A stretch of DNA of 64,000 nucleotides from a virus. The stretch spans positions 159,269 through 223,268 of IMG/VR virus record IMGVR_UViG_3300020172_006270. One strand, 5' to 3'. Shown here in pieces: positions 1-64,000 of the stretch. The translations under genes were made by a program, and so were the position numbers. The notes under the pieces were generated by a model, which searched no databases, was not told the DNA's origin, and saw only the letters and a list, made by a program, of their open reading frames with translations. The number at the start of each line of letters is the position of its first letter. Position 1 is the first letter of the stretch.

Positions 1-352
1 TAGTCATCGCATTGCGAGTTGTTTGAGTAGCACCTGTAGCACTGAGCTTGCCCCCACCAGCAACTTGTTGGATAATTGTAGTCAATAGAGTAGCGGTTTT
101 GTTCTTATTCAGATTGTGTCTATCTAGCACCTGGAAAAGACGGTGAACTTGACGTTGAATGTCGTTGGTGATGCCTTCCATTTCCGCTGCTGCTTCTGGC
201 GGTGGATCACGGTCTGTCCCCTGACCAGGATTTTGTCCCTCTGGACTTGGACCTGTAGGTGGCATTTGATTAGCAGCCGGGTTCATCTGGTTTTGAGCAG
301 GCGGCATCCCGTCTTCTTCTTTTAAGCAAACAAAATCATGAAAACTTTTCAT
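1..352 (-). CDS. Candidate internal head protein, N-terminal part (runs off left edge)
   Basis: The reading frame opens at the ATG complementary to 350-352 and stays open to base 1, so the 3' end is outside the window. It begins MKSFHDFVCLKEEDGM and continues into a Pro/Gln/Asn-rich low-complexity stretch, then a more helical part. The start overlaps the stop of the upstream gene as TAATG, so translation is probably coupled. The N-terminus fits the F-x-x-F/W-V/L...E motif found on many small proteins of this phage, which resembles a T4 capsid-targeting peptide. No known domain is recognised. The head location is inferred only from this motif and its neighbours. Confidence 0.75.
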   Translation of the reverse strand, partial: MKSFHDFVCLKEEDGMPPAQNQMNPAANQMPPTGPSPEGQNPGQGTDRDPPPEAAAEMEGITNDIQRQVHRLFQVLDRHNLNKNKTATLLTTIIQQVAGGGKLSATGATQTTRNAMT

Positions 353-732
353 TATCCCCTCGATGCGGCTGGAGTTTGTGGTTCATCTTGAGGCAACATC
401 TGTGGTGGTTGCTGCTGTTGTGGAGTCATGGGCGGTTGTCCGTGGCCCGTTTGAGCCGCTTGTGGGTCCATGCCACCAAAGAACGCTTCCAGCGTCGAGG
501 ACACGATTGCTTGGGCAAACTGATCTCGTACTTCAGGTGGAACATCCCTGAAGGATTTGATCTTTGGATTTCCTTCACTTAATCGAAGCACTATGGCTTC
601 TTGAAGTTTCCCCACCCTGGGTGCAATAAACGCTTTCATGTCAGGGCTTGTAGGGAACTTCATTGACTTGATGTGATCCCACTCAGCATTTTGAGTGTTC
701 TCTTTGATTCGCCAATCTTTAAGTGATTTCAT
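352..732 (-). CDS. Small unknown protein, candidate head-associated
   Basis: 126 aa, beginning MKSLKDWRIKENTQ and ending in a Gln/Pro-rich tail of PQQQQPPQ type. The middle (about residues 30-85) looks helical and globular. The start overlaps the previous stop as TAATG and its own stop overlaps the next start the same way, placing it in the middle of a tightly coupled minus-strand operon. The N-terminus has an L-x-x-W and an I-K-E followed by N, compatible with the capsid-targeting-like motif of the window, but less typical than others. I do not recognise a family. Confidence 0.75.
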   Translation of the reverse strand: MKSLKDWRIKENTQNAEWDHIKSMKFPTSPDMKAFIAPRVGKLQEAIVLRLSEGNPKIKSFRDVPPEVRDQFAQAIVSSTLEAFFGGMDPQAAQTGHGQPPMTPQQQQPPQMLPQDEPQTPAASRG

Positions 733-1070
733 TATTGCACCGGATTCATGACAATAGTATGTGGGTCAGGCTCGTCAGATTGCCCGGTCTTGAGCAACTT
801 GCCGTTATCTTTAGGGTCAGGCGAAGCATCGGCTTGCCTGACCTTATCGAGAACATGCTTTACCTTGTCATGCCAACCAGAAATCTTTGTGGTTGGAATA
901 TCAAGCAATTGTGAAAGACCTTCTGAGTTGTTGATGACCAATAGAAAATCATCCCAAAACTCATCACGAACGCCTATGCCAGTGCGTATAGCGGACATGG
1001 CCCTATCATCTTGGGGCGTCTTTTCTTTCTGAGCTTGGATATTTTCCCACAGTCGTTGAAACGAACTCAT
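732..1070 (-). CDS. Small unknown protein, candidate head-associated
   Basis: 112 aa, starting MSSFQRLWENIQAQKE, with a charged helical body and an Asp/Pro/Lys-rich end. It is the first gene of a three-gene run (1070 to beyond base 1) joined by one-base TAATG overlaps, so the three products are likely made together. The upstream sequence contains GGTGGGAA close to the ATG, usable as a ribosome binding site. The F-x-x-L/W start resembles the window-wide N-terminal motif only loosely. The function is unknown. Confidence 0.75.
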   Translation of the reverse strand: MSSFQRLWENIQAQKEKTPQDDRAMSAIRTGIGVRDEFWDDFLLVINNSEGLSQLLDIPTTKISGWHDKVKHVLDKVRQADASPDPKDNGKLLKTGQSDEPDPHTIVMNPVQ

Positions 1071-1103
1071 TTCCCACCCTATTGAATGACAAAGCTATGT
1101 AAA

Positions 1104-1400
1104 TTAGTCTTCTGATACGATTTGAAGAACGTCGTCGGCATTGCCCAACACATATGTCTTCTTCAAATACATAGCTTGCGAATCAGTGGCGGTAAACGTG
1201 TCGCCGTGGTGCAAGTACCCCTTTGGACCAATACCTTGTGTATTAGTGTGTAACAAGCCAGGGATGTAAATGGTGCGAGTAGCACGCATGTTGTCAGCTT
1301 CAGAAACAGTCTCATTGCCTTCCAGCGTCGTGCGGTTTGGCTGCAAGAAACCTTGACGGTTTACTGTTTCAAGATTTACTCTAAATGTAATTGTTTTCAT
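1104..1400 (-). CDS. Small virion-type protein with RTIY-G-HT motif
   Basis: 98 aa from the ATG at 1400. A GTG three bases upstream is also in frame, but GGAGGA sits at better spacing for the ATG. The protein shows RTIYIPG, then HT, then HGDTFTATDS, and ends in an acidic strand (LQIVSED). The same order of motifs (RTIYVAG, HT, DGEQFTD, then an EVVTDDG strand) occurs in the 204-aa protein at 62537-63151, so the two are probably distant paralogues. A virion role is inferred from composition and from that relationship. It overlaps the upstream gene by 20 bases. Confidence 0.72.
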   Translation of the reverse strand: MKTITFRVNLETVNRQGFLQPNRTTLEGNETVSEADNMRATRTIYIPGLLHTNTQGIGPKGYLHHGDTFTATDSQAMYLKKTYVLGNADDVLQIVSED

Positions 1401-1641
1401 CACTTCCTCCAGTATTGGAATTCTTCTCTGTATCTAGTTTAGGGTTACGCTTTTTCGATATTCCAAAGAATAGCTTTTCAGGGTCTATCTCCACTTGACC
1501 TGACTTGTTTTGAGAGACATTTCTGGATTTAGCTCCAGTTCTCCCGAAATCGAGATCGGCATTGGAACGGTTGTCCCATATTTCGCCCCCGCCTTCTGGC
1601 GCAGTCTTAGATAGCCATTCTTTGAAACCTGATAAACTCAT
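1381..1641 (-). CDS. Small protein with capsid-targeting-like N-terminus
   Basis: 86 aa, beginning MSLSGFKEWLSKTAPEGGG. The rest is hydrophilic, rich in Asn, Lys, Asp and Ser, and looks disordered. The F-K-E-W-L start followed by E-G is one of the clearest examples of the N-terminal motif shared by many ORFs here. A TAAATAC element lies just upstream of the ATG. The gene overlaps the next one by 20 bases. The architecture (short targeting-like peptide plus a disordered body) is what small T4 internal head proteins look like. No database family is recognised. Confidence 0.7.
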   Translation of the reverse strand: MSLSGFKEWLSKTAPEGGGEIWDNRSNADLDFGRTGAKSRNVSQNKSGQVEIDPEKLFFGISKKRNPKLDTEKNSNTGGSDENNYI

Positions 1642-1645
1642 GCGG

Positions 1646-1653
1646 GTATTTAG
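1646..1653 (-). promoter_or_regulatory. TAAATAC element, possible late promoter
   Basis: On the minus strand this reads CTAAATAC, five bases before the ATG at 1641. Similar TAAATA cores stand before several other genes in the window. T4 late promoters have the consensus TATAAATA, so this could be a -10-like element, but the very short distance to the ATG would make the message nearly leaderless. Confidence 0.25.
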
Positions 1654-1663
1654 GGTTGGCGCA

Positions 1664-1699
1664 ACAAAAAAGCGGACCCGAAATAAATCGGGTCCGCTT
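1664..1699 (-). terminator. Intrinsic terminator after the methyltransferase gene
   Basis: A 12-bp perfect stem (AAGCGGACCCGA paired with TCGGGTCCGCTT) with a 6-base loop is followed, on the minus strand, by a run of T. It lies 27 bases after the stop of the gene at 1726-2277. Its sequence is very close to the terminator at 2287-2317 on the other side of that gene. Confidence 0.85.
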
Positions 1700-1725
1700 A
1701 GGGAAGAGGGGGCTTCAGTCGAAGG

Positions 1726-2277
1726 TCACTGTTTTTCAAAACAGGCCCAAGCAACTTCTCCCATTACATTTGACATATGTGGGATAAGATTGCATTCTTT
1801 GATCGTATCTTCAATGTCTTTTTTTCTGATTTCAATCCAATTCCAACCACAAGTGTTTTCTTCATAATCGTGTGCCATTATGAAATCGCCCGGCTTCAGA
1901 TAAGGGGCGAAAACATTGAATTCTCTGGGCTTGTCTCCACCATCACAGATCAACAAAACTTTCTTTTCTTCCAATATCATCCTGACAATATCTTCTTTTC
2001 CTTCAAAAAACACATTCTCTATGTGTTTCGTCGCTCCATCAATTCGATATTTCATCCATTCAGTTACATCAAAAGTGTGGATTTCTGCAAAGGGATTAAG
2101 ATCGACCAACAACATTGTCAAGCCGCCAAAAGCAGTTCCAATTTCAATTATTGTGTCAAATTGTTTATCTTTGAAAAATTCTTTGAAGCAACCAATGATT
2201 TTTGGAGCTTGGCGCATTTCTGATGAGCCGCAATGACCTTTGTATGGGCCACCACCAGAGACATAATTGAATTTCAT
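1726..2277 (-). CDS. Class I SAM-dependent methyltransferase-like protein
   Basis: 183 aa from the ATG at 2277, chosen because GGAG lies at good spacing. The sequence has the SAM-binding glycine motif IIEIGTAFGGLT near residues 40-50, an acidic end to the next strand (HTFDV), and then LLICDGGD and MAHDYE strands, as in small-molecule and cephalosporin-hydroxylase-like (CmcI) methyltransferases. The substrate is unknown; sugar or capsule modification is possible, given the glycosyltransferases elsewhere. It is a single-gene unit flanked by two near-identical terminators. A second, different methyltransferase-like protein is at 19502-20122. Confidence 0.8.
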   Translation of the reverse strand: MKFNYVSGGGPYKGHCGSSEMRQAPKIIGCFKEFFKDKQFDTIIEIGTAFGGLTMLLVDLNPFAEIHTFDVTEWMKYRIDGATKHIENVFFEGKEDIVRMILEEKKVLLICDGGDKPREFNVFAPYLKPGDFIMAHDYEENTCGWNWIEIRKKDIEDTIKECNLIPHMSNVMGEVAWACFEKQ

Positions 2278-2286
2278 ATTTACTCC

Positions 2287-2317
2287 AAAAAGCGGTCCCG
2301 ACATAATCGGAACCGCT
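2287..2317 (-). terminator. Intrinsic terminator after the vWA gene
   Basis: A stem AGCGGTCCCGA paired with TCGGAACCGCT (one mismatch) with a 5-base loop is followed by TTTTT on the minus strand. It sits 30 bases after the stop of the vWA gene and just before the methyltransferase ribosome binding site. Confidence 0.8.
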
Positions 2318-2347
2318 CAGTGGGAGAAAATGGGGAGAAGTGGGAGA

Positions 2348-3307
2348 TTACTTCTTCTTGATTCCACGCCGAACTACGTTCTGGACGGGCATGGCTGCTG
2401 CCATCGAGACTGCGGTTGCACCATGATTGCCCGCAAAATCCGCACCAGCTTCGCCAGTCCAGGCAACCTTCATGGAGTTGGCAAACAAAGGTCCACCATT
2501 CCACGTTGGAGACGCCTGAACTTCATACTTCGGCTGACGACTCAAGACGCTGGCGAAGTCAACTTTCGGCAAAGCAGCCACATCTACCAGCACAGGAGCC
2601 GGTGCCGATTCCACAACATCTTCAGTGAAGTCGGCAACACTCAGGCTGTCTGAGGCGTAATTGGCCGCAGCGGTTTGTCCCATAGCTCGTTCGGCGAAAT
2701 ACTTCGCTTGACGATTACGCATATTGGAGAATCCCTTGCCCGCATCGGCTGAGGTCTTGTTAGACCATGATGCCATATTGGAAGCACTGGTTCCAACATT
2801 GTGTGAGAGTTGTTCCATATACTCCTTGGTGCAACCCATATAGGTGAACGTCCACTTCTTGGTGGCTTCGCATCCCTGGGTCAACTCTTTCAGAGCATCC
2901 CAACTGTAATGACGGTCTTGGTTGGTTTGACCATCAGAGATTGTCACGATCAAGTAGGCCGTATTGGGGTCTTCATGATCGGTCGTGTTCAGCAATTTCT
3001 GAACTGTATATCCCACTGCATCTCGCATGGCAGTATTGCCAAGCGGTTGGAATTCTTCGACATTTGCTTCCGACAGTTTTTCTGCTGGAACATTCCACAG
3101 ATGCTCGAACACTTCACCGTTGAAAGTTACCAACGAGCAGTAAATTTCCTGCGTCTTGGAGTCTTCCTTCAATTGTTGAACTTGTTCGTTGAACCCACTG
3201 ATTGCTCCGGCCTTCGTCGCAGCCATTGAGCCGGACTTGTCCAGAATGATGGCAACATACGTCTTGGGCTTTGCGACTGCTACTGCTACTGCTTTCTTCT
3301 TCGCCAT
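2348..3307 (-). CDS. von Willebrand factor A domain protein
   Basis: 319 aa. A vWA fold with a complete metal-ion-dependent adhesion site is visible: IILDKSGSM near residue 20 (D-x-S-x-S), a threonine in LGNTAMRDA, and TISDGQ with the third-site aspartate. The C-terminal 100 residues are Ala/Val-rich and end in a basic RRGIKKK tail. vWA domains bind partners through a divalent cation. The next gene upstream (3390-4394), also set off by a terminator, may be the partner. There is no signal peptide, so it acts in the cytoplasm or virion. The role in the phage is unknown. Confidence 0.88.
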   Translation of the reverse strand: MAKKKAVAVAVAKPKTYVAIILDKSGSMAATKAGAISGFNEQVQQLKEDSKTQEIYCSLVTFNGEVFEHLWNVPAEKLSEANVEEFQPLGNTAMRDAVGYTVQKLLNTTDHEDPNTAYLIVTISDGQTNQDRHYSWDALKELTQGCEATKKWTFTYMGCTKEYMEQLSHNVGTSASNMASWSNKTSADAGKGFSNMRNRQAKYFAERAMGQTAAANYASDSLSVADFTEDVVESAPAPVLVDVAALPKVDFASVLSRQPKYEVQASPTWNGGPLFANSMKVAWTGEAGADFAGNHGATAVSMAAAMPVQNVVRRGIKKK

Positions 3308-3341
3308 TATGATGTACCTTATTTGAGATGTGTGCTAAGAG

Positions 3342-3376
3342 AAAATATCCTGCCCACATACGAATGGGCAGGATAT
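3342..3376 (-). terminator. Intrinsic terminator between 3390-4394 and the vWA gene
   Basis: A 12-bp perfect stem (AATATCCTGCCCA side with TGGGCAGGATATA side) and an 8-base loop, followed by TTTTC on the minus strand. It lies 14 bases after the stop at 3390. Confidence 0.8.
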
Positions 3377-3389
3377 ATTTTGCGTTTGC

Positions 3390-4394
3390 TTACTTCTTGG
3401 GAGCGATGTTATTGGTGAAGGTTCCACCACCACCGGCCCGGAAGTTACGAGGCGACTGGTTGCTGATGTAAGCATTGGGCAGAGCAGGGCTTTGACCCCA
3501 AACTACTTGCTTACCCCCGGAAAAAGGGCTGGTGCTTTCGCTGCCTCCGTCGAGAGGAATCTTCAGCGTCGGAAGATCGCCGGTCTTAGCAAGTTCATCG
3601 AACTTGATTGCTGCCTTGCGGTAGCGAGAACGGAGTTTCTTCAGAGCGCCAGCTTCCATCACGGCGTCGAGAGTGTCATGGGCGATTTCATGCGTGACTC
3701 GCAGTTCGCCTTCATCCATTGCAACACGGATGAGTTGACGGACAGAAAGATCAACGCCTTCCCAGCTTCTACCAGTCTGATCGCACGTTCCGTCAGGACG
3801 CAACGGACGATCTCGATACAAAGGATTCTCGTCAGCGTAGTTCTCCGGCAATTCGCCGATTCGGTACGTCTTCTTGATGGCCCCGTTTACATCCACATCA
3901 TCACGACCAGGATAGCCGCCCTTGATTTCCGAGAGCAACTTGAACGTGGTGTCCACGTCCACAATTCGTCCATCGGAATAAACGATGAACTTTTCGCCCT
4001 TGGAAATTGTGGCAAGACGGACCCCGACTGCGTTGCTGTAGTCTTCGGGATCGAATGCTTCCACCAATTCACGAGGCGTCATTTTGTCGGCTTTTTTGCC
4101 GGAAACTGGACGCTTTTCGTCGGTCTTGGAAGCAGCAGATTTACTGCGGAAGATGTCGGCGATTTCTTTCGCCAAGACACGGGGCTTGACCCCGGTTGGG
4201 GATGCTGGCATACAGGCCAGTAAATCCTCATGGGACAGAGCAGAGAGTCTTTCCTCGCTGGTCCCGCCAGAAGCCTTTACGCATTGGATGAATTCGTCAG
4301 GGCTAAGATACCCTGCTTTGCCTTCACCACCCACGGCTTCGTTGTGTTCTTTGATTGCTGCGAGCGCAGCCTCGATACGGTCGTTGTACGACAT
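3390..4394 (-). CDS. Unknown 334-aa protein next to vWA gene
   Basis: 334 aa. The N-terminus has helical segments separated by a Lys/Ser linker (about residues 85-105). A middle part (ISKGEKFIVYSDGRIVDVD) looks like a small beta domain, and the C-terminal half contains a helical RQLIRVAMDEGELRVTHEIA segment and a Gly-rich end. I do not recognise a family. It has its own terminator and stands directly upstream of the vWA gene in the same orientation, so a functional pairing is plausible. A 243-aa antisense frame across it is a shadow. Confidence 0.8.
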   Translation of the reverse strand: MSYNDRIEAALAAIKEHNEAVGGEGKAGYLSPDEFIQCVKASGGTSEERLSALSHEDLLACMPASPTGVKPRVLAKEIADIFRSKSAASKTDEKRPVSGKKADKMTPRELVEAFDPEDYSNAVGVRLATISKGEKFIVYSDGRIVDVDTTFKLLSEIKGGYPGRDDVDVNGAIKKTYRIGELPENYADENPLYRDRPLRPDGTCDQTGRSWEGVDLSVRQLIRVAMDEGELRVTHEIAHDTLDAVMEAGALKKLRSRYRKAAIKFDELAKTGDLPTLKIPLDGGSESTSPFSGGKQVVWGQSPALPNAYISNQSPRNFRAGGGGTFTNNIAPKK

Positions 4395-4541
4395 TGTTCA
4401 CCTTACTTCTATCTAACTTCTTCTAACTTCAGTGGATTTGGGAAACACTCCCGTCGCTCCACAACTGCGACATCTGAATCTTACCTGAGCAGGACACGAA
4501 GTCAAGTCAGGTTTTTGATTCTGATCTAGTTAGCCGGTTGC

Positions 4542-5339
4542 TCAGTAATTTTTCCAAATCACTTCGACCTTTTTCTCTTTCGTCTTCTGTTGCGACGAGT
4601 GATTTGCAATCTTTTTCTTTTCGACATTCCATTCTTTATACAGTCGATTGTATAAAGGCGAAGCGTATCCGCTAATCATCGCTTTGCCCTGAAATGCGTT
4701 CAAAGCATGAGCCAATTCAATATGATCGTCGGTAGTCATTTCCGACGCATATACGGTTTTGGATACTCGTGTTTCGTGCAAATATGGTGGATCACAATAT
4801 ACGAAAGTATTTGGCGAGTTAAATGCCTTCATGACCTCGGTAGCAGGCTTATTGAAGATATAGACTTCTCTTATTCGCTCTGCTAAATCCGGCAAGCCTT
4901 TTACAGCGGTCATCCATGCGTTGACATCTCCAGGTTGACCGCCTCGTAGACGATTGCTCCAAGCAAATGCTTTTTTCAACCCGCCACGGCTCATGCGTCG
5001 AACAATAAATTCGTTAACCGCTTGATCCAGATAATCGTCGTACTGAGTCTTCTTGCTGGCTCTGTCGAATGTTTCTTCGCAATACTTGCAGAGGTTCAGA
5101 CGCCGAATCAACTCTCTCGGCTCATCTCGTAAAGCCTGATAGATTTGAATGACGTTTGGATCGAGATCGTTCATTATCTCGATGGCAGATTTTTCTTTAT
5201 TCAAAAGGACATTCGCACCCCCACAAAAGGGTTCCAAGTACGTCATTTCTTTGTACTGTTCAGGAAAATGCGAAATGATCCATTGTGCCAAATAGAATTT
5301 TCCACCGTGGCACTTAAACACTGGTCTGATGGTTTTCAT
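4542..5339 (-). CDS. dam: DNA adenine-N6 methyltransferase (D12 class, Dam-like)
   Basis: 265 aa. Motif I is YLEPFCGGANVLLN near residue 35, the catalytic motif IV is VYCDPPY near residue 182, and an N-terminal KCHGGKFYLAQWI matches the PxxKWxGGK-type start of the D12 family (usual length about 270 aa). It would methylate adenine in duplex DNA, probably to protect phage DNA from restriction or to mark it. The recognition sequence cannot be deduced. It overlaps the upstream zinc-ribbon gene by 26 bases. The C-terminal tail is basic. Confidence 0.92.
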   Translation of the reverse strand: MKTIRPVFKCHGGKFYLAQWIISHFPEQYKEMTYLEPFCGGANVLLNKEKSAIEIMNDLDPNVIQIYQALRDEPRELIRRLNLCKYCEETFDRASKKTQYDDYLDQAVNEFIVRRMSRGGLKKAFAWSNRLRGGQPGDVNAWMTAVKGLPDLAERIREVYIFNKPATEVMKAFNSPNTFVYCDPPYLHETRVSKTVYASEMTTDDHIELAHALNAFQGKAMISGYASPLYNRLYKEWNVEKKKIANHSSQQKTKEKKVEVIWKNY

Positions 5340-5577
5340 TCGTAATCCCTTGCCCTATCTCGTTGTTGGTATTGGACTTAGGGGCGGCGTGTACCACATG
5401 CCCGCATTTATTGCAGACAAATTCAAAAGGTCCGTAACCGAGCCTTGATCCTTCCCAAAACCATCCTAGACCGGGGTATTTCGGATGACACTGTTCACAC
5501 AACACGTTCATCGTTCGTTCTTCTTCGGGGATTGACTCGTCCATCCAAAGATAACAATCTTCTTGCCGCACGTCCAT
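5314..5577 (-). CDS. Small zinc-ribbon protein
   Basis: 87 aa from the ATG at 5577. Two CxxC pairs (CEQC and CNKC) separated by about 25 residues including several aromatic residues suggest one zinc-bound ribbon. The end is hydrophilic. It overlaps the start of the Dam gene, so the two are probably co-translated. The alternative longer frame from 5664 has no supporting ribosome binding site. The role is unknown; small zinc ribbons often bind nucleic acid or protein. Confidence 0.65.
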   Translation of the reverse strand: MDVRQEDCYLWMDESIPEEERTMNVLCEQCHPKYPGLGWFWEGSRLGYGPFEFVCNKCGHVVHAAPKSNTNNEIGQGITNENHQTSV

Positions 5578-5594
5578 ACTGTATCTACTCCCGC

Positions 5595-5602
5595 ATAAAT
5601 AA
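5595..5602 (+). promoter_or_regulatory. ATAAATAA element before 5629
   Basis: GCATAAATAAG lies 27 bases upstream of the ATG at 5629. It matches the core of the T4 late promoter consensus and of similar elements in this window. There is no experimental support. Confidence 0.3.
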
Positions 5603-5628
5603 GTTGTTCTTAATAGAGGGTAAAATTC

Positions 5629-5973
5629 ATGAATCCATATTTGCAAGCCTGTCTTCCCGACCAAAGATTGTCAAAAGCGACCCTTTTGGCCATGTTGGAC
5701 AGTCATATTGACACATCAAAGGTGATTGTTGTGTCATCTGGTGAGATTATAGACGTGAGCCAACTGGCTCAAACGGAGATAAACCCTCATTTGAATGATG
5801 GGACGTGGGTGTACTACGAAGACCGCCTCCCAAGGAGGCTGTTGTTGACCAACCAGAACTGGAGAATAGTGAGCTTTAATTCGGCGTCACGTCTGGTTTG
5901 TGTACAGATATTTCCCGCATCGGGTATGCGGGTGCTAAATTTTACATTGCCTCAATTGACGGCAAAATTTTAG
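5629..5973 (+). CDS. Unknown 114-aa protein
   Basis: 114 aa, with a helical start (MNPYLQACLPDQRLSK) and a beta-rich body containing VIVVSSGEIIDV and WRIVSFNS. It is divergent from the zinc-ribbon gene and convergent with 5970-6230, which it overlaps by 4 bases. A GAGGGT sequence 11 bases before the ATG may be the ribosome binding site. No family is recognised. Confidence 0.6.
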   Translation: MNPYLQACLPDQRLSKATLLAMLDSHIDTSKVIVVSSGEIIDVSQLAQTEINPHLNDGTWVYYEDRLPRRLLLTNQNWRIVSFNSASRLVCVQIFPASGMRVLNFTLPQLTAKF

Positions 5974-6230
5974 CCCGCCATTCCGTCTCTAATGCCAACT
6001 ATTACTTTGTCATTTTTAACGGAATAGGCAATTTCGCACCAATCTGAATCCTTGGCAGGATTGTATTTGTGCTTCGCTCTAACCGCCTGGAGAGCCGCTT
6101 TTTCGTATTTTTGCACTATTGCGAGTGCCGCACGCAGTTTTTCAGATTCTTCTCTCGTAATCTCAATGGAGACGTTGGTTAATCCCCAAACTACTCCACT
6201 AGGACCACGTTCGACGCTTTCAAGTTTCAT
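5970..6230 (-). CDS. Unknown 86-aa protein coupled to gdh
   Basis: 86 aa, with a beta segment (SGVVWGLTNVSIEIT), a long helix (about residues 28-55) and a closing beta segment (KVIVGIRDGM). Its ATG overlaps the stop of glutamate dehydrogenase as ATGA, so it is translated with it. There is no transmembrane segment. The function is unknown; the coupling is the only hint of a link to the dehydrogenase. Confidence 0.7.
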   Translation of the reverse strand: MKLESVERGPSGVVWGLTNVSIEITREESEKLRAALAIVQKYEKAALQAVRAKHKYNPAKDSDWCEIAYSVKNDKVIVGIRDGMAG

Positions 6231-7492
6231 CTCTGGAAATATCCCTTGTTGCCCAAGCAGGCGTTCGCTGCATTGATTCGCTTCAAAGCTAAGACATATG
6301 CTGCTGTCCGAGCAGAAATATCGTGCTTCATATGCAAGGCGATTACTTTCTCGGTTGCATATACCATCATCTCTCGTAAATCATGATCGACCTCTGGCAA
6401 TGTGCGGCTGATCGCAGTTCGGTTTTGAAGCCATTCAAAATAGCTGACTACAACACCACCAGCGTTAGCCAGAATATCGGGAATCACTAACACTCCACGA
6501 TCATTGAGAATTGCATCAGCCTCATTTGTGGTAGGGCCGTTGGCCATTTCCAAGATCACCTTTGCTTTGATCTTGTCTGCATTGTTAATGGTGATGACGT
6601 TCTCAACAGCAGATGGAGCCAATACGTCAATATCGAGGGACCACAATTCTTCATTGGTGATCTTATCGCCGTCGCCCCATTCTTTGCCACCACTCTCATC
6701 GAGGGACTTGCGGCACGCCGATACATTGAGTCCGTGTTCATTATATGAACCACCAAACTCATTGGTCAGGGCCACCACCTTCAATCCAGAACGGAAGCAT
6801 TTCTCGGCCAACCAATATCCTACCTTTCCGAATCCTTGAATTGCAATTCGGATGTCTTCTGGGTTAGACGGGATATTCACTTTGCTGATACTGTTGTTGA
6901 GAACATTTTCCAGAACGTAATATCCACCATATCCGGTGGCAGAACTTCTGCCTTCAATGCCGCCCAGGGCAACTGGTTTTCCAGTGACAATATCCTTTGG
7001 GTGTCCACCTTTGATTCTTTTATATTCGGAGTACATCCACCCCATGATTCGTTCGTCGGTGTACAAGTCAGGCGCAGGCACATCGACATCAGGACCGATA
7101 AAGTCGATCATGGATGCGATATATGCTTTGCTGAGTCGTTCCAATTCACGGTGCGATAATTTTGTCGCATCAACGCAAATACCGCCTTTGGCACCACCAT
7201 ATGGCAATTTTAAGCACGCACATTTGAACGTCATCCACAGGGCAAGAGCCTCGCAGTGGTCAGCATCTACAGATGGATGGTAACGAATGCCGCCCTTTGC
7301 CGGGCCAAGAGTTGTGTCGTATTGGCATCTAAATGCCTGATACATTTTGAGAGTCCCGTCATCATGTCGCATTGGGATTGTGACATTCAGGGTCTTTTGT
7401 GGATATTGAAGTCGCTGCCAGCTTTCATCATCAATTTCAGCAAATTTATAGGCAGCATCAAGTTGTTTTTTGGCTTCTTCTAACATCGACAT
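6227..7492 (-). CDS. gdhA: NAD(P)-dependent glutamate dehydrogenase
   Basis: 421 aa, the usual length for hexameric Glu/Leu/Phe/Val dehydrogenases. Visible signatures are the catalytic-lysine motif LPYGGAKGGI (about residue 98-107), a Rossmann region IAIQGFGKVGYW, and DVLAPSAVENVI and LANAGGVVVSYFEW near the end. It interconverts glutamate with 2-oxoglutarate plus ammonia. The gene is complete with no visible damage, so it is likely functional, and it is an unusual auxiliary metabolic gene for a phage. A hairpin that covers the ribosome binding site precedes it (7500-7551). A second in-frame ATG lies two codons in. Confidence 0.95.
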   Translation of the reverse strand: MSMLEEAKKQLDAAYKFAEIDDESWQRLQYPQKTLNVTIPMRHDDGTLKMYQAFRCQYDTTLGPAKGGIRYHPSVDADHCEALALWMTFKCACLKLPYGGAKGGICVDATKLSHRELERLSKAYIASMIDFIGPDVDVPAPDLYTDERIMGWMYSEYKRIKGGHPKDIVTGKPVALGGIEGRSSATGYGGYYVLENVLNNSISKVNIPSNPEDIRIAIQGFGKVGYWLAEKCFRSGLKVVALTNEFGGSYNEHGLNVSACRKSLDESGGKEWGDGDKITNEELWSLDIDVLAPSAVENVITINNADKIKAKVILEMANGPTTNEADAILNDRGVLVIPDILANAGGVVVSYFEWLQNRTAISRTLPEVDHDLREMMVYATEKVIALHMKHDISARTAAYVLALKRINAANACLGNKGYFQR

Positions 7493-7499
7493 GAAAAAA

Positions 7500-7551
7500 T
7501 CCCTCGCACGGTCTGGAATAATGAACCTACAATATTCTAGTATGCGAGGGA
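7500..7551 (-). promoter_or_regulatory. Leader hairpin covering the gdh ribosome binding site
   Basis: A 9-bp stem, CTCCCTCGCA side against TGCGAGGGA side, with a 34-base loop. On the minus strand the right arm holds GAGGG, the only plausible Shine-Dalgarno sequence for gdh, and is followed by TTTTTTC and the ATG. It therefore looks both like a terminator (stem plus T run) and like a ribosome-binding-site sequestering element. Confidence 0.5.
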
Positions 7552-7584
7552 GCTAATTCGCAACTGCGAATATTACCAAACCCT

Positions 7585-7890
7585 TCACGGATTTCGACGA
7601 TCTCTAAGCCGTCTTTTTAGCTGCCTTTGTTCTGGTTCCGTTTCTGGCTCTAGTTCTTCGGGTATACTAGGTTCCACCTGTGGTTCTTCTTTTGGCTCCA
7701 CATCAATAGGTGGAGGGACAATTTGAGCAGAGTCGTCCTTCAAAGGACCAGCTTCTTCTTGCCAAGGCTCCACTGTTGGTTTGTCGCCCACGATTTCAGA
7801 AAAGAAATTGGGGTTGTTCTTTTGAACATAAACGCCGCATAGCGCTATAGCTAAGAATGTAGCTATTCCATAAAGGAAATTCCTATCCAT
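7585..7890 (-). CDS. Membrane-anchored protein with Pro/Glu-rich stalk
   Basis: 101 aa. One N-terminal membrane segment (about residues 5-22, YGIATFLAIALCGVYV) is followed by a Pro/Glu/Val-rich extended tail with a basic end (KRRLRDRR). There is no lipobox and no clear cleavage site, so it probably stays anchored in the inner membrane with the tail in the periplasm. The same anchor-plus-stalk layout precedes the peptidase domains of the M14 and M28 proteins in this window. GAGGAC stands before the ATG. It is divergent from the protease gene at 7919. Confidence 0.75.
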   Translation of the reverse strand: MDRNFLYGIATFLAIALCGVYVQKNNPNFFSEIVGDKPTVEPWQEEAGPLKDDSAQIVPPPIDVEPKEEPQVEPSIPEELEPETEPEQRQLKRRLRDRRNP

Positions 7891-7918
7891 TTGATTGTCC
7901 TCCTATAACAAGGAATAT

Positions 7919-8743
7919 ATGCACAAAATATTGTTCAGCATCGTGCTAACCCTTTGTACTTTTTCCACTCTTGTATTTAGTGAAGAAAGAGACAAAACTC
8001 CAAGGAAGAGACAGGGAACCAATGCAGTTGATAAAAAACTGCACAAACAGTGTATTTACCCAACTGTGAAAATCACAGATGGAGACGAGTCTGGCGGTAG
8101 CGGCGTCGTTGTAAGATCAACCCAAGTCGGGGATAAATGGCACAATACTGTCGTTCTCGCAGCCCATGTTGTTGAAGATGAAGATGTCCTTGAAGTCCAT
8201 GTGGCTGAATACCAGAATTGGTCTGAAATCAAAGACTACAAAAAGCATCGCATGGTGAGCTATGCGATAGACCCAGCCAGAGATTTGGCTGTTGGTTACT
8301 TCGTAAGTGACCAGAAAATGCCAGTGGCAAAACTATGTTTTGAATCAAAACTTTACATAAACACTAAGGTATTCCATTGCGGATATGCCTTATTGGACGA
8401 TGTTAGAATTGACTATGGGCAAGTCACACAGCCTAAAACTCTTCTCCCTAAAGGGTTTCAGGGCTTGATTCGAGCCAATTGCTTTGCCTTTATGGGTGAT
8501 TCAGGCGGTCCATTGTTTTTGGAGGACAATTACCAAGTAATTGGAATTTGTGTCGGCATCCGTTCTCACAGGCACACATTGCTTTCTAATGTGTCTTATT
8601 ATCGTCCTATCTCGGACCTCAAAACTTGGGACGCAGAGCTAAATAATGCTCTTGAATCGGTATATACGGAGTCGGCGGCGTTGCCTTTACTTCCCTTTGT
8701 GAAGTTAAAACTGAAAGAATACGAATACCAGTTGCCAGAATAG
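7919..8743 (+). CDS. Exported trypsin-like serine protease
   Basis: 274 aa from the ATG at 7919 (AAGGAA upstream). An N-terminal signal segment (KILFSIVLTLCTFSTLVF) is followed by a chymotrypsin-fold domain: histidine in VVLAAHVVED, aspartate in DPARDLAVG, and serine in FMGDSGGPLF. The triad is complete, so activity is expected outside the cytoplasm. There is no PDZ domain, unlike HtrA/DegP. A second, different protease of this fold is at 51590-52489. The target is unknown; envelope remodelling or processing of host or phage proteins is an inference. Confidence 0.9.
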   Translation: MHKILFSIVLTLCTFSTLVFSEERDKTPRKRQGTNAVDKKLHKQCIYPTVKITDGDESGGSGVVVRSTQVGDKWHNTVVLAAHVVEDEDVLEVHVAEYQNWSEIKDYKKHRMVSYAIDPARDLAVGYFVSDQKMPVAKLCFESKLYINTKVFHCGYALLDDVRIDYGQVTQPKTLLPKGFQGLIRANCFAFMGDSGGPLFLEDNYQVIGICVGIRSHRHTLLSNVSYYRPISDLKTWDAELNNALESVYTESAALPLLPFVKLKLKEYEYQLPE

Positions 8744-8756
8744 TATGAGGAACTAA

Positions 8757-10298
8757 ATGAGAACATTTACTGAAAGCCTACAAGTCACCACCAATCTCAG
8801 AATGGCCAAAGAATCATTCATTCTGATGTCCGAGCGTGGAGTTGACCCTAATGATTTTGTCGAGTGGTACACAACCGATGGAATCGGCATACAAGACCAG
8901 GGCTTGCTTGTAGAAGCATCCGAAGAATGGTTAGAAGGCCAAATCGCCAACTGGTTTAGAGACTATGCTGGTCAAAAGGGATTAGGCAAAGCTACCAATG
9001 CACTCGCCACAGGAATTGGTGGTGCTGCTGGTGCTGGCTTAGAAACGGCTAAAGGACTCGGTGGTGCCGCAGTTGATAATGCAACTGCTGCTGCCAATAG
9101 AGTTGGTGGGGCATTCAAGGCTGTAACAGGTTGGGGCAATAATCCCGCTCCTGCTTCTCCCGCAGGAGGCTCTGGCACTCCTGGTGGCAATCCCGGTGCT
9201 GCTCAACCACAAGCACAAGCACAAGCACAAGCACAAGCACAACCTCAAGCTCCTGAGCCTGCTTATGCACAACATGCCAAGAATGCGGCGACCGCAGTTG
9301 ACGCACTTTCTAAGCGTATGTCTAAGTCTAAATCGTTGATGGAAAAACTTGGCGGTCCATCTTTCCAAGCGGTAGTTGTTAATTTACTGAATATGCTCAA
9401 GAATCCATCTAATATGGTTCAAGCTGCTCCACAAGCAACTCCACAAGCACCAGCAAGTTCTAGTGCTGACACACCATCTTTTGAGTCAACTGGCTTCGGC
9501 AATTTCACTCGCAAGATTAGACTTCATAATGAAATCAAGACTGGTCTGCGAACTCTTCAACAACATAACATTGATCCTGTCAAGTTTGTTGATTGGTATA
9601 TCGAAGAAGGACAATACCTCAATGAAGGTATGTTTGATGGGGTAAAAGACTGGTTTGGTCGTCAATGGGCTAATGCTAAGGGTGCGTGGGGTCAATGGGG
9701 CAAGGCTGGTGACGAATATCAGGCCCAGAAAGATCAGGGTCGTGATAACGACGCTATTCAGCAAGCAATGCACGCCTTGGGCGAACTTGAAAAGGGAATG
9801 GGAGGCAGTCAGCCAGCAGAAGATTTTGCTGCTGTATTGAAGCAAGTTCAAGCAGGCTTGAATCAAGCATCACAGGCTCCGGCTGCTCCTGAATCACCAG
9901 CCGCCACTCCTGAAGCTGCTCCTGAAGCTGCTCCTGAAGCTGCTCCTGAATCACCAGCCGCCACTCCTGAAACACCTGCTCCATTTGATCCACTACAGTC
10001 ATACATGAAAGAATTGTTGAATGTCTCTAGTGCTGATCCTAAGACCATTCAATCCGAAGTACCAAAGATTATGGACTTTGCCAAGAAAGCAGGAGTCGAT
10101 CAAAACCAATTGTTGTCTCAACTGAAGGCACAGGGAATTGATCTCAAGAAATTGGGATTACCAGAACCAACTTACACTCCACCTTCAGAAGAAGAGTGGA
10201 TGAATGCAGTTCACGGTGGCGCAAACACACCGAGCTTTGAGAATAGAGTTCGTAGTGGAATGCCATTGTTCTTTGAGTATCTTAAACGGCGTGCTTAA
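8757..10298 (+). CDS. Repeat-containing 513-aa protein, candidate internal virion protein
   Basis: 513 aa, beginning MRTFTESLQV. A module D-P-x-x-F-V-x-W-Y followed by a helix ending in W-F-x-x-x-x-A occurs twice, near residues 30-75 and 270-320, and related helical segments flank it. The modules are joined by low-complexity linkers: Gln-Ala repeats near residue 150 and Pro-Glu-Ala-Ala repeats near residue 385. A Gly/Ala-rich amphipathic stretch lies near residue 80-110. No enzyme motif is seen. Modular, linker-rich proteins of this size fit internal head or scaffold-associated roles, but that is inference. It ends convergently inside the transaminase gene by 17 bases. Confidence 0.75.
   Translation: MRTFTESLQVTTNLRMAKESFILMSERGVDPNDFVEWYTTDGIGIQDQGLLVEASEEWLEGQIANWFRDYAGQKGLGKATNALATGIGGAAGAGLETAKGLGGAAVDNATAAANRVGGAFKAVTGWGNNPAPASPAGGSGTPGGNPGAAQPQAQAQAQAQAQPQAPEPAYAQHAKNAATAVDALSKRMSKSKSLMEKLGGPSFQAVVVNLLNMLKNPSNMVQAAPQATPQAPASSSADTPSFESTGFGNFTRKIRLHNEIKTGLRTLQQHNIDPVKFVDWYIEEGQYLNEGMFDGVKDWFGRQWANAKGAWGQWGKAGDEYQAQKDQGRDNDAIQQAMHALGELEKGMGGSQPAEDFAAVLKQVQAGLNQASQAPAAPESPAATPEAAPEAAPEAAPESPAATPETPAPFDPLQSYMKELLNVSSADPKTIQSEVPKIMDFAKKAGVDQNQLLSQLKAQGIDLKKLGLPEPTYTPPSEEEWMNAVHGGANTPSFENRVRSGMPLFFEYLKRRA
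9208..9242 (+). repeat. CACAAG hexanucleotide tandem repeat
   Basis: About six copies of CACAAG encode a Gln-Ala run in the 513-aa protein. The identical codons suggest slippage-prone expansion. Confidence 0.9.
9882..9972 (+). repeat. Pro-Glu-Ala-Ala coding tandem repeats
   Basis: Three consecutive 12-base units of the type GCTCCTGAAGCT are flanked on both sides by a longer near-identical unit encoding PESPAATPE. They form a flexible linker of the 513-aa protein. Confidence 0.85.
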
Positions 10299-11541
10299 TG
10301 ATTTCGATGGCCTCGTCTACGTCGGCCATTGAGAATATCAAATGTGGTCTTAATCGAATTGACCGTTCTCCGCAAGGCAGGACGGTCATTCTTTTTAGTA
10401 GGTTATCTAAGACCGCATTGCGTGCTTCAGGCGTCTCTAAGTCAAACGCCAGCATCAATCCCTTGCCACGAACATTAGTGATGCGTGGAACCGTGAGAAG
10501 CTGCTTCAAGAAGTAGTCGCCTACTATGGCGACCCGATTCAGAATGTCGTCTTCCTTCATGATCTGAGCTATGTGCGTGAATCGGATCATGTCAATAATG
10601 TTGCCGCCCCACGTCGAGTTGATACGACTGGACTGCTTGAATACATTATCGGGAACTTCATCAATACGGGTGGTAGAAGCGAAACCACAGACCTGCGCTT
10701 TCTTCCCGAACGCTATCATATCTGGCCGCAGCCCGGCATGATGTTCGTAGGCCCATGTTGTCCCGGTCAAACCTACGCCGGTTTGAACTTCATCAAGTAT
10801 GAGCATAGCTTCATACTCAAAGGCCATTTTACGCAGGGCTGCAAAGTATTCGGAAGAAAAGTGGTTATCACCCCCTTCGCCTTGAATGGTTTCCAGAATA
10901 ATTGCGGCCACACGGTTTGTCTTGAGAGCGTCTTCTGCTTGTCGCAGCGAGAGTTCTTCGACCACCGTGGTTTCGCTTTCCACCAACGGGAAGTGTATCT
11001 TTGGATTCTTTATTCTGCTCCAATTGAATTTGGGGAACAAGGCAGTCTTATTTGCGAATGTATTGGTTAAAGAGAGTGTGTATCCGCTACGACCGTGGAA
11101 TGCTTGTTCCAGGTGTACGACATCTAGCGAATTAGCGTCGGCTTCGCTGAGGCCGAGTTTCTTCATCTTCCAATCAAATGCTGCTTTCAGGGCATTCTCT
11201 ACGCCCAGGGTGCCGCCTTCGACAAAGAAGAAATGATTGAAGTCTGGTGCAATACCTGCAAACGTATGGACGAACTCAGCCAATGGAACGCTGTAGTAGT
11301 CTGAGTTGGCAATTTTGTGGACAGCATACAGATTGATGCTTTCCATTTTTTCTTTTAGTTTGGGATGGTTCCATCCCAGGGGCATACTTGCGAATTGCGA
11401 GGAGCAATCAAGAAAAGGTTGTCCGGTTTTGGCGTCAACCAAGTGGGTGCCGAAACTTTTTTCAAAATCAATGACAATAGGCTCACCATCGCCGATGGTG
11501 TGTCTTTTCATGACATCATGTACTTGGTCCGGTCTAAACAT
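10282..11541 (-). CDS. lat: L-lysine 6-transaminase-like class III aminotransferase
   Basis: 419 aa, full length for PLP-dependent class III aminotransferases. The PLP lysine lies in MIAFGKKAQVCGF, preceded by the LILDEVQTGVG aspartate that contacts the PLP ring nitrogen. The SQFASMPLGWNHPKL start, HGRSGYTLSLTN and INSTWGGN segments match lysine 6-transaminase (LAT) more than ornithine or GABA transaminases. The reaction moves the epsilon-amino group of lysine to 2-oxoglutarate, giving glutamate and aminoadipate semialdehyde. Together with the Gdh here it could turn lysine nitrogen into ammonia while recycling 2-oxoglutarate. The DUF3307 gene upstream overlaps its start by 8 bases. Confidence 0.88.
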   Translation of the reverse strand: MFRPDQVHDVMKRHTIGDGEPIVIDFEKSFGTHLVDAKTGQPFLDCSSQFASMPLGWNHPKLKEKMESINLYAVHKIANSDYYSVPLAEFVHTFAGIAPDFNHFFFVEGGTLGVENALKAAFDWKMKKLGLSEADANSLDVVHLEQAFHGRSGYTLSLTNTFANKTALFPKFNWSRIKNPKIHFPLVESETTVVEELSLRQAEDALKTNRVAAIILETIQGEGGDNHFSSEYFAALRKMAFEYEAMLILDEVQTGVGLTGTTWAYEHHAGLRPDMIAFGKKAQVCGFASTTRIDEVPDNVFKQSSRINSTWGGNIIDMIRFTHIAQIMKEDDILNRVAIVGDYFLKQLLTVPRITNVRGKGLMLAFDLETPEARNAVLDNLLKRMTVLPCGERSIRLRPHLIFSMADVDEAIEIIKHAV

Positions 11542-11911
11542 TGAAGAACATCCTCGCCGTGGTCATCAGACAGAGTTGATGAATAAGCTGGTCTAGTCCG
11601 ACTACCACGAAAAATTTATGTACGTCCTGCTTTGCCCAAAAATACTTCGTGAATTGACTGGTGGTAATATCAGTCAGCCAATGTAAAACAAAGTTCACGC
11701 CGATGAACCAGAGGAGAGCTTCGCCGGTTACTTTATCGGCAAATGTAAGCCACGGGTTCAATAGGCCAACAAAGAGGACTAGACTGTATGTAGTGACGTG
11801 TAGGGTTAATGCCCAAGGGTTCTTGCTTTTGTTGTTTGCCATCCATCTGGTTTGGCAAACGAAATCCCCTAACCAATGGTTGAGAAACAAGACCCCTAGC
11901 ATTTCGTACAT
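11534..11911 (-). CDS. DUF3307-like polytopic membrane protein
   Basis: 125 aa with about three membrane segments. The conserved polar residues typical of DUF3307 are present: NHWLGDFVCQTRWMANNK at the start, a histidine in TLHVTTYS, HWLTDITTS in the middle and VVGLDQLIHQ near the end. The biochemical role of the family is unknown; it often sits near phage or regulatory genes in bacteria. It overlaps the start of the transaminase gene by 8 bases, suggesting coupled translation. Location: inner membrane. Confidence 0.8.
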   Translation of the reverse strand: MYEMLGVLFLNHWLGDFVCQTRWMANNKSKNPWALTLHVTTYSLVLFVGLLNPWLTFADKVTGEALLWFIGVNFVLHWLTDITTSQFTKYFWAKQDVHKFFVVVGLDQLIHQLCLMTTARMFFNV

Positions 11912-11924
11912 GGTCTACACCTTC

Positions 11925-12221
11925 TTAAATCCATCCATCTTTGATCGCCACCTTGATCTCTTCCATTGTAACCTTTCGGCTCAAGGTTTCGGATACCGCC
12001 TCGATAAAATGTTCCTCAATGCTTCGCTGAATCTCTCGGCGATACATTGGTCCCATTTTCATGGCGTCCAAATATGAGTTCATGTCAATTTGCCAATCCA
12101 GAAGCTCACCGTCAATGAAGATGGCTTTTTCAATACCACCGCCTTTGGCTGGCCGCATCTTAACTTCAAATCGTTTTTTTCCCTCTGGAGGCGTCGGGAA
12201 TTGGAGTATTTCTTCGCTCAT
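11925..12221 (-). CDS. Unknown 98-aa protein
   Basis: 98 aa from the ATG at 12221; the longer frame to 12266 lacks a ribosome binding site. A beta-type N-terminal part (RFEVKMRPAKGGGIEKAIFIDGELLDW) is followed by helices with a charged C-terminal half. It lies 13 bases upstream of the DUF3307 gene and is divergent from 12255. This layout is common for small conserved phage proteins, but I cannot assign a role. Confidence 0.7.
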   Translation of the reverse strand: MSEEILQFPTPPEGKKRFEVKMRPAKGGGIEKAIFIDGELLDWQIDMNSYLDAMKMGPMYRREIQRSIEEHFIEAVSETLSRKVTMEEIKVAIKDGWI

Positions 12222-12243
12222 GACAATAATAGAGTTCGACTGC

Positions 12244-12251
12244 GTAAATAT
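12244..12251 (+). promoter_or_regulatory. TAAATA element before 12255
   Basis: GCGTAAATATTG lies just before the ATG at 12255, in the only gap between two divergent genes. It carries the TAAATA core seen before other genes of the window. The short distance to the ATG is odd for a promoter. Confidence 0.22.
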
Positions 12252-12254
12252 TGT

Positions 12255-12791
12255 ATGCGTTTTCACAATTGGCTAGTTTTGCAGGAATCTAACCTACAAG
12301 ACCTCTATACAAGTACGGTTCAAGCCTTCCCCCGGACGACCAAAAGACAACATGCCACCGATTTAGTTCGGATCATCGAGTTGAATTGGACGCCCTTCTT
12401 GGGGGTCAAAACCCTATTCATAAAGGGTATTGCGCATAGCGAAGAAAGCGGAAAAGAATATTCCCCAATGGTATTGTTCAAAGGTGTGAATTATCACAAC
12501 GCCAAGGACAACCAGAATTGGATCGAGATTGTAGCGAATGATGGTCGTCACTACGTCTTTGAAAGACTCAGTAACGATAACGATGTGTTAGTTCGGTGTG
12601 ATTGTAATGATTTCAAATGGCGTTTCAACTACACAGATCACATAGATACATCGTTGTATGGGAGAGTCAGAAAGAAGTACGAAGCGAATGTGAATCCTGG
12701 CTCGGCGAATCCGCTCGAAATGCCGGGAATGTGCAAGCACTTAATCAAACTCGTGCAATCTCTCGATCACGCTGGAATCTTGGAGGATTAA
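12255..12791 (+). CDS. SWIM-type zinc-finger-like protein with targeting-like N-terminus
   Basis: 178 aa, starting MRFHNWLVLQESN, with F-x-x-W-L and L-Q-E-S as in the capsid-targeting-like motif. The C-terminal half has VRCDCNDF and, about 50 residues later, MPGMCKHL, i.e. CxC...CxH, the metal-ligand pattern of SWIM domains that bind DNA or protein. No good Shine-Dalgarno is seen; the start was chosen for the motif and because the upstream extension runs antisense through the divergent gene. The next gene follows after 4 bases. A packaged nucleic-acid-binding protein is a possible role. Confidence 0.72.
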   Translation: MRFHNWLVLQESNLQDLYTSTVQAFPRTTKRQHATDLVRIIELNWTPFLGVKTLFIKGIAHSEESGKEYSPMVLFKGVNYHNAKDNQNWIEIVANDGRHYVFERLSNDNDVLVRCDCNDFKWRFNYTDHIDTSLYGRVRKKYEANVNPGSANPLEMPGMCKHLIKLVQSLDHAGILED

Positions 12792-12795
12792 CCAT

Positions 12796-13359
12796 ATGGA
12801 AAAGGAATTTGAATTGTTGATTGAGGCACTGAAAAAGTTCGATGGTTTTACACTGATCGACACCAGTGCTGAAGCAACCTGGATACATTTTAAGCTAACA
12901 GAAGAAACAAGTTTGGTGAACATATCAAACCAAGTTTCGGATATTAAAGAACAACACCCTTGCAGTCTCTTGGTATTGGCCAATCAGGACAATCCAGATG
13001 ACTTCTCGTACCAACTCATCATTGAAGCAGATGATCGGTTGATGGCAATGAAAGTATTGACAAAGAAGTTGAACACCATCCTAGAAGCTGGTGGTGATGC
13101 TATGCGGGCCAAGCATAAAGAATTGGGCCTGCCTGATCTTTCCCTTGTGACCATCCGTCAAATGGCAATGGAATTGAAGCAGCGTCACAACTTGACGTTT
13201 GCTCTGGTTTGGATTGAGAACAATGAGCGAGACAATATCGCTATTGAAGGAAGTGGCAATCCAACGCAGCTTGTGGGCCTCTTGGCAAGAGGATCACACA
13301 TGGCAATCGAATGGGCCGACAAGAACATTAAGTTCTATCGTCCACGAGATGAAGAATAA
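12796..13359 (+). CDS. Unknown 187-aa protein
   Basis: 187 aa, acidic at both ends. The first half alternates helices and strands (FTLIDTSAEATWIHFKLT, CSLLVLANQ). The second half includes LSLVTIRQMAMELKQRHNLTFALVWIE and a closing beta segment (HMAIEWADKNIKFYRP). It is in the same operon as the SWIM-like gene (4-base gap) and is followed by a strong hairpin. No family is recognised. Confidence 0.75.
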   Translation: MEKEFELLIEALKKFDGFTLIDTSAEATWIHFKLTEETSLVNISNQVSDIKEQHPCSLLVLANQDNPDDFSYQLIIEADDRLMAMKVLTKKLNTILEAGGDAMRAKHKELGLPDLSLVTIRQMAMELKQRHNLTFALVWIENNERDNIAIEGSGNPTQLVGLLARGSHMAIEWADKNIKFYRPRDEE

Positions 13360-13377
13360 TCTCTGTAGAAACAAAAA

Positions 13378-13405
13378 CAGGTCCGGTGTATCGACACCGG
13401 ACCTG
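13378..13405. terminator. Bidirectional terminator hairpin
   Basis: A 12-bp perfect stem CAGGTCCGGTGT / ACACCGGACCTG with an ATCG loop. On the minus strand it is followed by TTTTTG, serving the gene at 13514-13852; on the plus strand it follows 12796-13359 with CTTCTGCTT. The two convergent units end here. Confidence 0.8.
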
Positions 13406-13513
13406 CTTCTGCTTAATTAGAAAGGCTAATAAGGATGAGTTTTGCCTTTTTCCAAAAAGAAATGCTGCCGGGCATTTCAATTTGCTTCATTCAATTCTTT
13501 CGTGTTCAGTTAA

Positions 13514-13852
13514 TTAGCTGCCGATCTTAACGACGGCCCAATTGACTACTGCACCGGAACCACCTGTTGCTGTGAAGCCCCACTGATCGGTGTCTGAAAT
13601 CGCTGCCAAAGCAGTCGATACATAAACGTGTGCGCTTGTGTTGGCCGACAGGATAACGACATAATCGCTAACTGCACCAACCAAAGCTGGAAATTCTACG
13701 ACGCCAGTTGTGCCGGTCAAAGTAATCTTACCAGCAGCAGAAACCTTCGGACCAATCAACTTGGCTACGCCAAGAGACATATGCTCCGAACCCTTCTGAA
13801 TGCCAGCTACACTTCCTGGACCGCTAACGCCTGTTACGCTTGTTGCTCCCAT
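13514..13852 (-). CDS. Virion-type protein of the MGA(S/T)SVTGVSGPG family
   Basis: 112 aa. It begins MGATSVTGVSGPGS, has a middle LIGPKVSAAGKITLTG and a Gly/Ala/Val-rich all-beta body. The protein at 25581-25943, next to the major capsid protein, starts MGASSVTGVSGPGA and shares the GP-x-I/V...AG...TL-x-G...FP pattern, so these are paralogues. AAAGGAG precedes the ATG and it has its own terminator, suggesting high independent expression. A surface decoration or fibre role is inferred from composition and from the position of the paralogue. Confidence 0.75.
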   Translation of the reverse strand: MGATSVTGVSGPGSVAGIQKGSEHMSLGVAKLIGPKVSAAGKITLTGTTGVVEFPALVGAVSDYVVILSANTSAHVYVSTALAAISDTDQWGFTATGGSGAVVNWAVVKIGS

Positions 13853-13988
13853 AGTATTTTATCTCCTTTAATACGAGTGAACTTTTTGTTCACAATAGCT
13901 ATGCAGGCCATATTTTTATTCCGATTTCGTCTACATATCTTCGGGAAAAATATTGCGAAACGTATATAGGGTATACAAGGAGACAATT

Positions 13989-14561
13989 ATGACTTATCAG
14001 TGCGGACCAACATTAAAAGACAGCCAGCGACAAGTATTGTACGGGACCATCCTTGGAGGTTCCTCGATCATTCACCCTGAGCGTGGCAAGAACTGCTACC
14101 TCGCCATGCGTGACCACGACAATATGTGGTTGTCCTATAAGATCGAGGTCTTGAAAGATTTTTTCAAGATCGACCAGAATACCATCAAAAAGGACAAGAA
14201 CACTTACAGGTGTTACAGTGTGGCGTTCCCGATTTTCAATGAAGCGTATGAAATGTACTACAAAGACGGGGCCAAGACGGTCACTCGTGAAATGCTGGAG
14301 ATTTTGACAGACGAAGCCTGGATGGTTTGGTTCGTTGATGCCGGTCGGAAAAGTAAAAGAAAAGCCTATCTGCGAACTCACAAGTTTGGAGAAGAAGGCA
14401 CCAAGATCATAGCGGAATACTTTAATTCCCTAGATTGCTTCTGTGATGTGCATCAATGCCGAGGCAGATACGAAATTGTGTTTACCAACAAGGGAGCTTT
14501 TGAATTGCTTTCAATTATCGCTCCCAAGTTGCCTTCGTTCTTGATTGAGAAGTACGAGTGA
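13989..14561 (+). CDS. LAGLIDADG endonuclease-like protein, probably degenerate
   Basis: 190 aa. The overall pattern is that of single-chain LAGLIDADG homing endonucleases: QRQVLYGTILGGSSI near residue 15 with the NCYLAMRDH strand after it, and a second motif MVWFVDAGRKSKRK near residue 115. In active enzymes the first motif normally reads LLGDGS; the acidic residue is absent here (LGGSS), while the second motif keeps an aspartate. It is free-standing, not inside an intron or intein. It could be an inactive remnant or a repurposed DNA-binding protein. Confidence 0.75.
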   Translation: MTYQCGPTLKDSQRQVLYGTILGGSSIIHPERGKNCYLAMRDHDNMWLSYKIEVLKDFFKIDQNTIKKDKNTYRCYSVAFPIFNEAYEMYYKDGAKTVTREMLEILTDEAWMVWFVDAGRKSKRKAYLRTHKFGEEGTKIIAEYFNSLDCFCDVHQCRGRYEIVFTNKGAFELLSIIAPKLPSFLIEKYE

Positions 14562-14590
14562 TACATAAGGCAAACCATTGAGGAATTGCC

Positions 14591-15310
14591 ATGTATGATG
14601 CGGTCATTATTTCTGATTTACACCTTGGCAGCACGATTTGTCAAGCAAAGCAAATTTTGAAGTTTTTGCATCTGATAGAAGAGGATCAGAGCTTCACACA
14701 GAGATTGATCCTCAATGGTGACGTTTTTGATTCATGGGACTTCCGGCGATTATGCAAGAATCAATGGAAGGTATTGTCAAAGCTAAGAAAACTTTCCGAT
14801 GAAATTCAAATCATTTGGATCAACGGCAATCACGATGGTCCAGCGGAGATTATTTCTCAGCTTTTAGGCATTGAGGTTGTTGAAGAACTTATATTTGAAA
14901 GTGGAGACAAAAAAGTATTGGCCTTGCATGGTCATATTTTTGATGACTTCATTAGTGATTACCCTGTGCTTACTTGTTTGGCCGATCAGATTTATCGCTG
15001 GCTTCAAAAGATTCATATCTATTGGGCCAGAAGTGCAAAGAAGTGCAGCAAGACATTTCTTCGTTGCTCCGATAAGATTGAACGAGATGCAAAGAAATAT
15101 GCTATTGCAAAAAAATGTCAAATAGTGTGTTGTGGTCATACGCATTTAGAAATAGAGCATCCAGGTGAAATAGGTTATTTCAATAGTGGATGCTGGACAG
15201 AACTGCCTTGTACTTATTTGATCGTTTCCAATGGAGATGTGTTTGTACACAAATTTTATGATGAGCAAGCAAATAATCATAGCGACGGATGCGTGGGAGC
15301 CGCAGCTTAA
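14591..15310 (+). CDS. Calcineurin-like phosphoesterase related to UDP-2,3-diacylglucosamine hydrolase
   Basis: 239 aa. The full metallophosphoesterase set is visible: ISDLHLGS, LNGDVFDSW, INGNHDG, LHGHIFD and CCGHTHLE. Spacing and the DLHLGS/GDVFD pairing match LpxH-like enzymes that hydrolyse UDP-2,3-diacylglucosamine in lipid A synthesis. The overlap of 50 bases with a glycosyltransferase gene downstream resembles bacterial pairs of the same two families. It probably acts on a nucleotide-sugar lipid or related envelope precursor at the inner membrane. The substrate is not proven. Confidence 0.88.
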   Translation: MYDAVIISDLHLGSTICQAKQILKFLHLIEEDQSFTQRLILNGDVFDSWDFRRLCKNQWKVLSKLRKLSDEIQIIWINGNHDGPAEIISQLLGIEVVEELIFESGDKKVLALHGHIFDDFISDYPVLTCLADQIYRWLQKIHIYWARSAKKCSKTFLRCSDKIERDAKKYAIAKKCQIVCCGHTHLEIEHPGEIGYFNSGCWTELPCTYLIVSNGDVFVHKFYDEQANNHSDGCVGAAA

Positions 15311-16274
15311 CGGCGTTGCCCGCACACTCAAACAAACTGCATACTGTCTCTCACAGATGGGACACACAGTCCAGGTTATTCAACCTGGACTCTTTCGTTC
15401 CGTTCCATGTCCATTCTCTTCTGACGTTAGATTGGCATACGGGATTAAGTCCAAGTATTTAGCAGATGTGATTCAGCGACCTTGTGCGGTTCACATCTCG
15501 ACAGAAGGGCCGATAGGCTTGGCTGTTCGTAGACATTGCATTAAAAACAAAATACCTTTCACCACTGCTTACCACACCAAGTTTCCTGAGTATTTGAAAA
15601 AATATACTCACGTTCCGCTTTGGATGACAAGAAGTTACTTGAGATGGTTTCACGGACCTTCTGAAGCAATCATGGCGACCACGCCGAGCTTGATGTCTTC
15701 TGTTAAAGGCATAAAGATTAAGTCTGATGTGAAACTTTGGACTCGTGGAGTTGATTTTGGTTTGTTTCATCCTCGGCCAAAAACCATTGCGATGGATAAG
15801 CCAGTTGGAATATACGTTGGAAGAATATCAAAAGAAAAAAGCATCGAAGACTTCTTGTCCCTGGATTTGGACATTGAAAAAATCGTGGTCGGCGATGGGC
15901 CTATTCTGAATAATCTTAAACGAAAATATCCACAAGCAATATTTACTGGTCCTTTAAGGGGCGAAGCATTAGCTCAGATGTATTGCAACGCAGATGTGTT
16001 TGTTTTCCCAAGTAAAACTGACACTTTCGGATTGGTCGTATTGGAATCAATTGCGTGTGGCGTGCCTGTGGCCTGCTATCCAGTCGAAGGTCCAGGCGAG
16101 ATCATTGGAGATGGACAAAATCCGGGTATAGGCAAAGCCTCGTGGGATTTGAAAGAGGCAGTAGAACACTGCCTAAAAATAAAATCCGTGCAAGCCTGTT
16201 TGACGTTTGCAAAAAAGCATTCGTGGGAGGCTTGCACGGATCAGTTTTTCAATAACTTAACTTTTGCGGATTAA
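15261..16274 (+). CDS. GT4-family glycosyltransferase
   Basis: 337 aa from the ATG at 15261; the longer frame lies inside the preceding gene. GT-B fold signatures: ATDAWEPQLNGVARTL at the N-terminus, IYVGRISKEKSIEDF and VVGDGP in the nucleotide domain, and SKTDTFGLVVLESIACGVPV (the E-x7-E region) near residue 270. It is closest in pattern to mannosyltransferases of the MgtA/PimB type that use GDP- or UDP-sugars on lipid acceptors. Translation is coupled to the LpxH-like gene, so both probably modify an envelope glycolipid. Confidence 0.9.
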   Translation: MSKQIIIATDAWEPQLNGVARTLKQTAYCLSQMGHTVQVIQPGLFRSVPCPFSSDVRLAYGIKSKYLADVIQRPCAVHISTEGPIGLAVRRHCIKNKIPFTTAYHTKFPEYLKKYTHVPLWMTRSYLRWFHGPSEAIMATTPSLMSSVKGIKIKSDVKLWTRGVDFGLFHPRPKTIAMDKPVGIYVGRISKEKSIEDFLSLDLDIEKIVVGDGPILNNLKRKYPQAIFTGPLRGEALAQMYCNADVFVFPSKTDTFGLVVLESIACGVPVACYPVEGPGEIIGDGQNPGIGKASWDLKEAVEHCLKIKSVQACLTFAKKHSWEACTDQFFNNLTFAD

Positions 16275-16447
16275 CGATCAGAATAACTCCTGGGGACATA
16301 AGCATCCCATTCCCATTTATCTGACCAGCTTTGCCATTCTACATTTCTGTATCGCTTGTTTGGCTTTTGTTTGATTTCAATATTTGAGGCCCGAATATCA
16401 ACATGATAGACGGGCTTTTCAAATACAAAAAAATTACAATAGTCCAC
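16271..16447 (-). pseudogene. Coding-like frame without ATG (possible gene remnant or GTG-start small gene)
   Basis: A minus-strand frame ends at TAA (16271-16273) and stays open up to about 16490, with protein-like content: YHVDIRASNIEIKQKPNKRY, then VEWQSWSDKWEWDAYVP and RSYSDR. There is no ATG; the only start candidate is a GTG at 16447 without a ribosome binding site, giving 58 aa. The amino-acid make-up (many Trp and Tyr, alternating charges) looks like the C-terminal end of a real protein. It may be the tail of a decayed gene or joined by frameshift to the gene upstream. Its stop overlaps the stop of the glycosyltransferase on the other strand. Confidence 0.4.
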
Positions 16448-16475
16448 AAAATTGAAAGACGTGAAAAGCCTTTCA

Positions 16476-16934
16476 CTATCTGATGTTTAAGCTAAAGCCT
16501 GGAACTCTCAGCGAGAACCCTGGTGGGCAATGCTGCTCGTGATAGTATGGACGATTGCAGCCACGATCATGAACTCCGATCTGGTAGCCCTGAACATATT
16601 CTGGGCAGTTCTGACGCATTCCTAGACCACTCCATCCATCTGAATATCCCTGCCAGAATTCGTTTCTGTTGTGATATTGTGGATAGGCTTGTGGGTATGG
16701 ACGACCAATGATGATCTGTTGTGCTGGTGGCGTCACGATGATTTGTGGCGCAGGTTGCTGTTGTGCTGGTCTTTCTCTTGGGAAATTGCCCTTGAAGTGC
16801 GGAGTGCTTATTTCGATCCGATCTCGGTGATCGCAATGCTCATCTTCGTCAAGAAGCCATTTTCCTGTAATGACAATCGCTACGAATCCTAACAGACCCA
16901 CAACGATAACAGCGACAGAGTTGTTGTTGCTCAT
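16476..16934 (-). CDS. Membrane-anchored protein with GYxDGWxG motif
   Basis: 152 aa from the ATG at 16934, which is preceded by GGAGGA; an earlier in-frame ATG lies inside that ribosome binding site. One membrane segment (SVAVIVVGLLGFVAIVI) is followed by a Pro/Gln-rich stalk and a small Tyr/Cys-rich domain containing FWQGYSDGWSG, YVQGYQIGVHDRG and three more cysteines. A related motif pair (FMSGYWDGWHG, GHMLGSYDRRNG) ends the protein at 22501-22872. The domain is likely periplasmic. The function is unknown. Confidence 0.75.
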   Translation of the reverse strand: MSNNNSVAVIVVGLLGFVAIVITGKWLLDEDEHCDHRDRIEISTPHFKGNFPRERPAQQQPAPQIIVTPPAQQIIIGRPYPQAYPQYHNRNEFWQGYSDGWSGLGMRQNCPEYVQGYQIGVHDRGCNRPYYHEQHCPPGFSLRVPGFSLNIR

Positions 16935-16972
16935 ATCTTCCTCCATGTTGATTGATGATTTCTCTATCAAAT

Positions 16973-16980
16973 GTATTTAT
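16973..16980 (-). promoter_or_regulatory. ATAAATAC element before 16934
   Basis: ACATAAATACATTTG on the minus strand lies about 40 bases upstream of the ATG at 16934, a sensible promoter distance. It matches the T4-late-like core found before other genes here. Confidence 0.35.
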
Positions 16981-17041
16981 GTCTTTCTAAGGGCTTTTTT
17001 GAATAATCAAAGTTGCTTATAATGCACTCAGGAGAAAATAC

Positions 17042-17539
17042 ATGGGTCAGAAGTTTATTTGGTCTGCGGAATGGAGAGACGATAAGACATGGCAGCTTAT
17101 CGCACCGCCTGCTCCTGTACAAATTGGCACACGTCCACATTTGACCATAGAAGAAATAGCCGTGCAGCATGGCAATAATACTGCGTGGATACCCGGCAAG
17201 GCATCCTGGAATGAAACAAAGATCACCTATAACGACGTAGAAAATGAAGAAGGTGGTGCGTTGTTTATGCGATGGGTGTCTGAGCAATATCGTGCCTTAG
17301 ACACAACAGAAAGCCGTGGCTGGCAATCAGAACGAGCGACAGTTATTTTGAGGCTACATGGTGGAAATGGTGAAGTTTTAGAAGTGTGGTACTTGGAAGA
17401 TTCTTTTATCACCGCTCTGGATTTTGGCTGTCCAGGCTACACTAGCTCCTTAGATTACGAGCTAAATGTTGCTGTTAGATATTCCGATGTCAGCTATTCG
17501 ACACCTGATCCTAAAACATGGCTGAAGCCACTTACTTGA
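17042..17539 (+). CDS. gp19-like tail tube protein
   Basis: 165 aa, the length of T4 gp19 (163 aa). The pattern matches the gp19 tail-tube family: an N-terminal W-x-L segment, LTIEEIAVQHGNN, a PGKASWNETKITYND strand (equivalent to the W-x-x-x-T/I-T-x-x-D segment), MRWVSEQYRAL, and late strands ending in ELNVAVRYSDVSY. It would form the inner tube of a contractile tail. The gene stands alone here, away from any sheath gene. A related baseplate or head-completion protein of the same fold is the main alternative. Confidence 0.62.
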   Translation: MGQKFIWSAEWRDDKTWQLIAPPAPVQIGTRPHLTIEEIAVQHGNNTAWIPGKASWNETKITYNDVENEEGGALFMRWVSEQYRALDTTESRGWQSERATVILRLHGGNGEVLEVWYLEDSFITALDFGCPGYTSSLDYELNVAVRYSDVSYSTPDPKTWLKPLT

Positions 17540-17732
17540 CGGGAACTGCTGTTGCACCACCTGCTCCTTTGCAAGCTCCACCTGGGCCGGGACCACCACC
17601 CATGCCACACAATTTTAGATCGTGTGGTTTTGGAGTTGTATCTTTTGGGCCGGGCTTAAACAAAGAGTCTTGAGCCTTCCCTTTGCTGATCCAACCGCCT
17701 TCGTTCAATGATAGCCAATGTTTGAAATCCAT
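17532..17732 (-). CDS. Small protein with capsid-targeting-like N-terminus
   Basis: 66 aa: MDFKHWLSLNEGGW, then a Lys/Pro-rich region and a Gly/Pro/Cys end (MGGGPGPGG). The start is one of the best matches to the shared motif, with L-N-E followed by G as the predicted cleavage site. It is convergent with the tail-tube gene (8-base overlap). The tail after the motif is disordered, so the product may be a packaged small basic protein. Confidence 0.65.
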   Translation of the reverse strand: MDFKHWLSLNEGGWISKGKAQDSLFKPGPKDTTPKPHDLKLCGMGGGPGPGGACKGAGGATAVPVK

Positions 17733-17753
17733 GAAGTATGTACGCTCGGCGCA

Positions 17754-17784
17754 TAAAAAAAGGACGGCATGAAAGCCGTCCTTT
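17754..17784 (-). terminator. Intrinsic terminator after 17805-18290
   Basis: A 10-bp perfect stem AAAGGACGGC / GCCGTCCTTT with a 6-base loop, followed on the minus strand by seven T in all. It lies 20 bases after the stop of the gene at 17805. Confidence 0.85.
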
Positions 17785-17804
17785 ATCCTTCCCGCAATTG
17801 GGTA

Positions 17805-18290
17805 CTACTTCTTCAACTGATACAACCCACGTCCCGACCGTTCGATGTAGCCACGTTTGACCATCCGACTCAGTTCGACACTAGGATTGGTGGAGTTTCC
17901 GTGCTTCTCCAGGAAGTCTTTGATTTGCTTCGTGTCCAACGGCCTTCCGTTCTTGCGAAGACATTCTGTAATCAAAGTTCCCGTCGCATCAGACGGTTCA
18001 CGAGTTCGACTTTCAGACCTTGGAGGCTGACTCAGGGTTTGACTCATCAATGGGCCGACATGCTTCCTCAACGAGTCTCGTAAATCGTTGATTTGATTCT
18101 CGTGGCCTTTGATGTCCTGTTTCCGTTCCTCGATCTGTTCTTCGTGCCATTTGATCTTCTCCAAGACCTTTCCAATGGCATTGTGAAGTCCAAGAATCTC
18201 TTGTTCGTCCGTGTCGGCAATGACCGGGGCGACAATCTTTTCCGGTTCTTCTGTTGCGGTGGCGTCCATGCCCTCTTGCGTTGTAGTCAT
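17805..18290 (-). CDS. Coiled-coil plus winged-helix-like protein
   Basis: 161 aa. Residues 30-80 form a long charged coiled coil (KVLEKIKWHEEQIEERKQDI). After a Ser/Arg linker, the last 60 residues (TLITECLRKNGRPLDTKQI, then VELSRMVKRGYIERSGRGLY) have the helix-turn-helix-wing pattern of small winged-helix domains. A dimeric DNA-binding regulator is likely. It is monocistronic with a strong terminator, and GGAGTC precedes the ATG. The regulated genes are unknown. Confidence 0.78.
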   Translation of the reverse strand: MTTTQEGMDATATEEPEKIVAPVIADTDEQEILGLHNAIGKVLEKIKWHEEQIEERKQDIKGHENQINDLRDSLRKHVGPLMSQTLSQPPRSESRTREPSDATGTLITECLRKNGRPLDTKQIKDFLEKHGNSTNPSVELSRMVKRGYIERSGRGLYQLKK

Positions 18291-18398
18291 AGTTTGACTC
18301 CGTGAGGGGTTGACCAGCAGAAATGTAATTGGACGGCACGCTGATCTGTACTGCCAAGTTTTATTTTACTTGGTGGACAACCGAATGCAAGCAGAATC

Positions 18399-18710
18399 TT
18401 ATCCGTCGAATTGAGAAACTTCCCAAGGATCGGTGATGCTTCTGTGGACTTTTGTTGGCTTTACAACCCCATAATCAACAAAAGCCTCATCAATTAGTTT
18501 CTTTCCATAACGTGTCAAAATGTCCTTGGTTGGAATGAACACATTTGGATCAAGGACAACTGGCGTTTGCGTGATGGGAATATATGGTGCGTAGAAATAT
18601 CCGCTGTCCATATAGGAACTTCCTTTGAATCCCATGAGATTTCCCCCGCCCGAAAAAAGAGGGTCTTTATAGGTTTTGAGTCGTATTTCTTTTGGTTCTC
18701 GGTCGATCAT
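18399..18710 (-). CDS. Orphan C-terminal fragment paralogue of the major capsid protein
   Basis: 103 aa. Residues 12-80 align with the C-terminal end of the major capsid protein at 26028-27464: YKDPLF, LMGFKGSSYMDSGYFY, then PITQTPVVLDP and ILTRYGKKL, at roughly two thirds identity by eye. The final 20 residues differ and end SITDPWEVSQFDG; an almost identical ITDPWEVS opens the protein at 20240-20617. No good ribosome binding site is visible. It could be a pseudogene fragment, or a short capsid-like protein that binds the capsid lattice. The open frame and third-base changes favour a kept gene. Confidence 0.72.
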   Translation of the reverse strand: MIDREPKEIRLKTYKDPLFSGGGNLMGFKGSSYMDSGYFYAPYIPITQTPVVLDPNVFIPTKDILTRYGKKLIDEAFVDYGVVKPTKVHRSITDPWEVSQFDG

Positions 18711-18751
18711 ATTTCATTATATTCACTTTCAAAGAATATGTACATCGGGAG

Positions 18752-18759
18752 ATAAATAA
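18752..18759 (+). promoter_or_regulatory. ATAAATAA element before 18763
   Basis: GAGATAAATAAGCT directly precedes the ATG at 18763, with the TAAATA core seen at other gene starts; GGGAGAT in the same stretch can also act as ribosome binding site. Confidence 0.25.
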
Positions 18760-18762
18760 GCT

Positions 18763-19494
18763 ATGAACTTTTCAGAATGGTTATCAACTAATGAAGCTCG
18801 CTGGCGAGGCCCCGTAGGTGGAGCCTTTGGCCGTGATTCTCGTCGTATGCAACAACAACAAAAGCCGGTGACACCTGTGGCAAAACCAGAAGAAGAATCG
18901 CCCAAGCCAGATTTAGGACATGCTCCCAACCCTGCTGAACGTACTCCACCGCCTCAAATGCGTATGGGCAATAGGTTCCAGAATATTGACCAGAGAGTTC
19001 AATATGGAAAGAGCATTGAAAAGCAAATATTTGATAGCTTGGTTCGATGTGGGATGAAGCTCCGTGAACCGTCCAGCCAAGAAGATATGTACGACAAGAT
19101 TGACGGCTGGTGGGAAACGCCGAGTGGTGAGAAGCCTATTCAGATCAAATATCGTGACACCGGAGATGATATTCTCTTCGAGGTAATGAAGGATTATCGA
19201 CGTGGCGTGCCAGGAAGAGACATGGTTGGTAAAGCTGAGTTTTATGCCGTGCTAACTCGTGCCGGAGGCAAAATCGTATTAGTGAGCGTTGCAGAAGCCA
19301 AAAAGCTCATAGAAGAGATGCGTACCAGAGCCGAAGATGAAGGGTTTGACCAGCGTGGCAACTTCCGCATGGGTGGTGCAATATTGCGAGTTCGACCTGA
19401 TCCACGATCACAACAAGATAAACTCATGGCGTATATTCCGGTTTCAATGCTCAAGCAAATCACGCCGCCATGTTCTGCCCAAGTAAAATTCTAA
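18763..19494 (+). CDS. PD-(D/E)XK-like protein with capsid-targeting-like N-terminus
   Basis: 243 aa. The N-terminus MNFSEWLSTNEARW fits the shared targeting-like motif and is followed by a Gln/Pro-rich linker to about residue 65. The C-terminal domain has GKSIEKQIFDSLVRCG, then MYDKIDGWW and IQIKYRD: helix, D, and Q-x-K, the order of catalytic residues in PD-(D/E)XK nucleases. Q in place of E/D is known in the superfamily. The expected role is cutting or binding DNA. The combination suggests a nuclease carried in the head, but packaging is inferred only. It is followed 7 bases later by a methyltransferase-like gene. Confidence 0.68.
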   Translation: MNFSEWLSTNEARWRGPVGGAFGRDSRRMQQQQKPVTPVAKPEEESPKPDLGHAPNPAERTPPPQMRMGNRFQNIDQRVQYGKSIEKQIFDSLVRCGMKLREPSSQEDMYDKIDGWWETPSGEKPIQIKYRDTGDDILFEVMKDYRRGVPGRDMVGKAEFYAVLTRAGGKIVLVSVAEAKKLIEEMRTRAEDEGFDQRGNFRMGGAILRVRPDPRSQQDKLMAYIPVSMLKQITPPCSAQVKF

Positions 19495-19501
19495 GGGCTA
19501 T

Positions 19502-20122
19502 ATGCTTAAAATTTTAAGGTCAAATGTGCCATCAACTCGTTTGGAATTGATTTCACATCTAATCCAAGAACTTGATTATAAAACTTACTTGGAAATTGGT
19601 GTGGGTGTATTCGATACCTTTAATCACATTGAATGCCCACATAAAGTCTGTGTAGACCCGGCTAATGTCGAGGCCACATATCACATGACTTCAGATCAGT
19701 TCTTTGCCATCAATACGCAAAAGTTCGATTTGATCTTTATTGATGGACTGCATCAGTCAGATCAAGTCGATAAAGACATCCTTAATTCTTTGAAGTGCAT
19801 CAATGAAGGCGGCACTATTGTCGTGCATGATTGCAACCCTTTTCTGGAAGAACACCAAACATATTTTCAAACCACTATTGCATGGACTGGTGATGTTTGG
19901 AAGTCCTTTGTGAAGTTCCGTAATTCATGGAACCTGCCTGCATATGTGGTGAATATTGATTGGGGGTGTGGCGTGATTGAATGCGACATCCCTGCAACTC
20001 AAATCCATAATTTCAACAGAAGCATCAGTTGGAATGAGTTTGCTATTGAAAAGGACAAATTGTTGGGGCTAATTCATCCAAATGAACTTATGGAAAAAGT
20101 GAAGTCTCGCCAGAAAGGATAA
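19502..20122 (+). CDS. SAM-dependent methyltransferase-like protein (Methyltransf_24 type)
   Basis: 206 aa. Motif I is TYLEIGVGVFDTFNH near residue 30, then a VCVDP strand, FDLIFIDGLHQ and NEGGTIVVHDCNP, the usual order in family-24 methyltransferases acting on sugars or small molecules. The C-terminal part (WGCGVIECDIP) is family-specific. The substrate is unknown. It differs from the protein at 1726-2277, so the phage carries two such enzymes near glycan-related genes. Confidence 0.8.
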   Translation: MLKILRSNVPSTRLELISHLIQELDYKTYLEIGVGVFDTFNHIECPHKVCVDPANVEATYHMTSDQFFAINTQKFDLIFIDGLHQSDQVDKDILNSLKCINEGGTIVVHDCNPFLEEHQTYFQTTIAWTGDVWKSFVKFRNSWNLPAYVVNIDWGCGVIECDIPATQIHNFNRSISWNEFAIEKDKLLGLIHPNELMEKVKSRQKG

Positions 20123-20126
20123 ATAC
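20119..20126 (+). promoter_or_regulatory. ATAAATAC element before 20155
   Basis: GGATAAATACATTCGG overlaps the end of the methyltransferase gene and lies 29 bases before the ATG of the small gene at 20155. Confidence 0.35.
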
Positions 20127-20154
20127 ATTCGGTTCCTTTGGCATAGGAGGCTGT

Positions 20155-20271
20155 ATGAACCGAATATGGAAATTCATCAAGGAGATTTTTCACGACGATG
20201 GATCGTGGGGAAAAATCGAAGCAGCACACATCAGAAGACTCATTTTGTTGTATTATCGGCGTCGGGATTAG
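20155..20271 (+). CDS. Small basic 38-aa protein
   Basis: 38 aa: MNRIWKFIKEIFHDDGSW, then a helical RRLILLYYRRRD end. The very strong AGGAGG, four bases before the ATG, and the promoter-like element upstream support it as a real short gene. The peptide is amphipathic and basic and might associate with membrane. It overlaps the end of the convergent gene at 20240 by 32 bases. Confidence 0.55.
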   Translation: MNRIWKFIKEIFHDDGSWGKIEAAHIRRLILLYYRRRD

Positions 20272-20617
20272 GCATTTGATGATAGTTTTTTCCTTTACCT
20301 AAACAAGCCTGCTCGATAAGCGCAATGTAGTAATCATCAAGATTGTCGATGCCGAGTTCTTGCTCGCCGAATCCGTTTTTGCGAAGCAAGTTTCTCATAC
20401 TCATGCCCCAACCAAAATGGTGCGTCACCCACCATCTGGTTGGGCTTTCTTGTATCATATCTGATACAACTTCAATCAAAGGCCGCTCAGGGTCTTTGTC
20501 TTCTTCTTTGCCTGTCTGTTGGGATAGCCAGTTATTCAAAAAAATAATGGCACCATCCAATGTCTTAGGCGGTGAGTCTTTGCTTACTTCCCAAGGGTCG
20601 GTGATTTTGCGTGTCAT
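20240..20617 (-). CDS. Unknown 125-aa protein with ITDPWEVS motif
   Basis: 125 aa from the ATG at 20617, which overlaps the nucleoside hydrolase stop as ATGA; the longer TTG frame is not needed. It starts MTRKITDPWEVSKDSP, sharing ITDPWEVS with the end of the capsid-fragment protein at 18399. The rest is helical, with WLSQQTGKEEDKDPERPLIE and THHFGWGMSMRNLLRKNGF. No family is recognised. It is in the same operon as the nucleoside hydrolase and the protein at 21500-22450. Confidence 0.7.
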   Translation of the reverse strand: MTRKITDPWEVSKDSPPKTLDGAIIFLNNWLSQQTGKEEDKDPERPLIEVVSDMIQESPTRWWVTHHFGWGMSMRNLLRKNGFGEQELGIDNLDDYYIALIEQACLGKGKNYHQMPNPDADNTTK

Positions 20618-21492
20618 CTTCCATCCAATAAATGCGACCAAAGTAAATCGTAATCAATATCAGCCAGGATATAATCCCCTTCGGGATTAGGCTTCGTGGT
20701 CCAACCACTTTCTTCTTTCACGGCATTGCCACGAATCCATTTGCCGATCTCAGGATGCAGATGGCAAGCAGCGGCAGTAGGGTCGTGAAACTTTTTGGAA
20801 TCATGTCGTTCCAAATACATCAATGCTGCCTTCTCAAAGAGATTGTGTGCAGCGACGTTTTTAACGACAACTTGATTGTCTCTCTTTTCCCAGGCTTCTT
20901 TGTTGAATAGAACCGTGTGACAAATGTTCTTGCCGACCATTCGTCGCTCACCAATATTGCCTGAAAGGAATGTAACGCCAGCAGGCCGGTCCCCATTCAG
21001 GTTGAACGTCGGCATCCAGTTCTTTCCCTCGAAATCAAGGTGTGGTTGCTTGGGGCCATAGAGAGAATAAGGCAGGAAGCCGCCCTGCATTGTGGCCCTT
21101 TTGAAATGAGTCTCAGGGTGTTTGCTCATGTATTTGCCAACACTCGAAACCGGGCCGATGATAAACAACTCACTCTCCGGGTAAGCGGCGACAACATCTT
21201 GAATGATGTCTACGCCTAACCCGTCAGCTTTCTGCTCAAGAGGGTAGTTATACTCCTTGAGCAGTTGATGATGAATCGAACCTGAAGACAGCTTGGTTCT
21301 ATCAGTCTTGCTCGTACCGATAGGGATTTTTAGCCCGGTTTCCTCACATAGAAATCTGGCAATGGCTATCTGATCGGGGTCGCCCGGAGAAATGAGTATG
21401 GCTCGAAGATTGACCCCGGCTGCGATCAGATAAGAGATCGCAAAGAAATCATCAGGGTCATGACCAATATCTGTTTCTACAATTAAATCCAT
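20614..21492 (-). CDS. Inosine-uridine-preferring nucleoside hydrolase-like protein
   Basis: 292 aa from the ATG at 21492. The N-terminal VETDIGHDPDDFFAI corresponds to the calcium-binding DxDxGxDD motif of the IUNH family, with one extra residue between the aspartates. Later FIIGPVSSVGKY and KKFHDPTAAACHLHPEI match the family core and the final active-site aspartate. It would split ribonucleosides to base plus ribose. This may serve salvage, or removal of nucleosides or nucleotide signals; the substrate is uncertain because several specificity residues differ. It overlaps the next gene by 4 bases. Confidence 0.8.
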   Translation of the reverse strand: MDLIVETDIGHDPDDFFAISYLIAAGVNLRAILISPGDPDQIAIARFLCEETGLKIPIGTSKTDRTKLSSGSIHHQLLKEYNYPLEQKADGLGVDIIQDVVAAYPESELFIIGPVSSVGKYMSKHPETHFKRATMQGGFLPYSLYGPKQPHLDFEGKNWMPTFNLNGDRPAGVTFLSGNIGERRMVGKNICHTVLFNKEAWEKRDNQVVVKNVAAHNLFEKAALMYLERHDSKKFHDPTAAACHLHPEIGKWIRGNAVKEESGWTTKPNPEGDYILADIDYDLLWSHLLDGR

Positions 21493-21499
21493 GTTGACA

Positions 21500-22450
21500 T
21501 TATACCTTCTTCCTGTTCGGGGAGAAGCCATTCATTAAAACGTGCAGGGAGTCTAGTCTGGTGTATTCTTCAAATGTCATCCACTCGCTGCCAGTCAACA
21601 ACAGTCTTGCTATTTCTCTTTTACTTTCTTTTTGAGCCTTGGTCCAGTCCAAGTGATGGATGTGCTTCCATAGTCCAACCGTGTAATATACAGCAACAAC
21701 GAGCAGCACGTCCACATATGGCAGTTTCTTTTGTATTTCATGCAACCGTTCTTTGGTGGCATACAGATAAACGTCTGGATACATGCGGTGCATACTTTCT
21801 GGGCCTCTCACATGCAGAGCTTTGACTTCGTGTTCTATTTGAGTCTTCTCAACCAAGGCACAATACAGACCAAATTCATCAAAGGTGTCTGGGTTCTGAT
21901 ACATCGACATGGTGATATGACCACCGAATTCTTCGTCATATTTCTTTTGGTTTTTGGTCAAGAACGTATTGCGAACAAAAGAGAAGTCGATGCCGAACTC
22001 GATTGCATTTTGGACAATGCTGCTGTGAATCGCCTGAGCGCCTTCCCAAATCCTGTTGTGCATAATTTGGTCGTTCAACATGATGTTGCGATATGACCCA
22101 CGAGGCAGAAATCCACGAATCATTTTGGGATCATCTTGAATGGGCGGCTTTGCGAAGAACCAAATATCCTCTTCCATAAACAAAAACCATTCAGGATATA
22201 TTTGGTACTCTTTTATGATTCTGGGAAAATGTTTCCAAAAGTTGATGAATCCGTTTTCCGTCACATTCTGGGCAATGAAGGGAATGTAGGTAACTTGATT
22301 GTCGTTCTTCAGGCCGAAAGACTCAATAAAAGCTGGCAATGTAATGATGAAAATGTGATCGTCTTCCGACAACGCCCACTTCAAGTTTCGTACATGAATG
22401 TCAATTCCATCAGGAAATTGGCCGACCATCGTGATAGATGCAACTCGCAT
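21500..22450 (-). CDS. Glycosyltransferase-like protein (GT-A type, tentative)
   Basis: 316 aa. It starts MRVASITMVGQFPDGIDIHVRN, followed by alternating strands and helices, and WFLFMEEDIWFF near residue 95 that could be the metal-binding D-x-D-like motif of GT-A enzymes (here E-E-D). GGHITMSMYQNP and the HVRGPESMH region fit a sugar-transfer fold. The last 80 residues include a hydrophobic segment (VDVLLVVAVYYTVGLW). It sits 7 bases before the nucleoside hydrolase start. Assignment is by pattern only. Confidence 0.6.
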   Translation of the reverse strand: MRVASITMVGQFPDGIDIHVRNLKWALSEDDHIFIITLPAFIESFGLKNDNQVTYIPFIAQNVTENGFINFWKHFPRIIKEYQIYPEWFLFMEEDIWFFAKPPIQDDPKMIRGFLPRGSYRNIMLNDQIMHNRIWEGAQAIHSSIVQNAIEFGIDFSFVRNTFLTKNQKKYDEEFGGHITMSMYQNPDTFDEFGLYCALVEKTQIEHEVKALHVRGPESMHRMYPDVYLYATKERLHEIQKKLPYVDVLLVVAVYYTVGLWKHIHHLDWTKAQKESKREIARLLLTGSEWMTFEEYTRLDSLHVLMNGFSPNRKKV

Positions 22451-22500
22451 TTAACCCCCGAATTTTTCTGGTGTGCAGTATATACGGTAAAGGAGGACTT

Positions 22501-22872
22501 ATGAAAAAGAGTTTCTTTGCCGTACTAATGTTGGCGATCCTTGCCACTCCTATTGTGGTCTTGAGTATCATCGGCATTATGCGAGTCAAGCCGGAGGTCC
22601 ATCAGCCTATAAATGAAGTTCCTGTAGAAGTGAAGCCAGTTCAGCCTGCAACACCATCAGAAACACCAGTCGCACCAGTTACACCAGCAACCGGAGTGCC
22701 GACTCAGCCAGTCAGCCCAACAGCTACTTTTATGAGTGGATATTGGGATGGTTGGCATGGAAAGTGGCTCGGTCCAATTCGTTGGACATTGAGTGATGAT
22801 TATCGTCAGGGTCATATGCTTGGGTCTTATGACCGGAGAAACGGCATTGACCGTTATCCAGCACCTAAGTAA
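22501..22872 (+). CDS. Membrane-anchored protein with GYxDGWxG motif
   Basis: 123 aa from the ATG at 22501 (AAAGGAGG upstream). One N-terminal membrane segment (FFAVLMLAILATPIVVLSII) is followed by a Pro/Val/Thr-rich stalk and a short C-terminal domain with FMSGYWDGWHGKW and GHMLGSYDRRNG. The same two motifs in the same order end the protein at 16476-16934. It probably projects from the inner membrane into the periplasm. It is monocistronic with a strong terminator. The function is unknown. Confidence 0.78.
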   Translation: MKKSFFAVLMLAILATPIVVLSIIGIMRVKPEVHQPINEVPVEVKPVQPATPSETPVAPVTPATGVPTQPVSPTATFMSGYWDGWHGKWLGPIRWTLSDDYRQGHMLGSYDRRNGIDRYPAPK

Positions 22873-22876
22873 ACGA

Positions 22877-22908
22877 CAAAAGCCAGGGGAAAAATCCCCT
22901 GGCTTTTG
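22877..22908. terminator. Bidirectional terminator
   Basis: A 14-bp perfect stem CAAAAGCCAGGGGA / TCCCCTGGCTTTTG with an AAAA loop, between two convergent genes (ends at 22872 and 22933). Both strands show a short T-rich stretch after the stem. Confidence 0.85.
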
Positions 22909-22932
22909 CCTTTTCACGCATTCGCAGAAAAA

Positions 22933-23478
22933 TTACTTAGAGTAACTTCCGTATGCCATGTTGCCCGTCAACCGGGAATACGTTCCATCGGAAATCTTGG
23001 CGTAACTGCCATTTGGCAGTCTTCCATAAGACTCGCCGTCGATCTGAATGCCAGCACCACCAGGGAAACCTTCTTGGTGAGGGTTCGGCGGCTGAATCTT
23101 CTTTGGCGGCAAAGGAAGTTCTTCCGGCTGAGTGGTCTTCTTTGGAGCCGGAGCAGGGAACTCACGGTACTCGCCCTTATACGGCAGATAGTTCGGCTCA
23201 GGCATCACGGCCTTCTTGCCTTCAGTGTATTGAGGCTGAGGTTGAGGCTGACCAACAATCACATATCCACCGCTCGAAGAACAACCGCTGTTGTAGCTAT
23301 AGACGGGAGCAGAGTGGTAAAAAGGTGCCGAGTGGAACACTCGCCCACCAAAGACATGGCCAGAGCCACACTGGTTTCCACCAAAGAAACGCCCGCCCGT
23401 GTTGCACTGAGCCGATGCGGTGTCGCTCCAAGCGACGAGGACTGCGATTGCAGCCACGATTACAAGAAACTTCTTCAC
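22933..23478 (-). CDS. Exported Gly/Tyr/Ser-rich protein
   Basis: 181 aa, starting at a GTG (23478) with GGAGTC upstream. The signal peptide is KKFLVIVAAIAVLVAW with predicted cleavage after DTASA. The mature part begins with a Cys/Gly/His-rich region (GGRFFGGNQCGSGH), continues with a Pro/Gln-rich linker and ends with short repeats of the type SYGRLPNGSYAKISDGTYS. There is no transmembrane anchor, so it is released to the periplasm or beyond. The repeats suggest a beta-structured binding module. A 299-aa antisense frame here is a shadow. Confidence 0.75.
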   Translation of the reverse strand: MKKFLVIVAAIAVLVAWSDTASAQCNTGGRFFGGNQCGSGHVFGGRVFHSAPFYHSAPVYSYNSGCSSSGGYVIVGQPQPQPQYTEGKKAVMPEPNYLPYKGEYREFPAPAPKKTTQPEELPLPPKKIQPPNPHQEGFPGGAGIQIDGESYGRLPNGSYAKISDGTYSRLTGNMAYGSYSK

Positions 23479-23568
23479 TGCAAGACTCCTTCAGAGAATC
23501 GGAAATTCCAGTCGGTCGTTCCAACTGATCCCCCACAGTTTACTCGATCTCGGTCGGAAGTCAACCCG

Positions 23569-23811
23569 TCATTTCTTCTGCACCAACTTGGTGAACTCGC
23601 TGTCGGAAAGGTAGGTTTTCGGGTTGCGAAGAATCTTTTCCATCAGTTCTTTCCCCCGTGGGCTGTTGAGATGCTCCCAGATGAAACGTCGGGTGGATAT
23701 ATCGTACTGATCGAGTGCGGTTTTCAGAGCAGATACGAGGGTCGATATAGCCTGGACTTTATTGTTGCCCCGGTCTTTGCCTTCGTTGATGTATTCCTTG
23801 AATGATTCCAT
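23569..23811 (-). CDS. Small protein with capsid-targeting-like N-terminus
   Basis: 80 aa: MESFKEYINEGKDRG followed by a mainly helical body with TLVSALKTALDQYDI and GKELMEKILRNPKTYL. The start is very close to the T4 internal-protein leader (MKTYQEFIAEA type), with I-N-E followed by G as a predicted cleavage site. The remaining 70 residues are compact and charged. It is a single gene. A packaged internal head protein is the best guess. Confidence 0.7.
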   Translation of the reverse strand: MESFKEYINEGKDRGNNKVQAISTLVSALKTALDQYDISTRRFIWEHLNSPRGKELMEKILRNPKTYLSDSEFTKLVQKK

Positions 23812-23898
23812 GCTTTATCTAGGGTATTGGCTAAAGTTATTGTCGGCACTGCCGATATAACTTGTAACTTCCAACTACTTTCAACAACTAGGTGAACT

Positions 23899-24351
23899 AT
23901 GAAAAAGATCAACAAAACCGACCCCGCACGAATCAAAGCTGGCGACCTGATGGCAATCGTGCATTATGTCAAAGTTAAGAGTGCCATTCCAAGCAACTAC
24001 GAACTCTTCACATCCGACGTAGACTTAGACAACCACACCATGCGAGTTCAAGGAAAAGAACTTCTGGAATGTGCCTTCTCTGCCGATCAATACTCCGAAG
24101 AAATCAAAGTCTCGAAGACACAAGCAGCGGAACTGTTGATTCATTCTCCCAACCGCCCATTCACGGTCAGCTTCAATAAGACTGATGGCTCGGAACGCAC
24201 ACTGAGAGGCCGTCTGATCTCTCCAGAGCCACTATTGGGTCGGTCAATGGTAGAAGACCTGGATGAAACCAGCGACCATAAATTGCGACAAGTGGATCAC
24301 AGAACGATCAATTGGTTGATCGTCGAAGGCACGAAGTATATCGTGAAGTAA
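23899..24351 (+). CDS. WYL_2-like SH3-barrel protein
   Basis: 150 aa. The C-terminal half carries the WYL_2 (formerly DUF2693) pattern: RPFTVSFNKTDGSERTLRG, followed by VDHRTINWLIVEG and a closing strand. The N-terminal half is a separate mixed domain. Small barrels of this type are common in phages and are thought to bind ligands or nucleic acid; the role is unproven. GGTGAACT stands before the ATG. It is convergent with the DUF6527-like gene, 1 base apart. Confidence 0.72.
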   Translation: MKKINKTDPARIKAGDLMAIVHYVKVKSAIPSNYELFTSDVDLDNHTMRVQGKELLECAFSADQYSEEIKVSKTQAAELLIHSPNRPFTVSFNKTDGSERTLRGRLISPEPLLGRSMVEDLDETSDHKLRQVDHRTINWLIVEGTKYIVK

Positions 24352-24352
24352 T

Positions 24353-24631
24353 TCAGCACCATACGACTTGGTTTTCTCTAATGAAGTAATGCGTCCTACA
24401 GGGCAATTGAAAGTTGCCGATAGAAGGACTTAGGGAAACCTTCCCATTGTCGTTTGTAAGCGTCCAACCGTTGTGTGGTGGGTTTGGATCAATAGGGGTG
24501 CATACTTGGTGTCCACAGCCACAGCAGCACTTGTGAATGGCAGTAGTGTACTCCAGAGAGATGTAGAGTACGCCTTCTTTCATGTCTTCTGGGATGTAGT
24601 GAACGAATTCGGGCGTTATGTTTGTTAGCAT
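24353..24631 (-). CDS. DUF6527-like protein
   Basis: 92 aa from the ATG at 24631. The whole length matches the DUF6527 pattern: LTNITPEFVHYIPEDM, EGVLYISLEYTTAIHKCCCG, then NGWTLTND, VSLSPSIGNFQLPCRTHYFI and a final VVWC. The cysteine cluster CCCGCG and the later C/H positions suggest a metal site. In bacteria, DUF6527 genes often sit beside ubiquitin-like E1/E2/JAB genes; no such partner is in this window. A role in acting on host ubiquitin-like systems is only a hypothesis. Confidence 0.8.
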   Translation of the reverse strand: MLTNITPEFVHYIPEDMKEGVLYISLEYTTAIHKCCCGCGHQVCTPIDPNPPHNGWTLTNDNGKVSLSPSIGNFQLPCRTHYFIRENQVVWC

Positions 24632-24676
24632 GGTGTATCTATTGTCTCGCCACAATTTGTTTTGATGGCTTGCTGG

Positions 24677-24684
24677 CTAAATAC
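24677..24684 (+). promoter_or_regulatory. CTAAATAC element before 24706
   Basis: GGCTAAATACATTAGCC lies 22 bases before the ATG at 24706 and forms an imperfect palindrome around the TAAATA core. Confidence 0.35.
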
Positions 24685-24705
24685 ATTAGCCACAAAGGAG
24701 ATGAT

Positions 24706-25164
24706 ATGGCACCACAAGAAAATGAACAGAATCCAATGTCTCTTGAAAACCTACCTGCTTACTTGAAGTCTCTTAAAGAGAAAGGAAGCACAGGTGATTG
24801 TCTTGTTGATATGGGAAGGATTGAGGAACCAAAGAAAATGCCTAATAAATGGTTATGGACTCAGCGAATCTTGTTTACGCTTGCTATCTGCATGATCGCT
24901 GGCACAACCGGGTTAATTACTTATGATTTAGCGTCACGACAAGAGCTTACTGTCGTGGTGAATCTCAACAAAGACGCCAACCCAGCCCAGGCAATTCCAG
25001 AAATGGTTTCTGACAGTGGCGGCACTGTTATAGCAGTCAAACAACATGACAGCACTTCAGCTTATGAAGTCAAGGTGTCTACCCGCAAGAGCCGGAAAGC
25101 GCTTTTGGAATGGCTCAACAAGAACAAGAACGTCAAAGAAGTGAAGCTAAAAGAAGACAAATGA
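24706..25164 (+). CDS. Single-span membrane protein with small alpha/beta domain
   Basis: 152 aa from the ATG at 24706 (AAAGGAG upstream). A hydrophilic cytoplasmic part of about 50 residues is followed by one membrane segment (ILFTLAICMIAGTTGLITY) and a periplasmic domain of about 75 residues (ELTVVVNLNKDA, GTVIAVKQHDST, AYEVKVSTRKS) with a beta-alpha-beta look. Its stop overlaps the next start as ATGA. The function is unknown. Confidence 0.75.
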   Translation: MAPQENEQNPMSLENLPAYLKSLKEKGSTGDCLVDMGRIEEPKKMPNKWLWTQRILFTLAICMIAGTTGLITYDLASRQELTVVVNLNKDANPAQAIPEMVSDSGGTVIAVKQHDSTSAYEVKVSTRKSRKALLEWLNKNKNVKEVKLKEDK

Positions 25165-25577
25165 TAATTGAATTCAAACAATGGTTGGAGAATAGCTTTC
25201 CAGAAGCAGCCTGGGGTCCATCTTCTTTAGTTGGAAGCAATGGAACTTCGCTCAGAGTCAATGGTGGATACATCGACATTCAACCTGTTACTAAATGGTC
25301 GCCCAGAAGCCAATCTGTAATCGACTTTTACGTTGATGAAGCCAAAAGGAATCAAGGAATTGGAGATTGGCTAGTCAAACAAGCTAAATTGAAATTCAAA
25401 GATTTGGGAGCGCAAGTATCATCAATTCCTTCGATGAAAGTTTTCTTCAATAATGGATTTAGAAATCCAAATATGGCAAATCAATCATTTGAAGATCATG
25501 TGAAAGAATTTCAAAACAATGGCTCATCACTCTTCCTAGCCATGAATGACGACCAAGGAAAGCCTTACTTTAATTGA
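25161..25577 (+). CDS. GNAT-type acetyltransferase-like protein with targeting-like N-terminus
   Basis: 138 aa from the ATG at 25161. The N-terminus MIIEFKQWLENSFPEAAW fits the shared motif (F-K-Q-W-L). The body has IDFYVDEAKRNQGIGDWLVK, i.e. the acetyl-CoA pyrophosphate loop R-x-x-G-I-G of GNAT enzymes, followed by a helix and FFNNGFRN. It would acetylate an amine or protein. The first GNAT strands are short, so activity is uncertain. The coupling to the membrane protein upstream is by a 4-base overlap. Confidence 0.68.
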   Translation: MIIEFKQWLENSFPEAAWGPSSLVGSNGTSLRVNGGYIDIQPVTKWSPRSQSVIDFYVDEAKRNQGIGDWLVKQAKLKFKDLGAQVSSIPSMKVFFNNGFRNPNMANQSFEDHVKEFQNNGSSLFLAMNDDQGKPYFN

Positions 25578-25580
25578 CGT

Positions 25581-25943
25581 TTATTCAACAGGAATAGCAG
25601 CTTGACCTTGGCTTATGACAGCGTAGGAAATTGATTTGTTGATTCCACTAACGCCACCCATGAAAGTCAGGTTGACTAAATAGCCATCACTTTCAGCACC
25701 ACCTACACTTACAGCAAACTGATCGACTCCCAGAGCAGTACAGATATAGGAATAACTATAGAATCCTCCTGGCAATGGATCGGGGAATTCTAGTGTGTAG
25801 CCACCCCCGCCGTTTAGCGTAGCTATGCCAGCCACGATGATTCGTGGTCCTGCTAATGGCACATATGTATCACGATTATTGTGTGGACCTTTACTTGTTG
25901 CTGCGCCTGGTCCTGATACGCCTGTTACTGATGATGCTCCCAT
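25581..25943 (-). CDS. Virion-type protein of the MGA(S/T)SVTGVSGPG family
   Basis: 120 aa from the ATG at 25943. It begins MGASSVTGVSGPGA, then LAGPRIIVAGIATLNGGGG and a beta-rich Gly body with aromatic residues (FYSYSYIC). It is the next gene after the major capsid protein and a paralogue of 13514-13852. A terminator hairpin lies between it and the capsid gene, so it is expressed from its own signal (AATACATACAG just upstream). A capsid decoration role is inferred from position and composition. Confidence 0.75.
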   Translation of the reverse strand: MGASSVTGVSGPGAATSKGPHNNRDTYVPLAGPRIIVAGIATLNGGGGYTLEFPDPLPGGFYSYSYICTALGVDQFAVSVGGAESDGYLVNLTFMGGVSGINKSISYAVISQGQAAIPVE

Positions 25944-25964
25944 ACTGTATGTATTACAGCGCAA

Positions 25965-25994
25965 CAAAAAACCCACTGGCTTTCACCAGTGGGT
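25965..25994 (-). terminator. Terminator after the major capsid gene
   Basis: A 9-bp stem ACCCACTGG / CCAGTGGGT with a 6-base loop and a TTTTTT run on the minus strand, 33 bases after the capsid stop. Confidence 0.85.
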
Positions 25995-26027
25995 CTTGTT
26001 TTTTCTTTTCTACTGACCTGTCATTGA

Positions 26028-27464
26028 TTAGATGACGAAGTTAGCGATGCTCATACGAGCATAGAACTTGGCACCTTCACGCAGCAATTTCTTGCCGTAG
26101 CGTGTCAGAATACCCTTGCGTGGGCAGAAGGATTCTGGGTCGAGGACCACAGGTGTCTGTGTCAGTGGAACGTATGGGCAGTAGAAGTAACCACTGTCCA
26201 TGTAGCTGTCGCCCTTGTAACCCATCAAAATCTGGTTGGATGGGAAGAGAGGGTCTTTGTACAGTCTCCAACGGTTGTTAACAGTACCAACATACTGGAT
26301 GCCCAGGCTGCTAGTGAATGTTTCGCTTGGGGCTGGAGCAAAACCTGCGGTTGCTGTCTCGAAGATCGAGGCAACTTCAGGGCTGGTTACGAGCCAGTTA
26401 GCTCCACCACGAAGCGTCTTACGGTGGATGACGTTAGAAACTTCAACAACCTTGACATACAACGACTCATACTTTTCCTTGATGGTTTCACCAAGAGCAG
26501 TATTGAAGTCCCAAGCGGTTACTGTACCGCTGTTGTTGCGAAGGTCGGTTAGAACTTCACGGTCGATTTCGAGGTTGATTTCCTGGGCCAATACAGCGGT
26601 CAGTTCGGCTTCTGCGTCCAGGTTGTGCTGGCTGCGGAGGTCTTGCTGTGCTTCATAGGACCATACAGCCTTCAACTTACGGGTCTTGGCGGCAATTTCT
26701 TCCGACTCGATCACGAGGTTGATTTCTGGGAGGTCTTGCTGGCACTCCATGTTGTACTCATAGCTGATGACAGCGTGGTTAGCGCCAGGAGCCGAGTTCC
26801 ATGTGAGGGCGAGTTCGCCAGTGTTGTTGTTCAAGCTACCTGCTGTAACCTTAACGCTAGGAGCGCCAATGTCAGTGAAGGTGAAGCTACCACCGGACGA
26901 AACGATGAATGTCTGGACAGCAGTGCTGCCATCATAAATCGTACCAGTTACAGTACCGGCCAAAACTGGTGTGTGTTCCAAAGGAGTGAACACAGCAGCG
27001 GTGTCAGTACCAGCGTCAGTCGAGGTCGTCTCGTTCTGAATGAACTGGTGGGTGTAGAAGATGTCCAGGTTGGCAGTACCGTCAGCGGTCTGCATCAACG
27101 AGTTGGCGTCATCACCAGGGAAACCACCGTTGTTAGAAGCGCCACGGGTTGCACCCTTGTTGCTGCTATAACGGAAGCGTAGGTAATACACCAGACCTGT
27201 TGGGCCTAGCAATGGCTGAACGCTAACAATCTTGTTGGCGATCAACTGTGGGTAAATACGACGGACAAGCGGAATCGAGATTCGCTTGAACTGAGCGATG
27301 TCGCCAGTGTCGGTTGAGACTTCATTCATGAGTCTCTGGTTTTCGAGTAGAACTGCTGTGGCAGAGCGAACGTAACGGTCCTGAATACCTTCGAGGAGTC
27401 CGGTCTTGCCCCAACGAGATTCTAGCTCCTTAGCCTCATTCAAAAATCGAGAATTTGCGTTCAT
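26028..27464 (-). CDS. Major capsid protein (T4 gp23-like)
   Basis: 478 aa, somewhat shorter than T4 gp23 (521 aa). It lies directly after scaffold and protease genes, in T4 order 21-22-23. Gp23-like regions include IAQFKRISIPLVRRIYPQLI and the C-terminal stretch YMDSGYFYCPYVPLTQTPVV. The N-terminus has RFLNEAKEL, an L-N-E/A site that would suit the prohead protease. The middle (about residues 170-240) contains an Ig-like or insertion-type beta segment. A truncated copy of the C-terminus is encoded at 18399-18710. It should be the most abundant virion protein. Confidence 0.93.
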   Translation of the reverse strand: MNANSRFLNEAKELESRWGKTGLLEGIQDRYVRSATAVLLENQRLMNEVSTDTGDIAQFKRISIPLVRRIYPQLIANKIVSVQPLLGPTGLVYYLRFRYSSNKGATRGASNNGGFPGDDANSLMQTADGTANLDIFYTHQFIQNETTSTDAGTDTAAVFTPLEHTPVLAGTVTGTIYDGSTAVQTFIVSSGGSFTFTDIGAPSVKVTAGSLNNNTGELALTWNSAPGANHAVISYEYNMECQQDLPEINLVIESEEIAAKTRKLKAVWSYEAQQDLRSQHNLDAEAELTAVLAQEINLEIDREVLTDLRNNSGTVTAWDFNTALGETIKEKYESLYVKVVEVSNVIHRKTLRGGANWLVTSPEVASIFETATAGFAPAPSETFTSSLGIQYVGTVNNRWRLYKDPLFPSNQILMGYKGDSYMDSGYFYCPYVPLTQTPVVLDPESFCPRKGILTRYGKKLLREGAKFYARMSIANFVI

Positions 27465-27508
27465 ATTAGAGTTATCCTCTGGTTATGTGTTGCTTGGAGT
27501 TAAAAGCC

Positions 27509-28405
27509 TTATTGAGCTTGTTTCAAACCCGACAGGATCAACAGTTGATCCACGTCATTGTTTGTGGGTGCAGCGTATTCCGAAATCACTACACCATCAT
27601 CGGATGTCTTACCTCTCCCCGTTACATTCGTTGCATTCGTTGTTCTTTCTTTCTGCTCGTTGACAACCTCGGTCTTCTTCACAGACTTGATGGCCTTACG
27701 GCTCTCTGTGATAAGTTCCTGAGACTGACGCACGGCTTCGTTCAACTTGGTGTTTTCTGTGGAGAGACGGATGTTGCGTGCTTCCATAATGCGAAGCTGG
27801 CCCTTCATCTCTTCTACACTCTTGTTGACTTCTTCCAGCTTGCTGGAAGAAACTGATGCGAAATCATCGTCCGACAAGTAGTTGCTGGTCAGATCAATGA
27901 TCTTGTCCAGAGTAACCTTGTGTTCGGCCATACGAGGATCGTTTAATACGTCCCGCTTGGCTTGTTCATAGATTTCCTGGCCCTTGAATTGCAAGAACTG
28001 GTCAACCTTATCGACAATGTATTCCTTCATCTCAGCCAGTTTCTTGTCGTACTCTTCGTACATCTCGACTTCTAGCTGCTGATTCTTGTCTCGCTCGCCC
28101 TTGAGCATCTGGTATGCTTCTTCATACCCTTCCTCAAGTGCTGCCTTGTACTCTTCACCCTGAAGCTCAAGACGGTTACGAAGATCGCCAATAATAGCGT
28201 ATGCTTCTTCGTAGCCTTTCTCTGCTGTCTTTTCAGCGTTCGCCAACTCGCTAGTAAGCTCGGCGTAGGCTTCTTCAAGTTTCTGATTGTACTCAGTTTC
28301 GAGATTTACCTTAGCCTGCTCTAGCATGTCCTTGACGGCGGCTGCGACTTCGTTAATCTCAGATTCAGGTAGGAGCTTCTTCAGTGCTTCTGTAATCTTA
28401 TCCAT
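27509..28405 (-). CDS. Prohead core scaffold protein (T4 gp22-like)
   Basis: 298 aa, highly charged and almost entirely helical, with long coiled-coil repeats from about residue 25 to 145 (KVNLETEYNQKLEEAYAELT and similar). Near the N-terminus LPESEINEV has possible prohead-protease sites. It lies between the protease (TAATG overlap) and the major capsid protein, the T4 gp22 position. Such proteins form the internal core on which the prohead shell assembles and are then cut and expelled. Assignment rests on position and composition rather than sequence identity. Confidence 0.85.
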   Translation of the reverse strand: MDKITEALKKLLPESEINEVAAAVKDMLEQAKVNLETEYNQKLEEAYAELTSELANAEKTAEKGYEEAYAIIGDLRNRLELQGEEYKAALEEGYEEAYQMLKGERDKNQQLEVEMYEEYDKKLAEMKEYIVDKVDQFLQFKGQEIYEQAKRDVLNDPRMAEHKVTLDKIIDLTSNYLSDDDFASVSSSKLEEVNKSVEEMKGQLRIMEARNIRLSTENTKLNEAVRQSQELITESRKAIKSVKKTEVVNEQKERTTNATNVTGRGKTSDDGVVISEYAAPTNNDVDQLLILSGLKQAQ

Positions 28406-29088
28406 TAGCCTAACCTCGCTTTGATATTGCTAGTTTGTTGTTCAATGATCCCGCCCAAGCAAGCAATAAGTGCTTCTTTATTTACATTATGTATGCGGCT
28501 ACATTCATTTTTCGCCACATTTTTGTGAATTTCAGAACTTGGTGCTGGTGTGTAACTTTCTTTCTTGCCAACGACCTTCTCCTGAAAGGCGTTGTAGGTG
28601 CTAGGATCAGCAACAGCATCGAAAGTAATTAGCTTGTAGCTTTCGCCAATAACTAAAATTCCATTCTCATCACTGCGACCGTTGCCAACGCCTCGGCTGC
28701 TGATTCCAACTCTCACCCCGTCAGACAAAAGACTTCGTAGTATTCTGCCGTGCGGTGTATTAAGAATCTCTCCTTCACCCATGAGGTTGTTTCCCTCCCA
28801 CCACAATTTAGTGATGACGTGAGAACATTTCTCAAAGTGAATGATCGAATCTGTAGGGTGATCTAACTCTCCCACCAGCCCACGGGCTTCTACGATGGGA
28901 ATCAATTTCTTGACGTTCTCATCGAGAACACCATAGGGGTAAATTCTTTTGTTTTTGTTAACTGCCTCGGCCTCTTGGAACTTGCCCTTGAACTTAGTCA
29001 GCCCCTTATCGGTAGCTGACTCGTTCAAATTCAAGACAAACCCGCCATTGTCACAGCAGTCAACGAATAGACTTAATCTTTCATCCAT
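28405..29088 (-). CDS. Prohead maturation protease (T4 gp21-like, S78/U9 type)
   Basis: 227 aa. The core shows KNKRIYPYGVL, GLVGELDHP (catalytic histidine region) and VRVGISSRGVG (serine region), followed by LITFDAVADPS, as in gp21 proteases of T4-like phages. It would cleave scaffold, capsid N-termini and internal proteins after L/I-x-E during head maturation. The last 60 residues are a low-similarity tail and may be removed by self-cleavage. Its stop overlaps the scaffold start. Many proteins of this window carry N-terminal sites that suit this enzyme. Confidence 0.92.
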   Translation of the reverse strand: MDERLSLFVDCCDNGGFVLNLNESATDKGLTKFKGKFQEAEAVNKNKRIYPYGVLDENVKKLIPIVEARGLVGELDHPTDSIIHFEKCSHVITKLWWEGNNLMGEGEILNTPHGRILRSLLSDGVRVGISSRGVGNGRSDENGILVIGESYKLITFDAVADPSTYNAFQEKVVGKKESYTPAPSSEIHKNVAKNECSRIHNVNKEALIACLGGIIEQQTSNIKARLG

Positions 29089-29111
29089 TGACGCACTCCT
29101 TTTTGTGTGTG

Positions 29112-31016
29112 TTAGACCTTGGTTTCGCCTTTATCGACAACTAGGTTGTCGGACTTCATCTTGTACTTGCTCTTGTCCCAAGGGGAGTCAGGCACATACG
29201 GGTTCTTCAAGTTCGGCCATGTATCGCCAGACTGCCAACGGCTCCAATCGCTTTCGCCGTCATCAACTGCCGACTTCTCTTTCATCTTGTAGTCACCGAA
29301 AGGCTTCGGTACATATGGGTTCTTCATGTCCGGCCAAGTGTCTGCACCGCCAATGTTGCTCCATGAACGATTTCGCATTTCATCTGCTAGTCCGTTCTTG
29401 TAGCTCTTGCCGTCAGATACCGGAGCTTCGTCGCCCCAATCGCCGGTGTACTTGGATGGAACTGCATCATGCTGTTTAGCGTTCCAAGACATTTTTGGGT
29501 GATCGCCATTAACAGTGTGGTGTACATCACTGTTTGAAACGTCCCATGTGCTTTCAGCACCGGAAACATTCGCCTCAACTAGATCGTGCAGGTAATTGGC
29601 AATAGCCTCTGCAAGATTCAGGTCAACTTGAACTTCACGGTTCAGAACAGCAGCACATTCCTGCATGTAGTTCTCAACTTCAGCCTTGGTTGCTTCGTCG
29701 CCAGTTTCAGCAGCAACACGGTGGACTTCGTGGAGAGCCTTGAACAAGTCAGCAAACACTCGCAGATCAGCCGAGTCAGACTCGTCTAGCTGGGTGTAGA
29801 ACTTGTCAGCAACAGTCTTGAATTCCTTGTAGGAATCTTCACAAGTCTTGCATTCAGCGGTCAGGTCAGCAGTGCTACCGGCCAGGGAGCCGATCTTACG
29901 AACTCGATCTGTGAAGGCGTTGTGAGCAGTACGGAGAATTGCTTCTGCCATGAAAGAACACATATTGTCGTCATAATTGGTGACATTAGCTGTCTCCAAT
30001 GCTGTCGAAATCTGCTCTGCCAATTCACCTTCGGTGATGTACAGAACGTCCGGCCAACGGCTGACAATAGCTTCTAGGGTTTCTTCGAGTGAAGAATTGT
30101 CCGAAATATTGTTGTATCGCTTCAGATCGGTCATCGCCTTGATGAAAGTCTGGTCTTCTGAGAGCTTCTTGACGTTTCCACGGAGAACCTTGATCTCATG
30201 ATCCATAGTCTTCCAGTTGAAGGTCAAAATCTTGCCCTCGTTACGCTTCTGGATTGTTGGCATAGCCACACCAGTTACGTTGCCTCTGTCGTCTGTCTGA
30301 ATCATGGATTCGGACATTACAGGGCCAAATTCTTTGTAGTCCAAATAGCTCATGACGTTCTCGCACATCATCGACCATTCCTTAATGGTGGTCGGCTTGA
30401 CTTTACGAGCGTATGTACGCCAACGTGGGTTGGAAGAACCACCTAACTGCTTAGAAGCAGATGATCGCTTGCGACCGAGTTGTTCTTTCTGGCTCTTGGA
30501 TACACGGGAGAGGGTTTTGTTGCGTGAACGAGTACGCTTGGCGACCAAAGAACGGCTCTGCTTCTTGCCCCGCAGCGGAGAGTTGCTGCCAGTAGGCTTG
30601 GAAACAGTGACCTTAAATGCTTCGCTGACGAGCAATTCACGTCGAACGAACGGCATAGAAAGATAAGCCTCAAACTGCTGGCTTGCCTTAGCGTCGTTGC
30701 TCTCAAGTAGTGAATCTACCATATTGACTAGGATTTGGCGGGCGTTTTTCTTCTCGCTTTCCTCTTCAATAACCAATTGTTCAAGGTTCTCAAGAACCAA
30801 CTGGTCCTTGTCTAACTTGTAGCTGGCGTGTACGAAACTTCCGTCCGGTGCTTGGTATGTGACATCGGATTCCCCGAAGGTGAATAACTTTAAGTCATCT
30901 ACACCCAAGGTTTTTGCCAGCACTTCTTCTGCCCCGATTAACTCTTCCTGGGCGTTTGTAAGTGATGCTTCTTCGATTTTCTTAAACGCATCGAAGCTGA
31001 TTAGTTTTCTTTTCAT
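29112..31016 (-). CDS. Large head-module protein with basic centre and C-terminal repeats
   Basis: 634 aa from the ATG at 31016; the longer 675-aa frame lacks support. It starts MKRKLISFDAFKKIEEASLT, with an I-E-E/A site near residue 16. Residues about 130-180 are strongly basic (Arg/Lys/Ser-rich, e.g. KRTRSRNKTLSRVSKSQK), suggesting DNA contact. A helical centre follows. The last 100 residues hold two copies of DTWPxxKNPYVPxxxxxxYKMK. It lies between portal and protease, where T4 has gp67/gp68 core proteins, so an internal or core protein is likely. No homologue is recognised. Confidence 0.78.
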   Translation of the reverse strand: MKRKLISFDAFKKIEEASLTNAQEELIGAEEVLAKTLGVDDLKLFTFGESDVTYQAPDGSFVHASYKLDKDQLVLENLEQLVIEEESEKKNARQILVNMVDSLLESNDAKASQQFEAYLSMPFVRRELLVSEAFKVTVSKPTGSNSPLRGKKQSRSLVAKRTRSRNKTLSRVSKSQKEQLGRKRSSASKQLGGSSNPRWRTYARKVKPTTIKEWSMMCENVMSYLDYKEFGPVMSESMIQTDDRGNVTGVAMPTIQKRNEGKILTFNWKTMDHEIKVLRGNVKKLSEDQTFIKAMTDLKRYNNISDNSSLEETLEAIVSRWPDVLYITEGELAEQISTALETANVTNYDDNMCSFMAEAILRTAHNAFTDRVRKIGSLAGSTADLTAECKTCEDSYKEFKTVADKFYTQLDESDSADLRVFADLFKALHEVHRVAAETGDEATKAEVENYMQECAAVLNREVQVDLNLAEAIANYLHDLVEANVSGAESTWDVSNSDVHHTVNGDHPKMSWNAKQHDAVPSKYTGDWGDEAPVSDGKSYKNGLADEMRNRSWSNIGGADTWPDMKNPYVPKPFGDYKMKEKSAVDDGESDWSRWQSGDTWPNLKNPYVPDSPWDKSKYKMKSDNLVVDKGETKV

Positions 31017-31185
31017 AATCAATTGACTCCCTGTGCTGTTGTTGGATTCCTCATGCGCAACTGCTTCACTGCTGCTTGTGATGAGGGTATGTATTAACTC
31101 TATCTCAAATTTTACACCGTAATTCGTAAAATCCCTCACCGCCTAGTACATAGGTATGCAGAGAACATCAAAAACGGGATTCAAA

Positions 31186-31587
31186 ATGAAAACATTTCAA
31201 GACTATGTGAGCTTAAAAGAGTTAGCAGCATACGATGTTGGCACTAATGTACTTGGCAATTCCAGCCTGGATGCCAATTCGGAAAAGGCTCTGACTGCCG
31301 CTATGCAGGCGTTCGAGGTCATAATGTCCAAGAACAGCCAAGCTGCCGCACAGTTCCTCAACCGTATGTCCGAAGTAATGCCCGAAATTAAAGCAATACT
31401 TCAGCAACATGGATTAGATAGTTTCAAAGACGGTAATTTCAAAACAGATATGCGAAAAGGAGCTTCAAAAGGCCGCAGGGTAATTTCAAAAGGTCTGGCC
31501 GATGTGTCTCCCGAAGATGTAAAAAATCATGGGACCGATGTATTGGCTACAAATTCCGCAGATTCTTTCCACAACCCAATTGGTTAA
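31186..31587 (+). CDS. Candidate internal head protein with targeting-like N-terminus
   Basis: 133 aa from the ATG at 31186. MKTFQDYVSLKELAAYD is the closest match in the window to the T4 internal-protein leader (MKTYQEFIAEA). The next 60 residues are helical and the C-terminal part is basic (KTDMRKGASKGRRVISKG). It lies on the plus strand inside the otherwise minus-strand head module. No enzymatic motif is seen. The basic tail would suit packaging with DNA. Confidence 0.72.
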   Translation: MKTFQDYVSLKELAAYDVGTNVLGNSSLDANSEKALTAAMQAFEVIMSKNSQAAAQFLNRMSEVMPEIKAILQQHGLDSFKDGNFKTDMRKGASKGRRVISKGLADVSPEDVKNHGTDVLATNSADSFHNPIG

Positions 31588-31669
31588 CAAAACCACGTCA
31601 GATAATTGTTGATCTTTTTGAATACATATGGATGCCTAATGTCCCGTTGTAACAAGGAGGAGCTTCAAT

Positions 31670-32587
31670 ATGGACGAACTTTGTGTTATCACCGTTTTTT
31701 TCAACCCTGCTGGCTTTACATCCCTATTAAGTAATTACTTCATCTTTGCCGAACAACTCAAGCGGCAAGGGGTGAGGTTAATCACCGTTGAATGTGCTTT
31801 TAATGGTGGTCCGTTCTATATTCCTGATGGCCCGGATGTCCATCGCTTGCGTAGCAATAGTATTATGTGGCAGAAGGAACGCCTAATAAACTATGGCGTT
31901 ACGAAATTGCCAGACGATTGCAAGTATTACGCTTGGATCGACTGCGACGTGCTTTTCCACTCAGAAGATTGGGCGCAGCAAGCCTGCGACAAACTCAAAA
32001 CGGCTGATGTCATTCAGCTATTCAAGAAGGTTTACTACATGCCTAAAGGCATGTTGAAGTACGACGGCAGCAAAATTCCAAACCTTCAAAGCGTTGCATG
32101 GCAATGGAAGATTCACAAGAATTGGCTACACCGTCGCCGCCAGCGTGAATTAAACTTTTCGGTCCCTGGATTTGCCTGGGCCGCTCGTCGTGATACTTTC
32201 AAAGAATTGGGTGGTCTTTATGACCGCAACATCGTTGGAAGTGGCGACACATTTTTCGTTGATTGCTACTTGGATTCGTGGGACATCCACGGATTTGCTA
32301 GTAAATTCAACGATCACATGAAAATAGACTTAATGAAATGGTGTGACGGATTACGAGCCAATAAGCCAGTGCTGGATTATATCCCCGTGGATATTTCTCA
32401 CTTGTGGCACGGCTCTTTGAAGAATCGTAAGTACATGGACCGCCATGACATTATTTTGAATTACGACTACAATCCAAGCACTGACATCACATTAGTCAAT
32501 GATGTTTACGAATGGTCTTCGGACAAGCCTGGGATGCACGATGACATCCGACAATACTTCTTCAACAGACAAGAAGACCAAGACTAA
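31670..32587 (+). CDS. GT-A-type glycosyltransferase-like protein
   Basis: 305 aa. AAGGAGGAGC precedes the ATG. Early strands (LCVITVFFNPAGF) are followed by YYAWIDCDVLFHSEDW near residue 95, a clear D-x-D motif in a GT-A setting, and by PGFAWAARRDTFKELGGLYD and a GSGDTFF segment, as in family-2-like transferases where the acceptor base and sugar pocket lie. The C-terminal HLWHGS is typical of related transferases. It probably adds a sugar to a host surface glycan or to a phage product. It is convergent with the zinc protein at 32584 (4-base overlap). Confidence 0.82.
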   Translation: MDELCVITVFFNPAGFTSLLSNYFIFAEQLKRQGVRLITVECAFNGGPFYIPDGPDVHRLRSNSIMWQKERLINYGVTKLPDDCKYYAWIDCDVLFHSEDWAQQACDKLKTADVIQLFKKVYYMPKGMLKYDGSKIPNLQSVAWQWKIHKNWLHRRRQRELNFSVPGFAWAARRDTFKELGGLYDRNIVGSGDTFFVDCYLDSWDIHGFASKFNDHMKIDLMKWCDGLRANKPVLDYIPVDISHLWHGSLKNRKYMDRHDIILNYDYNPSTDITLVNDVYEWSSDKPGMHDDIRQYFFNRQEDQD

Positions 32588-32835
32588 CGCTTGGCGTACC
32601 AAAATTGATGAGCTTTCTTGAGGATGTCCTCGGAAAGCTCAAAGCCGCACATATCGCCAACAACTGAATCCACGCCGCATAGCGGACAGATCACAGTTTT
32701 GTCATTGTCGGTATAGTCTTTAATTTCCGTCACGTTGAAAATCTTCAAACAGTGAAAACAACCGGCGTTAGTGGATTGCTCCACTAACTGCCGGTTTTTC
32801 ATTGCTAACGTGGGGAATTGTGTGATTCCTGTCAT
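32584..32835 (-). CDS. Small zinc-ribbon protein after the portal gene
   Basis: 83 aa. CFHC near residue 26 and CPLC near residue 50 form a four-cysteine zinc ribbon in the pattern AGCFHCLKIF...VICPLCGVDSV, which is widespread in small cytoplasmic bacterial and phage proteins of unknown function. The start overlaps the portal stop as TAATG, so it is made together with the portal. The C-terminal end is helical. Confidence 0.75.
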   Translation of the reverse strand: MTGITQFPTLAMKNRQLVEQSTNAGCFHCLKIFNVTEIKDYTDNDKTVICPLCGVDSVVGDMCGFELSEDILKKAHQFWYAKR

Positions 32836-35378
32836 TAACCCTCGTCGCCTACGCTATAGTCGATGTCTTCTCGGTCCTGCTCGGCTTCGTAGTCTTGAAT
32901 CTCAAGATCATACTTCTTGATGTCCTCTCCATCTGGCTCTGGAATATTCGCACCTTCAGGTGCCTTCGAGCCTGGATCAGCATCGGGCGTTTCATCTGCC
33001 CCAGAAGCCGTCGCCGTTGGTGGAGGAGGAGCGCCTGCCCCACCGCCTGCTGCCGCCATTGGATCACCGCCTGCCATCGGATCAGGCGACATGCCCGGTC
33101 CACCCGGTTCGGTTCCAAGTTCTCCCTGACCACCGCCTGCATCAGCCCCAGGAATGCCCACGCCCAATAGCTGTGGATTTTGTGCCAATACTTGCAGTTT
33201 GAGGTCTTCCAGCTTTTGCAACTTCAGACGTGCCAACATTTCGTCAGCTTCGTCTTCAGAAAACTTCAATATCTTTGTGACAATATCATAGTCAGCCATA
33301 AGCTGACCACTCTTTAACGTGCCAGCATTAGTATAGCGGGCCGTAACCACTTCCGCACGGGACAGTTCCCGCCAATCCGAAGGAGCCGTCATCTTGATCT
33401 TCAAGTCTTGATAGCTTTCTTCAGGATACCCTCTTAAATGCAAGTGGTGTTCTGCCATTTCCAGGATTCCATCCTCGAAGTGACTTTGCAGCCGCTCAAT
33501 CATGCGAGCGAATTTAACGTCTTGAGCAGACAAAGTAATTCTTGTCGCTCCTGGGTCTTCATTATTGAAATAGTTCTTCGGGAAATTCAAGCTGGTCAAC
33601 AACTTGTTTCTGAAGTAAACGGCGTCATCAATTTCACCCAGGTTTTCTGCACCCGGCAAAGTATCAATACGAGTGTTGCTATTTGGTCGAATTGGTAGCC
33701 AATAGTCCTCGTCCTGAGCAGGTGGTTGCCAGCGTTCTTCTACAGAATTCGCCCCAGGTGTTCCACGACCACTTGTAACCTTACGCTTGCGGAATTGATC
33801 CTTTAGTCGATCAATAAATGCTTCAGCCTTGAATGGAGGAAGCTGTCCAACGTCAATATAGAATACACGACGTTCTGGCGCACGGGTGAGTCGATAGACC
33901 ACCATTGCGTCTTCCATCAATCTCAAGCTGTGTGCCGGTCCACGGGCCGGTTCGATCAAGCTCTGGCCATACGGATAGAATGTCTTGCGATCATCGCCGA
34001 TTCGGAAGTGAACGATCTGACTCGGAGCGAACCGAATGGCTGTCGTCTGATTCAATTCCATTTCATTCTGGCCGGTGACTGGTCCCCGCACGATGGCCTG
34101 ATAATCGGGGCCTTCTTTACTTTGTTGGTACTCGATCATCTTGCCCTTCACCGTCTCAATGCGATACATCGTTTCGGGAGGCAATGGCATAGCCCGATAA
34201 ATGCCCTCTTTGGGATTGTCCGGGTTGATTACCATTTCAACGAACCAGTCTCCAGCAATGCACAGGTTCTTAAACCATGTCCAACCCTGTCGGTTCATAT
34301 TGAGCATCTTGCGATGCAACAACAGGAATTCTACTTCTTCACGGATTTCATCGTTGGCCGTAAGCACCTTGAAGATATTGCCATCTTCATCTTTTTGACA
34401 ATTGTGCAGGATCACAGAATCCGTGGCGAAGCATTTGTGTCCTTCAACTGAGATGTCGTAAACATCTTGCTCTGGTCCTTCCTCAACGCCTATGACTCTA
34501 CGGCGATCTTCATGCTTGTACAGAGTTCTAATCTCTGCTGGCGTGAAACCTTCTTTCTTGACCCAGCCATCTATTGATGACCAATCAAAATCCAGTTTTT
34601 TGGCAATTTGACGGGTGGTTAGTCCACCACCAATCATGCGAATCACCCTATTCACTTTTTCATATGCAGGGTTGCTTTTGCCAGTTTTCCAGTCGTCAAC
34701 AAATTGACGTTCGCTGATCCAGCCCTTCGTGAAGGTGAATAGGCGAGGAAATTGTTTATGTTTGAGTTCAGATGCCGCTGACAACCGATAGAATGGCATC
34801 AATTCGTCACCGAACCGAAGTTCTCCAGTTTCTACCCATGTTCCATCTTTCTTCAGAACACGATGATCTGAAGTAGCGGTGAACTTTGTCCCATTGTCCA
34901 TGACAATAGTTGTAGTTTTAGCTCGTTTGACGAGTCGTGGGGCGAAAGCCCAACCCAGGTTGTAGTCTTTTTTCTGGGCGTCATAACAGTAAACCAAAAA
35001 TCGTTCTTCGGCTCTCTTCTCTGCTAACTCTTTTATGGTAGTGAACCCGAACGGCGTAGCGATCTTAGTGTCACCGGCAACGCAGGCTTCGTCAGCAAAG
35101 ACCGTCATTGCCATTTCGATTTCCGGGACATTACGCAGACGCTCATACTCTTTATACCGCATGGAGCGGTTGGATAGAGTCGTCGTGTCGATCATGTCGT
35201 TGGTTTGACGGTAGCTTGTTTGGCCACCCGGTCCACCACCGCTTTGAAAATCCGTCCCTAGAGCTTCTGGTTGCGCAATACCAGCAGTCCCGAAGTTCTT
35301 AGGGTCTTTACGAGCCGACAGAGGGTCTTTCTCTGTGGCGTATGCGAACAATTTGAAAAAGTCTGACCAAAGTGGCAT
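32835..35378 (-). CDS. Portal protein (T4 gp20-like) interrupted by an intein
   Basis: 847 aa precursor. The exteins (residues 1-98 and 327-847) form a 619-aa gp20-like portal: PEIEMAMTVFADEA before the insertion, then VEFLLLHRKMLNMNRQGWTWF, PPETMYRIE, RAPERRVFYIDVGQLP and RITLSAQDVKFARMIERLQ, as in T4-type portals. The C-terminus is Gly/Pro- and Asp/Glu-rich. Residues 99-326 are an intein (separate entry). The portal is the dodecameric DNA entry vertex, so virion production would depend on splicing. It heads the minus-strand head module. Confidence 0.92.
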   Translation of the reverse strand: MPLWSDFFKLFAYATEKDPLSARKDPKNFGTAGIAQPEALGTDFQSGGGPGGQTSYRQTNDMIDTTTLSNRSMRYKEYERLRNVPEIEMAMTVFADEACVAGDTKIATPFGFTTIKELAEKRAEERFLVYCYDAQKKDYNLGWAFAPRLVKRAKTTTIVMDNGTKFTATSDHRVLKKDGTWVETGELRFGDELMPFYRLSAASELKHKQFPRLFTFTKGWISERQFVDDWKTGKSNPAYEKVNRVIRMIGGGLTTRQIAKKLDFDWSSIDGWVKKEGFTPAEIRTLYKHEDRRRVIGVEEGPEQDVYDISVEGHKCFATDSVILHNCQKDEDGNIFKVLTANDEIREEVEFLLLHRKMLNMNRQGWTWFKNLCIAGDWFVEMVINPDNPKEGIYRAMPLPPETMYRIETVKGKMIEYQQSKEGPDYQAIVRGPVTGQNEMELNQTTAIRFAPSQIVHFRIGDDRKTFYPYGQSLIEPARGPAHSLRLMEDAMVVYRLTRAPERRVFYIDVGQLPPFKAEAFIDRLKDQFRKRKVTSGRGTPGANSVEERWQPPAQDEDYWLPIRPNSNTRIDTLPGAENLGEIDDAVYFRNKLLTSLNFPKNYFNNEDPGATRITLSAQDVKFARMIERLQSHFEDGILEMAEHHLHLRGYPEESYQDLKIKMTAPSDWRELSRAEVVTARYTNAGTLKSGQLMADYDIVTKILKFSEDEADEMLARLKLQKLEDLKLQVLAQNPQLLGVGIPGADAGGGQGELGTEPGGPGMSPDPMAGGDPMAAAGGGAGAPPPPTATASGADETPDADPGSKAPEGANIPEPDGEDIKKYDLEIQDYEAEQDREDIDYSVGDEG
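34401..35084 (-). other. Intein inside the portal protein (228 residues, no visible LAGLIDADG domain)
   Basis: It starts with Cys99 in block A (CVAGDTKIATPFG), has block B FTATSDHRVL with the conserved T-x-x-H, and ends with block F VYDISVEGHKCFATDSVILH and terminal His-Asn, followed by Cys327 as the +1 nucleophile. All splicing residues are present. The region between blocks B and F (about 100 residues) has no LAGLIDADG or HNH motif but contains GGLTTRQIAKKLDFDWSSID, a helix-turn-helix-like segment. It is thus a mini-intein with a DNA-binding-like insert, inserted at a conserved portal site. Confidence 0.9.
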
Positions 35379-35392
35379 AATTTATCCCTCTC

Positions 35393-35421
35393 TAATTAAG
35401 TAAAGTACCGGCAGGTACAAT
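35393..35421 (+). promoter_or_regulatory. Possible sigma70-type promoter before 35466
   Basis: TACAAT followed by GCTAG at 35416-35421 resembles a bacterial -10 element, with a weak -35 (TAATTA) 17 bases upstream. It lies in the divergent gap between the portal and the sulfotransferase-like gene. Confidence 0.3.
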
Positions 35422-35465
35422 GCTAGTTATTAAGGTGAATGTGTTTTTTCTACCAAAGGACCGTA

Positions 35466-36077
35466 ATGAAGAAAATACTTTTCGTTTGCAGCCATCTACA
35501 TTCGGGTTCTTCTGCGTTATGTGACGCATTAAATCACCATCCTCGGATTCAGGGTTACAACTTAGCGGCTCGCAGTCCGTATGTTGGACCACCGAATCTA
35601 TTGACACTCACAGAGCAGCATCATAAGTTAGATAATCGGTCGGCAATTTACATGGATGAATTGCTTCATAATCATCACCTTTCAACGAAGGCAGCTTATA
35701 AAGAGTGTAAGTTCATCTATGTTGTGAGAGAACCTGCTGCTGTTTTGAATTTATTGATCGGTAATGAAAAAATGAAACCGTCCTTCGCCGTTAGGTATTA
35801 CACCTATCGACTCAGACGGTTGTGCGAGATGGCCAAGCGAACGCCTGGGGCTGTATTGTTGACTTGGGACGATTTAGTGGAGAATCGAGGAATTCCGCTG
35901 ATTGAAGATTACTTGAATCTCCGTCAGCCTATTTCCTACGACCCTACATCTTTGGCTCCCTTCAAAAGAACTTATTCTACCGATCTTGTCGGCTTGCAGT
36001 TACGCTCGAAAGTGGAAGATACCTACCAACGATACCTGTATTACCTGAAAAATCAAAATCTTCATTATTGGTCTTAA
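35466..36077 (+). CDS. Sulfotransferase-like protein
   Basis: 203 aa from the ATG at 35466 (AAAGGA upstream). The N-terminal ILFVCSHLHSGSSALCDAL resembles the 5'-phosphosulfate loop of PAPS-dependent sulfotransferases, and KFIYVVREPAAVLNLL resembles the 3'-phosphate loop with R-x-P. It is shorter than most family members (about 250-300 aa) and lacks an obvious catalytic histidine near the loop. It could modify surface glycans. Its 3' end overlaps the M14 peptidase gene on the other strand by 101 bases. Confidence 0.6.
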   Translation: MKKILFVCSHLHSGSSALCDALNHHPRIQGYNLAARSPYVGPPNLLTLTEQHHKLDNRSAIYMDELLHNHHLSTKAAYKECKFIYVVREPAAVLNLLIGNEKMKPSFAVRYYTYRLRRLCEMAKRTPGAVLLTWDDLVENRGIPLIEDYLNLRQPISYDPTSLAPFKRTYSTDLVGLQLRSKVEDTYQRYLYYLKNQNLHYWS

Positions 36078-37044
36078 TTGGCAATACTGGAGCTTCCTTG
36101 ATAAACCACAATACACCAGTCCAAGTTCGAGAGTATTCGCTCACGATTTCCTCTCGTGTAGGGTTTCTTTGGTGTGTTCCAAATTCCATAACAACTGCAA
36201 ATGCACCATTGCGATAATACCAGTCTACTTCGCTGCCATGAATGGGTCGGCCATACATATTGCAGGCACGATCCATTCTGTAGTCACACATCTTTCCCAT
36301 TTGTCCAACGATACGCTGGTAGTCAGCCTCGTTAGGACATTTTTGATTCGTGTCTCCGAACGGAGTTAAAAAGATGCGACCGAAAGTGTGTCCTGAAATG
36401 ACAGCGTTGGGTTTAATCTTTAAGAAGAAATCCTGTAGAGCTTGAATGCTAGGCGTCGATTTGTAAGTGGGACGGGACGGACCAGGGAAGTCACGATTAG
36501 GGTCAACTCCATCAACGTGGCGGCTGTGTGGATAACTGTCAGGAGAAACAACTGGAATGATGTAAATGTCTCTGGACTCAATCAAATCGGTAATTTCTTT
36601 GTTCTTCCCATAGCCAGCCAGGAGATTACCTGCGTAAGCCATGACGCAACCTGTGGACCAAGGTTCATTTCCGTGAATACAACCAGTGATAAGAACTCGT
36701 GGGCGATCTTTTACTTCAATTTTGTTGCATATTCTGATGTAACAAATATCAACGCCTCTTTTTGTTTTGCCATAGAATCCAACATCTGTTAGATCAGGCG
36801 CTTCTTCTTGCCATTTTTGAACTTGGTTTATAACTTCTGAATAGCTTAAATGCGGCGGTACTTGAACAGTAATGTTCGGCAAGCGTGGAGTTTTGGGTGG
36901 CTCAGGAATAACTTCAACAGGCGGTTGAACCTGAGTGATTGGTTGTGTCTGCAATTCACGATTATTGCGTGTTTTGACGTTGAATGCGACAAATAGGGCT
37001 AATGTGAGAACTCCTACGGCCCAACCTAAATTGAATCCTTTCAT
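35977..37044 (-). CDS. Membrane-anchored M14 zinc carboxypeptidase
   Basis: 355 aa. One N-terminal membrane segment (LGWAVGVLTLALFVAF) and a Pro/Val/Glu-rich stalk (to about residue 60) precede an M14 domain: zinc ligands in TGCIHGNEPW (H-x-x-E) and SGHTFGRIF (His), substrate arginine in VDPNRDFPG, and catalytic glutamate in VVMEFGTH. All key residues are present. The layout places the enzyme in the periplasm, where M14 enzymes can trim peptidoglycan peptides or proteins. Its C-terminal 30 codons overlap the convergent sulfotransferase-like gene. Confidence 0.9.
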   Translation of the reverse strand: MKGFNLGWAVGVLTLALFVAFNVKTRNNRELQTQPITQVQPPVEVIPEPPKTPRLPNITVQVPPHLSYSEVINQVQKWQEEAPDLTDVGFYGKTKRGVDICYIRICNKIEVKDRPRVLITGCIHGNEPWSTGCVMAYAGNLLAGYGKNKEITDLIESRDIYIIPVVSPDSYPHSRHVDGVDPNRDFPGPSRPTYKSTPSIQALQDFFLKIKPNAVISGHTFGRIFLTPFGDTNQKCPNEADYQRIVGQMGKMCDYRMDRACNMYGRPIHGSEVDWYYRNGAFAVVMEFGTHQRNPTREEIVSEYSRTWTGVLWFIKEAPVLPIKTNNEDFDFSGNTGIVGRYLPLSSVTASRQDR

Positions 37045-37094
37045 GTGCCTCCCTTGGCTTCAAATACTTCCGTGTACTCTATATATGGCACACG

Positions 37095-37102
37095 GTATTT
37101 AT
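37095..37102 (-). promoter_or_regulatory. ATAAATAC element before 37044
   Basis: CAAATAAATACCG on the minus strand lies about 50 bases upstream of the M14 gene in a divergent gap, matching the T4-late-like core seen before other genes. Confidence 0.3.
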
Positions 37103-37121
37103 TTGCGAAGGGCGTGACTCA

Positions 37122-37358
37122 ATGATTGGATTTACAAACTGGTTGAACAGACGAGACGAGAGTTTTGGTGGATCGGCTGGCGATCCATCAGGGGCCGGTT
37201 TGGATCAACCTGAGAATGGGGAAAGAGAAGTCGCTATTGAACCTAACTCTTCGCTTGATGGAAGTGATCGACCGCCTACTGCTAAAAACCGCAGCAAGAG
37301 AATTGTGGGTCGTGCTGGCGGTGTGATCTTCAGCAAGAAGAAATGTAACTGCAAATGA
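37122..37358 (+). CDS. Small protein with capsid-targeting-like N-terminus
   Basis: 78 aa: MIGFTNWLNRRDESFGG, then a Gly/Asp/Pro-rich disordered stretch and a basic end (KRIVGRAGG and KKKCNCK). It has the shared F-x-x-W-L motif with D-E followed by S. The tail is basic with a CNC pair. A strong hairpin follows directly. A packaged small internal protein is the best guess; no homologue is recognised. Confidence 0.65.
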   Translation: MIGFTNWLNRRDESFGGSAGDPSGAGLDQPENGEREVAIEPNSSLDGSDRPPTAKNRSKRIVGRAGGVIFSKKKCNCK

Positions 37359-37385
37359 AAAAAGCCCGGCAAATTGCCGGGCTTT
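37358..37385. terminator. Terminator between convergent genes
   Basis: A 10-bp stem AAAGCCCGGC / GCCGGGCTTT with an AAATT loop. The minus strand continues with TTTTTTC, serving 37390-38118; the plus strand with CTTTCTCGTT. Confidence 0.8.
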
Positions 37386-37389
37386 CTCG

Positions 37390-38118
37390 TTACTTACTTG
37401 GTTGGAGTATGTAATCTTTTGGATAGACCCCTTGTGGGCCATTTCTATCTACAATTGGAATCTCCGGTACTATTGGTCGGTATTTTTGTGGCACAATGTC
37501 GTTGTCGGCATACACCACACAAATCCACCCATCCCAACGACGGTTAAATTCTTCCATAGTCCAAGTGCGAATCTTGAGCGAACTATCGCTGTTGTTGATG
37601 TACTTGACTATTCCCTTTTGTTCGTCGTAATGCACCAAGGTCATTGCGTGACCTGGGACTGCGAACAAACAACCACGTCTTTCTTGGACAACTGACTTGA
37701 TGATTAAACTACGATCAGACCTACTTGTTGTCTGTTCGTATCTCACCCGTAGTTGTTTTAGTTTAGTGGCGGCACTGCTTGGACTAGCATAGCTTTTGCA
37801 ATCTGCTAAGTCAGTCATGTTGATTAGTTTTGGTTCTTCAGCGTATCGTCCGCAAGTTTCAAGCGAACACCATACACACTGAATTCCCGTCTTGTTGAAG
37901 ACACGATCCTTCATTGGGATCGGCACCATTACATCGGTGAGGTCTTCGTCCGCTTCTCCTTCATACTCAGCTACAGGATTCTGTACTGGAATGCCAGGAT
38001 TTGGATTTGGATATTGATGATTGGTAGTTTGTCCACGCAAAGTGTGTTTTGGAAGCGTGATTGCAACGCTGCTCAAAGCCACAACTGCGCAGGCTAAAAC
38101 CGCAAGCAACTTCTTCAT
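37390..38118 (-). CDS. Exported cysteine-peptidase-like protein with C-terminal tag
   Basis: 242 aa. The signal peptide is KKLLAVLACAVVALSSVAI. The body has GIQCVWCSLETCGRYAEE (cysteine at the start of a helix), GHAMTLVHYDEQ (histidine) and VKYINNSDSS (Asn), the order of catalytic residues in papain/C39-like folds. The last residues, IVDRNGPQGVYPKDYILQP, closely match the end of the serine protease at 51590-52489 (VKDRSGPQGTYKPEYILLP). So two exported proteins of different fold share one C-terminal motif. The peptidase activity is inferred from the pattern only. Confidence 0.7.
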   Translation of the reverse strand: MKKLLAVLACAVVALSSVAITLPKHTLRGQTTNHQYPNPNPGIPVQNPVAEYEGEADEDLTDVMVPIPMKDRVFNKTGIQCVWCSLETCGRYAEEPKLINMTDLADCKSYASPSSAATKLKQLRVRYEQTTSRSDRSLIIKSVVQERRGCLFAVPGHAMTLVHYDEQKGIVKYINNSDSSLKIRTWTMEEFNRRWDGWICVVYADNDIVPQKYRPIVPEIPIVDRNGPQGVYPKDYILQPSK

Positions 38119-38136
38119 GAGCCTCCTGCTCGTGCG

Positions 38137-38769
38137 TTAGTTGTTTACGTTCAGATACTCCTTATAAAAGACAAGTTCTCCAGGGGCCAGCAGCAAATAC
38201 TTTCGCCACATTAGCCAGAACTTCCATTGTCTTTTCATATACTTACAAATGAGATCACGTTGCTCATCTGCAAGGCTCGCCTCCGAACGATATACTGAAG
38301 ATATATAGCCCTGGCAGGACGATAAATGCGGGGTATAGATGCGAACGAACTGCTTCCAGAGCCAGTTTATCCGCCTTTTGGTGTGAAGTGTGCTTTCTGT
38401 CGTGTTTTCGTAGTAGTAACCATACAACTCAGGAGACATCGGTTGTCTAAATGAGTTGTGGTGTGAACTGATGGATTCTTGGTGATATGAAAGCAGCGAA
38501 TGGTTTGGCAATATAGTTGCCGGGTGATTGAAGACTCTATTCTTCTCTATTCGACATTCAGTCATGAATGGTAGCGCTTGCTCCTCCGAACACTGACTTA
38601 GATGCCAGTGCTTTATTGAGTAGTGATCGCTTGGCTTAAATTCCTCACAAATGGTGACGACTACCTTTTGGTAGTCGTCACCATTTGTATAGAGGAACAA
38701 AGAAGACGGAACGACTAGCCACTCTTTAATGAGATCGGTGCGGATTAAGTATTCAAGCGCAGGAGTCAT
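38137..38769 (-). CDS. Unknown 210-aa protein
   Basis: 210 aa, rich in His, Tyr and Trp. It has a short alpha/beta start (LFLYTNGDDYQKVVVTICEE), a middle HWHLSQCSEEQALPF and a helical C-terminal third (ICKYMKRQWKFWLMWRKYLL). There is no signal peptide. Composition and size recall glycan-modifying enzymes of phages, but no motif is certain. A perfect 19-bp hairpin lies inside its coding sequence (38647-38688). The gene is between two other minus-strand genes. Confidence 0.65.
   Translation of the reverse strand: MTPALEYLIRTDLIKEWLVVPSSLFLYTNGDDYQKVVVTICEEFKPSDHYSIKHWHLSQCSEEQALPFMTECRIEKNRVFNHPATILPNHSLLSYHQESISSHHNSFRQPMSPELYGYYYENTTESTLHTKRRINWLWKQFVRIYTPHLSSCQGYISSVYRSEASLADEQRDLICKYMKRQWKFWLMWRKYLLLAPGELVFYKEYLNVNN
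38647..38688. repeat. Perfect 19-bp inverted repeat inside a coding region
   Basis: ACAAATGGTGACGACTACC and its exact complement are separated by four bases (TTTT). It is the most stable hairpin in the window and lies within codons of the gene at 38137-38769. Neither strand has a T run after it, so it is not a standard terminator. Confidence 0.9.
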
Positions 38770-38776
38770 TCATTAG

Positions 38777-39136
38777 TTACTCGTCATCGTCGTCATCATC
38801 GTCATCGTCGAAGTCATCATCATCGTCGTCATCGTCGTCGTCCCAATCGTCATCGTCGTAGTCGTCGTCTTCATCATCGTCGTCATCGAGATCATCCTCG
38901 TCGTCGTCATCTTCATCTTCATCCCAATCGTCATCGAGGTCGTCATCGTCCTCGTCGTCATCGAGATCGTCATCGTCTAAATCATCATCGTCGTCGTCCT
39001 CGTCGTCGTCATCGTCGTCTTCGAGGTCGTCATCTTCCCAATCTTCGTCATCATCGAGGTCGTCCTGGGCAAAGACAATACGATCCTCTTCAATATCGAA
39101 ATCGAGTTCACAATCGCTATAGTACAGGCCGCTCAT
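38777..39136 (-). CDS. Asp-rich acidic low-complexity protein
   Basis: 119 aa from the ATG at 39136 (AAGGAG upstream). About 30 ordinary residues (MSGLYYSDCELDFDIEED, then IVFAQ) are followed by some 85 residues consisting almost only of Asp with some Glu, and a few Trp, Leu and Tyr. The charge is extremely negative. Such proteins can bind calcium or basic proteins, or mimic DNA. Codons alternate GAT and GAC, so it is not a simple recent slippage product. It is divergent from the lipoprotein gene at 39189. Confidence 0.75.
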   Translation of the reverse strand: MSGLYYSDCELDFDIEEDRIVFAQDDLDDDEDWEDDDLEDDDDDDEDDDDDDLDDDDLDDDEDDDDLDDDWDEDEDDDDEDDLDDDDDEDDDYDDDDWDDDDDDDDDDFDDDDDDDDDE

Positions 39137-39188
39137 GGGTATTCTCCTTTTTTGATGGTGACGGCAATACATATCATAGGAGGAGCCT

Positions 39189-39620
39189 ATGAAAAAACTA
39201 CTGCTTTTTGCGTCTTTATGTTTACCAATTTTTGCAGGTTGCACCGCAGCCCCATTGCTTATCAGCCCAATTGTGACGGGTGTAATCATGTGGAAAGACG
39301 GTGAAGCTCACAAATATTATAACGAGGAAGCCCATACTCTGTATCGGGCTACGAAAACATCTTTGAAAGAATTGGATCATCCAATTATCAAAGAGGAACC
39401 CTACAGGGACGGCGGCTACTATATCGTTGCTGGTGAAGGTGATAAATTCAAGATCACCATCCGACAAGTAAAGCCGCACATCACTGAGGTCAAAATTCGC
39501 ATAAACTTCATGGGCGACAAGCCTTATGCGGAGTTGGTGTATCGCCAAATTGACTCAAACACCAACACCATCGACTTTGATGACCAAGGTAAACCAACAA
39601 AACGTAAACAAAGACGGTAA
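39189..39620 (+). CDS. Lipoprotein (DUF3568-like)
   Basis: 143 aa. ATAGGAGGAG precedes the ATG. The signal peptide ends in a clear lipobox, LPIFAGC, so the protein is lipid-modified at Cys18 and attached to a membrane. The mature part begins with a hydrophobic segment (PLLISPIVTGVIMW) and continues as a beta-rich domain with GDKFKITIRQVKPHITEVKI, like DUF3568 lipoproteins of bacteria. Phage lipoproteins sometimes block superinfection; that role is only a possibility here. Confidence 0.8.
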   Translation: MKKLLLFASLCLPIFAGCTAAPLLISPIVTGVIMWKDGEAHKYYNEEAHTLYRATKTSLKELDHPIIKEEPYRDGGYYIVAGEGDKFKITIRQVKPHITEVKIRINFMGDKPYAELVYRQIDSNTNTIDFDDQGKPTKRKQRR

Positions 39621-39636
39621 GTCGGTCAATGGGTCT

Positions 39637-41367
39637 TTAGCAGACTTTTCTTGACGCACTGCTGCCATATTTATACGTTGTTCTTCCTCCGGCCCTGACA
39701 GTGGTATAACAGCCAACTTTCGGGGCCGGAGTCGTTGGTACAGGGTCACAATCGCATGATCTAGGCTTGCAATTGGCATTGTGGCAGGCAACACAGCCGG
39801 AATTATTGGCTGGCTTCCACGGTTTGCCATATTCTGGGGCATTCGGATCACAATAGTTGGGCTTACCACAGGTGCAAACAATTTGCTTACGCATGAGCTT
39901 GCCATGACGGTTCTCGAACAGAGCGGAATCATGTTCGCCGACCAAGCCGCCATCATTCAATATACGCAGGCAGTTATATGCTGCGTCCAGAATTTCTCCC
40001 TCATGGGATTCCGATACGCCCACCAATTTATCATTGTCGAAATAATATGCCGTTTGATCTGGCACGGTAATTTCCAAGTCGAACAATGGATTCGCATCCA
40101 AAGCCGTCACTGGTCCGAGTTTATCTGACAACTTCATTGTCTTGGTCGTAAGCGTGCGGACAATTTTCATGTCGCCATACGTTTGAACTTCGTGCGGCTT
40201 TTTGATGTCTTTCAAAACGGACTCGACATCGGCATCTTCCAGCATCATTACACGTTGACGTAATATTCCTCTCTGAGAAAATACCTCACGCATAATAGTT
40301 TGATATTTCCCGCCCTCGGCGTGGTCAATTGCCAACATCTGTTGTGCAATGGCGTCGAACAAGCGAACCGTAGTCGGTGCCTGCACAACAGCCTTCAGCA
40401 AATAATTTGCAACAATGTCTCTGGACAATTTCATTCCATCACGAAGAACGTGGCCCTGGTTAATGTGAGCTACGCCAATTCGCACAACGATTTCCCAGAA
40501 GGCTCCAGTGAACACACGGCTAAAGCTGTGCGATTCGCCTAACAGTTGATCGTCTCGACCTTCGCTTGGCAATTTTTCTGGTTCTGTGTAGTTGAATACC
40601 TGGGTCATATCTCGCAAGCAATTTGGCAACTCGCCATTTTTGCCTTCTGTCAGGTGGTGCAATCCCGTTCCCATCTCTGCCGCAAGACGAGTTATGATAT
40701 TTGACTTCATTAAGTCGCCATTGGTTTCAATGATGGCGTGGTCAATTAACTGATCGTACTGTAAAGAAATCAACGCAGCCGTCATGTCGCCGAAGGCTTC
40801 ATGGAAAGCCCAAACCTCGGCAGCTTGAGTGTCCCACCAATCTGGTCGCAGGATGTCTAGGAACGCATGACCGAACTCATGAACAACGACCGGGCGTGCG
40901 TCACAAGCAAAGATGTTTTTGTTTATCTTTGGATCGCCAAAAAAGAAGAATCGTAGTGATCCACGATCATAATAAGCGTTAAGGTCTTTTCCAGCACGAG
41001 GCATCAGGATCAACGATTGTACCGCTGCCCAATTTCTGATTTGCTTTGGAGATTTGCTTGCCATATACACGAGAGCATCGTGTACCATAATCTTTAACGC
41101 CAGAGCTTGCTGCTGAAGACTTCCCAACGGATAGCCGCCACCCATTTCACCAATGGATCGCATGGCCAACATTGTGTCTGCTGGCTCCAGCACATTGACG
41201 ATCATGTTTGGGTAGGTTGGATCACTCAGGTAAACTTTAGTATTCGGGTCTGTTGGACGAGCCACTGGCACAGGACGTGGTTTTCTGTTGACAATAATTG
41301 CCTGAGCCGTCACTTCGTCTGATGTTTTTCCTAGACTTTTGATCCAGTTGATTATTCCTTTAAGCAT
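39637..41367 (-). CDS. Gluzincin metallopeptidase-like protein with Cys-rich C-terminus
   Basis: 576 aa from the ATG at 41367 (AAGGAG upstream; an ATG two codons earlier abuts the ribosome binding site). Zinc motif VVVHEFGHAFLDIL near residue 170 (HExxH) is followed about 25 residues later by FHEAFGDMTAAL, matching the third-ligand helix of thermolysin-type (M4-like) enzymes. The C-terminal 80 residues are Cys-rich (CTCGKPNYC, CVACHNANC, CDCDP), probably metal- or disulfide-bound. No signal peptide is visible, so export, if any, is unusual. Target unknown. Confidence 0.82.
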   Translation of the reverse strand: MLKGIINWIKSLGKTSDEVTAQAIIVNRKPRPVPVARPTDPNTKVYLSDPTYPNMIVNVLEPADTMLAMRSIGEMGGGYPLGSLQQQALALKIMVHDALVYMASKSPKQIRNWAAVQSLILMPRAGKDLNAYYDRGSLRFFFFGDPKINKNIFACDARPVVVHEFGHAFLDILRPDWWDTQAAEVWAFHEAFGDMTAALISLQYDQLIDHAIIETNGDLMKSNIITRLAAEMGTGLHHLTEGKNGELPNCLRDMTQVFNYTEPEKLPSEGRDDQLLGESHSFSRVFTGAFWEIVVRIGVAHINQGHVLRDGMKLSRDIVANYLLKAVVQAPTTVRLFDAIAQQMLAIDHAEGGKYQTIMREVFSQRGILRQRVMMLEDADVESVLKDIKKPHEVQTYGDMKIVRTLTTKTMKLSDKLGPVTALDANPLFDLEITVPDQTAYYFDNDKLVGVSESHEGEILDAAYNCLRILNDGGLVGEHDSALFENRHGKLMRKQIVCTCGKPNYCDPNAPEYGKPWKPANNSGCVACHNANCKPRSCDCDPVPTTPAPKVGCYTTVRAGGRTTYKYGSSASRKVC

Positions 41368-41421
41368 CTTCATCTCCTTTTGTGTCAAAGACACTGGTAT
41401 ATATTCAGCGGAGGATGAATC

Positions 41422-41940
41422 ATGAGCAGAGAACAACAGATAAAAGAAGCCCGAACCATAGAAGCCATGAAAAAAGGTTACATGGGGTTAGAAGGCAAAT
41501 TTTGCAGCATTACCAAGTACATCGGCCAGCCGATATTCCATCAAGGAAGTCGTGTGTTTGAGCAGACATTTCTTGATGATCCTTATGAAATTCCTGAAGC
41601 TGACGATATTCCCATGATGGAAGAAGACCAAAATTCCTACGAAGTTGGTCAACAGTTTGATGGGTTGACTCGTGGAATGAATCTGACCATTTCAGTCGCT
41701 TATCATTTGCGTGAGATCACTTGCCGGTATGAAGGAAGAATTGTTTATAAGGAAATTGCTGGAGAACTCGAAGGGTATGCGCCTGAACCCGCCTGGGAAG
41801 ATAAAATAGAGATATTGGCTGCACTCGCCAGGAAGCTCGAACGGCAGGATCGACCAATTGAACGTCGTAAGCTAATCGAGTCAAATCAAAAGAAAAGAAC
41901 CGAAATACTTGAATACTTGAAGTTAAAATGGGGACTCTGA
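41422..41940 (+). CDS. Unknown 172-aa protein
   Basis: 172 aa, GGAGG before the ATG. The N-terminus is helical and basic, the middle acidic (DDPYEIPEADDIPMMEED), and the C-terminal third again helical with RKLERQDRPIERRKLIESNQ. There is no signal peptide or transmembrane segment. It is the first of a plus-strand run up to 43256. No family is recognised. Confidence 0.72.
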   Translation: MSREQQIKEARTIEAMKKGYMGLEGKFCSITKYIGQPIFHQGSRVFEQTFLDDPYEIPEADDIPMMEEDQNSYEVGQQFDGLTRGMNLTISVAYHLREITCRYEGRIVYKEIAGELEGYAPEPAWEDKIEILAALARKLERQDRPIERRKLIESNQKKRTEILEYLKLKWGL

Positions 41941-41986
41941 TGAAAGAGAAATTTGAAATGAGTATATATCGAAAAGGAGTGATCCT

Positions 41987-42346
41987 ATGAACGACATCCT
42001 GCGTGATCTATTGTTGAACGGGTTCATGATTTACCCGAACAATGGCAAATTTATCGTCAAAAAAGAAGCCGTCCCGTCAAACCTAATTGTCCTCAAAGAA
42101 ACTGAGTACGACAGTTACGAGCTTGCCGTTGAAGCTGCTGGAGCCATGCTTAATGCCCCTCAAATGGTGGATTGGGTAGTTATTGCCCGATACAACCGTG
42201 GGTTAGGGATTGAGTATAAAAACCTCCCGGATGTTCGGGCTGCAAACAAAGAACAGGCAAAAGCTCTTGCTGAGTGTATGGCAGGAGAACTATTAGGCGG
42301 TTCTACCGTGGTAATATCCGAAGTTAAAGTGCGTCTAAAAATTTGA
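41987..42346 (+). CDS. Unknown 119-aa protein
   Basis: 119 aa, AAAGGAGTG upstream. Alternating short helices and strands (MIYPNNGKFIVKKEA, DWVVIARYNRGLG, STVVISEVKVRL) suggest a small alpha/beta domain. A TATATAT element 20-30 bases before the ATG may be a promoter. It is conserved in style with other small phage proteins here. The function is unknown. Confidence 0.7.
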   Translation: MNDILRDLLLNGFMIYPNNGKFIVKKEAVPSNLIVLKETEYDSYELAVEAAGAMLNAPQMVDWVVIARYNRGLGIEYKNLPDVRAANKEQAKALAECMAGELLGGSTVVISEVKVRLKI

Positions 42347-42402
42347 CCTGACGAGGATACATAACTGAAGACCGTCTCTTCATTAAAAGAGGGAGAAAAA
42401 TT

Positions 42403-43020
42403 ATGGATGACTTCAAAACTGAGAAATGGACGCTGGATGATGGCCGTCGAGCCGAGCGTCGGGTCACGGAAAATACATCTGAAAATGGGCAGTCCGAACG
42501 AGTAGTCGAATTGCACGTCGAAGACGAGCGACCCCTAAGACTCCAGCAGCGTGTAGTGGAAAAGAGCAAGCCTATCGTTTATGAGCGTAAGGTTGAAACT
42601 CTTGACCCAAAGACAGGTAGTGTTGTAGAGCAGCGGGTTGAATCTATTGAACCCAAAGTGCAAATGCAGTTGGTGGAACATATCGCTTCTGCAAGCACCG
42701 TCGCCGCACAATCTATCCAAGATGACTGTGATTGCCACGTCACCAAAGATGAAATGATTGAAACCATTGTTGCCGCTATTAAGGCAACTCGTGAAACAGC
42801 CCCGGTTCGAGAAGTGGTCCGTGAGGCACCAGTTCAAACGGTTCGTGCGCAGTCTGCACCAAGTTCAGGCAGCTTTACAAGTGGCTTGAATAGTCTTGGT
42901 TTGGCTGATGAGATCGCAGGACGTGTCGATCCAAATGGGATGTCGATGATGGATAAAGTATTGCTAGGAGTCATTGCGGCTCAGATTGTGGGTCTTGGAT
43001 ACATAATTTTCTTTATGTAA
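42403..43020 (+). CDS. C-terminally anchored membrane protein
   Basis: 205 aa. The first 130 residues are charged, with Arg/Glu/Val repeats (VVELHVEDERPLRLQQRVVE, VVEQRVESIEPKVQMQLVE), and likely form extended beta or coiled structure. A Ser/Pro linker follows and the last 20 residues (VLLGVIAAQIVGLGYIIFF) are one membrane segment, giving a tail-anchored protein with a cytoplasmic head. There is a CDCH cluster in the middle. The function is unknown. Confidence 0.75.
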   Translation: MDDFKTEKWTLDDGRRAERRVTENTSENGQSERVVELHVEDERPLRLQQRVVEKSKPIVYERKVETLDPKTGSVVEQRVESIEPKVQMQLVEHIASASTVAAQSIQDDCDCHVTKDEMIETIVAAIKATRETAPVREVVREAPVQTVRAQSAPSSGSFTSGLNSLGLADEIAGRVDPNGMSMMDKVLLGVIAAQIVGLGYIIFFM

Positions 43021-43034
43021 GCTAGGATATAACC

Positions 43035-43256
43035 ATGCCGAATGAAGGCTGGCGGTCATTACTAGAGTCAACAACATGGGGAGGTTGTGCTATTACTTTG
43101 CATAACCTCCCCTTTGGGTATACTGAGATTGTTGTTGCATTGGCCAAGCCAGCATCTACTGTAATCGTTTCTCATTCTCGCTCATCGCTATATGAGCTTC
43201 AGAAATCTGCTGCCTCCTGGGACTTCCCAGATTTTAAGGCGTCACCAAGTCACTAG
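43035..43256 (+). CDS. Unknown 73-aa protein
   Basis: 73 aa: MPNEGWRSLLESTTWGGCAI, then a hydrophobic strand (EIVVALAKPASTVIVSHS) and a short tail. It follows the tail-anchored protein after 14 bases with TAGGA upstream, and overlaps the convergent virion gene by 23 bases. Compact composition supports a real small gene, but I have no assignment. Confidence 0.5.
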   Translation: MPNEGWRSLLESTTWGGCAITLHNLPFGYTEIVVALAKPASTVIVSHSRSSLYELQKSAASWDFPDFKASPSH

Positions 43257-44265
43257 CCGTTAAAACATACGGCAATTCAATTGCAGTGCTGGGCGTTGTG
43301 TTGGCACCAGAATAAGTGTTGACGATCTTCTTTGCCAATTGTCCAGCCTTTGCTCCAGCTTGCCAAACAATCTGAGTCGTAATGCGACCCGATCCGTCGA
43401 GCGTGTTCTTTGTGAACATATAACTGCTGGTGCGGCCTCGCAGATGCGCCCAATCTCCCAACATGGTGCTGTAATCCAGACCATAATCTGTAACCATCTC
43501 ATACTCAGCAGCACTCAACCATTCGCCTGTTGTTCCAGCCGTTGTGACGTTGACTGGTACTGTGAAGGTGTTTGGTCCAGTCACAGTCACTACTCTGGAG
43601 CCATTCAGAGTGGGTGTGCTATTGGAGTCCACAAAGTAAACCACATCATTGTTGGAGAGTCCGTGAGCGACAGACGTGACGACTGATGGGTTGGCAGCAG
43701 TATTGCCCGTAATTGCGTGACTCAAACGAACAAGTCGCCCATTTGACTCTGGCGTAGCAAAACGATTTGCAATGGTGTCCTTCTCAAAATAAGAAGGAAT
43801 GTCAGCGACACCAGCAAACTTATTGAACTTGAGCTTTAGTTCTGCGCCCGTATTGGAAACATATGTGCGGAAAGCTGTATTTGATTTCTTTTGACGGATG
43901 AATAAACGGAATGGACCTCCTGCACCGCCCCGTGTTCCGTTGTCAATTCCTGCCGTGAACCAGTCAGAGAACCCAGCAGTAGAATTCAGGATGTCTCTGA
44001 TTTCAGATGCCAGTGTTGCCCCAGGTGTTGCCCCGGCCACATTTACAGTCAATGAAGCGAAGTTCTTGAATTCTGGATCGTAGGCGAAATTGATCGTAAG
44101 GTTCCCACTGGCCGAAAGGTCATAGGGTTCCATGTTCCAGGCGATAAATGCTTCGCCTTTGTTTTTGTTTGCTGGCACTTTGAAGGTAAGTGAATACCCT
44201 TTGTAATCGCCTAGCGTCCAGTAGCCTTCGTATTCGGCATCAAATAGATTTTGGAAGAATGACAT
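43234..44265 (-). CDS. Virion structural protein with FCCH-like beta insertion
   Basis: 343 aa, Thr/Ser/Asn/Gly-rich, all-beta in appearance. Residues about 190-250 (ANPSVVTSVAHGLSNNDVVY and TLNGSRVVTVTGPNTFTVPV) match the small beta-barrel (E1 FCCH-like) insertion often found in phage tail and head surface proteins. The N-terminus MSFFQNLFDAEYEGYW is distinct. GAAAGG precedes the ATG and the gene has its own upstream terminator region. A tail or capsid-surface role is likely; the exact position in the virion is unknown. Confidence 0.75.
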   Translation of the reverse strand: MSFFQNLFDAEYEGYWTLGDYKGYSLTFKVPANKNKGEAFIAWNMEPYDLSASGNLTINFAYDPEFKNFASLTVNVAGATPGATLASEIRDILNSTAGFSDWFTAGIDNGTRGGAGGPFRLFIRQKKSNTAFRTYVSNTGAELKLKFNKFAGVADIPSYFEKDTIANRFATPESNGRLVRLSHAITGNTAANPSVVTSVAHGLSNNDVVYFVDSNSTPTLNGSRVVTVTGPNTFTVPVNVTTAGTTGEWLSAAEYEMVTDYGLDYSTMLGDWAHLRGRTSSYMFTKNTLDGSGRITTQIVWQAGAKAGQLAKKIVNTYSGANTTPSTAIELPYVLTASDLVTP

Positions 44266-44286
44266 TGTTACCTTTCAGTTCAAAAG

Positions 44287-44332
44287 AAAATACCCGTCTA
44301 GCTCGATGTATTTAGAGCGTGACGGGTATTTT
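44287..44332. terminator. Terminator between 44357-44659 and the virion gene
   Basis: A 12-bp outer stem AAAATACCCGTC / GACGGGTATTTT with an inner GCTC/GAGC stem. T runs occur on both strands. The loop contains a CTAAATAC element (44308-44315, minus) that could start the transcript of the virion gene. Confidence 0.75.
44308..44315 (-). promoter_or_regulatory. CTAAATAC element before 44265
   Basis: The minus strand reads CTCTAAATACATCG about 45 bases upstream of the virion gene start, inside the terminator loop. Core identical to other candidate late elements of the window. Confidence 0.3.
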
Positions 44333-44356
44333 TTTGAGAAACTTACTGAGTAAGGT

Positions 44357-44659
44357 TTAAGCTCCTGATTCGATAATATCGAGAAGGGGCTTCCTGACCA
44401 GTGTGCTTTTGTTGGGGTTTAGCTTCCGAATGGGACTATCTGTTCGGAGCGAAACGCCCTTGGCAATACGATCACGCCTGTAGGTCTTCACTGGAGCTTT
44501 TCCAGCAGTTCTGATGGTTCTTCCTTCTCGCAGTTCATAACCACGGATAAATTCCTTGGTTTGTTCCACGACAAGCACTGTTCGACGCACTGGATGGGTA
44601 TGTGTACCCTTGTACCAGAAACGGGCAACCGGCATATTTTTGACTATTTCGTACTTCAT
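44357..44659 (-). CDS. Small WYL-like beta-barrel protein (tentative)
   Basis: 100 aa from the ATG at 44659 (GAGGAAACG upstream). VARFWYKGTHTHPVRRTVLV, then KEFIRGYELREGRTIR and TYRRDRIAKG resemble the core strands of WYL domains (ligand-binding barrels), though the usual HTH part is absent. The C-terminal part is basic. It lies after the CYTH gene in one minus-strand unit (46775 to 44357) that includes ferritin-like and M28 genes. A ligand or nucleic-acid sensor role is possible. Confidence 0.55.
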   Translation of the reverse strand: MKYEIVKNMPVARFWYKGTHTHPVRRTVLVVEQTKEFIRGYELREGRTIRTAGKAPVKTYRRDRIAKGVSLRTDSPIRKLNPNKSTLVRKPLLDIIESGA

Positions 44660-44669
44660 CGTCGTTTCC

Positions 44670-45203
44670 TCACTTCCTGAGAATCTCATTGAGCAATTCT
44701 GCCGCATATTTGGCATTGCTCAATAGTTTATTTGAAAAGCGATTGTCGGTCAACGGAACCTTGAACAACATATTTCTTTTCACAATATCCGGGATAGTAT
44801 CCGGTTCCATCTGATCTTCAGGCAGTTCCACTTCGGCGACCGCCATATACGTTTGATTTTTGTAGTCTTTGAAAAAGTCCAGTTCCCAGGTATTTTTCCC
44901 GTGCTTGACAATATACCGAACCTTTTCCAACTGGTTCAAGGCCAACAACCAAAGATCATTGAAGTCTCTTTGATCGAGTTTGGTTTCCACTTCAACGCAC
45001 CGCCCAGCGGTATTGACCTTGAGCGTGAAGTAGTAGGATTCTGAACCATTGGATTTTTTAACTGACTTTCGGATGCGTGTGGTGATTCCTCGTGTGGCAA
45101 TGAGGTATCCCTGAGAGATCGAATACTGCTCAGAAGAAAGCTCATTGACGGCCATCTCGCACTCGGTCTTCAACACATACTTCCGCTCGTTTTCGGTCGG
45201 CAT
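44670..45203 (-). CDS. CYTH domain (triphosphate tunnel metalloenzyme) protein
   Basis: 177 aa. It starts PTENERKYVLK, the E-x-E-R-K-like signature of CYTH proteins, followed by SISQGYLIATRGITTRIRKS, YYFTLKV, CVEVETKLD, and WELDFFKD and MAVAEVELPED, which place alternating charged residues on the eight strands of the tunnel. Members hydrolyse tripolyphosphate or thiamine triphosphate, or act as class IV adenylate cyclases. The gene lies between ferritin-like and WYL-like genes with short gaps. The substrate is unknown. Confidence 0.87.
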   Translation of the reverse strand: MPTENERKYVLKTECEMAVNELSSEQYSISQGYLIATRGITTRIRKSVKKSNGSESYYFTLKVNTAGRCVEVETKLDQRDFNDLWLLALNQLEKVRYIVKHGKNTWELDFFKDYKNQTYMAVAEVELPEDQMEPDTIPDIVKRNMLFKVPLTDNRFSNKLLSNAKYAAELLNEILRK

Positions 45204-45215
45204 TATTTTCCCTTT

Positions 45216-45647
45216 TTAGAGTCCACGCACGATTTGTTTGAAATGATCCAAGTCTTCACGGCTGGCTTGCACCTGTCCTTCGAGGAAGATTTCAAGCCAT
45301 GTTCCATCAACGCCGCCCAAGTCGTCGGCGTCTTTCATCCGTTGCACATAGTTATTGACGACTTCTTCTTCCATTGCAACAGCATATTCCATGATGTCTT
45401 TAGGGTCGGTGTATTTTCCGAAATCATTTGACTCAAAAGTGGCAACGCCACCCAAACCAATGATAACGTCTGAAAACTGCGACACATGCAGCATTTCTGA
45501 AGCTGCCTCTTTGAGAAACAACTCCTTGTATTCAGCACAATGCAGGCCAGTCACAGCGCTCGCATGATACAAGTAAAAACGTAAATGCTTCCATTCATTT
45601 TTGAGGTCGTCATTCAACATCTGAATCATCTTGTCTTTGTTCATCAT
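45216..45647 (-). CDS. Ferritin-like di-iron protein
   Basis: 143 aa four-helix-bundle protein. Iron ligands are visible in the expected order: NEWKHLRFYLYH (Glu), FLKEAASEMLHVSQF (E...ExxH), AMEEEVVNNY (Glu) and EGQVQASREDLDHF (Glu near the last helix). The length is typical for bacterioferritin-like proteins. It would bind or oxidise iron, or protect DNA against oxidative damage. It directly follows the M28 start region on the same strand: the M28 gene begins upstream and its stop touches this ATG. Confidence 0.85.
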   Translation of the reverse strand: MMNKDKMIQMLNDDLKNEWKHLRFYLYHASAVTGLHCAEYKELFLKEAASEMLHVSQFSDVIIGLGGVATFESNDFGKYTDPKDIMEYAVAMEEEVVNNYVQRMKDADDLGGVDGTWLEIFLEGQVQASREDLDHFKQIVRGL

Positions 45648-46775
45648 TTAATCCTTGTGAAAATGTACATCTTTGTGTCCGTGATCGTGCGTGTATTCCA
45701 TCTCCCGGAATCCACCATAATTGAACGATGGCTTGGTATCTGAATTGACGACTTTCCACGTCAATTCAAATCCATACTTTGCTACCTTCTCAATGCCAGA
45801 GAAATTGATTTTATCTGCTGTATCTCTCGGCGTGTGATAATTGTCGTGCATTCCAGTGTGCAAGAACGCAATTGGAACCTTCTTATTGTAGAAGCAAGCG
45901 TGATCGCTGCCACCACTGCTACGGCCTGTAATGCTCTTAGCAAATGAGTATTTTCCACTCAATTCCCCAATGATGCTCGACACGTCAGGAGAGCTTTCCC
46001 CTTCGTTGAAGGCAACGGCAGTGCGAGCTTTGCCCAAATATCCAACCATATCCATATTGAGCATGAATATATGCTTGCGAATATTGGGGTCGCCTTTCGG
46101 GAAAATAGGGTTGTCGCAATAATATCGTGACCCAATTAACCCCATTTCCTCGGCACTAAAAGACATAAAGACCACGGTTCTTTTGTTCTGACCACGCAGA
46201 GACGCAAAGGTTTTGGCTATTTGAAGCAAAGCCACCGTCCCTGAAGCGTTATCGTCAGCCCCAGGGTGAATTTTCCCGCCACCCGACCGGCTCATGGCTG
46301 GTCCCCAGCCAATGTGGTCCATGTGTGCGCCAACAACTACGATCTCATCTTTTAATTCGGTGCCTTCAATCCAGGCAATGATATTCTGCGTGAAATCATC
46401 ACCAGTTTCATTGTTCGGCCCAGGATTCATTCTTTTGATATTGAACTTTTGATATGCCGTATCGAGGCCGAAACTTTCATATATCTTTTTCAGATAATCG
46501 GCAGCGACAACATTTCCTTTTTTGCCCGACATTCGACCTTCAAGCTCGGCAGAACACAAATATTCTAAATGTTTTTGCAATTCGCTTTCAGATATATCTG
46601 CGATGGCTTCATCATAAGTCTTTTTGCGTGGCGGGTCCACGTCAGGTGGCGGCAAAGGCTCGACCGGAGGAACGAATTCTTCTTGAACAATGGGCGGCGG
46701 GACATCACGTTTGCTGATATACACAGCAAGCAAAATGATTCCCAGCGACAGTACAACGAGAGGGAGCTTACGCAT
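45648..46775 (-). CDS. Membrane-anchored M28 zinc aminopeptidase
   Basis: 375 aa from the ATG at 46775. An N-terminal membrane segment (LPLVVLSLGIILLAVYI) and Pro/Glu stalk (PPPIVQEEFVPPVEPLPPP) precede an M28 domain with all zinc ligands and catalytic residues: VGAHMDHIG, HPGADDNASG, FSAEEMGLIG, NMDMVGYLG and MHDNYHTPRD. The end is His-rich (THDHGHKDVHFHKD), possibly metal-binding. It should act in the periplasm on peptides. It belongs to the same unit as the ferritin-like and CYTH genes. Confidence 0.93.
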   Translation of the reverse strand: MRKLPLVVLSLGIILLAVYISKRDVPPPIVQEEFVPPVEPLPPPDVDPPRKKTYDEAIADISESELQKHLEYLCSAELEGRMSGKKGNVVAADYLKKIYESFGLDTAYQKFNIKRMNPGPNNETGDDFTQNIIAWIEGTELKDEIVVVGAHMDHIGWGPAMSRSGGGKIHPGADDNASGTVALLQIAKTFASLRGQNKRTVVFMSFSAEEMGLIGSRYYCDNPIFPKGDPNIRKHIFMLNMDMVGYLGKARTAVAFNEGESSPDVSSIIGELSGKYSFAKSITGRSSGGSDHACFYNKKVPIAFLHTGMHDNYHTPRDTADKINFSGIEKVAKYGFELTWKVVNSDTKPSFNYGGFREMEYTHDHGHKDVHFHKD

Positions 46776-46869
46776 GGCAAACCCTGTTTTATTAGTGTGT
46801 TGGCTATATATTCTGTCCAAACAACCTACAAGGAAGCGAGGACTCCAACTTAATTAGAAAAGGAATATA

Positions 46870-48741
46870 ATGGATCAAGCCGTATTTTTCAAGAGCAAAC
46901 GTGACTCTGTTTGGCGGGGCAAACACAAAACCCTGGAAGAATTCTATAAGAGTGGTGGGAAGATACTTAAACGAGGGGAGGGCAAAAAGAGTCGTCTCCA
47001 ATATGATCCCGACTATTACACTCTCGACAAGTATGAACTTGAAATTGATCCCGATGAGCCGCTGGAAAACTTCGATACTTACGATTCGGCCCGTCGTCAA
47101 AAAGAGATCATCAAGTGCTGCAACAGCTTCGCTTATTTCTGCCACAAATATGTGAAGATTCTTCACCCGATGGATGGTTTGATTCCTTTCGTATTATACA
47201 ACTATCAGCGAAAGGTTATCCAAGAATACGAAAACCACCGATTTAACATCATCAGTAAGTTTCGTCAAGGGGGACTGACGACAGTAACTTTGCTGTGGGG
47301 CATGTGGCGCTGCATGTTCCAACTCGACCAACAGATCATGATCTTGGGTCGAACTGACCGTGACGCCACAGATATTGGCATGATGGTGGATCGTTCCATT
47401 GAGAACTTCCCAGATTGGTTGAAGCCAATAAAAGATGGTAAGTGGAATGACCACATGAAGATGTTCACGGACACCGGGTCGGCCTTAAAATTTCACTCTC
47501 CTGAAGCTGCTCGTGGTAAGTCCGTTACATTCTTGATTGTGGACGAAGCTGCGTTCATTGATGACATGGACAAGCACTGGAAAGCTATGTGGCCTATCCT
47601 TTCGACGGGTGGTGGTTGCACCCTTGTATCCACGGTTAATGGTCTGGGCAACTGGTATGAACAAACCTACCACGAAGCACAAGAAAAGCAAAACCGATTC
47701 AATATCATCGACTTGGATTATTGGGAACATCCCGACTACAACGACGATGAATGGGTTAAAGAACAAAAGGCACAACTCGGCGAGAAAGGCTTCTTGCAGG
47801 AAGTGTTGCGTGAGTTCCTTGGCTCCGGTGACACTTACTTCTCTGCTAAGGTCATCACACAACTCACAGAGCAAACCAGAAACAATTACCCTAGCCGCAA
47901 GTTATTCCCGAAATGGGTCAACAAGGCAGGCCGTATTGCTGTGTTGGAAAGTGAAGACCACAACAAGGGTGCTATGTGGGTCTGGAAAGAACCAATTGAT
48001 GGCCATGAATATATCATTGGCGCTGACGCCTCTGAAGGCCAAGGCAACAATAACGACAATTGCTGTTTTCAGGTAATTGATACAGCAACTTTGGAACAAG
48101 TGGCCGAGTTTTACTCCAATATCATTGTGCCTCACGAATTCGCTCAGGTGCTTAATGAAGTGGGCATTTATTACAACAATGCTCTGATTGTTGTCGAAAA
48201 CATGGGTCCAGGCGGGGCTGTTCTAAGCAACCTGCAATTCACCTTGTTTTACGAGAACCTTTATTACGAAAGCCTTAAATCGGCCAACGTAAAACCGGGC
48301 ATCAAAATTGGTCAAGTAAACCGATCTCTATATTTGGAATCTCTCCAAAATCGGCTATTGAACCAAACTGTGCGTATTAACAGTATGCGATTTGTTATGG
48401 AACTTCAGACTTTTGAGTACAACCCTGTCACTCGCAAGGCTGAAGCCCAAAAAGGCAAGCACGACGACGCTATTATGTCTATGTGTATGGCCCTTTATGT
48501 TCGTGATTCCATGTTGCGAGACATACCTATGGGGGCAGAGATTCCGAAAGAAGTAACGGCCACGCTAAAAGCTCAGGTATATGAAGAAATCAAACGTGAA
48601 TTGATGGAAGGAAGACCAGAAGATTTCCTTATGGATGATGAAATAGACCTTTTAGCGCCCGACAAAGATACTGTCATGCCCGGTGTTATTTTCAACATTG
48701 AGCGTCGGAACGATAGACTGCTTAAAGAATTTGGGTGGTAA
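46870..48741 (+). CDS. Terminase large subunit (T4 gp17-like)
   Basis: 623 aa, the size of T4 gp17 (610 aa). ATPase: Walker A-like SKFRQGGLTT at residues 129-138, Walker B FLIVDEAAFID around 221-231 and a TLVSTVNG coupling motif near 251. Nuclease: YIIGADASEG with Asp386, and KGKHDDAIMSMCMALY near residue 530. It drives headful DNA packaging at the portal and cuts the concatemer. It begins a plus-strand operon running to 51087. No intein is present here, unlike the portal. Confidence 0.95.
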   Translation: MDQAVFFKSKRDSVWRGKHKTLEEFYKSGGKILKRGEGKKSRLQYDPDYYTLDKYELEIDPDEPLENFDTYDSARRQKEIIKCCNSFAYFCHKYVKILHPMDGLIPFVLYNYQRKVIQEYENHRFNIISKFRQGGLTTVTLLWGMWRCMFQLDQQIMILGRTDRDATDIGMMVDRSIENFPDWLKPIKDGKWNDHMKMFTDTGSALKFHSPEAARGKSVTFLIVDEAAFIDDMDKHWKAMWPILSTGGGCTLVSTVNGLGNWYEQTYHEAQEKQNRFNIIDLDYWEHPDYNDDEWVKEQKAQLGEKGFLQEVLREFLGSGDTYFSAKVITQLTEQTRNNYPSRKLFPKWVNKAGRIAVLESEDHNKGAMWVWKEPIDGHEYIIGADASEGQGNNNDNCCFQVIDTATLEQVAEFYSNIIVPHEFAQVLNEVGIYYNNALIVVENMGPGGAVLSNLQFTLFYENLYYESLKSANVKPGIKIGQVNRSLYLESLQNRLLNQTVRINSMRFVMELQTFEYNPVTRKAEAQKGKHDDAIMSMCMALYVRDSMLRDIPMGAEIPKEVTATLKAQVYEEIKRELMEGRPEDFLMDDEIDLLAPDKDTVMPGVIFNIERRNDRLLKEFGW

Positions 48742-48745
48742 ACGA

Positions 48746-49708
48746 ATGTCGTTCATGAAATACCTTGAAAATAAAGCTCGACCAAGCATCCTTGTCGTCA
48801 TGGACGAATACAAGGAAAAGCTGCACGCTGATATGGCGAGCCTTATGCTCAAACCAGACAAACAACTTATCGAAGCTCGTAAAAACATCGTCAACATCAA
48901 AGAGGTCGCCAGAACACTATCAGAACTGGCGTATCCGTTATCTGACGAGTTCAAGATGGCAATACGCACAGGTGATCCTAAAAGAGTAAATCACGCCCAC
49001 ATGACCTTCCGTCGCTGGGTGGATTATCACAACGCAGATCGTGCCTTGTCTGACAAGATTGAGACAGCAATGTTTCAATATCAGACCAAGTTGTATGGAA
49101 AAGAATTTGGTCCAGAAGAAGCTGATGCGGTTGCCAAATCTTCTTTATCTGAATCAACGGCTATTCTCGACCAGATGGCCCACAATATAAATTTGGCAAT
49201 ATCCAAAATCCCTACATGGCATAATCATAAAATTGTCATAGAGGCCATTTGCCCAGAAGTGGGATGGGTGGTTTCAGAAGCCAAAATCACCGTAGGCGAA
49301 GCGTTCCATGCAGTTTTCTTGTACGAACACACGTCAACGGGATTTAAGGCGAAATTGCTCACAGAAGAGGACATGCCTGCAAGTCTTAAAGTTGACATGC
49401 AAGATTTGCTGGCAAAGCTAAGAACCAACCCTAAATACAACAAGATATTGACTTTGTATATGACAAGGCCAATATCCGAACGTCGATATTTTGAAATTGC
49501 AAAAAGAGATTTGTCACTTGGAATTGAAGCGGTTTTGCCGAGCCACATCACCTTGGCGACAAGTCCTTTGCCTGGAGATTCCGATGTATGGAAAGTCCGG
49601 GTTGAAGAAAAATATCTCAAAGAATATCTCCATGAGGGAGATGTAAAAGAATATCAAGTCATCGGGGAAGAAGCCCCAATGCGCTGGATTGAAAGGATGA
49701 GTAAATGA
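48746..49708 (+). CDS. Unknown 320-aa protein after terminase, targeting-like N-terminus
   Basis: About 320 aa from the ATG at 48746, four bases after the terminase stop. It starts MSFMKYLENKARPS (F-x-x-Y-L-E), related to the shared motif. A helical first half (KEKLHADMASLMLKPDKQLI) is followed by an alpha/beta second half with PTWHNHKIVIEAICPEVGW, MTRPISERRYFEIA and a closing VWKVRVEEKYLKEY. The position right after the terminase suggests a head or packaging role. No family is recognised. Confidence 0.75.
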   Translation: MSFMKYLENKARPSILVVMDEYKEKLHADMASLMLKPDKQLIEARKNIVNIKEVARTLSELAYPLSDEFKMAIRTGDPKRVNHAHMTFRRWVDYHNADRALSDKIETAMFQYQTKLYGKEFGPEEADAVAKSSLSESTAILDQMAHNINLAISKIPTWHNHKIVIEAICPEVGWVVSEAKITVGEAFHAVFLYEHTSTGFKAKLLTEEDMPASLKVDMQDLLAKLRTNPKYNKILTLYMTRPISERRYFEIAKRDLSLGIEAVLPSHITLATSPLPGDSDVWKVRVEEKYLKEYLHEGDVKEYQVIGEEAPMRWIERMSK

Positions 49709-50043
49709 AAACAAACACAAACGAGACAAAAGCGGCTTTGCAGAAAGCATTAGCGCAAGTACCGCAAGACCATGCTTTGTCAGAAGTACGTTATCACATA
49801 CGGGCCGCTCTAGGAAAGCTGGAGACTGTTGAGAAGAAACGGGATCGTCGTGAGGTTAACTCGGAACGTCGTGAATTGGCACGGGGCCAAGGCAATGCGT
49901 ATTCGTATGATCCATTCCGGGCAATTCAGGCTATTGACGAAGAAATCGCCAAAGAAAAAGCCAAGATTGAAAATATTCAACGCCGCCGTACACAAGATGA
50001 CGAGAAAGATGACGGCGATGAGCTTCAAACAGTTCTTGGTTAA
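49705..50043 (+). CDS. Unknown 112-aa helical charged protein
   Basis: 112 aa, start overlapping the upstream stop as ATGA. Long charged helices (KAALQKALAQV, KKRDRREVNSERRELARGQG, DEEIAKEKAKIENIQRRR) predict a coiled coil. Its 3' end overlaps the start of the 2H phosphoesterase gene by 26 bases in another frame, a tight coupling. The function is unknown. Confidence 0.75.
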   Translation: MKTNTNETKAALQKALAQVPQDHALSEVRYHIRAALGKLETVEKKRDRREVNSERRELARGQGNAYSYDPFRAIQAIDEEIAKEKAKIENIQRRRTQDDEKDDGDELQTVLG

Positions 50044-50575
50044 TGAAGGACGTAGAAACAAATACGACTACTCTTCATTATTGGTCGAACCGCCAGAAGA
50101 AATTGCAGACAATGTAATTTCTTGGGGGTGGGATCATGTACCTAATGAATCCGTGTTTCTTGATCCTAAAGACCCCAGCTTTGGTCGAGAAGATGACCCT
50201 CACATTACTTTAATCTATGGCATTCACACAGACATCTTAAAAGAAGTGTCTGATCTGTTTGTTGACGAGAAAGAGTTTGAGTGTAAGTTGGGCAAGATTG
50301 ATATGTTTACGAAAAGCGATAAATTCGATGTGCTAATCGTAAGCGTGGAATGCGAAGAGTTACACAGGCTAAATCGTAAGATGCGAAGAAATTTAGAAGC
50401 CACTGAAAGCTATCCTGTTTATGTGCCTCACGTTACAATTTGCTACCTGAAAAAAGGTCAAGGCAAACAATACATTGGCAATGACGTTTTTGTAGATGAA
50501 AAGTTTACGATCAACAAGATTTTCTTTTCTTCAAAGACTGGCGAAAAAACTCCAATAAAGTTAGGTGCAAAATGA
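50018..50575 (+). CDS. 2H phosphoesterase-like protein with capsid-targeting-like N-terminus
   Basis: 185 aa from the ATG at 50018. The start MSFKQFLVNEGRR carries the shared motif with V-N-E followed by G. Two H-x-T motifs, DDPHITLIYG near residue 60 and YVPHVTICYLKKG near residue 140, are the hallmark of 2H phosphoesterases (LigT/CPDase-like), which open cyclic phosphodiester bonds in RNA or cyclic nucleotides. Phage anti-CBASS protein Acb1 belongs to this superfamily, so degradation of a host signal nucleotide is one possible role. The longer frame upstream is not supported. Confidence 0.8.
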   Translation: MSFKQFLVNEGRRNKYDYSSLLVEPPEEIADNVISWGWDHVPNESVFLDPKDPSFGREDDPHITLIYGIHTDILKEVSDLFVDEKEFECKLGKIDMFTKSDKFDVLIVSVECEELHRLNRKMRRNLEATESYPVYVPHVTICYLKKGQGKQYIGNDVFVDEKFTINKIFFSSKTGEKTPIKLGAK

Positions 50576-51087
50576 AAAAAGATTGGCATGGCTTAGTTAA
50601 GATTCTCGAAATCCAACACGTCCGAGATGGCAAGGTGATCTGGGAAGAGAAAAATCTACTCAACACTTTGCATATTGGTGGAGAAATGTTTATGTTGACC
50701 TGTGCATTTGACAGCAGCCCAGGAACATACCCACCAGCAAACTATTACTTCGGACTCGATAATCGAGGGGCAATCACCGTTGATGATCTCATGACGGATA
50801 TTGCCGATGAGCCATCTGGCAATGGATATTTGCGGCAGGCTGTAAGCTCGTCAAATCAATTTACAATTGACATTGTAAGTGGCGTTTACCGAGCCACCAG
50901 CCAGATCGTTACCTTTAGTGCAACAGGCGCAGGCTGGGGTCCAGTATCCAATTTGTTCATGGCGACTAGCGCAGATGGGTCCGGCATTTTATTGGCCAGT
51001 AATCCACTATCAAATTCAATTACATTGACAAATGGCGATGCCATCAATATGCGCATGGCCCTAGCCCTCAGAGATGTGCCAGCTTAA
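50572..51087 (+). CDS. Virion-type structural protein
   Basis: 171 aa, start overlapping the previous stop as ATGA. All-beta, with Gly/Asn/Ser-rich loops and NYYFGLDNRGA, NGYLRQAVSS and SATGAGWGPVSNLFMA, patterns seen in phage tail or receptor-binding accessory proteins. It has no signal peptide. It is the last gene of the terminase operon and ends 4 bases inside the convergent gene. The exact virion location is unknown. Confidence 0.7.
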   Translation: MKKDWHGLVKILEIQHVRDGKVIWEEKNLLNTLHIGGEMFMLTCAFDSSPGTYPPANYYFGLDNRGAITVDDLMTDIADEPSGNGYLRQAVSSSNQFTIDIVSGVYRATSQIVTFSATGAGWGPVSNLFMATSADGSGILLASNPLSNSITLTNGDAINMRMALALRDVPA

Positions 51088-51533
51088 CTCATGGTGTCTT
51101 GAAGCAATTCGTCAGGCTTAATTTCAACAAAATGCACCACATTAAATTTGTGAATGCCTTGTTGAACTTTATTGTATTGCCTGAACTCCAACCATTCAGA
51201 ACCGCCGTCTTTCACATCCAACAGTCTTTCCGATGTGCCTAGCTGAACTGCTACAACATCCTGGACTTCTTCAGGCACATTGTCGCCACCAAGCTCCAAT
51301 TTCTGCGGCAGATTGATGTTGTAGCCTTCTTCCATAGGCATGATTGCCTTGTTGATAGCTTCGTTCGTCAATTTGTACTTACAGAACATTTCTTTAGCAG
51401 GCTCGGAAGTGGTGCCACGATGGAACCATACCGGCACACTCACGCCCATAACTTCAAGAGATTCGCCAGAATGCAGCTTATAGCGTTGCTCTCGGTTCAA
51501 ATAGATGTAATGCGAAATAGTCAATGTTGCCAT
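51084..51533 (-). CDS. Unknown 149-aa beta-rich protein
   Basis: 149 aa: TLTISHYIYLNREQRYKLHS, then VPVWFHRGTTSEPAKEMFCK and repeated short strands (ERLLDVKDGGSEWLEFR, HKFNVVHFVEIKPD). There is no export signal. It is a single minus-strand gene between two plus-strand units, divergent from the protease at 51590. No family is recognised. Confidence 0.7.
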   Translation of the reverse strand: MATLTISHYIYLNREQRYKLHSGESLEVMGVSVPVWFHRGTTSEPAKEMFCKYKLTNEAINKAIMPMEEGYNINLPQKLELGGDNVPEEVQDVVAVQLGTSERLLDVKDGGSEWLEFRQYNKVQQGIHKFNVVHFVEIKPDELLQDTMS

Positions 51534-51589
51534 TCTTTGTTCCTCACGAATATATAGATGGTAGGAGTCTTCATGCTAAGGAGTAGCAA

Positions 51590-52489
51590 ATGTTCAAATT
51601 ATCTTCTATTCTTGTCTTGTTGGTTAGTTTCCTGGCCCCGATTGCCAGCGCCGAAACGCCCTCTGTGTATTCATATGATCCATTAGACAATATGCCGATT
51701 ATGGAGCGTCGGCCTACTGGCTTTGCAGGCATGGCTCCAATCGAGCAACGTGGTCCAGAGTTCCGTAAGTTTCTCGCTGCATCTGTCAAAATCAGCGTGG
51801 GCGGCGGTTCTGGTTCTGGAACCATTGTTTATTACGATGCAGCTAAAAATCTCGCTTACGTCGCATCTTGCGGGCATATGTGGAGTCAAGGAACCATGTC
51901 CGTAGAAGAAGGCAAGCGTCGAAATATGACTTGCAAAGTAATCACTTGGTATCATAACGAAAAGAAGCTGGACTCTCCCAAGAGTTACAATGCCAATGTA
52001 ATATTCTATAGCTATATCAGCGGTCAGGATACGTCACTTGTGACTTTTACTCCAGATTGGCAACCTGAGTATTTCCCCATTGCTCCTGTGAACTACGAGT
52101 ACAAGGCTGGTCGCCATGCTCACTCATTGGGATGTGATGGCGGCAATGAGGTCGCACACTATGACATTGAAATAATTGGACTTGGTGGCGGTGATTTGGT
52201 TACGAATCAAAACAGCCCACGCCCAGGACGTTCTGGTGGTGGGCTGATGGATGACGACGGATATTACATCGCAACTTGCTGGGGAACTCAATATCGTGAT
52301 GGAAGCGGCAAGGGATATTTTACGCCTCTATCTGCCATTCATGGATATTGGAACAAGCAAAGTGGATATGAGTTCTTGTTGAACCAGAAGCCGGGCGGCA
52401 CAGCAGCACGCCAGATTCCGGTCAAAGACCGCAGTGGTCCTCAAGGCACATATAAGCCAGAATATATTTTGCTTCCAGGTGGACGTTAA
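51590..52489 (+). CDS. Exported trypsin-fold serine protease with C-terminal tag
   Basis: 299 aa. Signal peptide FKLSSILVLLVSFLAPIASA, cleavage before ETPS. The chymotrypsin-fold triad: VASCGHMW (His), GQDTSLVTF (Asp), PRPGRSGGGLMDDDG (Ser; GRSGGG in place of the common GDSGGP). The C-terminus IPVKDRSGPQGTYKPEYILL is nearly the same as that of the exported cysteine-peptidase-like protein at 37390-38118. GAATATATAG lies upstream as possible promoter and AAGGAG before the ATG. It acts outside the cytoplasm; the target is unknown. Confidence 0.88.
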   Translation: MFKLSSILVLLVSFLAPIASAETPSVYSYDPLDNMPIMERRPTGFAGMAPIEQRGPEFRKFLAASVKISVGGGSGSGTIVYYDAAKNLAYVASCGHMWSQGTMSVEEGKRRNMTCKVITWYHNEKKLDSPKSYNANVIFYSYISGQDTSLVTFTPDWQPEYFPIAPVNYEYKAGRHAHSLGCDGGNEVAHYDIEIIGLGGGDLVTNQNSPRPGRSGGGLMDDDGYYIATCWGTQYRDGSGKGYFTPLSAIHGYWNKQSGYEFLLNQKPGGTAARQIPVKDRSGPQGTYKPEYILLPGGR

Positions 52490-53133
52490 TGTTGAAAGTT
52501 GAAAAAAGACATCATTATATCCAATTTGGACTTGGAGATCGGTGGGCTTCTGTTTCTTTTCTTCTCAGAAAATCAGAAGAAAAAGGCCGTCCAATCTTTG
52601 TTGATGGTGACTTCGACCCAGAACATCTTTACGAGTTAGCCAGTTGTTTTGATACAACTGGCAAACTCATTTATGAGAAGGGTCATCCAATATTGCCAAT
52701 GAATTACCATGATGCTTTTTCAACAAAATATCTTCCAACCAAAAAGACTTGGAGAGATACAAATAGCAACGTGGTGGCATACCAATTCGATGGCATTTCT
52801 TCATTCTGGAATAAAAATCCACCAGACGAAGAAATAGCTGAATTTTTGAGCTATCTTTCTCGCCGTGGATTTACGCCAGTAGATTTAGGACACATGAAGC
52901 CATTGCCTTATATCATCGAAACATTAGCCACATGCAAATTCTTCGTTGGATGCGCAAGTGGTATAGGCCACATCAGTATGAGCGTCAATACGCCTATGTA
53001 CATTATTTTGCACAATCTGCAAGAAGGCACTGGCCCACCATACAGTGTTGAATATCAACAAACAGTTTACAGCAGCAAGCCAGATGTTCAATTCTTCAAA
53101 TATCTGAAGGACTTGATGAACCATTTAGGTTAA
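52489..53133 (+). CDS. GT-B-like (heptosyltransferase-type) protein
   Basis: 214 aa, start overlapping the protease stop as TAATG. The fragment FVGCASGIGHISMSVNTPMY near residue 150 matches the G-x-x-S/T-G-x-x-H-x-A/S motif of GT9/heptosyltransferase nucleotide domains. The N-terminal half is short, so it may be a reduced enzyme. It could modify a surface glycan. It differs from the larger GT9-like protein at 61477-62463. Coupling to an exported protease is unusual. Confidence 0.62.
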   Translation: MLKVEKRHHYIQFGLGDRWASVSFLLRKSEEKGRPIFVDGDFDPEHLYELASCFDTTGKLIYEKGHPILPMNYHDAFSTKYLPTKKTWRDTNSNVVAYQFDGISSFWNKNPPDEEIAEFLSYLSRRGFTPVDLGHMKPLPYIIETLATCKFFVGCASGIGHISMSVNTPMYIILHNLQEGTGPPYSVEYQQTVYSSKPDVQFFKYLKDLMNHLG

Positions 53134-53901
53134 GCTGTAAAATGGACAAATCTTCCGGTAATCACATCGTCGGCACTGGTCATTCACACGACCGTAGACA
53201 TCATCAGGATGGGTGCCGATAATTTCGTTATATGCGTCGTGCAATTCCTGCTCGGCAGAAATCAGCGATTCTTCACTGAACTTGGTGGCGATTAAATCCC
53301 CGCCTTCCAGGTAATATAACGCAGCCCGAATATTCTCGGCCTTTGCCCCGAATTCTTTTTGCACAACCCGTGCGTAACAACGAAGCTGAATATCGTTGCG
53401 GATCGTATTTGCAGTCTTCCGGTAAAATCCCTTTTTCGTCGTCTTGTAATCCAAGATGAAATATTTGTCGCCACGGATAATCAATCGGTCGATAAATCCC
53501 GTGATGAAATGCTTTTCGGGCGGCTGGAGATCGTAATGGAATTGCCATTCCAAATGGCCGTCAAATCCAATGCGGTCGCTTAATTGCTTGAGATTCCGAA
53601 TGTGTTCTGGTAACTTCTTTTTATAGCTCGCATCCAGAACTGGTGGCCCTTGCCCCTTCTCGACTTCGATAATTCCGTGCAGGCAGTCGTGGGCAATATC
53701 TTCAATTGCACGTTGGCCTTGTTCTTGGACGTATACTTCGGCTATCTTATGAACCAGTTTCCCGTACACGAAGTACGGCTGGACCGGACCTTCAACCGGA
53801 ACCTTCAGGTGGTATCGGAATTTGTATTTGGCTTGGCATTCATTCCAGGTTTGCTTACGAGAAACGCTGATGTGTTCACAGATCAAATGGTCTTGGCTCA
53901 T
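53125..53901 (-). CDS. RecB/Cas4-like PD-(D/E)XK exonuclease with iron-sulfur cysteines
   Basis: 258 aa. Motifs in order: ISVSRKQTWNECQAKYKFRY with the first cysteine, YGKLVHKIAE (His of the family), ITGFIDRLII (Asp), FILDYKTTKKG (D-x-K) and the C-terminal QCRRCDYRKICPF with three cysteines. This is the layout of Cas4/AddB-type nucleases with a 4Fe-4S cluster. It would degrade DNA ends, in recombination or host DNA breakdown. It ends 9 bases inside the convergent gene at 52489. Confidence 0.92.
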   Translation of the reverse strand: MSQDHLICEHISVSRKQTWNECQAKYKFRYHLKVPVEGPVQPYFVYGKLVHKIAEVYVQEQGQRAIEDIAHDCLHGIIEVEKGQGPPVLDASYKKKLPEHIRNLKQLSDRIGFDGHLEWQFHYDLQPPEKHFITGFIDRLIIRGDKYFILDYKTTKKGFYRKTANTIRNDIQLRCYARVVQKEFGAKAENIRAALYYLEGGDLIATKFSEESLISAEQELHDAYNEIIGTHPDDVYGRVNDQCRRCDYRKICPFYSLT

Positions 53902-53964
53902 AATGACTCCACCAAAGGGTAAGTATATTGTAAAGTATATGGATCAGTCGAACTAGAGGGAAAT

Positions 53965-55014
53965 ATGTCTGTTGACTTCAACAAATTTGTGAAATGGGCA
54001 ACCGCCCGCTTTGGCGAGGACAATATTCTCGTCAAGGGTAAAGAAGTACGCATCAACAGCATATTCGACAAAGGCGACGACGATTATCACCTTTGGTGTT
54101 CGCCCACAGGCGGCAAGAAGAAGCGAAAGTTTGGTGTATATCACTGCTTTAAGACTGACCAGAAAGGCAGTCTGGTAAAGCTGGTTCAGATCGTTGACAG
54201 TTGCGACAGAGAAGACGCACTGACAACACTTGATGGCCGCACCAGCATTCGGGACTTAGAGAAACAGCTTGAGGCCATGTTCGCCGATCCGGTCGAACAG
54301 GAGCCAATAGTCCCCAAGCCAGACTTGCAATTGCCATTAGGATGCGAGTTGATTTCTGCCCTCGGCACCAATAATTGGTGGCGAAAGAAGGCAGAAGAAT
54401 ACCTTACAAATCGGCATCTTCCAATTGATGGTCTGTATATCTGCACAGAAGACAGATACAAAGCCAGAATCATCATTCCCTATTACGACCGCAATAAAAA
54501 GCTCGTCTATTGGAATGGTCGCCATATTGGAAAGTCTAAATGCAAGTATCTCGGTCCACCTAAAGAGGTTGGCGTCGGCAAAGAAGATGTCGTTTTCATG
54601 GCAGGCCCCTGGCCGAGTGCAGGTGCGACTCTCTATCTTTGTGAAGGCGAATTCAACGCAATCAGCCTGTCTCTCTGTGACTTAAATGCCGCTGCCTGCG
54701 GTGGCAAAAACATGAGCGAAAAGCAAGCTCTAATGCTCACGGACTACAAAATCGTATTGTGTCTTGACCGAGACAAAGCCGGTAAACAAGGCACTACGAA
54801 GATGACTTCCATGATTTCTTCGGTGGAAACCGTCAAGGGAAATGAAAAACTAAAATTCGTGATCCCACCGCCAGGATATAATGATTGGAACGAAATGTTG
54901 GTCAAATTAGGGCCAGCAGTTCTGCATCACTATATTCAAAAAAATCAGCGGCCACTTGACTATTCTTGGCCTCACGGAACTCATGCAAGTTATGTCAAGG
55001 ATTTACTCGGTTAA
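53965..55014 (+). CDS. DNA primase (DnaG/gp61-like, toprim)
   Basis: 349 aa, close to T4 gp61 (342 aa). The N-terminal zinc region has LWCSPTGGKKKRKFGVYHC. The catalytic toprim part shows LYLCEGEFNAISLS (Glu) near residue 230 and IVLCLDRDKAGKQGT (D-x-D) near residue 275. It makes RNA primers for lagging-strand synthesis. AGAGGG precedes the ATG. It is the only clear replication gene in the window and is followed after 3 bases by an unknown gene and GlpX. Confidence 0.9.
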   Translation: MSVDFNKFVKWATARFGEDNILVKGKEVRINSIFDKGDDDYHLWCSPTGGKKKRKFGVYHCFKTDQKGSLVKLVQIVDSCDREDALTTLDGRTSIRDLEKQLEAMFADPVEQEPIVPKPDLQLPLGCELISALGTNNWWRKKAEEYLTNRHLPIDGLYICTEDRYKARIIIPYYDRNKKLVYWNGRHIGKSKCKYLGPPKEVGVGKEDVVFMAGPWPSAGATLYLCEGEFNAISLSLCDLNAAACGGKNMSEKQALMLTDYKIVLCLDRDKAGKQGTTKMTSMISSVETVKGNEKLKFVIPPPGYNDWNEMLVKLGPAVLHHYIQKNQRPLDYSWPHGTHASYVKDLLG

Positions 55015-55017
55015 GGC

Positions 55018-55431
55018 ATGAAAGCACTTACAGTTAAAAAACTCCAGGAAGCATTTGTGGGCAAGGTATGCACCATACTCACTTCTACCGTTGCCAAGAC
55101 GGACTTCCAGGACCAGCAATTCTCTGACTTCTTTACGGCAATTGTCGAGTCTTTGGATGAAGATGGCATCTTCGCCAAGCACCACATGACAGGATGCCGG
55201 AACTATTACACTTGGCCACACATCATAGGCGTTCTTGAAGAACAAGTGATTCAACAAGATGACCCTAAGTATGAAGAAATCATGCAGGAGATCAAAAAGG
55301 CACCTGTTGAGCGTCAACAGAATATTGTGCCTGTTGATCCTAATGCTTCCCTTTTTGTAGACCCCGAAATGATGGCATCCCTGGCACGACAAGCTAAGGA
55401 GGCCCAAGGAAAAATGTTGAGGAAACAATAA
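55018..55431 (+). CDS. Unknown 137-aa protein between primase and glpX
   Basis: 137 aa, starting 3 bases after the primase stop. It starts MKALTVKKLQEAFVGKVCTI and has HMTGCRNYYTWPHIIGVLEE, a mixed polar/aromatic block, then a helical acidic end (MMASLARQAKEAQGKMLRKQ). Its stop overlaps the glpX start as TAATG. The position suggests a replication-linked protein, but no domain is recognised. Confidence 0.75.
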   Translation: MKALTVKKLQEAFVGKVCTILTSTVAKTDFQDQQFSDFFTAIVESLDEDGIFAKHHMTGCRNYYTWPHIIGVLEEQVIQQDDPKYEEIMQEIKKAPVERQQNIVPVDPNASLFVDPEMMASLARQAKEAQGKMLRKQ

Positions 55432-56372
55432 TGCGTAACAATATGGATTTGATCCGTGTAACTGAAGCTGCTGCAATCGCTGCCGCAGCCTGGGTGGGCA
55501 GTGGCAAGAAACTAGAAGCTGATTTGGCCGCTACTAACGCCATGCGTGACAGACTTGATCGCATGGATGTTGCAGGAACAGTCCAGATTGGAGAAGGCAA
55601 AAAGGACCAAAGCTATGGTCTTTTCAAAGGCGATCTCGTTGGACGTGGCTGGCACCATAATGAAGATGGCGAAATCATTATGTGGGATCGAAATACAAAT
55701 GAAGTGGACATCGCTCTTGATCCCATTGATGGAACAACGCCCACGGTAACGTCAGGGCCAGAAGCCATGAGTGTTATTGCTATGGCCGACAAAGGGGCCA
55801 TGTATGACACAGATGAGCATTACATGCTTAAACTAGCTGTCAGTGGCGATGTAGCCCGCAGAACCAATCTGTACCTTAGCACGCCATTGCCTGCATTGTG
55901 CAAGCAAGTTGCCGACGTATTGAATAAGCCTGTAGATAAATTGATGGTTTGTATTCTTAACCGTCCACGTCACGAAGAATACATTGCCCAAATGAGAGAG
56001 CTAGGAGTCAGAATCAAACTGATCCAGGACTGTGACATCTCTGGTGCAATCGCTGCTGCCGATGGTGGAAATATTGATATGCAGTTTGGCGTAGGTGGCG
56101 CACCTGAAGCTGTAGTCACTGCTGCTGCGGTCAAGTGCCTGAGAGGATTCTTCTTAGCCCAAGTTTGGGACAAAGATGTGGGTCTAAAGGGAGACACCTT
56201 CTCCCATGATGACTTGGTGAGAAGTCACTGTTGTTTTGCTGCCACCGGAATTACTGATGGCAGTCTATTGAAGGGAGTTTCTGTGAACTCTCGTGGTCCT
56301 ACAACTCACAGTGTCATTATGCGATCTGAAAGTGGCACAGTCCGCTGGGTTCAAACCAGACACGGCAATTAG
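55431..56372 (+). CDS. glpX: Fructose-1,6-bisphosphatase class II
   Basis: 313 aa, the usual length (about 320). Family signatures: VTEAAAIAAAAWVGSGKK, VQIGEGKKDQS (metal-binding Glu), IALDPIDGTTPT (metal and substrate-binding D-P-I-D-G-T-T), and GGAPEAVVTAAAVKCLRG. It hydrolyses fructose-1,6-bisphosphate (and in some species sedoheptulose-1,7-bisphosphate), favouring gluconeogenesis or pentose supply. The gene looks intact. It is translationally coupled to the upstream gene and is an auxiliary metabolic gene. Confidence 0.93.
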   Translation: MRNNMDLIRVTEAAAIAAAAWVGSGKKLEADLAATNAMRDRLDRMDVAGTVQIGEGKKDQSYGLFKGDLVGRGWHHNEDGEIIMWDRNTNEVDIALDPIDGTTPTVTSGPEAMSVIAMADKGAMYDTDEHYMLKLAVSGDVARRTNLYLSTPLPALCKQVADVLNKPVDKLMVCILNRPRHEEYIAQMRELGVRIKLIQDCDISGAIAAADGGNIDMQFGVGGAPEAVVTAAAVKCLRGFFLAQVWDKDVGLKGDTFSHDDLVRSHCCFAATGITDGSLLKGVSVNSRGPTTHSVIMRSESGTVRWVQTRHGN

Positions 56373-56767
56373 TTTTTGGACTTCAGATTGAAGCTGCCAA
56401 TGTAACGACTACCATCAAAGGTTCCCTTGAATACGCCAGGGGATTCTTTGCTCATTTCGCCCTTCCATTCATAATCAGCACCGTCAATTTTGGCGGTGCC
56501 TGTTAGTTTATCGGGAGGACCACTGAACTTCACTTCGTAGTCGAATTTAACGCCCATCCAGATTCCATAGAAGCGACCTTTCCATTTGTCGCCTCCCAGG
56601 TCTGTAACTTCGGCAGTCATAATGCCGTCGAGTTTTCTATTGGTCGTAATCCACTCCCCTTCATAAACGAACTGAGCCGCTTCATTAGCGGCTACAGTCG
56701 GATGGATTGTGGATGTCGTTGTTGCCAATACTGTCATTAGCAACAAAGCTGCAAATGCACTTTTCAT
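56369..56767 (-). CDS. Exported beta-rich protein
   Basis: 132 aa. A signal peptide KSAFAALLLMTVLATTTSTI, cleaved near TVAA, precedes a mature domain with repeated strands: FVYEGEWITTNRKLDGIMTA, GKFYGIWMG-like WKGRFYGIWMGVKFDYEVKF, and ADYEWKGEMS. The repeats of W/Y-x-G suggest a small beta-barrel. It is convergent with glpX (4-base overlap). The function is unknown; it is a further exported protein of this phage. Confidence 0.75.
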   Translation of the reverse strand: MKSAFAALLLMTVLATTTSTIHPTVAANEAAQFVYEGEWITTNRKLDGIMTAEVTDLGGDKWKGRFYGIWMGVKFDYEVKFSGPPDKLTGTAKIDGADYEWKGEMSKESPGVFKGTFDGSRYIGSFNLKSKN

Positions 56768-56770
56768 CTA

Positions 56771-58672
56771 TCACCTTTTTTGAAGTTGTTCTTTGAAATA
56801 TTGCGTTCTCTCTGTGAACGAAAGCATTTCAATCTTCTTTTGTTCTACTAAAGGCTGTGGCACGCCTTTACGTTCATGAAGACGCTGTTTGTAAAAGTTC
56901 TTCACATCTGTTGCATTCCACTCTATTTCCATATTGGCAAGTTCGTGAACTCCCAACTCGCTTTCGAGTTCAGCAAGGTCTGCTCGGTCTTTCATATTCT
57001 TCAAATGCAATAGCAATTGACGTTTTGTATCTTCGTCCGACAACGCTTTAATGCGAACCCTCAAATCATCTTTGATTTGTCTGACAGACTTTTCTTTTGG
57101 TTCTTCTTTCGGCGTCGGATTTGGAATGGCCTCGGCACCATCCATGCCCGCAACTCTGGTCTTTGGATCAGGCGGTGCATCTGTAGGAGTGTCGTCGCCC
57201 TTGTGCATAGGCTCGCTCAATCCAGAGCCGTCTCCAGTGAACTTTTTCACTTCAGGGACTTCATCGCCAATACTTCCAACACGGTCCCTCAAAGAAGGCT
57301 TGGCTGGCTCAGGGGTTGGCATTGTAGGGGCTGGATCAGGCATAGGCGCAGTCTTTGGCACTTCAGTCTCATCGCCGCCCATTGCTGCATCACGAGCCGC
57401 ATCAACGTCCGAAGGGGCCGTTGAACGAGGCATCTTTCTACGAGCCTCTTCAGTCGTTGCTTTTGCTTTTTCTACTCTGGACTGAAAGTCCATTGCATTT
57501 TTGATTGGATCGCCATCTTGTTCCCAACGACCCAGACGGTGCAAGAAGTCAAACCAGTGTGAACCAACTTTCTTGTTGCCGCACTTTTTGCTGTCTGGCA
57601 ACTTGCCTTCTTTTTGAGCGGCAAGAATGTTTCTTCGTGGATCGCCAATACGCATAATCCAAGGCATCTTGAAAATACCGTGGTCGTTTAAGCAGCCATC
57701 AACCTTGGTTCCAGAACCATGTGATGCTCCACCACCATAGATGTCCCATTTGGCTTTCTCATCAGGATTAAGTTCATCCCAACGCTTACCACTGGACGGT
57801 GGCGTAAACAATGCTCCCTTTTCAGAAGCAGCAGACGCAGGACTAGCACTTGGGCCAGCGGGACTTGGAGAAGCACTTGCTTTGGCCTCAAGACCATTTT
57901 TGACACTAATGAACTCATCTTCAGCAATTTTTCTAATTGATGCTTTTTTGCTTTTAAGCCTGTCGATTAAATCTTGTGCTTTTTTTGCATCCAATTTTCC
58001 AGTTTTGCCCCAATCGGCGATTATGCCGATGACTTGATCCATGCCTTTATCCATCTTGGAATCAGGCTCCTCTTCAACAGGATTTGGAGATACAGCAGGC
58101 TCAGATACAGCAGGCACTTCAGGTTCTTCTTTTGTTCCCATTGAAGCAGCGGCAGACATAGGAGAACTGTCTTCTGCACCGCCAATAATAGACATGAGCT
58201 TTTGCTTGAGTTCTTGAGCTTTGGTGTCGATCATGCCTACCAGACGTAGGTTCTCAGCACCAGCAGGAACATCTTCGTTGAGTTGTTCTTCTAGTGATTC
58301 GCAGATGTCTCGAAGAGACTTATAATCGGCCAAAGAGAGATTGTTGGGATTGAAAGATTCCTGAGTAGAACCCAGGTCGTCGCCGAGCTTGTTTTGCCAG
58401 AAATATGGGTTGGTTTGGTTGTAACGACCGTGCCACATATTGGACATAGTGTTCTTAAAGCGGTCCCATAGACCCCGACGTTGCGCAAGGGGCGTCATCG
58501 GGTTCATAAGGGTCCGTTTCAGATCAGAAACCCAAGCATCAACGATTTGATTGACTTGTTTTTGGATATTTGCAGCCTTCTCGTGTTTTAGCACGTCTTC
58601 AGGCTGGACTCCAGTTTCAACGTCAGGTGCGGCTTCTGTAAGCCTATTGCGATATTCTTTGAATCCCAGCAT
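56771..58672 (-). CDS. Large candidate internal head protein
   Basis: 633 aa, AAGGAG before the ATG. It starts MLGFKEYRNRLTEAAPD, with the shared F-K-E-Y motif and L-T-E followed by A as a likely cleavage site. The N-terminal 150 residues are helical, then Pro/Ser/Ala/Glu-rich linkers alternate with short folded parts (KAKWDIYGGGASHGSG, FDFLHRLGRWEQDGDPIKNA) and a helical C-terminus (RQLLLHLKNMKDRADLAEL). No enzyme motif is found. Modular linker-rich build and the leader suggest a packaged head protein. Confidence 0.75.
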   Translation of the reverse strand: MLGFKEYRNRLTEAAPDVETGVQPEDVLKHEKAANIQKQVNQIVDAWVSDLKRTLMNPMTPLAQRRGLWDRFKNTMSNMWHGRYNQTNPYFWQNKLGDDLGSTQESFNPNNLSLADYKSLRDICESLEEQLNEDVPAGAENLRLVGMIDTKAQELKQKLMSIIGGAEDSSPMSAAASMGTKEEPEVPAVSEPAVSPNPVEEEPDSKMDKGMDQVIGIIADWGKTGKLDAKKAQDLIDRLKSKKASIRKIAEDEFISVKNGLEAKASASPSPAGPSASPASAASEKGALFTPPSSGKRWDELNPDEKAKWDIYGGGASHGSGTKVDGCLNDHGIFKMPWIMRIGDPRRNILAAQKEGKLPDSKKCGNKKVGSHWFDFLHRLGRWEQDGDPIKNAMDFQSRVEKAKATTEEARRKMPRSTAPSDVDAARDAAMGGDETEVPKTAPMPDPAPTMPTPEPAKPSLRDRVGSIGDEVPEVKKFTGDGSGLSEPMHKGDDTPTDAPPDPKTRVAGMDGAEAIPNPTPKEEPKEKSVRQIKDDLRVRIKALSDEDTKRQLLLHLKNMKDRADLAELESELGVHELANMEIEWNATDVKNFYKQRLHERKGVPQPLVEQKKIEMLSFTERTQYFKEQLQKR

Positions 58673-58705
58673 GATTTCTCCTTGCTTTATATATCTCTGC
58701 TGAGA

Positions 58706-59164
58706 TTAGTTATGATCGCTAACGTATTCACCAATCTTTTTTAGGGACATTAGGCAAGAATCGAATCGGTGATAGTCGCTAGAAATATAATCCAGGGCTA
58801 TTTCATCAAATTTGTCCGAAATCTCATCGTCTACTTCAAAGTAGATTGCTTTGCCTTTCTTCCCGACAACCTTGTACTTGTGCATGAGAATATAAGCGGC
58901 AGCACCCAAGTCCGTTACGAAGCGGTGATTCCTCGTCTCGAAGTTGTATTCGCCGATCTTCTTCAGCGACATGATGCAGGCATCAAATCGGTGAAACTCA
59001 CTTGATAAGTAATCAAGGGTCAATTGGTCAAACTTCTCAGCAGTATGGTCTTCAGTGAGCAAGAAGTAAATATCCTTGCCTCGGCGACCAATAACCTTGA
59101 TGTCGTGCATCAACAAGTATGCTGCGGCTCCAAGGTCGCTAACACTCTTCTGATTCTTTTTCAT
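58706..59164 (-). CDS. Tandem DUF5659-like protein
   Basis: 152 aa from the ATG at 59164. Two copies of one domain follow each other: DLGAAAYLLMHDIKVIGRRG, LDYLSSEFHRFDACIMSLKK and, in the second, DLGAAAYILMHKYKVVGKKG, LDYISSDYHRFDSCLMSLKK. About 60-65% of residues are the same by eye, so this is an internal duplication. The domain resembles DUF5659-type small proteins of phages and bacteria; no function is known. The stop is 33 bases before the large head protein start. Confidence 0.82.
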   Translation of the reverse strand: MKKNQKSVSDLGAAAYLLMHDIKVIGRRGKDIYFLLTEDHTAEKFDQLTLDYLSSEFHRFDACIMSLKKIGEYNFETRNHRFVTDLGAAAYILMHKYKVVGKKGKAIYFEVDDEISDKFDEIALDYISSDYHRFDSCLMSLKKIGEYVSDHN

Positions 59165-59228
59165 TTCTAGCCTTTCTCTTTCTGTAAATCCCGCATCCAA
59201 ATTGAATGCGGGATGGGGTTGCATCTTC

Positions 59229-60179
59229 TTAGAACACTTTCTTCAACTGGCCTGCGACCAGCTTTCCTACGGTCCTCTCTGCGATCTTAGCAGAAACCAG
59301 ACCTTTCAAACCACTGTATGCAGCCTGAACTTCACTGTATGTGATTTTAGTCTGCGCACCATTGACGCAAAGGACATCGTTTTCCCACTGCAAACATAGA
59401 TGAGGAACATTCAAACGAATTGCTTTGATAATTCCATCTGGGTCTGCAATCTTGTTGGCTCCGAAAACCTTATCAATAGCCGCCATACATTTGGTAGCGT
59501 TATTCATCAAGTCGTTCCCGGTGTCCTTTACCAAGCCTTCACTGATGTCGCTCTTGTGTTCAAAAATCTGTCGCTTCTTCTTGCGACAGGTCCACAAGTT
59601 ATTGTGGCTAAAACCAGTGCTGCGAGCTTCGTGATAAGCTGTCCCGTCGTATTCCGATTCAGTAAGTCCCGAAAGAGTTAGGTTCTCCTTCAAGCCATCA
59701 TCTAAAACCTCAAGTGGCTTTACATTCTTCTCAGAGGCCATCTTGCGAATATCACACAGGTCAATAATGCCATCCTCAGCAGCGACATTCCAATCCAAAT
59801 TGTCCTCTCTTGGAGTGAAGCCACCAACGGCAGCTTCGTGCATTAGGCCAACTGCAATGGGAATGAAATACTTTTCATCGACCCATACTGTTTCTTCTTT
59901 ATCGTTAATGGTCTTGAAGCCATAGCTTGGCTTGCCCCGAACGTATTCATGCCTTTTTTCAATCACCGGATACTTTTTACCAAGTGTGAAACTCAAGTGC
60001 TTGATGTTATTGTTTTGCAAAAAATGCAAAGGTTCTGGTGCATATTCCATCATCGAGTATTCTTTAGGTTTCTCGAAGCTGGTATTCGTCTTCTCTTCGT
60101 GTTCTCTTCGCTCGCTACCCGACATTTCTCCGAGTGGCTTGTAAAAGCGATCTGTATCCTCTGTTGTAACTTCGTTCAT
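59229..60179 (-). CDS. Unknown 316-aa protein downstream of actin-like ATPase
   Basis: 316 aa. An acidic, Glu/Lys-rich N-terminus is followed by KHLSFTLGKKYPVIEKRHEY, FIPIAVGLMHEAAVGGFTP and a helical end (SEVQAAYSGLKGLVSAKIAE). It lies 23 bases after the actin-like gene in the same orientation, so it may be its partner or client. No domain is recognised. The C-terminal 80 residues contain ITYSEVQAAYSG and a basic tail. Confidence 0.72.
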   Translation of the reverse strand: MNEVTTEDTDRFYKPLGEMSGSERREHEEKTNTSFEKPKEYSMMEYAPEPLHFLQNNNIKHLSFTLGKKYPVIEKRHEYVRGKPSYGFKTINDKEETVWVDEKYFIPIAVGLMHEAAVGGFTPREDNLDWNVAAEDGIIDLCDIRKMASEKNVKPLEVLDDGLKENLTLSGLTESEYDGTAYHEARSTGFSHNNLWTCRKKKRQIFEHKSDISEGLVKDTGNDLMNNATKCMAAIDKVFGANKIADPDGIIKAIRLNVPHLCLQWENDVLCVNGAQTKITYSEVQAAYSGLKGLVSAKIAERTVGKLVAGQLKKVF

Positions 60180-60202
60180 TGGTTCTCATCCTTTTTTCTA
60201 AC

Positions 60203-61207
60203 TTACTTTGCTGCTTCCGCTGCCAGCAGACAGCCACGAGCAACACTGTATAACGGATCACTTGGCTTAATGATCTCGCCGATTTGAATAGGCAAATCAG
60301 CCTGCTGAATCGTTTCCTTAAAGATGGTAGCAAAACCATAAGGAGAAGAAGTTCCACCAGCAATTACCACGTCAACCGGAGCGTCGGCACGAACCGATTT
60401 GGTAATGTCTGCAAAACCCTTCTTGATACCCTGTACGGTATGTTCTATCATCAGCCTGTATTGAGTATGAATGGCTCGTTCCACCAACGAGGCAGGAGCC
60501 TTAGTCAAGTCAATCTTCGTCTTTTCTCTATTGATGAAAGAAATTGACTCGCCCGTGGCCTTAGCAGCCTGACGGTCGATCCAATCTCCTGAGTTGACAA
60601 TCGAAAAAGCGAAAACAGGATTGCCATACATCGCATAGCATAGGTTAACCATGCCAGCACCAAAGCTCACGCCAATACCAGTGAAAGCCTTCTTGCCAAG
60701 TTCTGCATAGACCAGAGCTAGGGCTTCATTGATTGGGTGTGCATCTACCTTTCGACCCGTCTCATCCTTGTATGCCTTGAAGATGGCTTCAAGGATTCTC
60801 TGGTGATAATCGGCGTCTGTATCTTCATTGATGGCGTTGGCTGGTACGCAGTAGTACAACACTTCGCCGTCTTTTGTAAGGCCGTCAATCAATGAGTGCA
60901 TCATGATCGACATAATCTGGAATGCGTCTTTTTCTTTTGGATTAACGCATCCGTGAATCATGGGCCGCTTCAGTTCAAGCTGGCTCATTGTGTAAGTCAT
61001 ATTGCAAGCCGCCTCGCCCAATGCGTAGGCTACCTTGTCCCGTTCAATCAACGGGACGCCTGCCGTCTTCATCATGTTAAAGACGAAACGATTGTCTAAC
61101 GGGAGTTCCAAGAAAGCATTGACTTCTCTCTTGTATACAAAATCTCCCTTGTCGTCTCTGTGGCAGCAGACGAGATTGTATGTTCCGCAGTCAAATCCAA
61201 TTGGCAT
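60203..61207 (-). CDS. Actin-like (ParM/MreB/Hsp70-fold) ATPase
   Basis: 334 aa. Actin-fold nucleotide motifs are in order: phosphate-1 MPIGFDCGTYNLVCCHRDD at the start, a connect region near INEALALVYAELGKK, phosphate-2 GIGVSFGAGMVNLCYAMYG near residue 180, and adenosine motif VDVVIAGGTSSPYGF near residue 285. The length fits ParM/Alp-type filament proteins rather than Hsp70. It could form filaments that move or centre phage DNA, or act as a segregation system. It has flanking genes of unknown function on both sides in the same direction. Confidence 0.85.
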   Translation of the reverse strand: MPIGFDCGTYNLVCCHRDDKGDFVYKREVNAFLELPLDNRFVFNMMKTAGVPLIERDKVAYALGEAACNMTYTMSQLELKRPMIHGCVNPKEKDAFQIMSIMMHSLIDGLTKDGEVLYYCVPANAINEDTDADYHQRILEAIFKAYKDETGRKVDAHPINEALALVYAELGKKAFTGIGVSFGAGMVNLCYAMYGNPVFAFSIVNSGDWIDRQAAKATGESISFINREKTKIDLTKAPASLVERAIHTQYRLMIEHTVQGIKKGFADITKSVRADAPVDVVIAGGTSSPYGFATIFKETIQQADLPIQIGEIIKPSDPLYSVARGCLLAAEAAK

Positions 61208-61210
61208 AAT

Positions 61211-61441
61211 TTACTCCCGTTTTCCAAAATCAATTTTAGGTGAAGACCCAAAGTCAGGAATCATAAACTCACTATCTTTAGGTGATTCCATTTTCTTTTC
61301 AGTTCTTTGTTCCACTGCTTGTGCAGAAACCTTAACACCATCGGTGTTTAAGTTTATGGTTAGCTCCAAGGCAATTGATACCTGGATTTCACCATCTTGG
61401 GTCAATATTTTGACCGATCCTGGTTTGATTAGCTGTGGCAT
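61211..61441 (-). CDS. Small protein upstream of actin-like ATPase
   Basis: 76 aa: MPQLIKPGSVKILTQDGEIQ, then a beta strand with repeated hydrophobic residues (VSIALELTINLNTDGVKVSA) and a charged, Pro/Asp-rich tail. It ends 3 bases before the actin-like gene, in the same unit. Its size fits an adaptor of a filament system (as ParR is for ParM), but there is no recognisable DNA-binding motif. Confidence 0.65.
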   Translation of the reverse strand: MPQLIKPGSVKILTQDGEIQVSIALELTINLNTDGVKVSAQAVEQRTEKKMESPKDSEFMIPDFGSSPKIDFGKRE

Positions 61442-61476
61442 ATCCTATTTACCTTCCCTGCTATTTTTTTCCCAAA

Positions 61477-62463
61477 TTAAGCTAGTGATATGCGATTTTT
61501 TCCATATGGCCATCGTTCAAACATTATCCTGATCCCGGTCTGTAATTCCTCTCGACTTAGCTCGGTCAAGCAGGGTTTTTGAGCTTTATTGCACTTGGGA
61601 CAATCACCGAATTTGAAGCACGGTCCACAATCCCAATTACCATTATCACGGTGTTTCTGAACTAATACGAAGTTAAAATGCTTCCCATAAGCCTTTCCAT
61701 CTGCAAATGTAAAGATGCCTACGAGCGGCTTTTTGAGTCCTCCGGCCATGTGAAAGGTTGCAGTATCAACAGATATGACATAATCTGCCACTGCTATGTA
61801 CGCCATCCACTCTTTGATAGTAGCCCCATATATCCCTGGGACGCCCAGGCGTGTAAGGTCTGCTATCTCTTTGTTATGTAGTCCAACCAAATTGCAATCT
61901 TTTGTGGCCTCAACGACAGCCTCAATTTGAGATGGCATCAAAGTCTTCACGGCCATTTTTGAGACTGGTGCAAATAACACGGTCGGCTTGCTCGCATCTG
62001 GAGCAATGACTCTTAACTTCTTGCGACAGTATTCCAGAAACGCTGGGTTGAATCGAAACTGCATTTCATGTTTGTTTAACGTGACGCCACAGTATTTAGC
62101 CCATATATCCGCTCTGTGTTCCAGGCACATTGGAGCGTTTAGGTTTTCATATCTATCTGCAATTGAGACGCAGGTATTGTAATGATTGATGTAGTCGTTG
62201 ATGTTGACTGTCCTGGAATCAACTACTTCACTAAGACAGGGATGATCTTTGGCGGCGTCCATGTATTCTGGCAAGCAAGCAAAAATCAAATCGACTTCTG
62301 GACATATGGCTTTGAAGTCGGCGAATAGCATTCGTTGCATTAAAACATCGCCCAATCCTCCTTTGTCGTGCCATATGAGGATGCGATTTCGTTTGATGTG
62401 GAAGTCCCTAAGACTCAGTGGTTTAGGCTTAGAAACGGCGGCTGGTTTACGAAGATGTCCCAT
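61477..62463 (-). CDS. GT9 heptosyltransferase-like protein
   Basis: 328 aa. GT-B signatures: RILIWHDKGGLGDVLMQ (glycine loop at the acceptor side), KPTVLFAPVSKMAVKTL, and VISVDTATFHMAGGLKKPLV in the nucleotide domain (S-x-D-T-x-x-x-H-x-A). The CGPCFKFGDCPKC cluster near residue 275 may bind a metal or form disulfides. It transfers heptose or another sugar from a nucleotide donor, typically to LPS core. The host surface is a probable target; the nearest related protein here is at 52489. Confidence 0.85.
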   Translation of the reverse strand: MGHLRKPAAVSKPKPLSLRDFHIKRNRILIWHDKGGLGDVLMQRMLFADFKAICPEVDLIFACLPEYMDAAKDHPCLSEVVDSRTVNINDYINHYNTCVSIADRYENLNAPMCLEHRADIWAKYCGVTLNKHEMQFRFNPAFLEYCRKKLRVIAPDASKPTVLFAPVSKMAVKTLMPSQIEAVVEATKDCNLVGLHNKEIADLTRLGVPGIYGATIKEWMAYIAVADYVISVDTATFHMAGGLKKPLVGIFTFADGKAYGKHFNFVLVQKHRDNGNWDCGPCFKFGDCPKCNKAQKPCLTELSREELQTGIRIMFERWPYGKNRISLA

Positions 62464-62483
62464 GCCATGATAGAGTGTGTCAA

Positions 62484-62516
62484 TAAAAAAACCCCGGTAG
62501 GAGATTCCTACCGGGG
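62484..62516 (-). terminator. Terminator after the virion gene 62537-63151
   Basis: An 11-bp perfect stem CCCCGGTAGGA / TCCTACCGGGG with a 3-base loop, followed by TTTTTTT on the minus strand. Confidence 0.9.
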
Positions 62517-62536
62517 CCTGAAATTCAAAGAATCAA

Positions 62537-63151
62537 TTAGCTATTGCAGACGCTCTTGACCGAGACAAGAACTTGAACTGCTGTGGTGCTACCACCAGAA
62601 ACAGTGTTTGCAAACTCCAACTTCGTGACCGAGAGATCGCCGTGGTTGAAGACCTGGGTTTCGCCAGCGCCAAGATCGAAGATTGCATTTGCTGTGCCGT
62701 TCAGACGAACCTTGACAGCAGTGCCGCCCTGGTTAGCAATCTGTACGAACACTGCGAAGCCGCCTGTGTCGCCAAGGATGTCCACGACGTTAGCCGTGTA
62801 GGTCGATCCATTGGTAACAGACAGGTCGTAAACCTTCGGAAATACGTTTTCGTCGGAAACGTCGCTGTATACAGAGCCGTCATCGGTAACGACTTCAATG
62901 AAGGCGTCGGCCAATGCGCACTGAGGATAAGCAAAACGCTTCCAGTAGTTGCAGTCGGTGAACTGTTCGCCGTCCTTCAACTTACGATATGTGTGATTTG
63001 GGCCAGCAACGTAGATTGTACGTTGAATCGAAGGACTCATTTCAGCACCCAATTGGCTATGATTCAAAGCCGAAATGGATGTTGCTGTTGCTGGGTTCAG
63101 GTCCATATATCCCTGAGCAATGCTGTTCAAAGCTACCTTAAATACGCTCAT
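62537..63151 (-). CDS. Virion-type protein with RTIY-G-HT motif
   Basis: 204 aa from the ATG at 63151 (TTAGGAG upstream). After a helical start (MSVFKVALNSIAQGYMDL) come RTIYVAGPNHTYRK, DGEQFTD, a FIEVVTDDG strand, and a beta-rich C-terminal domain (DTGGFAVFVQIANQGG and VLVSVKSV). The RTIY...G..HT...G..FT pattern is shared with the small protein at 1104-1400. A strong private terminator suggests high expression. A capsid or tail surface role is likely. Confidence 0.75.
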   Translation of the reverse strand: MSVFKVALNSIAQGYMDLNPATATSISALNHSQLGAEMSPSIQRTIYVAGPNHTYRKLKDGEQFTDCNYWKRFAYPQCALADAFIEVVTDDGSVYSDVSDENVFPKVYDLSVTNGSTYTANVVDILGDTGGFAVFVQIANQGGTAVKVRLNGTANAIFDLGAGETQVFNHGDLSVTKLEFANTVSGGSTTAVQVLVSVKSVCNS

Positions 63152-63204
63152 GTTTTCTCCTAAGAGTGTATCAGAGTTGTGTGATTCCCCTAACTTCACA
63201 TTAG

Positions 63205-63822
63205 CTATGCAGGTAACATGAGGATTTGTCCGCTTGGGAAGAGTTTCTTGAATAGATTCTCACCAAATCCCGTTGGAATCAACGTCACGGCCCTGCCAGC
63301 GGCGGCAGCTTGATAGAATTCCTCATTTTCAACACCCACAACCCAGCCTGCATCTTCAGTGCTTCCGTTGATCTCCGGCTGGTATCCTTTACTTTGAATG
63401 TGAGATATTGCCAGTTTGATTTGATTGCCTGTAAGTGTTTTTACAGGAGCGATGGCATTTGTAAGGAGAACGCACTTTTTGTTTCTCAACGGTTGGTCGG
63501 CCCGAATTGGACCAAAAGGGATTTCAGATTCATTCATGAATTCCTCTATTGGATTTGATTGCATGTCACAAAGCAATTCACGAACGTAGCCAAATAAATG
63601 CTTGTTCTCTTTTAATTCTTCTCTTGTGATTATTCTCTCTTCACCTTTGAGTAAATAAGCTGAGTCTTCTCGACACGCCAAGTAAACCTTGACTCCAGGG
63701 AAAGCGGACTCCATATAGGGTCTGAGCAACTTTAGTTGAACGATGTGTTCTTTGTTATTGCCGAAGTAAGCAATACAATAGTTGTCTTTGACTTTGGCGT
63801 ACTGAGGTAAAGGTATTGGCAT
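63205..63822 (-). CDS. GT-B-like or unknown 205-aa protein
   Basis: 205 aa: MPIPLPQYAKVKDNYCIAYF, then alternating helices and strands (VKVYLACREDSAYLLKGEER) and a C-terminal VVGVENEEFYQAAAAGRAVT and LIPTGFGENLFKKLFP that resembles the nucleotide-side half of a GT-B fold (glycan transferase or epimerase-like). The start codon (63820-63822) overlaps that of the divergent gene at 63821 by two bases, and no good ribosome binding site is seen for it. The function is uncertain. Confidence 0.6.
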   Translation of the reverse strand: MPIPLPQYAKVKDNYCIAYFGNNKEHIVQLKLLRPYMESAFPGVKVYLACREDSAYLLKGEERIITREELKENKHLFGYVRELLCDMQSNPIEEFMNESEIPFGPIRADQPLRNKKCVLLTNAIAPVKTLTGNQIKLAISHIQSKGYQPEINGSTEDAGWVVGVENEEFYQAAAAGRAVTLIPTGFGENLFKKLFPSGQILMLPA

Positions 63823-64000
63823 GAATAAAAACCATAATGAAGCTATTGCTGGAACAAGTGCGTTTCAGGCTTTTGCAAAAGAGTTTGGCCCGGACGACGT
63901 TTACAATAGAATTATAGTAGAAGAAATCCTGAAGGCATTATTGGGCATCAAAGATAAAGAAGATGCCGAGGAGAAGAAAGATGGCAATAAAATCAACTGA
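63821..64000 (+). CDS. Small 59-aa acidic protein
   Basis: 59 aa: MNKNHNEAIAGTSAFQAFAK, then a helical EEILKALLGIKDKEDAEE and a Lys/Asp end. GAGGTAAAGG precedes the ATG. It is complete, the stop being the last three bases of the window. The start codon overlaps that of the divergent gene. No family is recognised. Confidence 0.6.
   Translation: MNKNHNEAIAGTSAFQAFAKEFGPDDVYNRIIVEEILKALLGIKDKEDAEEKKDGNKIN
63981..64000 (+). CDS. Start of a further gene (runs off right edge)
   Basis: GAGGAGAAGAAAG and an ATG at 63981 (MAIKST...) overlap the end of the previous small gene in another frame. Only six codons are visible, so nothing can be said about the product. The strong ribosome binding site is the reason to note it. 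Confidence 0.45.

Follow-up and report, generated by a model that had tools for sequence, protein, structure and literature searches.

According to the homing-cycle model, an intein without an endonuclease decays and is then lost (PMC8966425). The portal gene of a huge phage known from a 223,268-base viral record raises the question of what kind of intein can persist in an essential gene without a nuclease, and how. The window analysed here, a 64,000-nucleotide part of that record, contains an 847-aa open reading frame (32835-35378, minus strand) that encodes a T4-type portal with an intein inside. The frame matches the Portal_T4 family (PF07230, 6.8e-76), and the portion downstream of the intein matches the solved T4 gp20 structure (PDB 3ja7, 4.5e-32), which together identify the host protein as a gp20-type portal. 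The intein occupies portal residues 99-326 and spans 684 nt, or 228 codons. The remaining extein residues (98 + 521) add up to 619 aa, the size of the predicted spliced portal. A sequence-only reading of this DNA had placed a mini-intein in the T4-type portal, and its boundaries proved exact (Table 1).

Table 1. Features of the portal gene and its intein; a slash within a motif marks the insertion point.
Feature	Position in the window	Strand	Basis
N-extein, portal residues 1-98, ending ...TVFADEA	35085-35378	-	Gapless across the junction against intein-free portals
Intein, 228 aa, Cys1 to Asn228	34401-35084	-	PF14890, TIGR01445, AlphaFold model, PDB intein matches
N-terminal splicing domain, intein residues 1-100 (blocks A, N2, B, N4)	34785-35084	-	Profile match to solved inteins; conservation
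Insert, intein residues 101-194, putative HNH homing endonuclease remnant	34503-34784	-	Insert profile matches HNH inteins
Beta-hairpin and helix (QFPRLFTFTKGWISERQFVDDWKT, intein residues 111-134), corresponding to GWVSEHRLIAEW, which precedes the HNH catalytic motif	34683-34754	-	Alignment to HNH inteins
HTH-like three-helix segment, intein residues 139-177	34554-34670	-	HTH profile matches and model
C-terminal splicing domain, intein residues 195-228 (blocks F, G)	34401-34502	-	TIGR and solved-intein profile matches
C-extein, 521 aa, T4 gp20 homologue, first residue is the nucleophile Cys+1 (CQKDEDG)	32838-34400	-	PF07230, 3ja7
Site b, VVYRL/TRAPERR, empty in the window; holds a 395-430 aa LAGLIDADG intein in relatives	33887-33888	-	
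Site a' counterpart, 15 codons upstream of site a, empty in the window; holds a full-length HNH intein in distant T4-like portals	35129-35130	-	
Predicted portal junction peptides: spliced tryptic NVPEIEMAMTVFADEACQK; unspliced NVPEIEMAMTVFADEACVAGDTK			

Several other genes of the window were recorded alongside the portal. A zinc carboxypeptidase of family M14 (35977-37044, minus strand, 1.8e-27) and an M28 peptidase (45648-46820, minus strand, 3.4e-40) adjoin or lie near structural genes, and an open reading frame at 38777-39289 (minus strand) ends in a very long acidic tract, mostly aspartate, over roughly its last 100 residues. The window also encodes a glutamate dehydrogenase (6227-7492, minus strand; ELFV_dehydrog, 7.6e-61), a metabolic gene uncommon in phages, and near it a class-III aminotransferase (10282-11541, minus strand, 1.4e-76); these two possibly form a small cluster for amino-acid metabolism.

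The identity of the insertion as an intein is carried by sequence, fold and junction. It scores 50.5 bits against Pfam Intein_splicing, above the cut-off of 35.8, and exceeds the cut-off of the N-terminal intein model TIGR01445; it is the sole Intein_splicing match in the 223,268-base record. The splicing blocks that the sequence-only reading had listed are all present: Cys1, a TxxH motif (T71-x-D73-H74), the terminal His227-Asn228 and Cys+1. Among 90 distinct relatives, Cys1 and the HN pair are found in 90 and T-x-D-H in 89, and Cys+1 occurs in 73 of 73 members of an earlier, smaller set. An AlphaFold model computed from an alignment of 51 relatives, with LR756511 left out, has a Hint fold (mean pLDDT 95.6), and its best matches in the PDB are inteins, among them NpuDnaB (4o1r, TMt 0.84) and Mtu RecA (2imz, TMt 0.86). 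The exteins join without a gap when compared with intein-free portals (DEA/CQKDEDGN against, for example, DDG/TQKTITGN). With these splicing residues, the Hint fold and an in-frame position from which it can be taken out to give an uninterrupted host protein, the insertion has the features of a class 1 cis-splicing intein, and it is predicted to splice itself out of the portal without leaving residues behind. The rival view, a portal-specific domain that is retained in the mature protein, is extremely improbable given the invariant Cys1, TxxH, HN and Cys+1, the Hint fold and the ungapped join.

The insert between the two splicing domains had been described as a helix-turn-helix (HTH) standing in place of a homing endonuclease, with no LAGLIDADG or HNH motif. 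The latter part of this description is borne out: an intact motif of either kind is found in none of the 90 distinct mini-inteins, and the window intein has no such Pfam match. It is thus a mini-intein in the sense of having no functional endonuclease domain, and it is larger than a Hint core of about 130-170 aa, the family measuring 228-235 aa with a conserved insert of 95-101 aa. An HTH-like segment is likewise present. Its sequence signal is weak in the window (HTH_28, E 0.0088) and better in relatives (HTH_23, best 2e-4), and the model places a helical bundle there (helices 139-152, 157-164 and 168-177). What did not stand is the idea of a replacement. The earlier reading had missed residues 111-134, where a hairpin and a helix show homology to the N-terminal portion of an HNH nuclease, and the insert as a whole resembles an HNH endonuclease from which the catalytic core is gone.

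This relationship emerged from T4-like portals in metagenomes. Searched with a profile of the family to which the window intein belongs, the portal reading frames of L200 and L230 reach 154 and 119 bits, and their inteins (377 and 379 aa) show homology to the window intein along both splicing halves as well as the insert. In both, the HNH nuclease is complete (GWVSEHRLIAEW...VHHINFKKWDNRPENLKIMSAADHLAYH) and two HTH-like repeats come after it; the L230 intein exceeds the HNH_3 cut-off. A scan with these two inteins found 80 loci, 65 of them complete inteins of the right size, at EMEx/TPEI in the portal. A profile built from the insert alone finds 60 of these 65 HNH inteins, with a best value of 8e-8; inserts that had been shuffled gave no match to the HNH profile. 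A regular expression for the HNH motif missed some of the HNH inteins, and in ten that were inspected the motif is intact. The window insert retains GWISERQFVDDWKTG and a single HTH; that is, the upstream hairpin-helix and one HTH remain, and it lacks the catalytic core as well as the other HTH repeat. The His-Asn-His core is absent from all 90 relatives. Judged by this homology, the insert is the remains of an HNH homing endonuclease with its catalytic core deleted. The exact deletion junction is ambiguous, as EKVNR has two possible partners in the alignment, EHVHH and the beginning of the HTH. Parsimony favours descent of the mini form from the HNH form over the opposite course. A full-length ancestor would have to be placed at exactly site a, the insertion point of the window intein, whereas full-length HNH relatives are found only 15 codons away.

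The HNH inteins of these portals (for example L200, L230 and L250-L314) are the closest known counterparts of the window intein, with homologous splicing halves, the hairpin-helix and HTH, and the same region of the host protein. They differ in having the full HNH core, an extra HTH repeat, a length of 370-381 aa and an insertion point 15 codons upstream (EMEA/TPEI). They also have closely related portals that are free of the intein (L199, L228), unlike the site-a family. Further insertions were seen in T4-like portals. L216 carries an HNH intein at GEIA/SAID and another intein with DOD-type motifs at RSVYGH/SVLE, and L258, L273, L286, L289, L290 and L309 apparently have more than one large insertion, some with two intein-profile matches. 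The N-terminal motif of the portal looks like a hot spot for inteins, where insertions fall at three or more distinct points in a stretch of about 15 codons.

At site a, the intein appears to be fixed. Altogether, 91 distinct intein DNA sequences (90 proteins) were collected, all of 228-235 aa, none with a nuclease and no site empty. Comparison of the insertion site with related phages, a check proposed in the sequence-only reading, finds all 91 at the same position. When only loci collected by extein-based patterns are counted, the intein is present in every distinct portal whose two flanks both lie on the contig (38 of 38). One of these patterns, CQKDE, starts at the Cys that the intein requires and may under-sample intein-free members with another residue there; the patterns INPxNPK, NLGEIDD and PERRVFY are free of this bias. 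Searches of viral contigs with intein or portal queries, and of phage, plasmid and genome collections, revealed no site-a allele that lacks the intein or bears a nuclease, the single hit in the plasmid collection being a gyrB record (31% over 44% of the query). Among the carriers are contigs of 341-533 kb (L046, L051, L071) and the 595-kb phage LR756511, and portal identity across carriers falls to about 57% in the first C-extein segment. Portals lying immediately beyond the clade (L179-L188, roughly 34-42% identical to it along most of the segment compared) have no intein. The remark that inteins are not commonly reported in T4-type portals applies to GenBank phages, where a portal match was obtained in 2504 records and the intein in LR756511 alone; it fails for metagenomic phages, in which portal inteins are frequent and occupy several sites. 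One locus, L407, has the same portal with both inteins, those of sites a and b, on a contig of 77 kb that was assigned to a Neisseriaceae MAG (GTDB). It is presumably phage sequence that was mis-binned, and gives at best a weak hint of the host.

The histories of portal and intein agree. In trees of 72 portals and their inteins, 29 of 30 strongly supported portal splits are common to both and no strong conflict occurs; the correlation of portal and intein distances (Mantel r) is 0.80, and 999 permutations yield no value above 0.23. Since the two trees are congruent, no transfer between lineages is visible. The pattern expected of a mobile intein, which is patchy occurrence, empty alleles and an incongruent phylogeny, is therefore not that of site a. 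It is the pattern of site b, whose LAGLIDADG intein occurs in 15 of 88 distinct lineages with 10 changes on the portal tree and is sporadic among close relatives. This second intein (395-430 aa, LAGLIDADG_3) was seen in L005, L009, L012, L059, L061, L064, L065, L067, L070, L126 and others.

An intein that has lost its own nuclease may still be moved in trans, either by a free-standing endonuclease or through co-conversion driven by the LAGLIDADG intein at site b. The latter lies 171 codons (513 nt) downstream and is present in the 15 lineages just mentioned, which makes such a route conceivable. Against it, site b is empty in most site-a carriers, the HNH core is absent near 142 mini-intein loci, and the window's own 223-kb record has no HNH, HNH_3 or LAGLIDADG_3 match and no free-standing HNH or LAGLIDADG nuclease. 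The agreement of the trees argues in the same direction, with the limit that short-range co-conversion taking flanking portal sequence along would escape this test. Mobility in trans is on balance improbable.

Loss of the nuclease has not released the insert from constraint. All-pairs estimates of dN/dS were dropped on account of saturation between distant pairs, and disjoint close pairs were used instead; the ratio pooled over 18 such pairs stands at 0.082 in the insert, compared with 0.059 in the splicing part and 0.041 in the portal C-extein segment. Purifying selection acts on the insert, which on these figures could reflect a structural as well as a regulatory role. Its length stays within 95-101 aa across all 90 proteins. 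The HNH-derived hairpin and helix are its most conserved portion, with mean entropies of 1.07 and 0.86 bits against 1.2 in the splicing domain. The HTH is variable (2.0-2.4 bits), most of all in the recognition helix (2.4 bits), although the segment is net basic in 90 of 90 sequences (mean +5.3). The HTH was considered as the conserved functional element of the insert and rejected, conservation lying in the hairpin-helix. From its dN/dS, length and entropy it follows that the stump is not junk, and that its conserved part is the former shoulder of the nuclease and not the DNA-reading surface. The same constraint disfavours the view that the intein is a young neutral relic, in which the endonuclease disappeared only recently and drift is carrying the insert towards loss. 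Such decay after fixation is what the homing-cycle model predicts (PMC8966425); with portals diverged to about 57% identity and an insert held at near-constant length with a dN/dS of 0.08, it is a very unlikely account of this family.

Taken with the anatomy, fixation and congruent trees described above, the insert constraint makes it probable that the site-a element is an immobile, vertically inherited class 1-type cis-splicing intein, retained by the need to splice, in which the stump likely serves folding or splicing. Its ancestor would have been an HNH homing-endonuclease intein of a kind still present in other T4-like portals. A deletion, probably a single ancestral event, would have removed the His-Asn-His core and one HTH repeat, leaving the hairpin-helix and the last HTH bundle. 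Mobility would have ended with the nuclease, and the intein would afterwards have passed by vertical descent, together with the portal, to a varied clade of phages that takes in huge phages. In the window, it is expected to fold as a Hint domain together with the stump, to leave the 847-aa precursor and to join the 619-aa portal. In an essential gene, only an exact deletion or continued efficient splicing would be harmless, and the intein would thus persist. The stump probably became structurally needed for Hint folding or splicing. This role is suggested because in other inteins removal of the endonuclease domain impaired splicing, a dependence on the endonuclease (HEN) scaffold that has been termed 'mutualism' (PMC8966425).

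A different use of the same parts would be a domesticated regulatory intein, in which the stump and HTH make portal splicing conditional on redox state, DNA or scaffold contact and so time prohead initiation in the huge-phage clade; a timing role in prohead formation had been raised in the sequence-only reading. There is a precedent in the DnaB protein of M. smegmatis, where a responsive HEN-less intein stands beside a mobile HEN-bearing one (PMC6195587), and the facts that a nuclease-free intein is completely fixed, that its insert evolves under purifying selection and that the HTH is uniformly basic would all fit. So would Cys33 (VYCYD; 34986-34988, minus strand), which is 97% conserved in the site-a family and usually Ala in the HNH relatives, making it a possible redox-sensitive residue. 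The recognition helix, however, is the least conserved part, and retention can be explained without any benefit. Conditional splicing is for these reasons rather unlikely; if it were true, the dodecameric portal that starts head assembly would be released only at the right time or place.

The immobile intein favoured here can be set beside several known systems. DnaBi1 and DnaBi2 of M. smegmatis are, as in the portal, HEN-less and HEN-bearing inteins at separate sites of one gene; DnaBi1, however, is a mini-intein whose host is a bacterial helicase and whose response to stress has been demonstrated (PMC6195587), while the window intein retains an HNH relic, resides in a phage portal and is known from sequence. 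TliVMA and PhoVMA share with it an HTH-like DNA-contact domain and decay of the endonuclease, and differ in having LAGLIDADG nucleases, an archaeal ATPase as host and an HTH that is an accessory domain (PMC8966425). The profile of the RtcB intein family NF052663 aligns over the whole 228 aa (40.7 bits) and is of similar length; its host protein is RtcB. Inteins in mycobacteriophage cluster C1 also reside in a phage portal, described as orthologue group POG1190, and were known before (PMC5050341), as were inteins in general, endonuclease decay, the homing cycle and accessory HTH domains (PMC8966425). A paper on huge phages (PMC7162821) leaves inteins unmentioned in its main text. In openly licensed papers, a scope that makes this weak evidence, no description was found of the site-a portal intein family or its fixation, nor of the HNH counterpart 15 codons away.

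For the annotation of huge-phage portals, the intein must be taken into account, and the roughly 90 natural sequences of inteins with a large insert are usable for protein engineering. In one essential gene and across many lineages, a fixed, vertically inherited intein without a nuclease exists beside a nuclease-bearing one that comes and goes, and the HNH versions 15 codons away reveal what the intein at site a has lost. The portal is thus a natural, internally controlled test of why immobile inteins persist and of whether endonuclease remnants become necessary for splicing.
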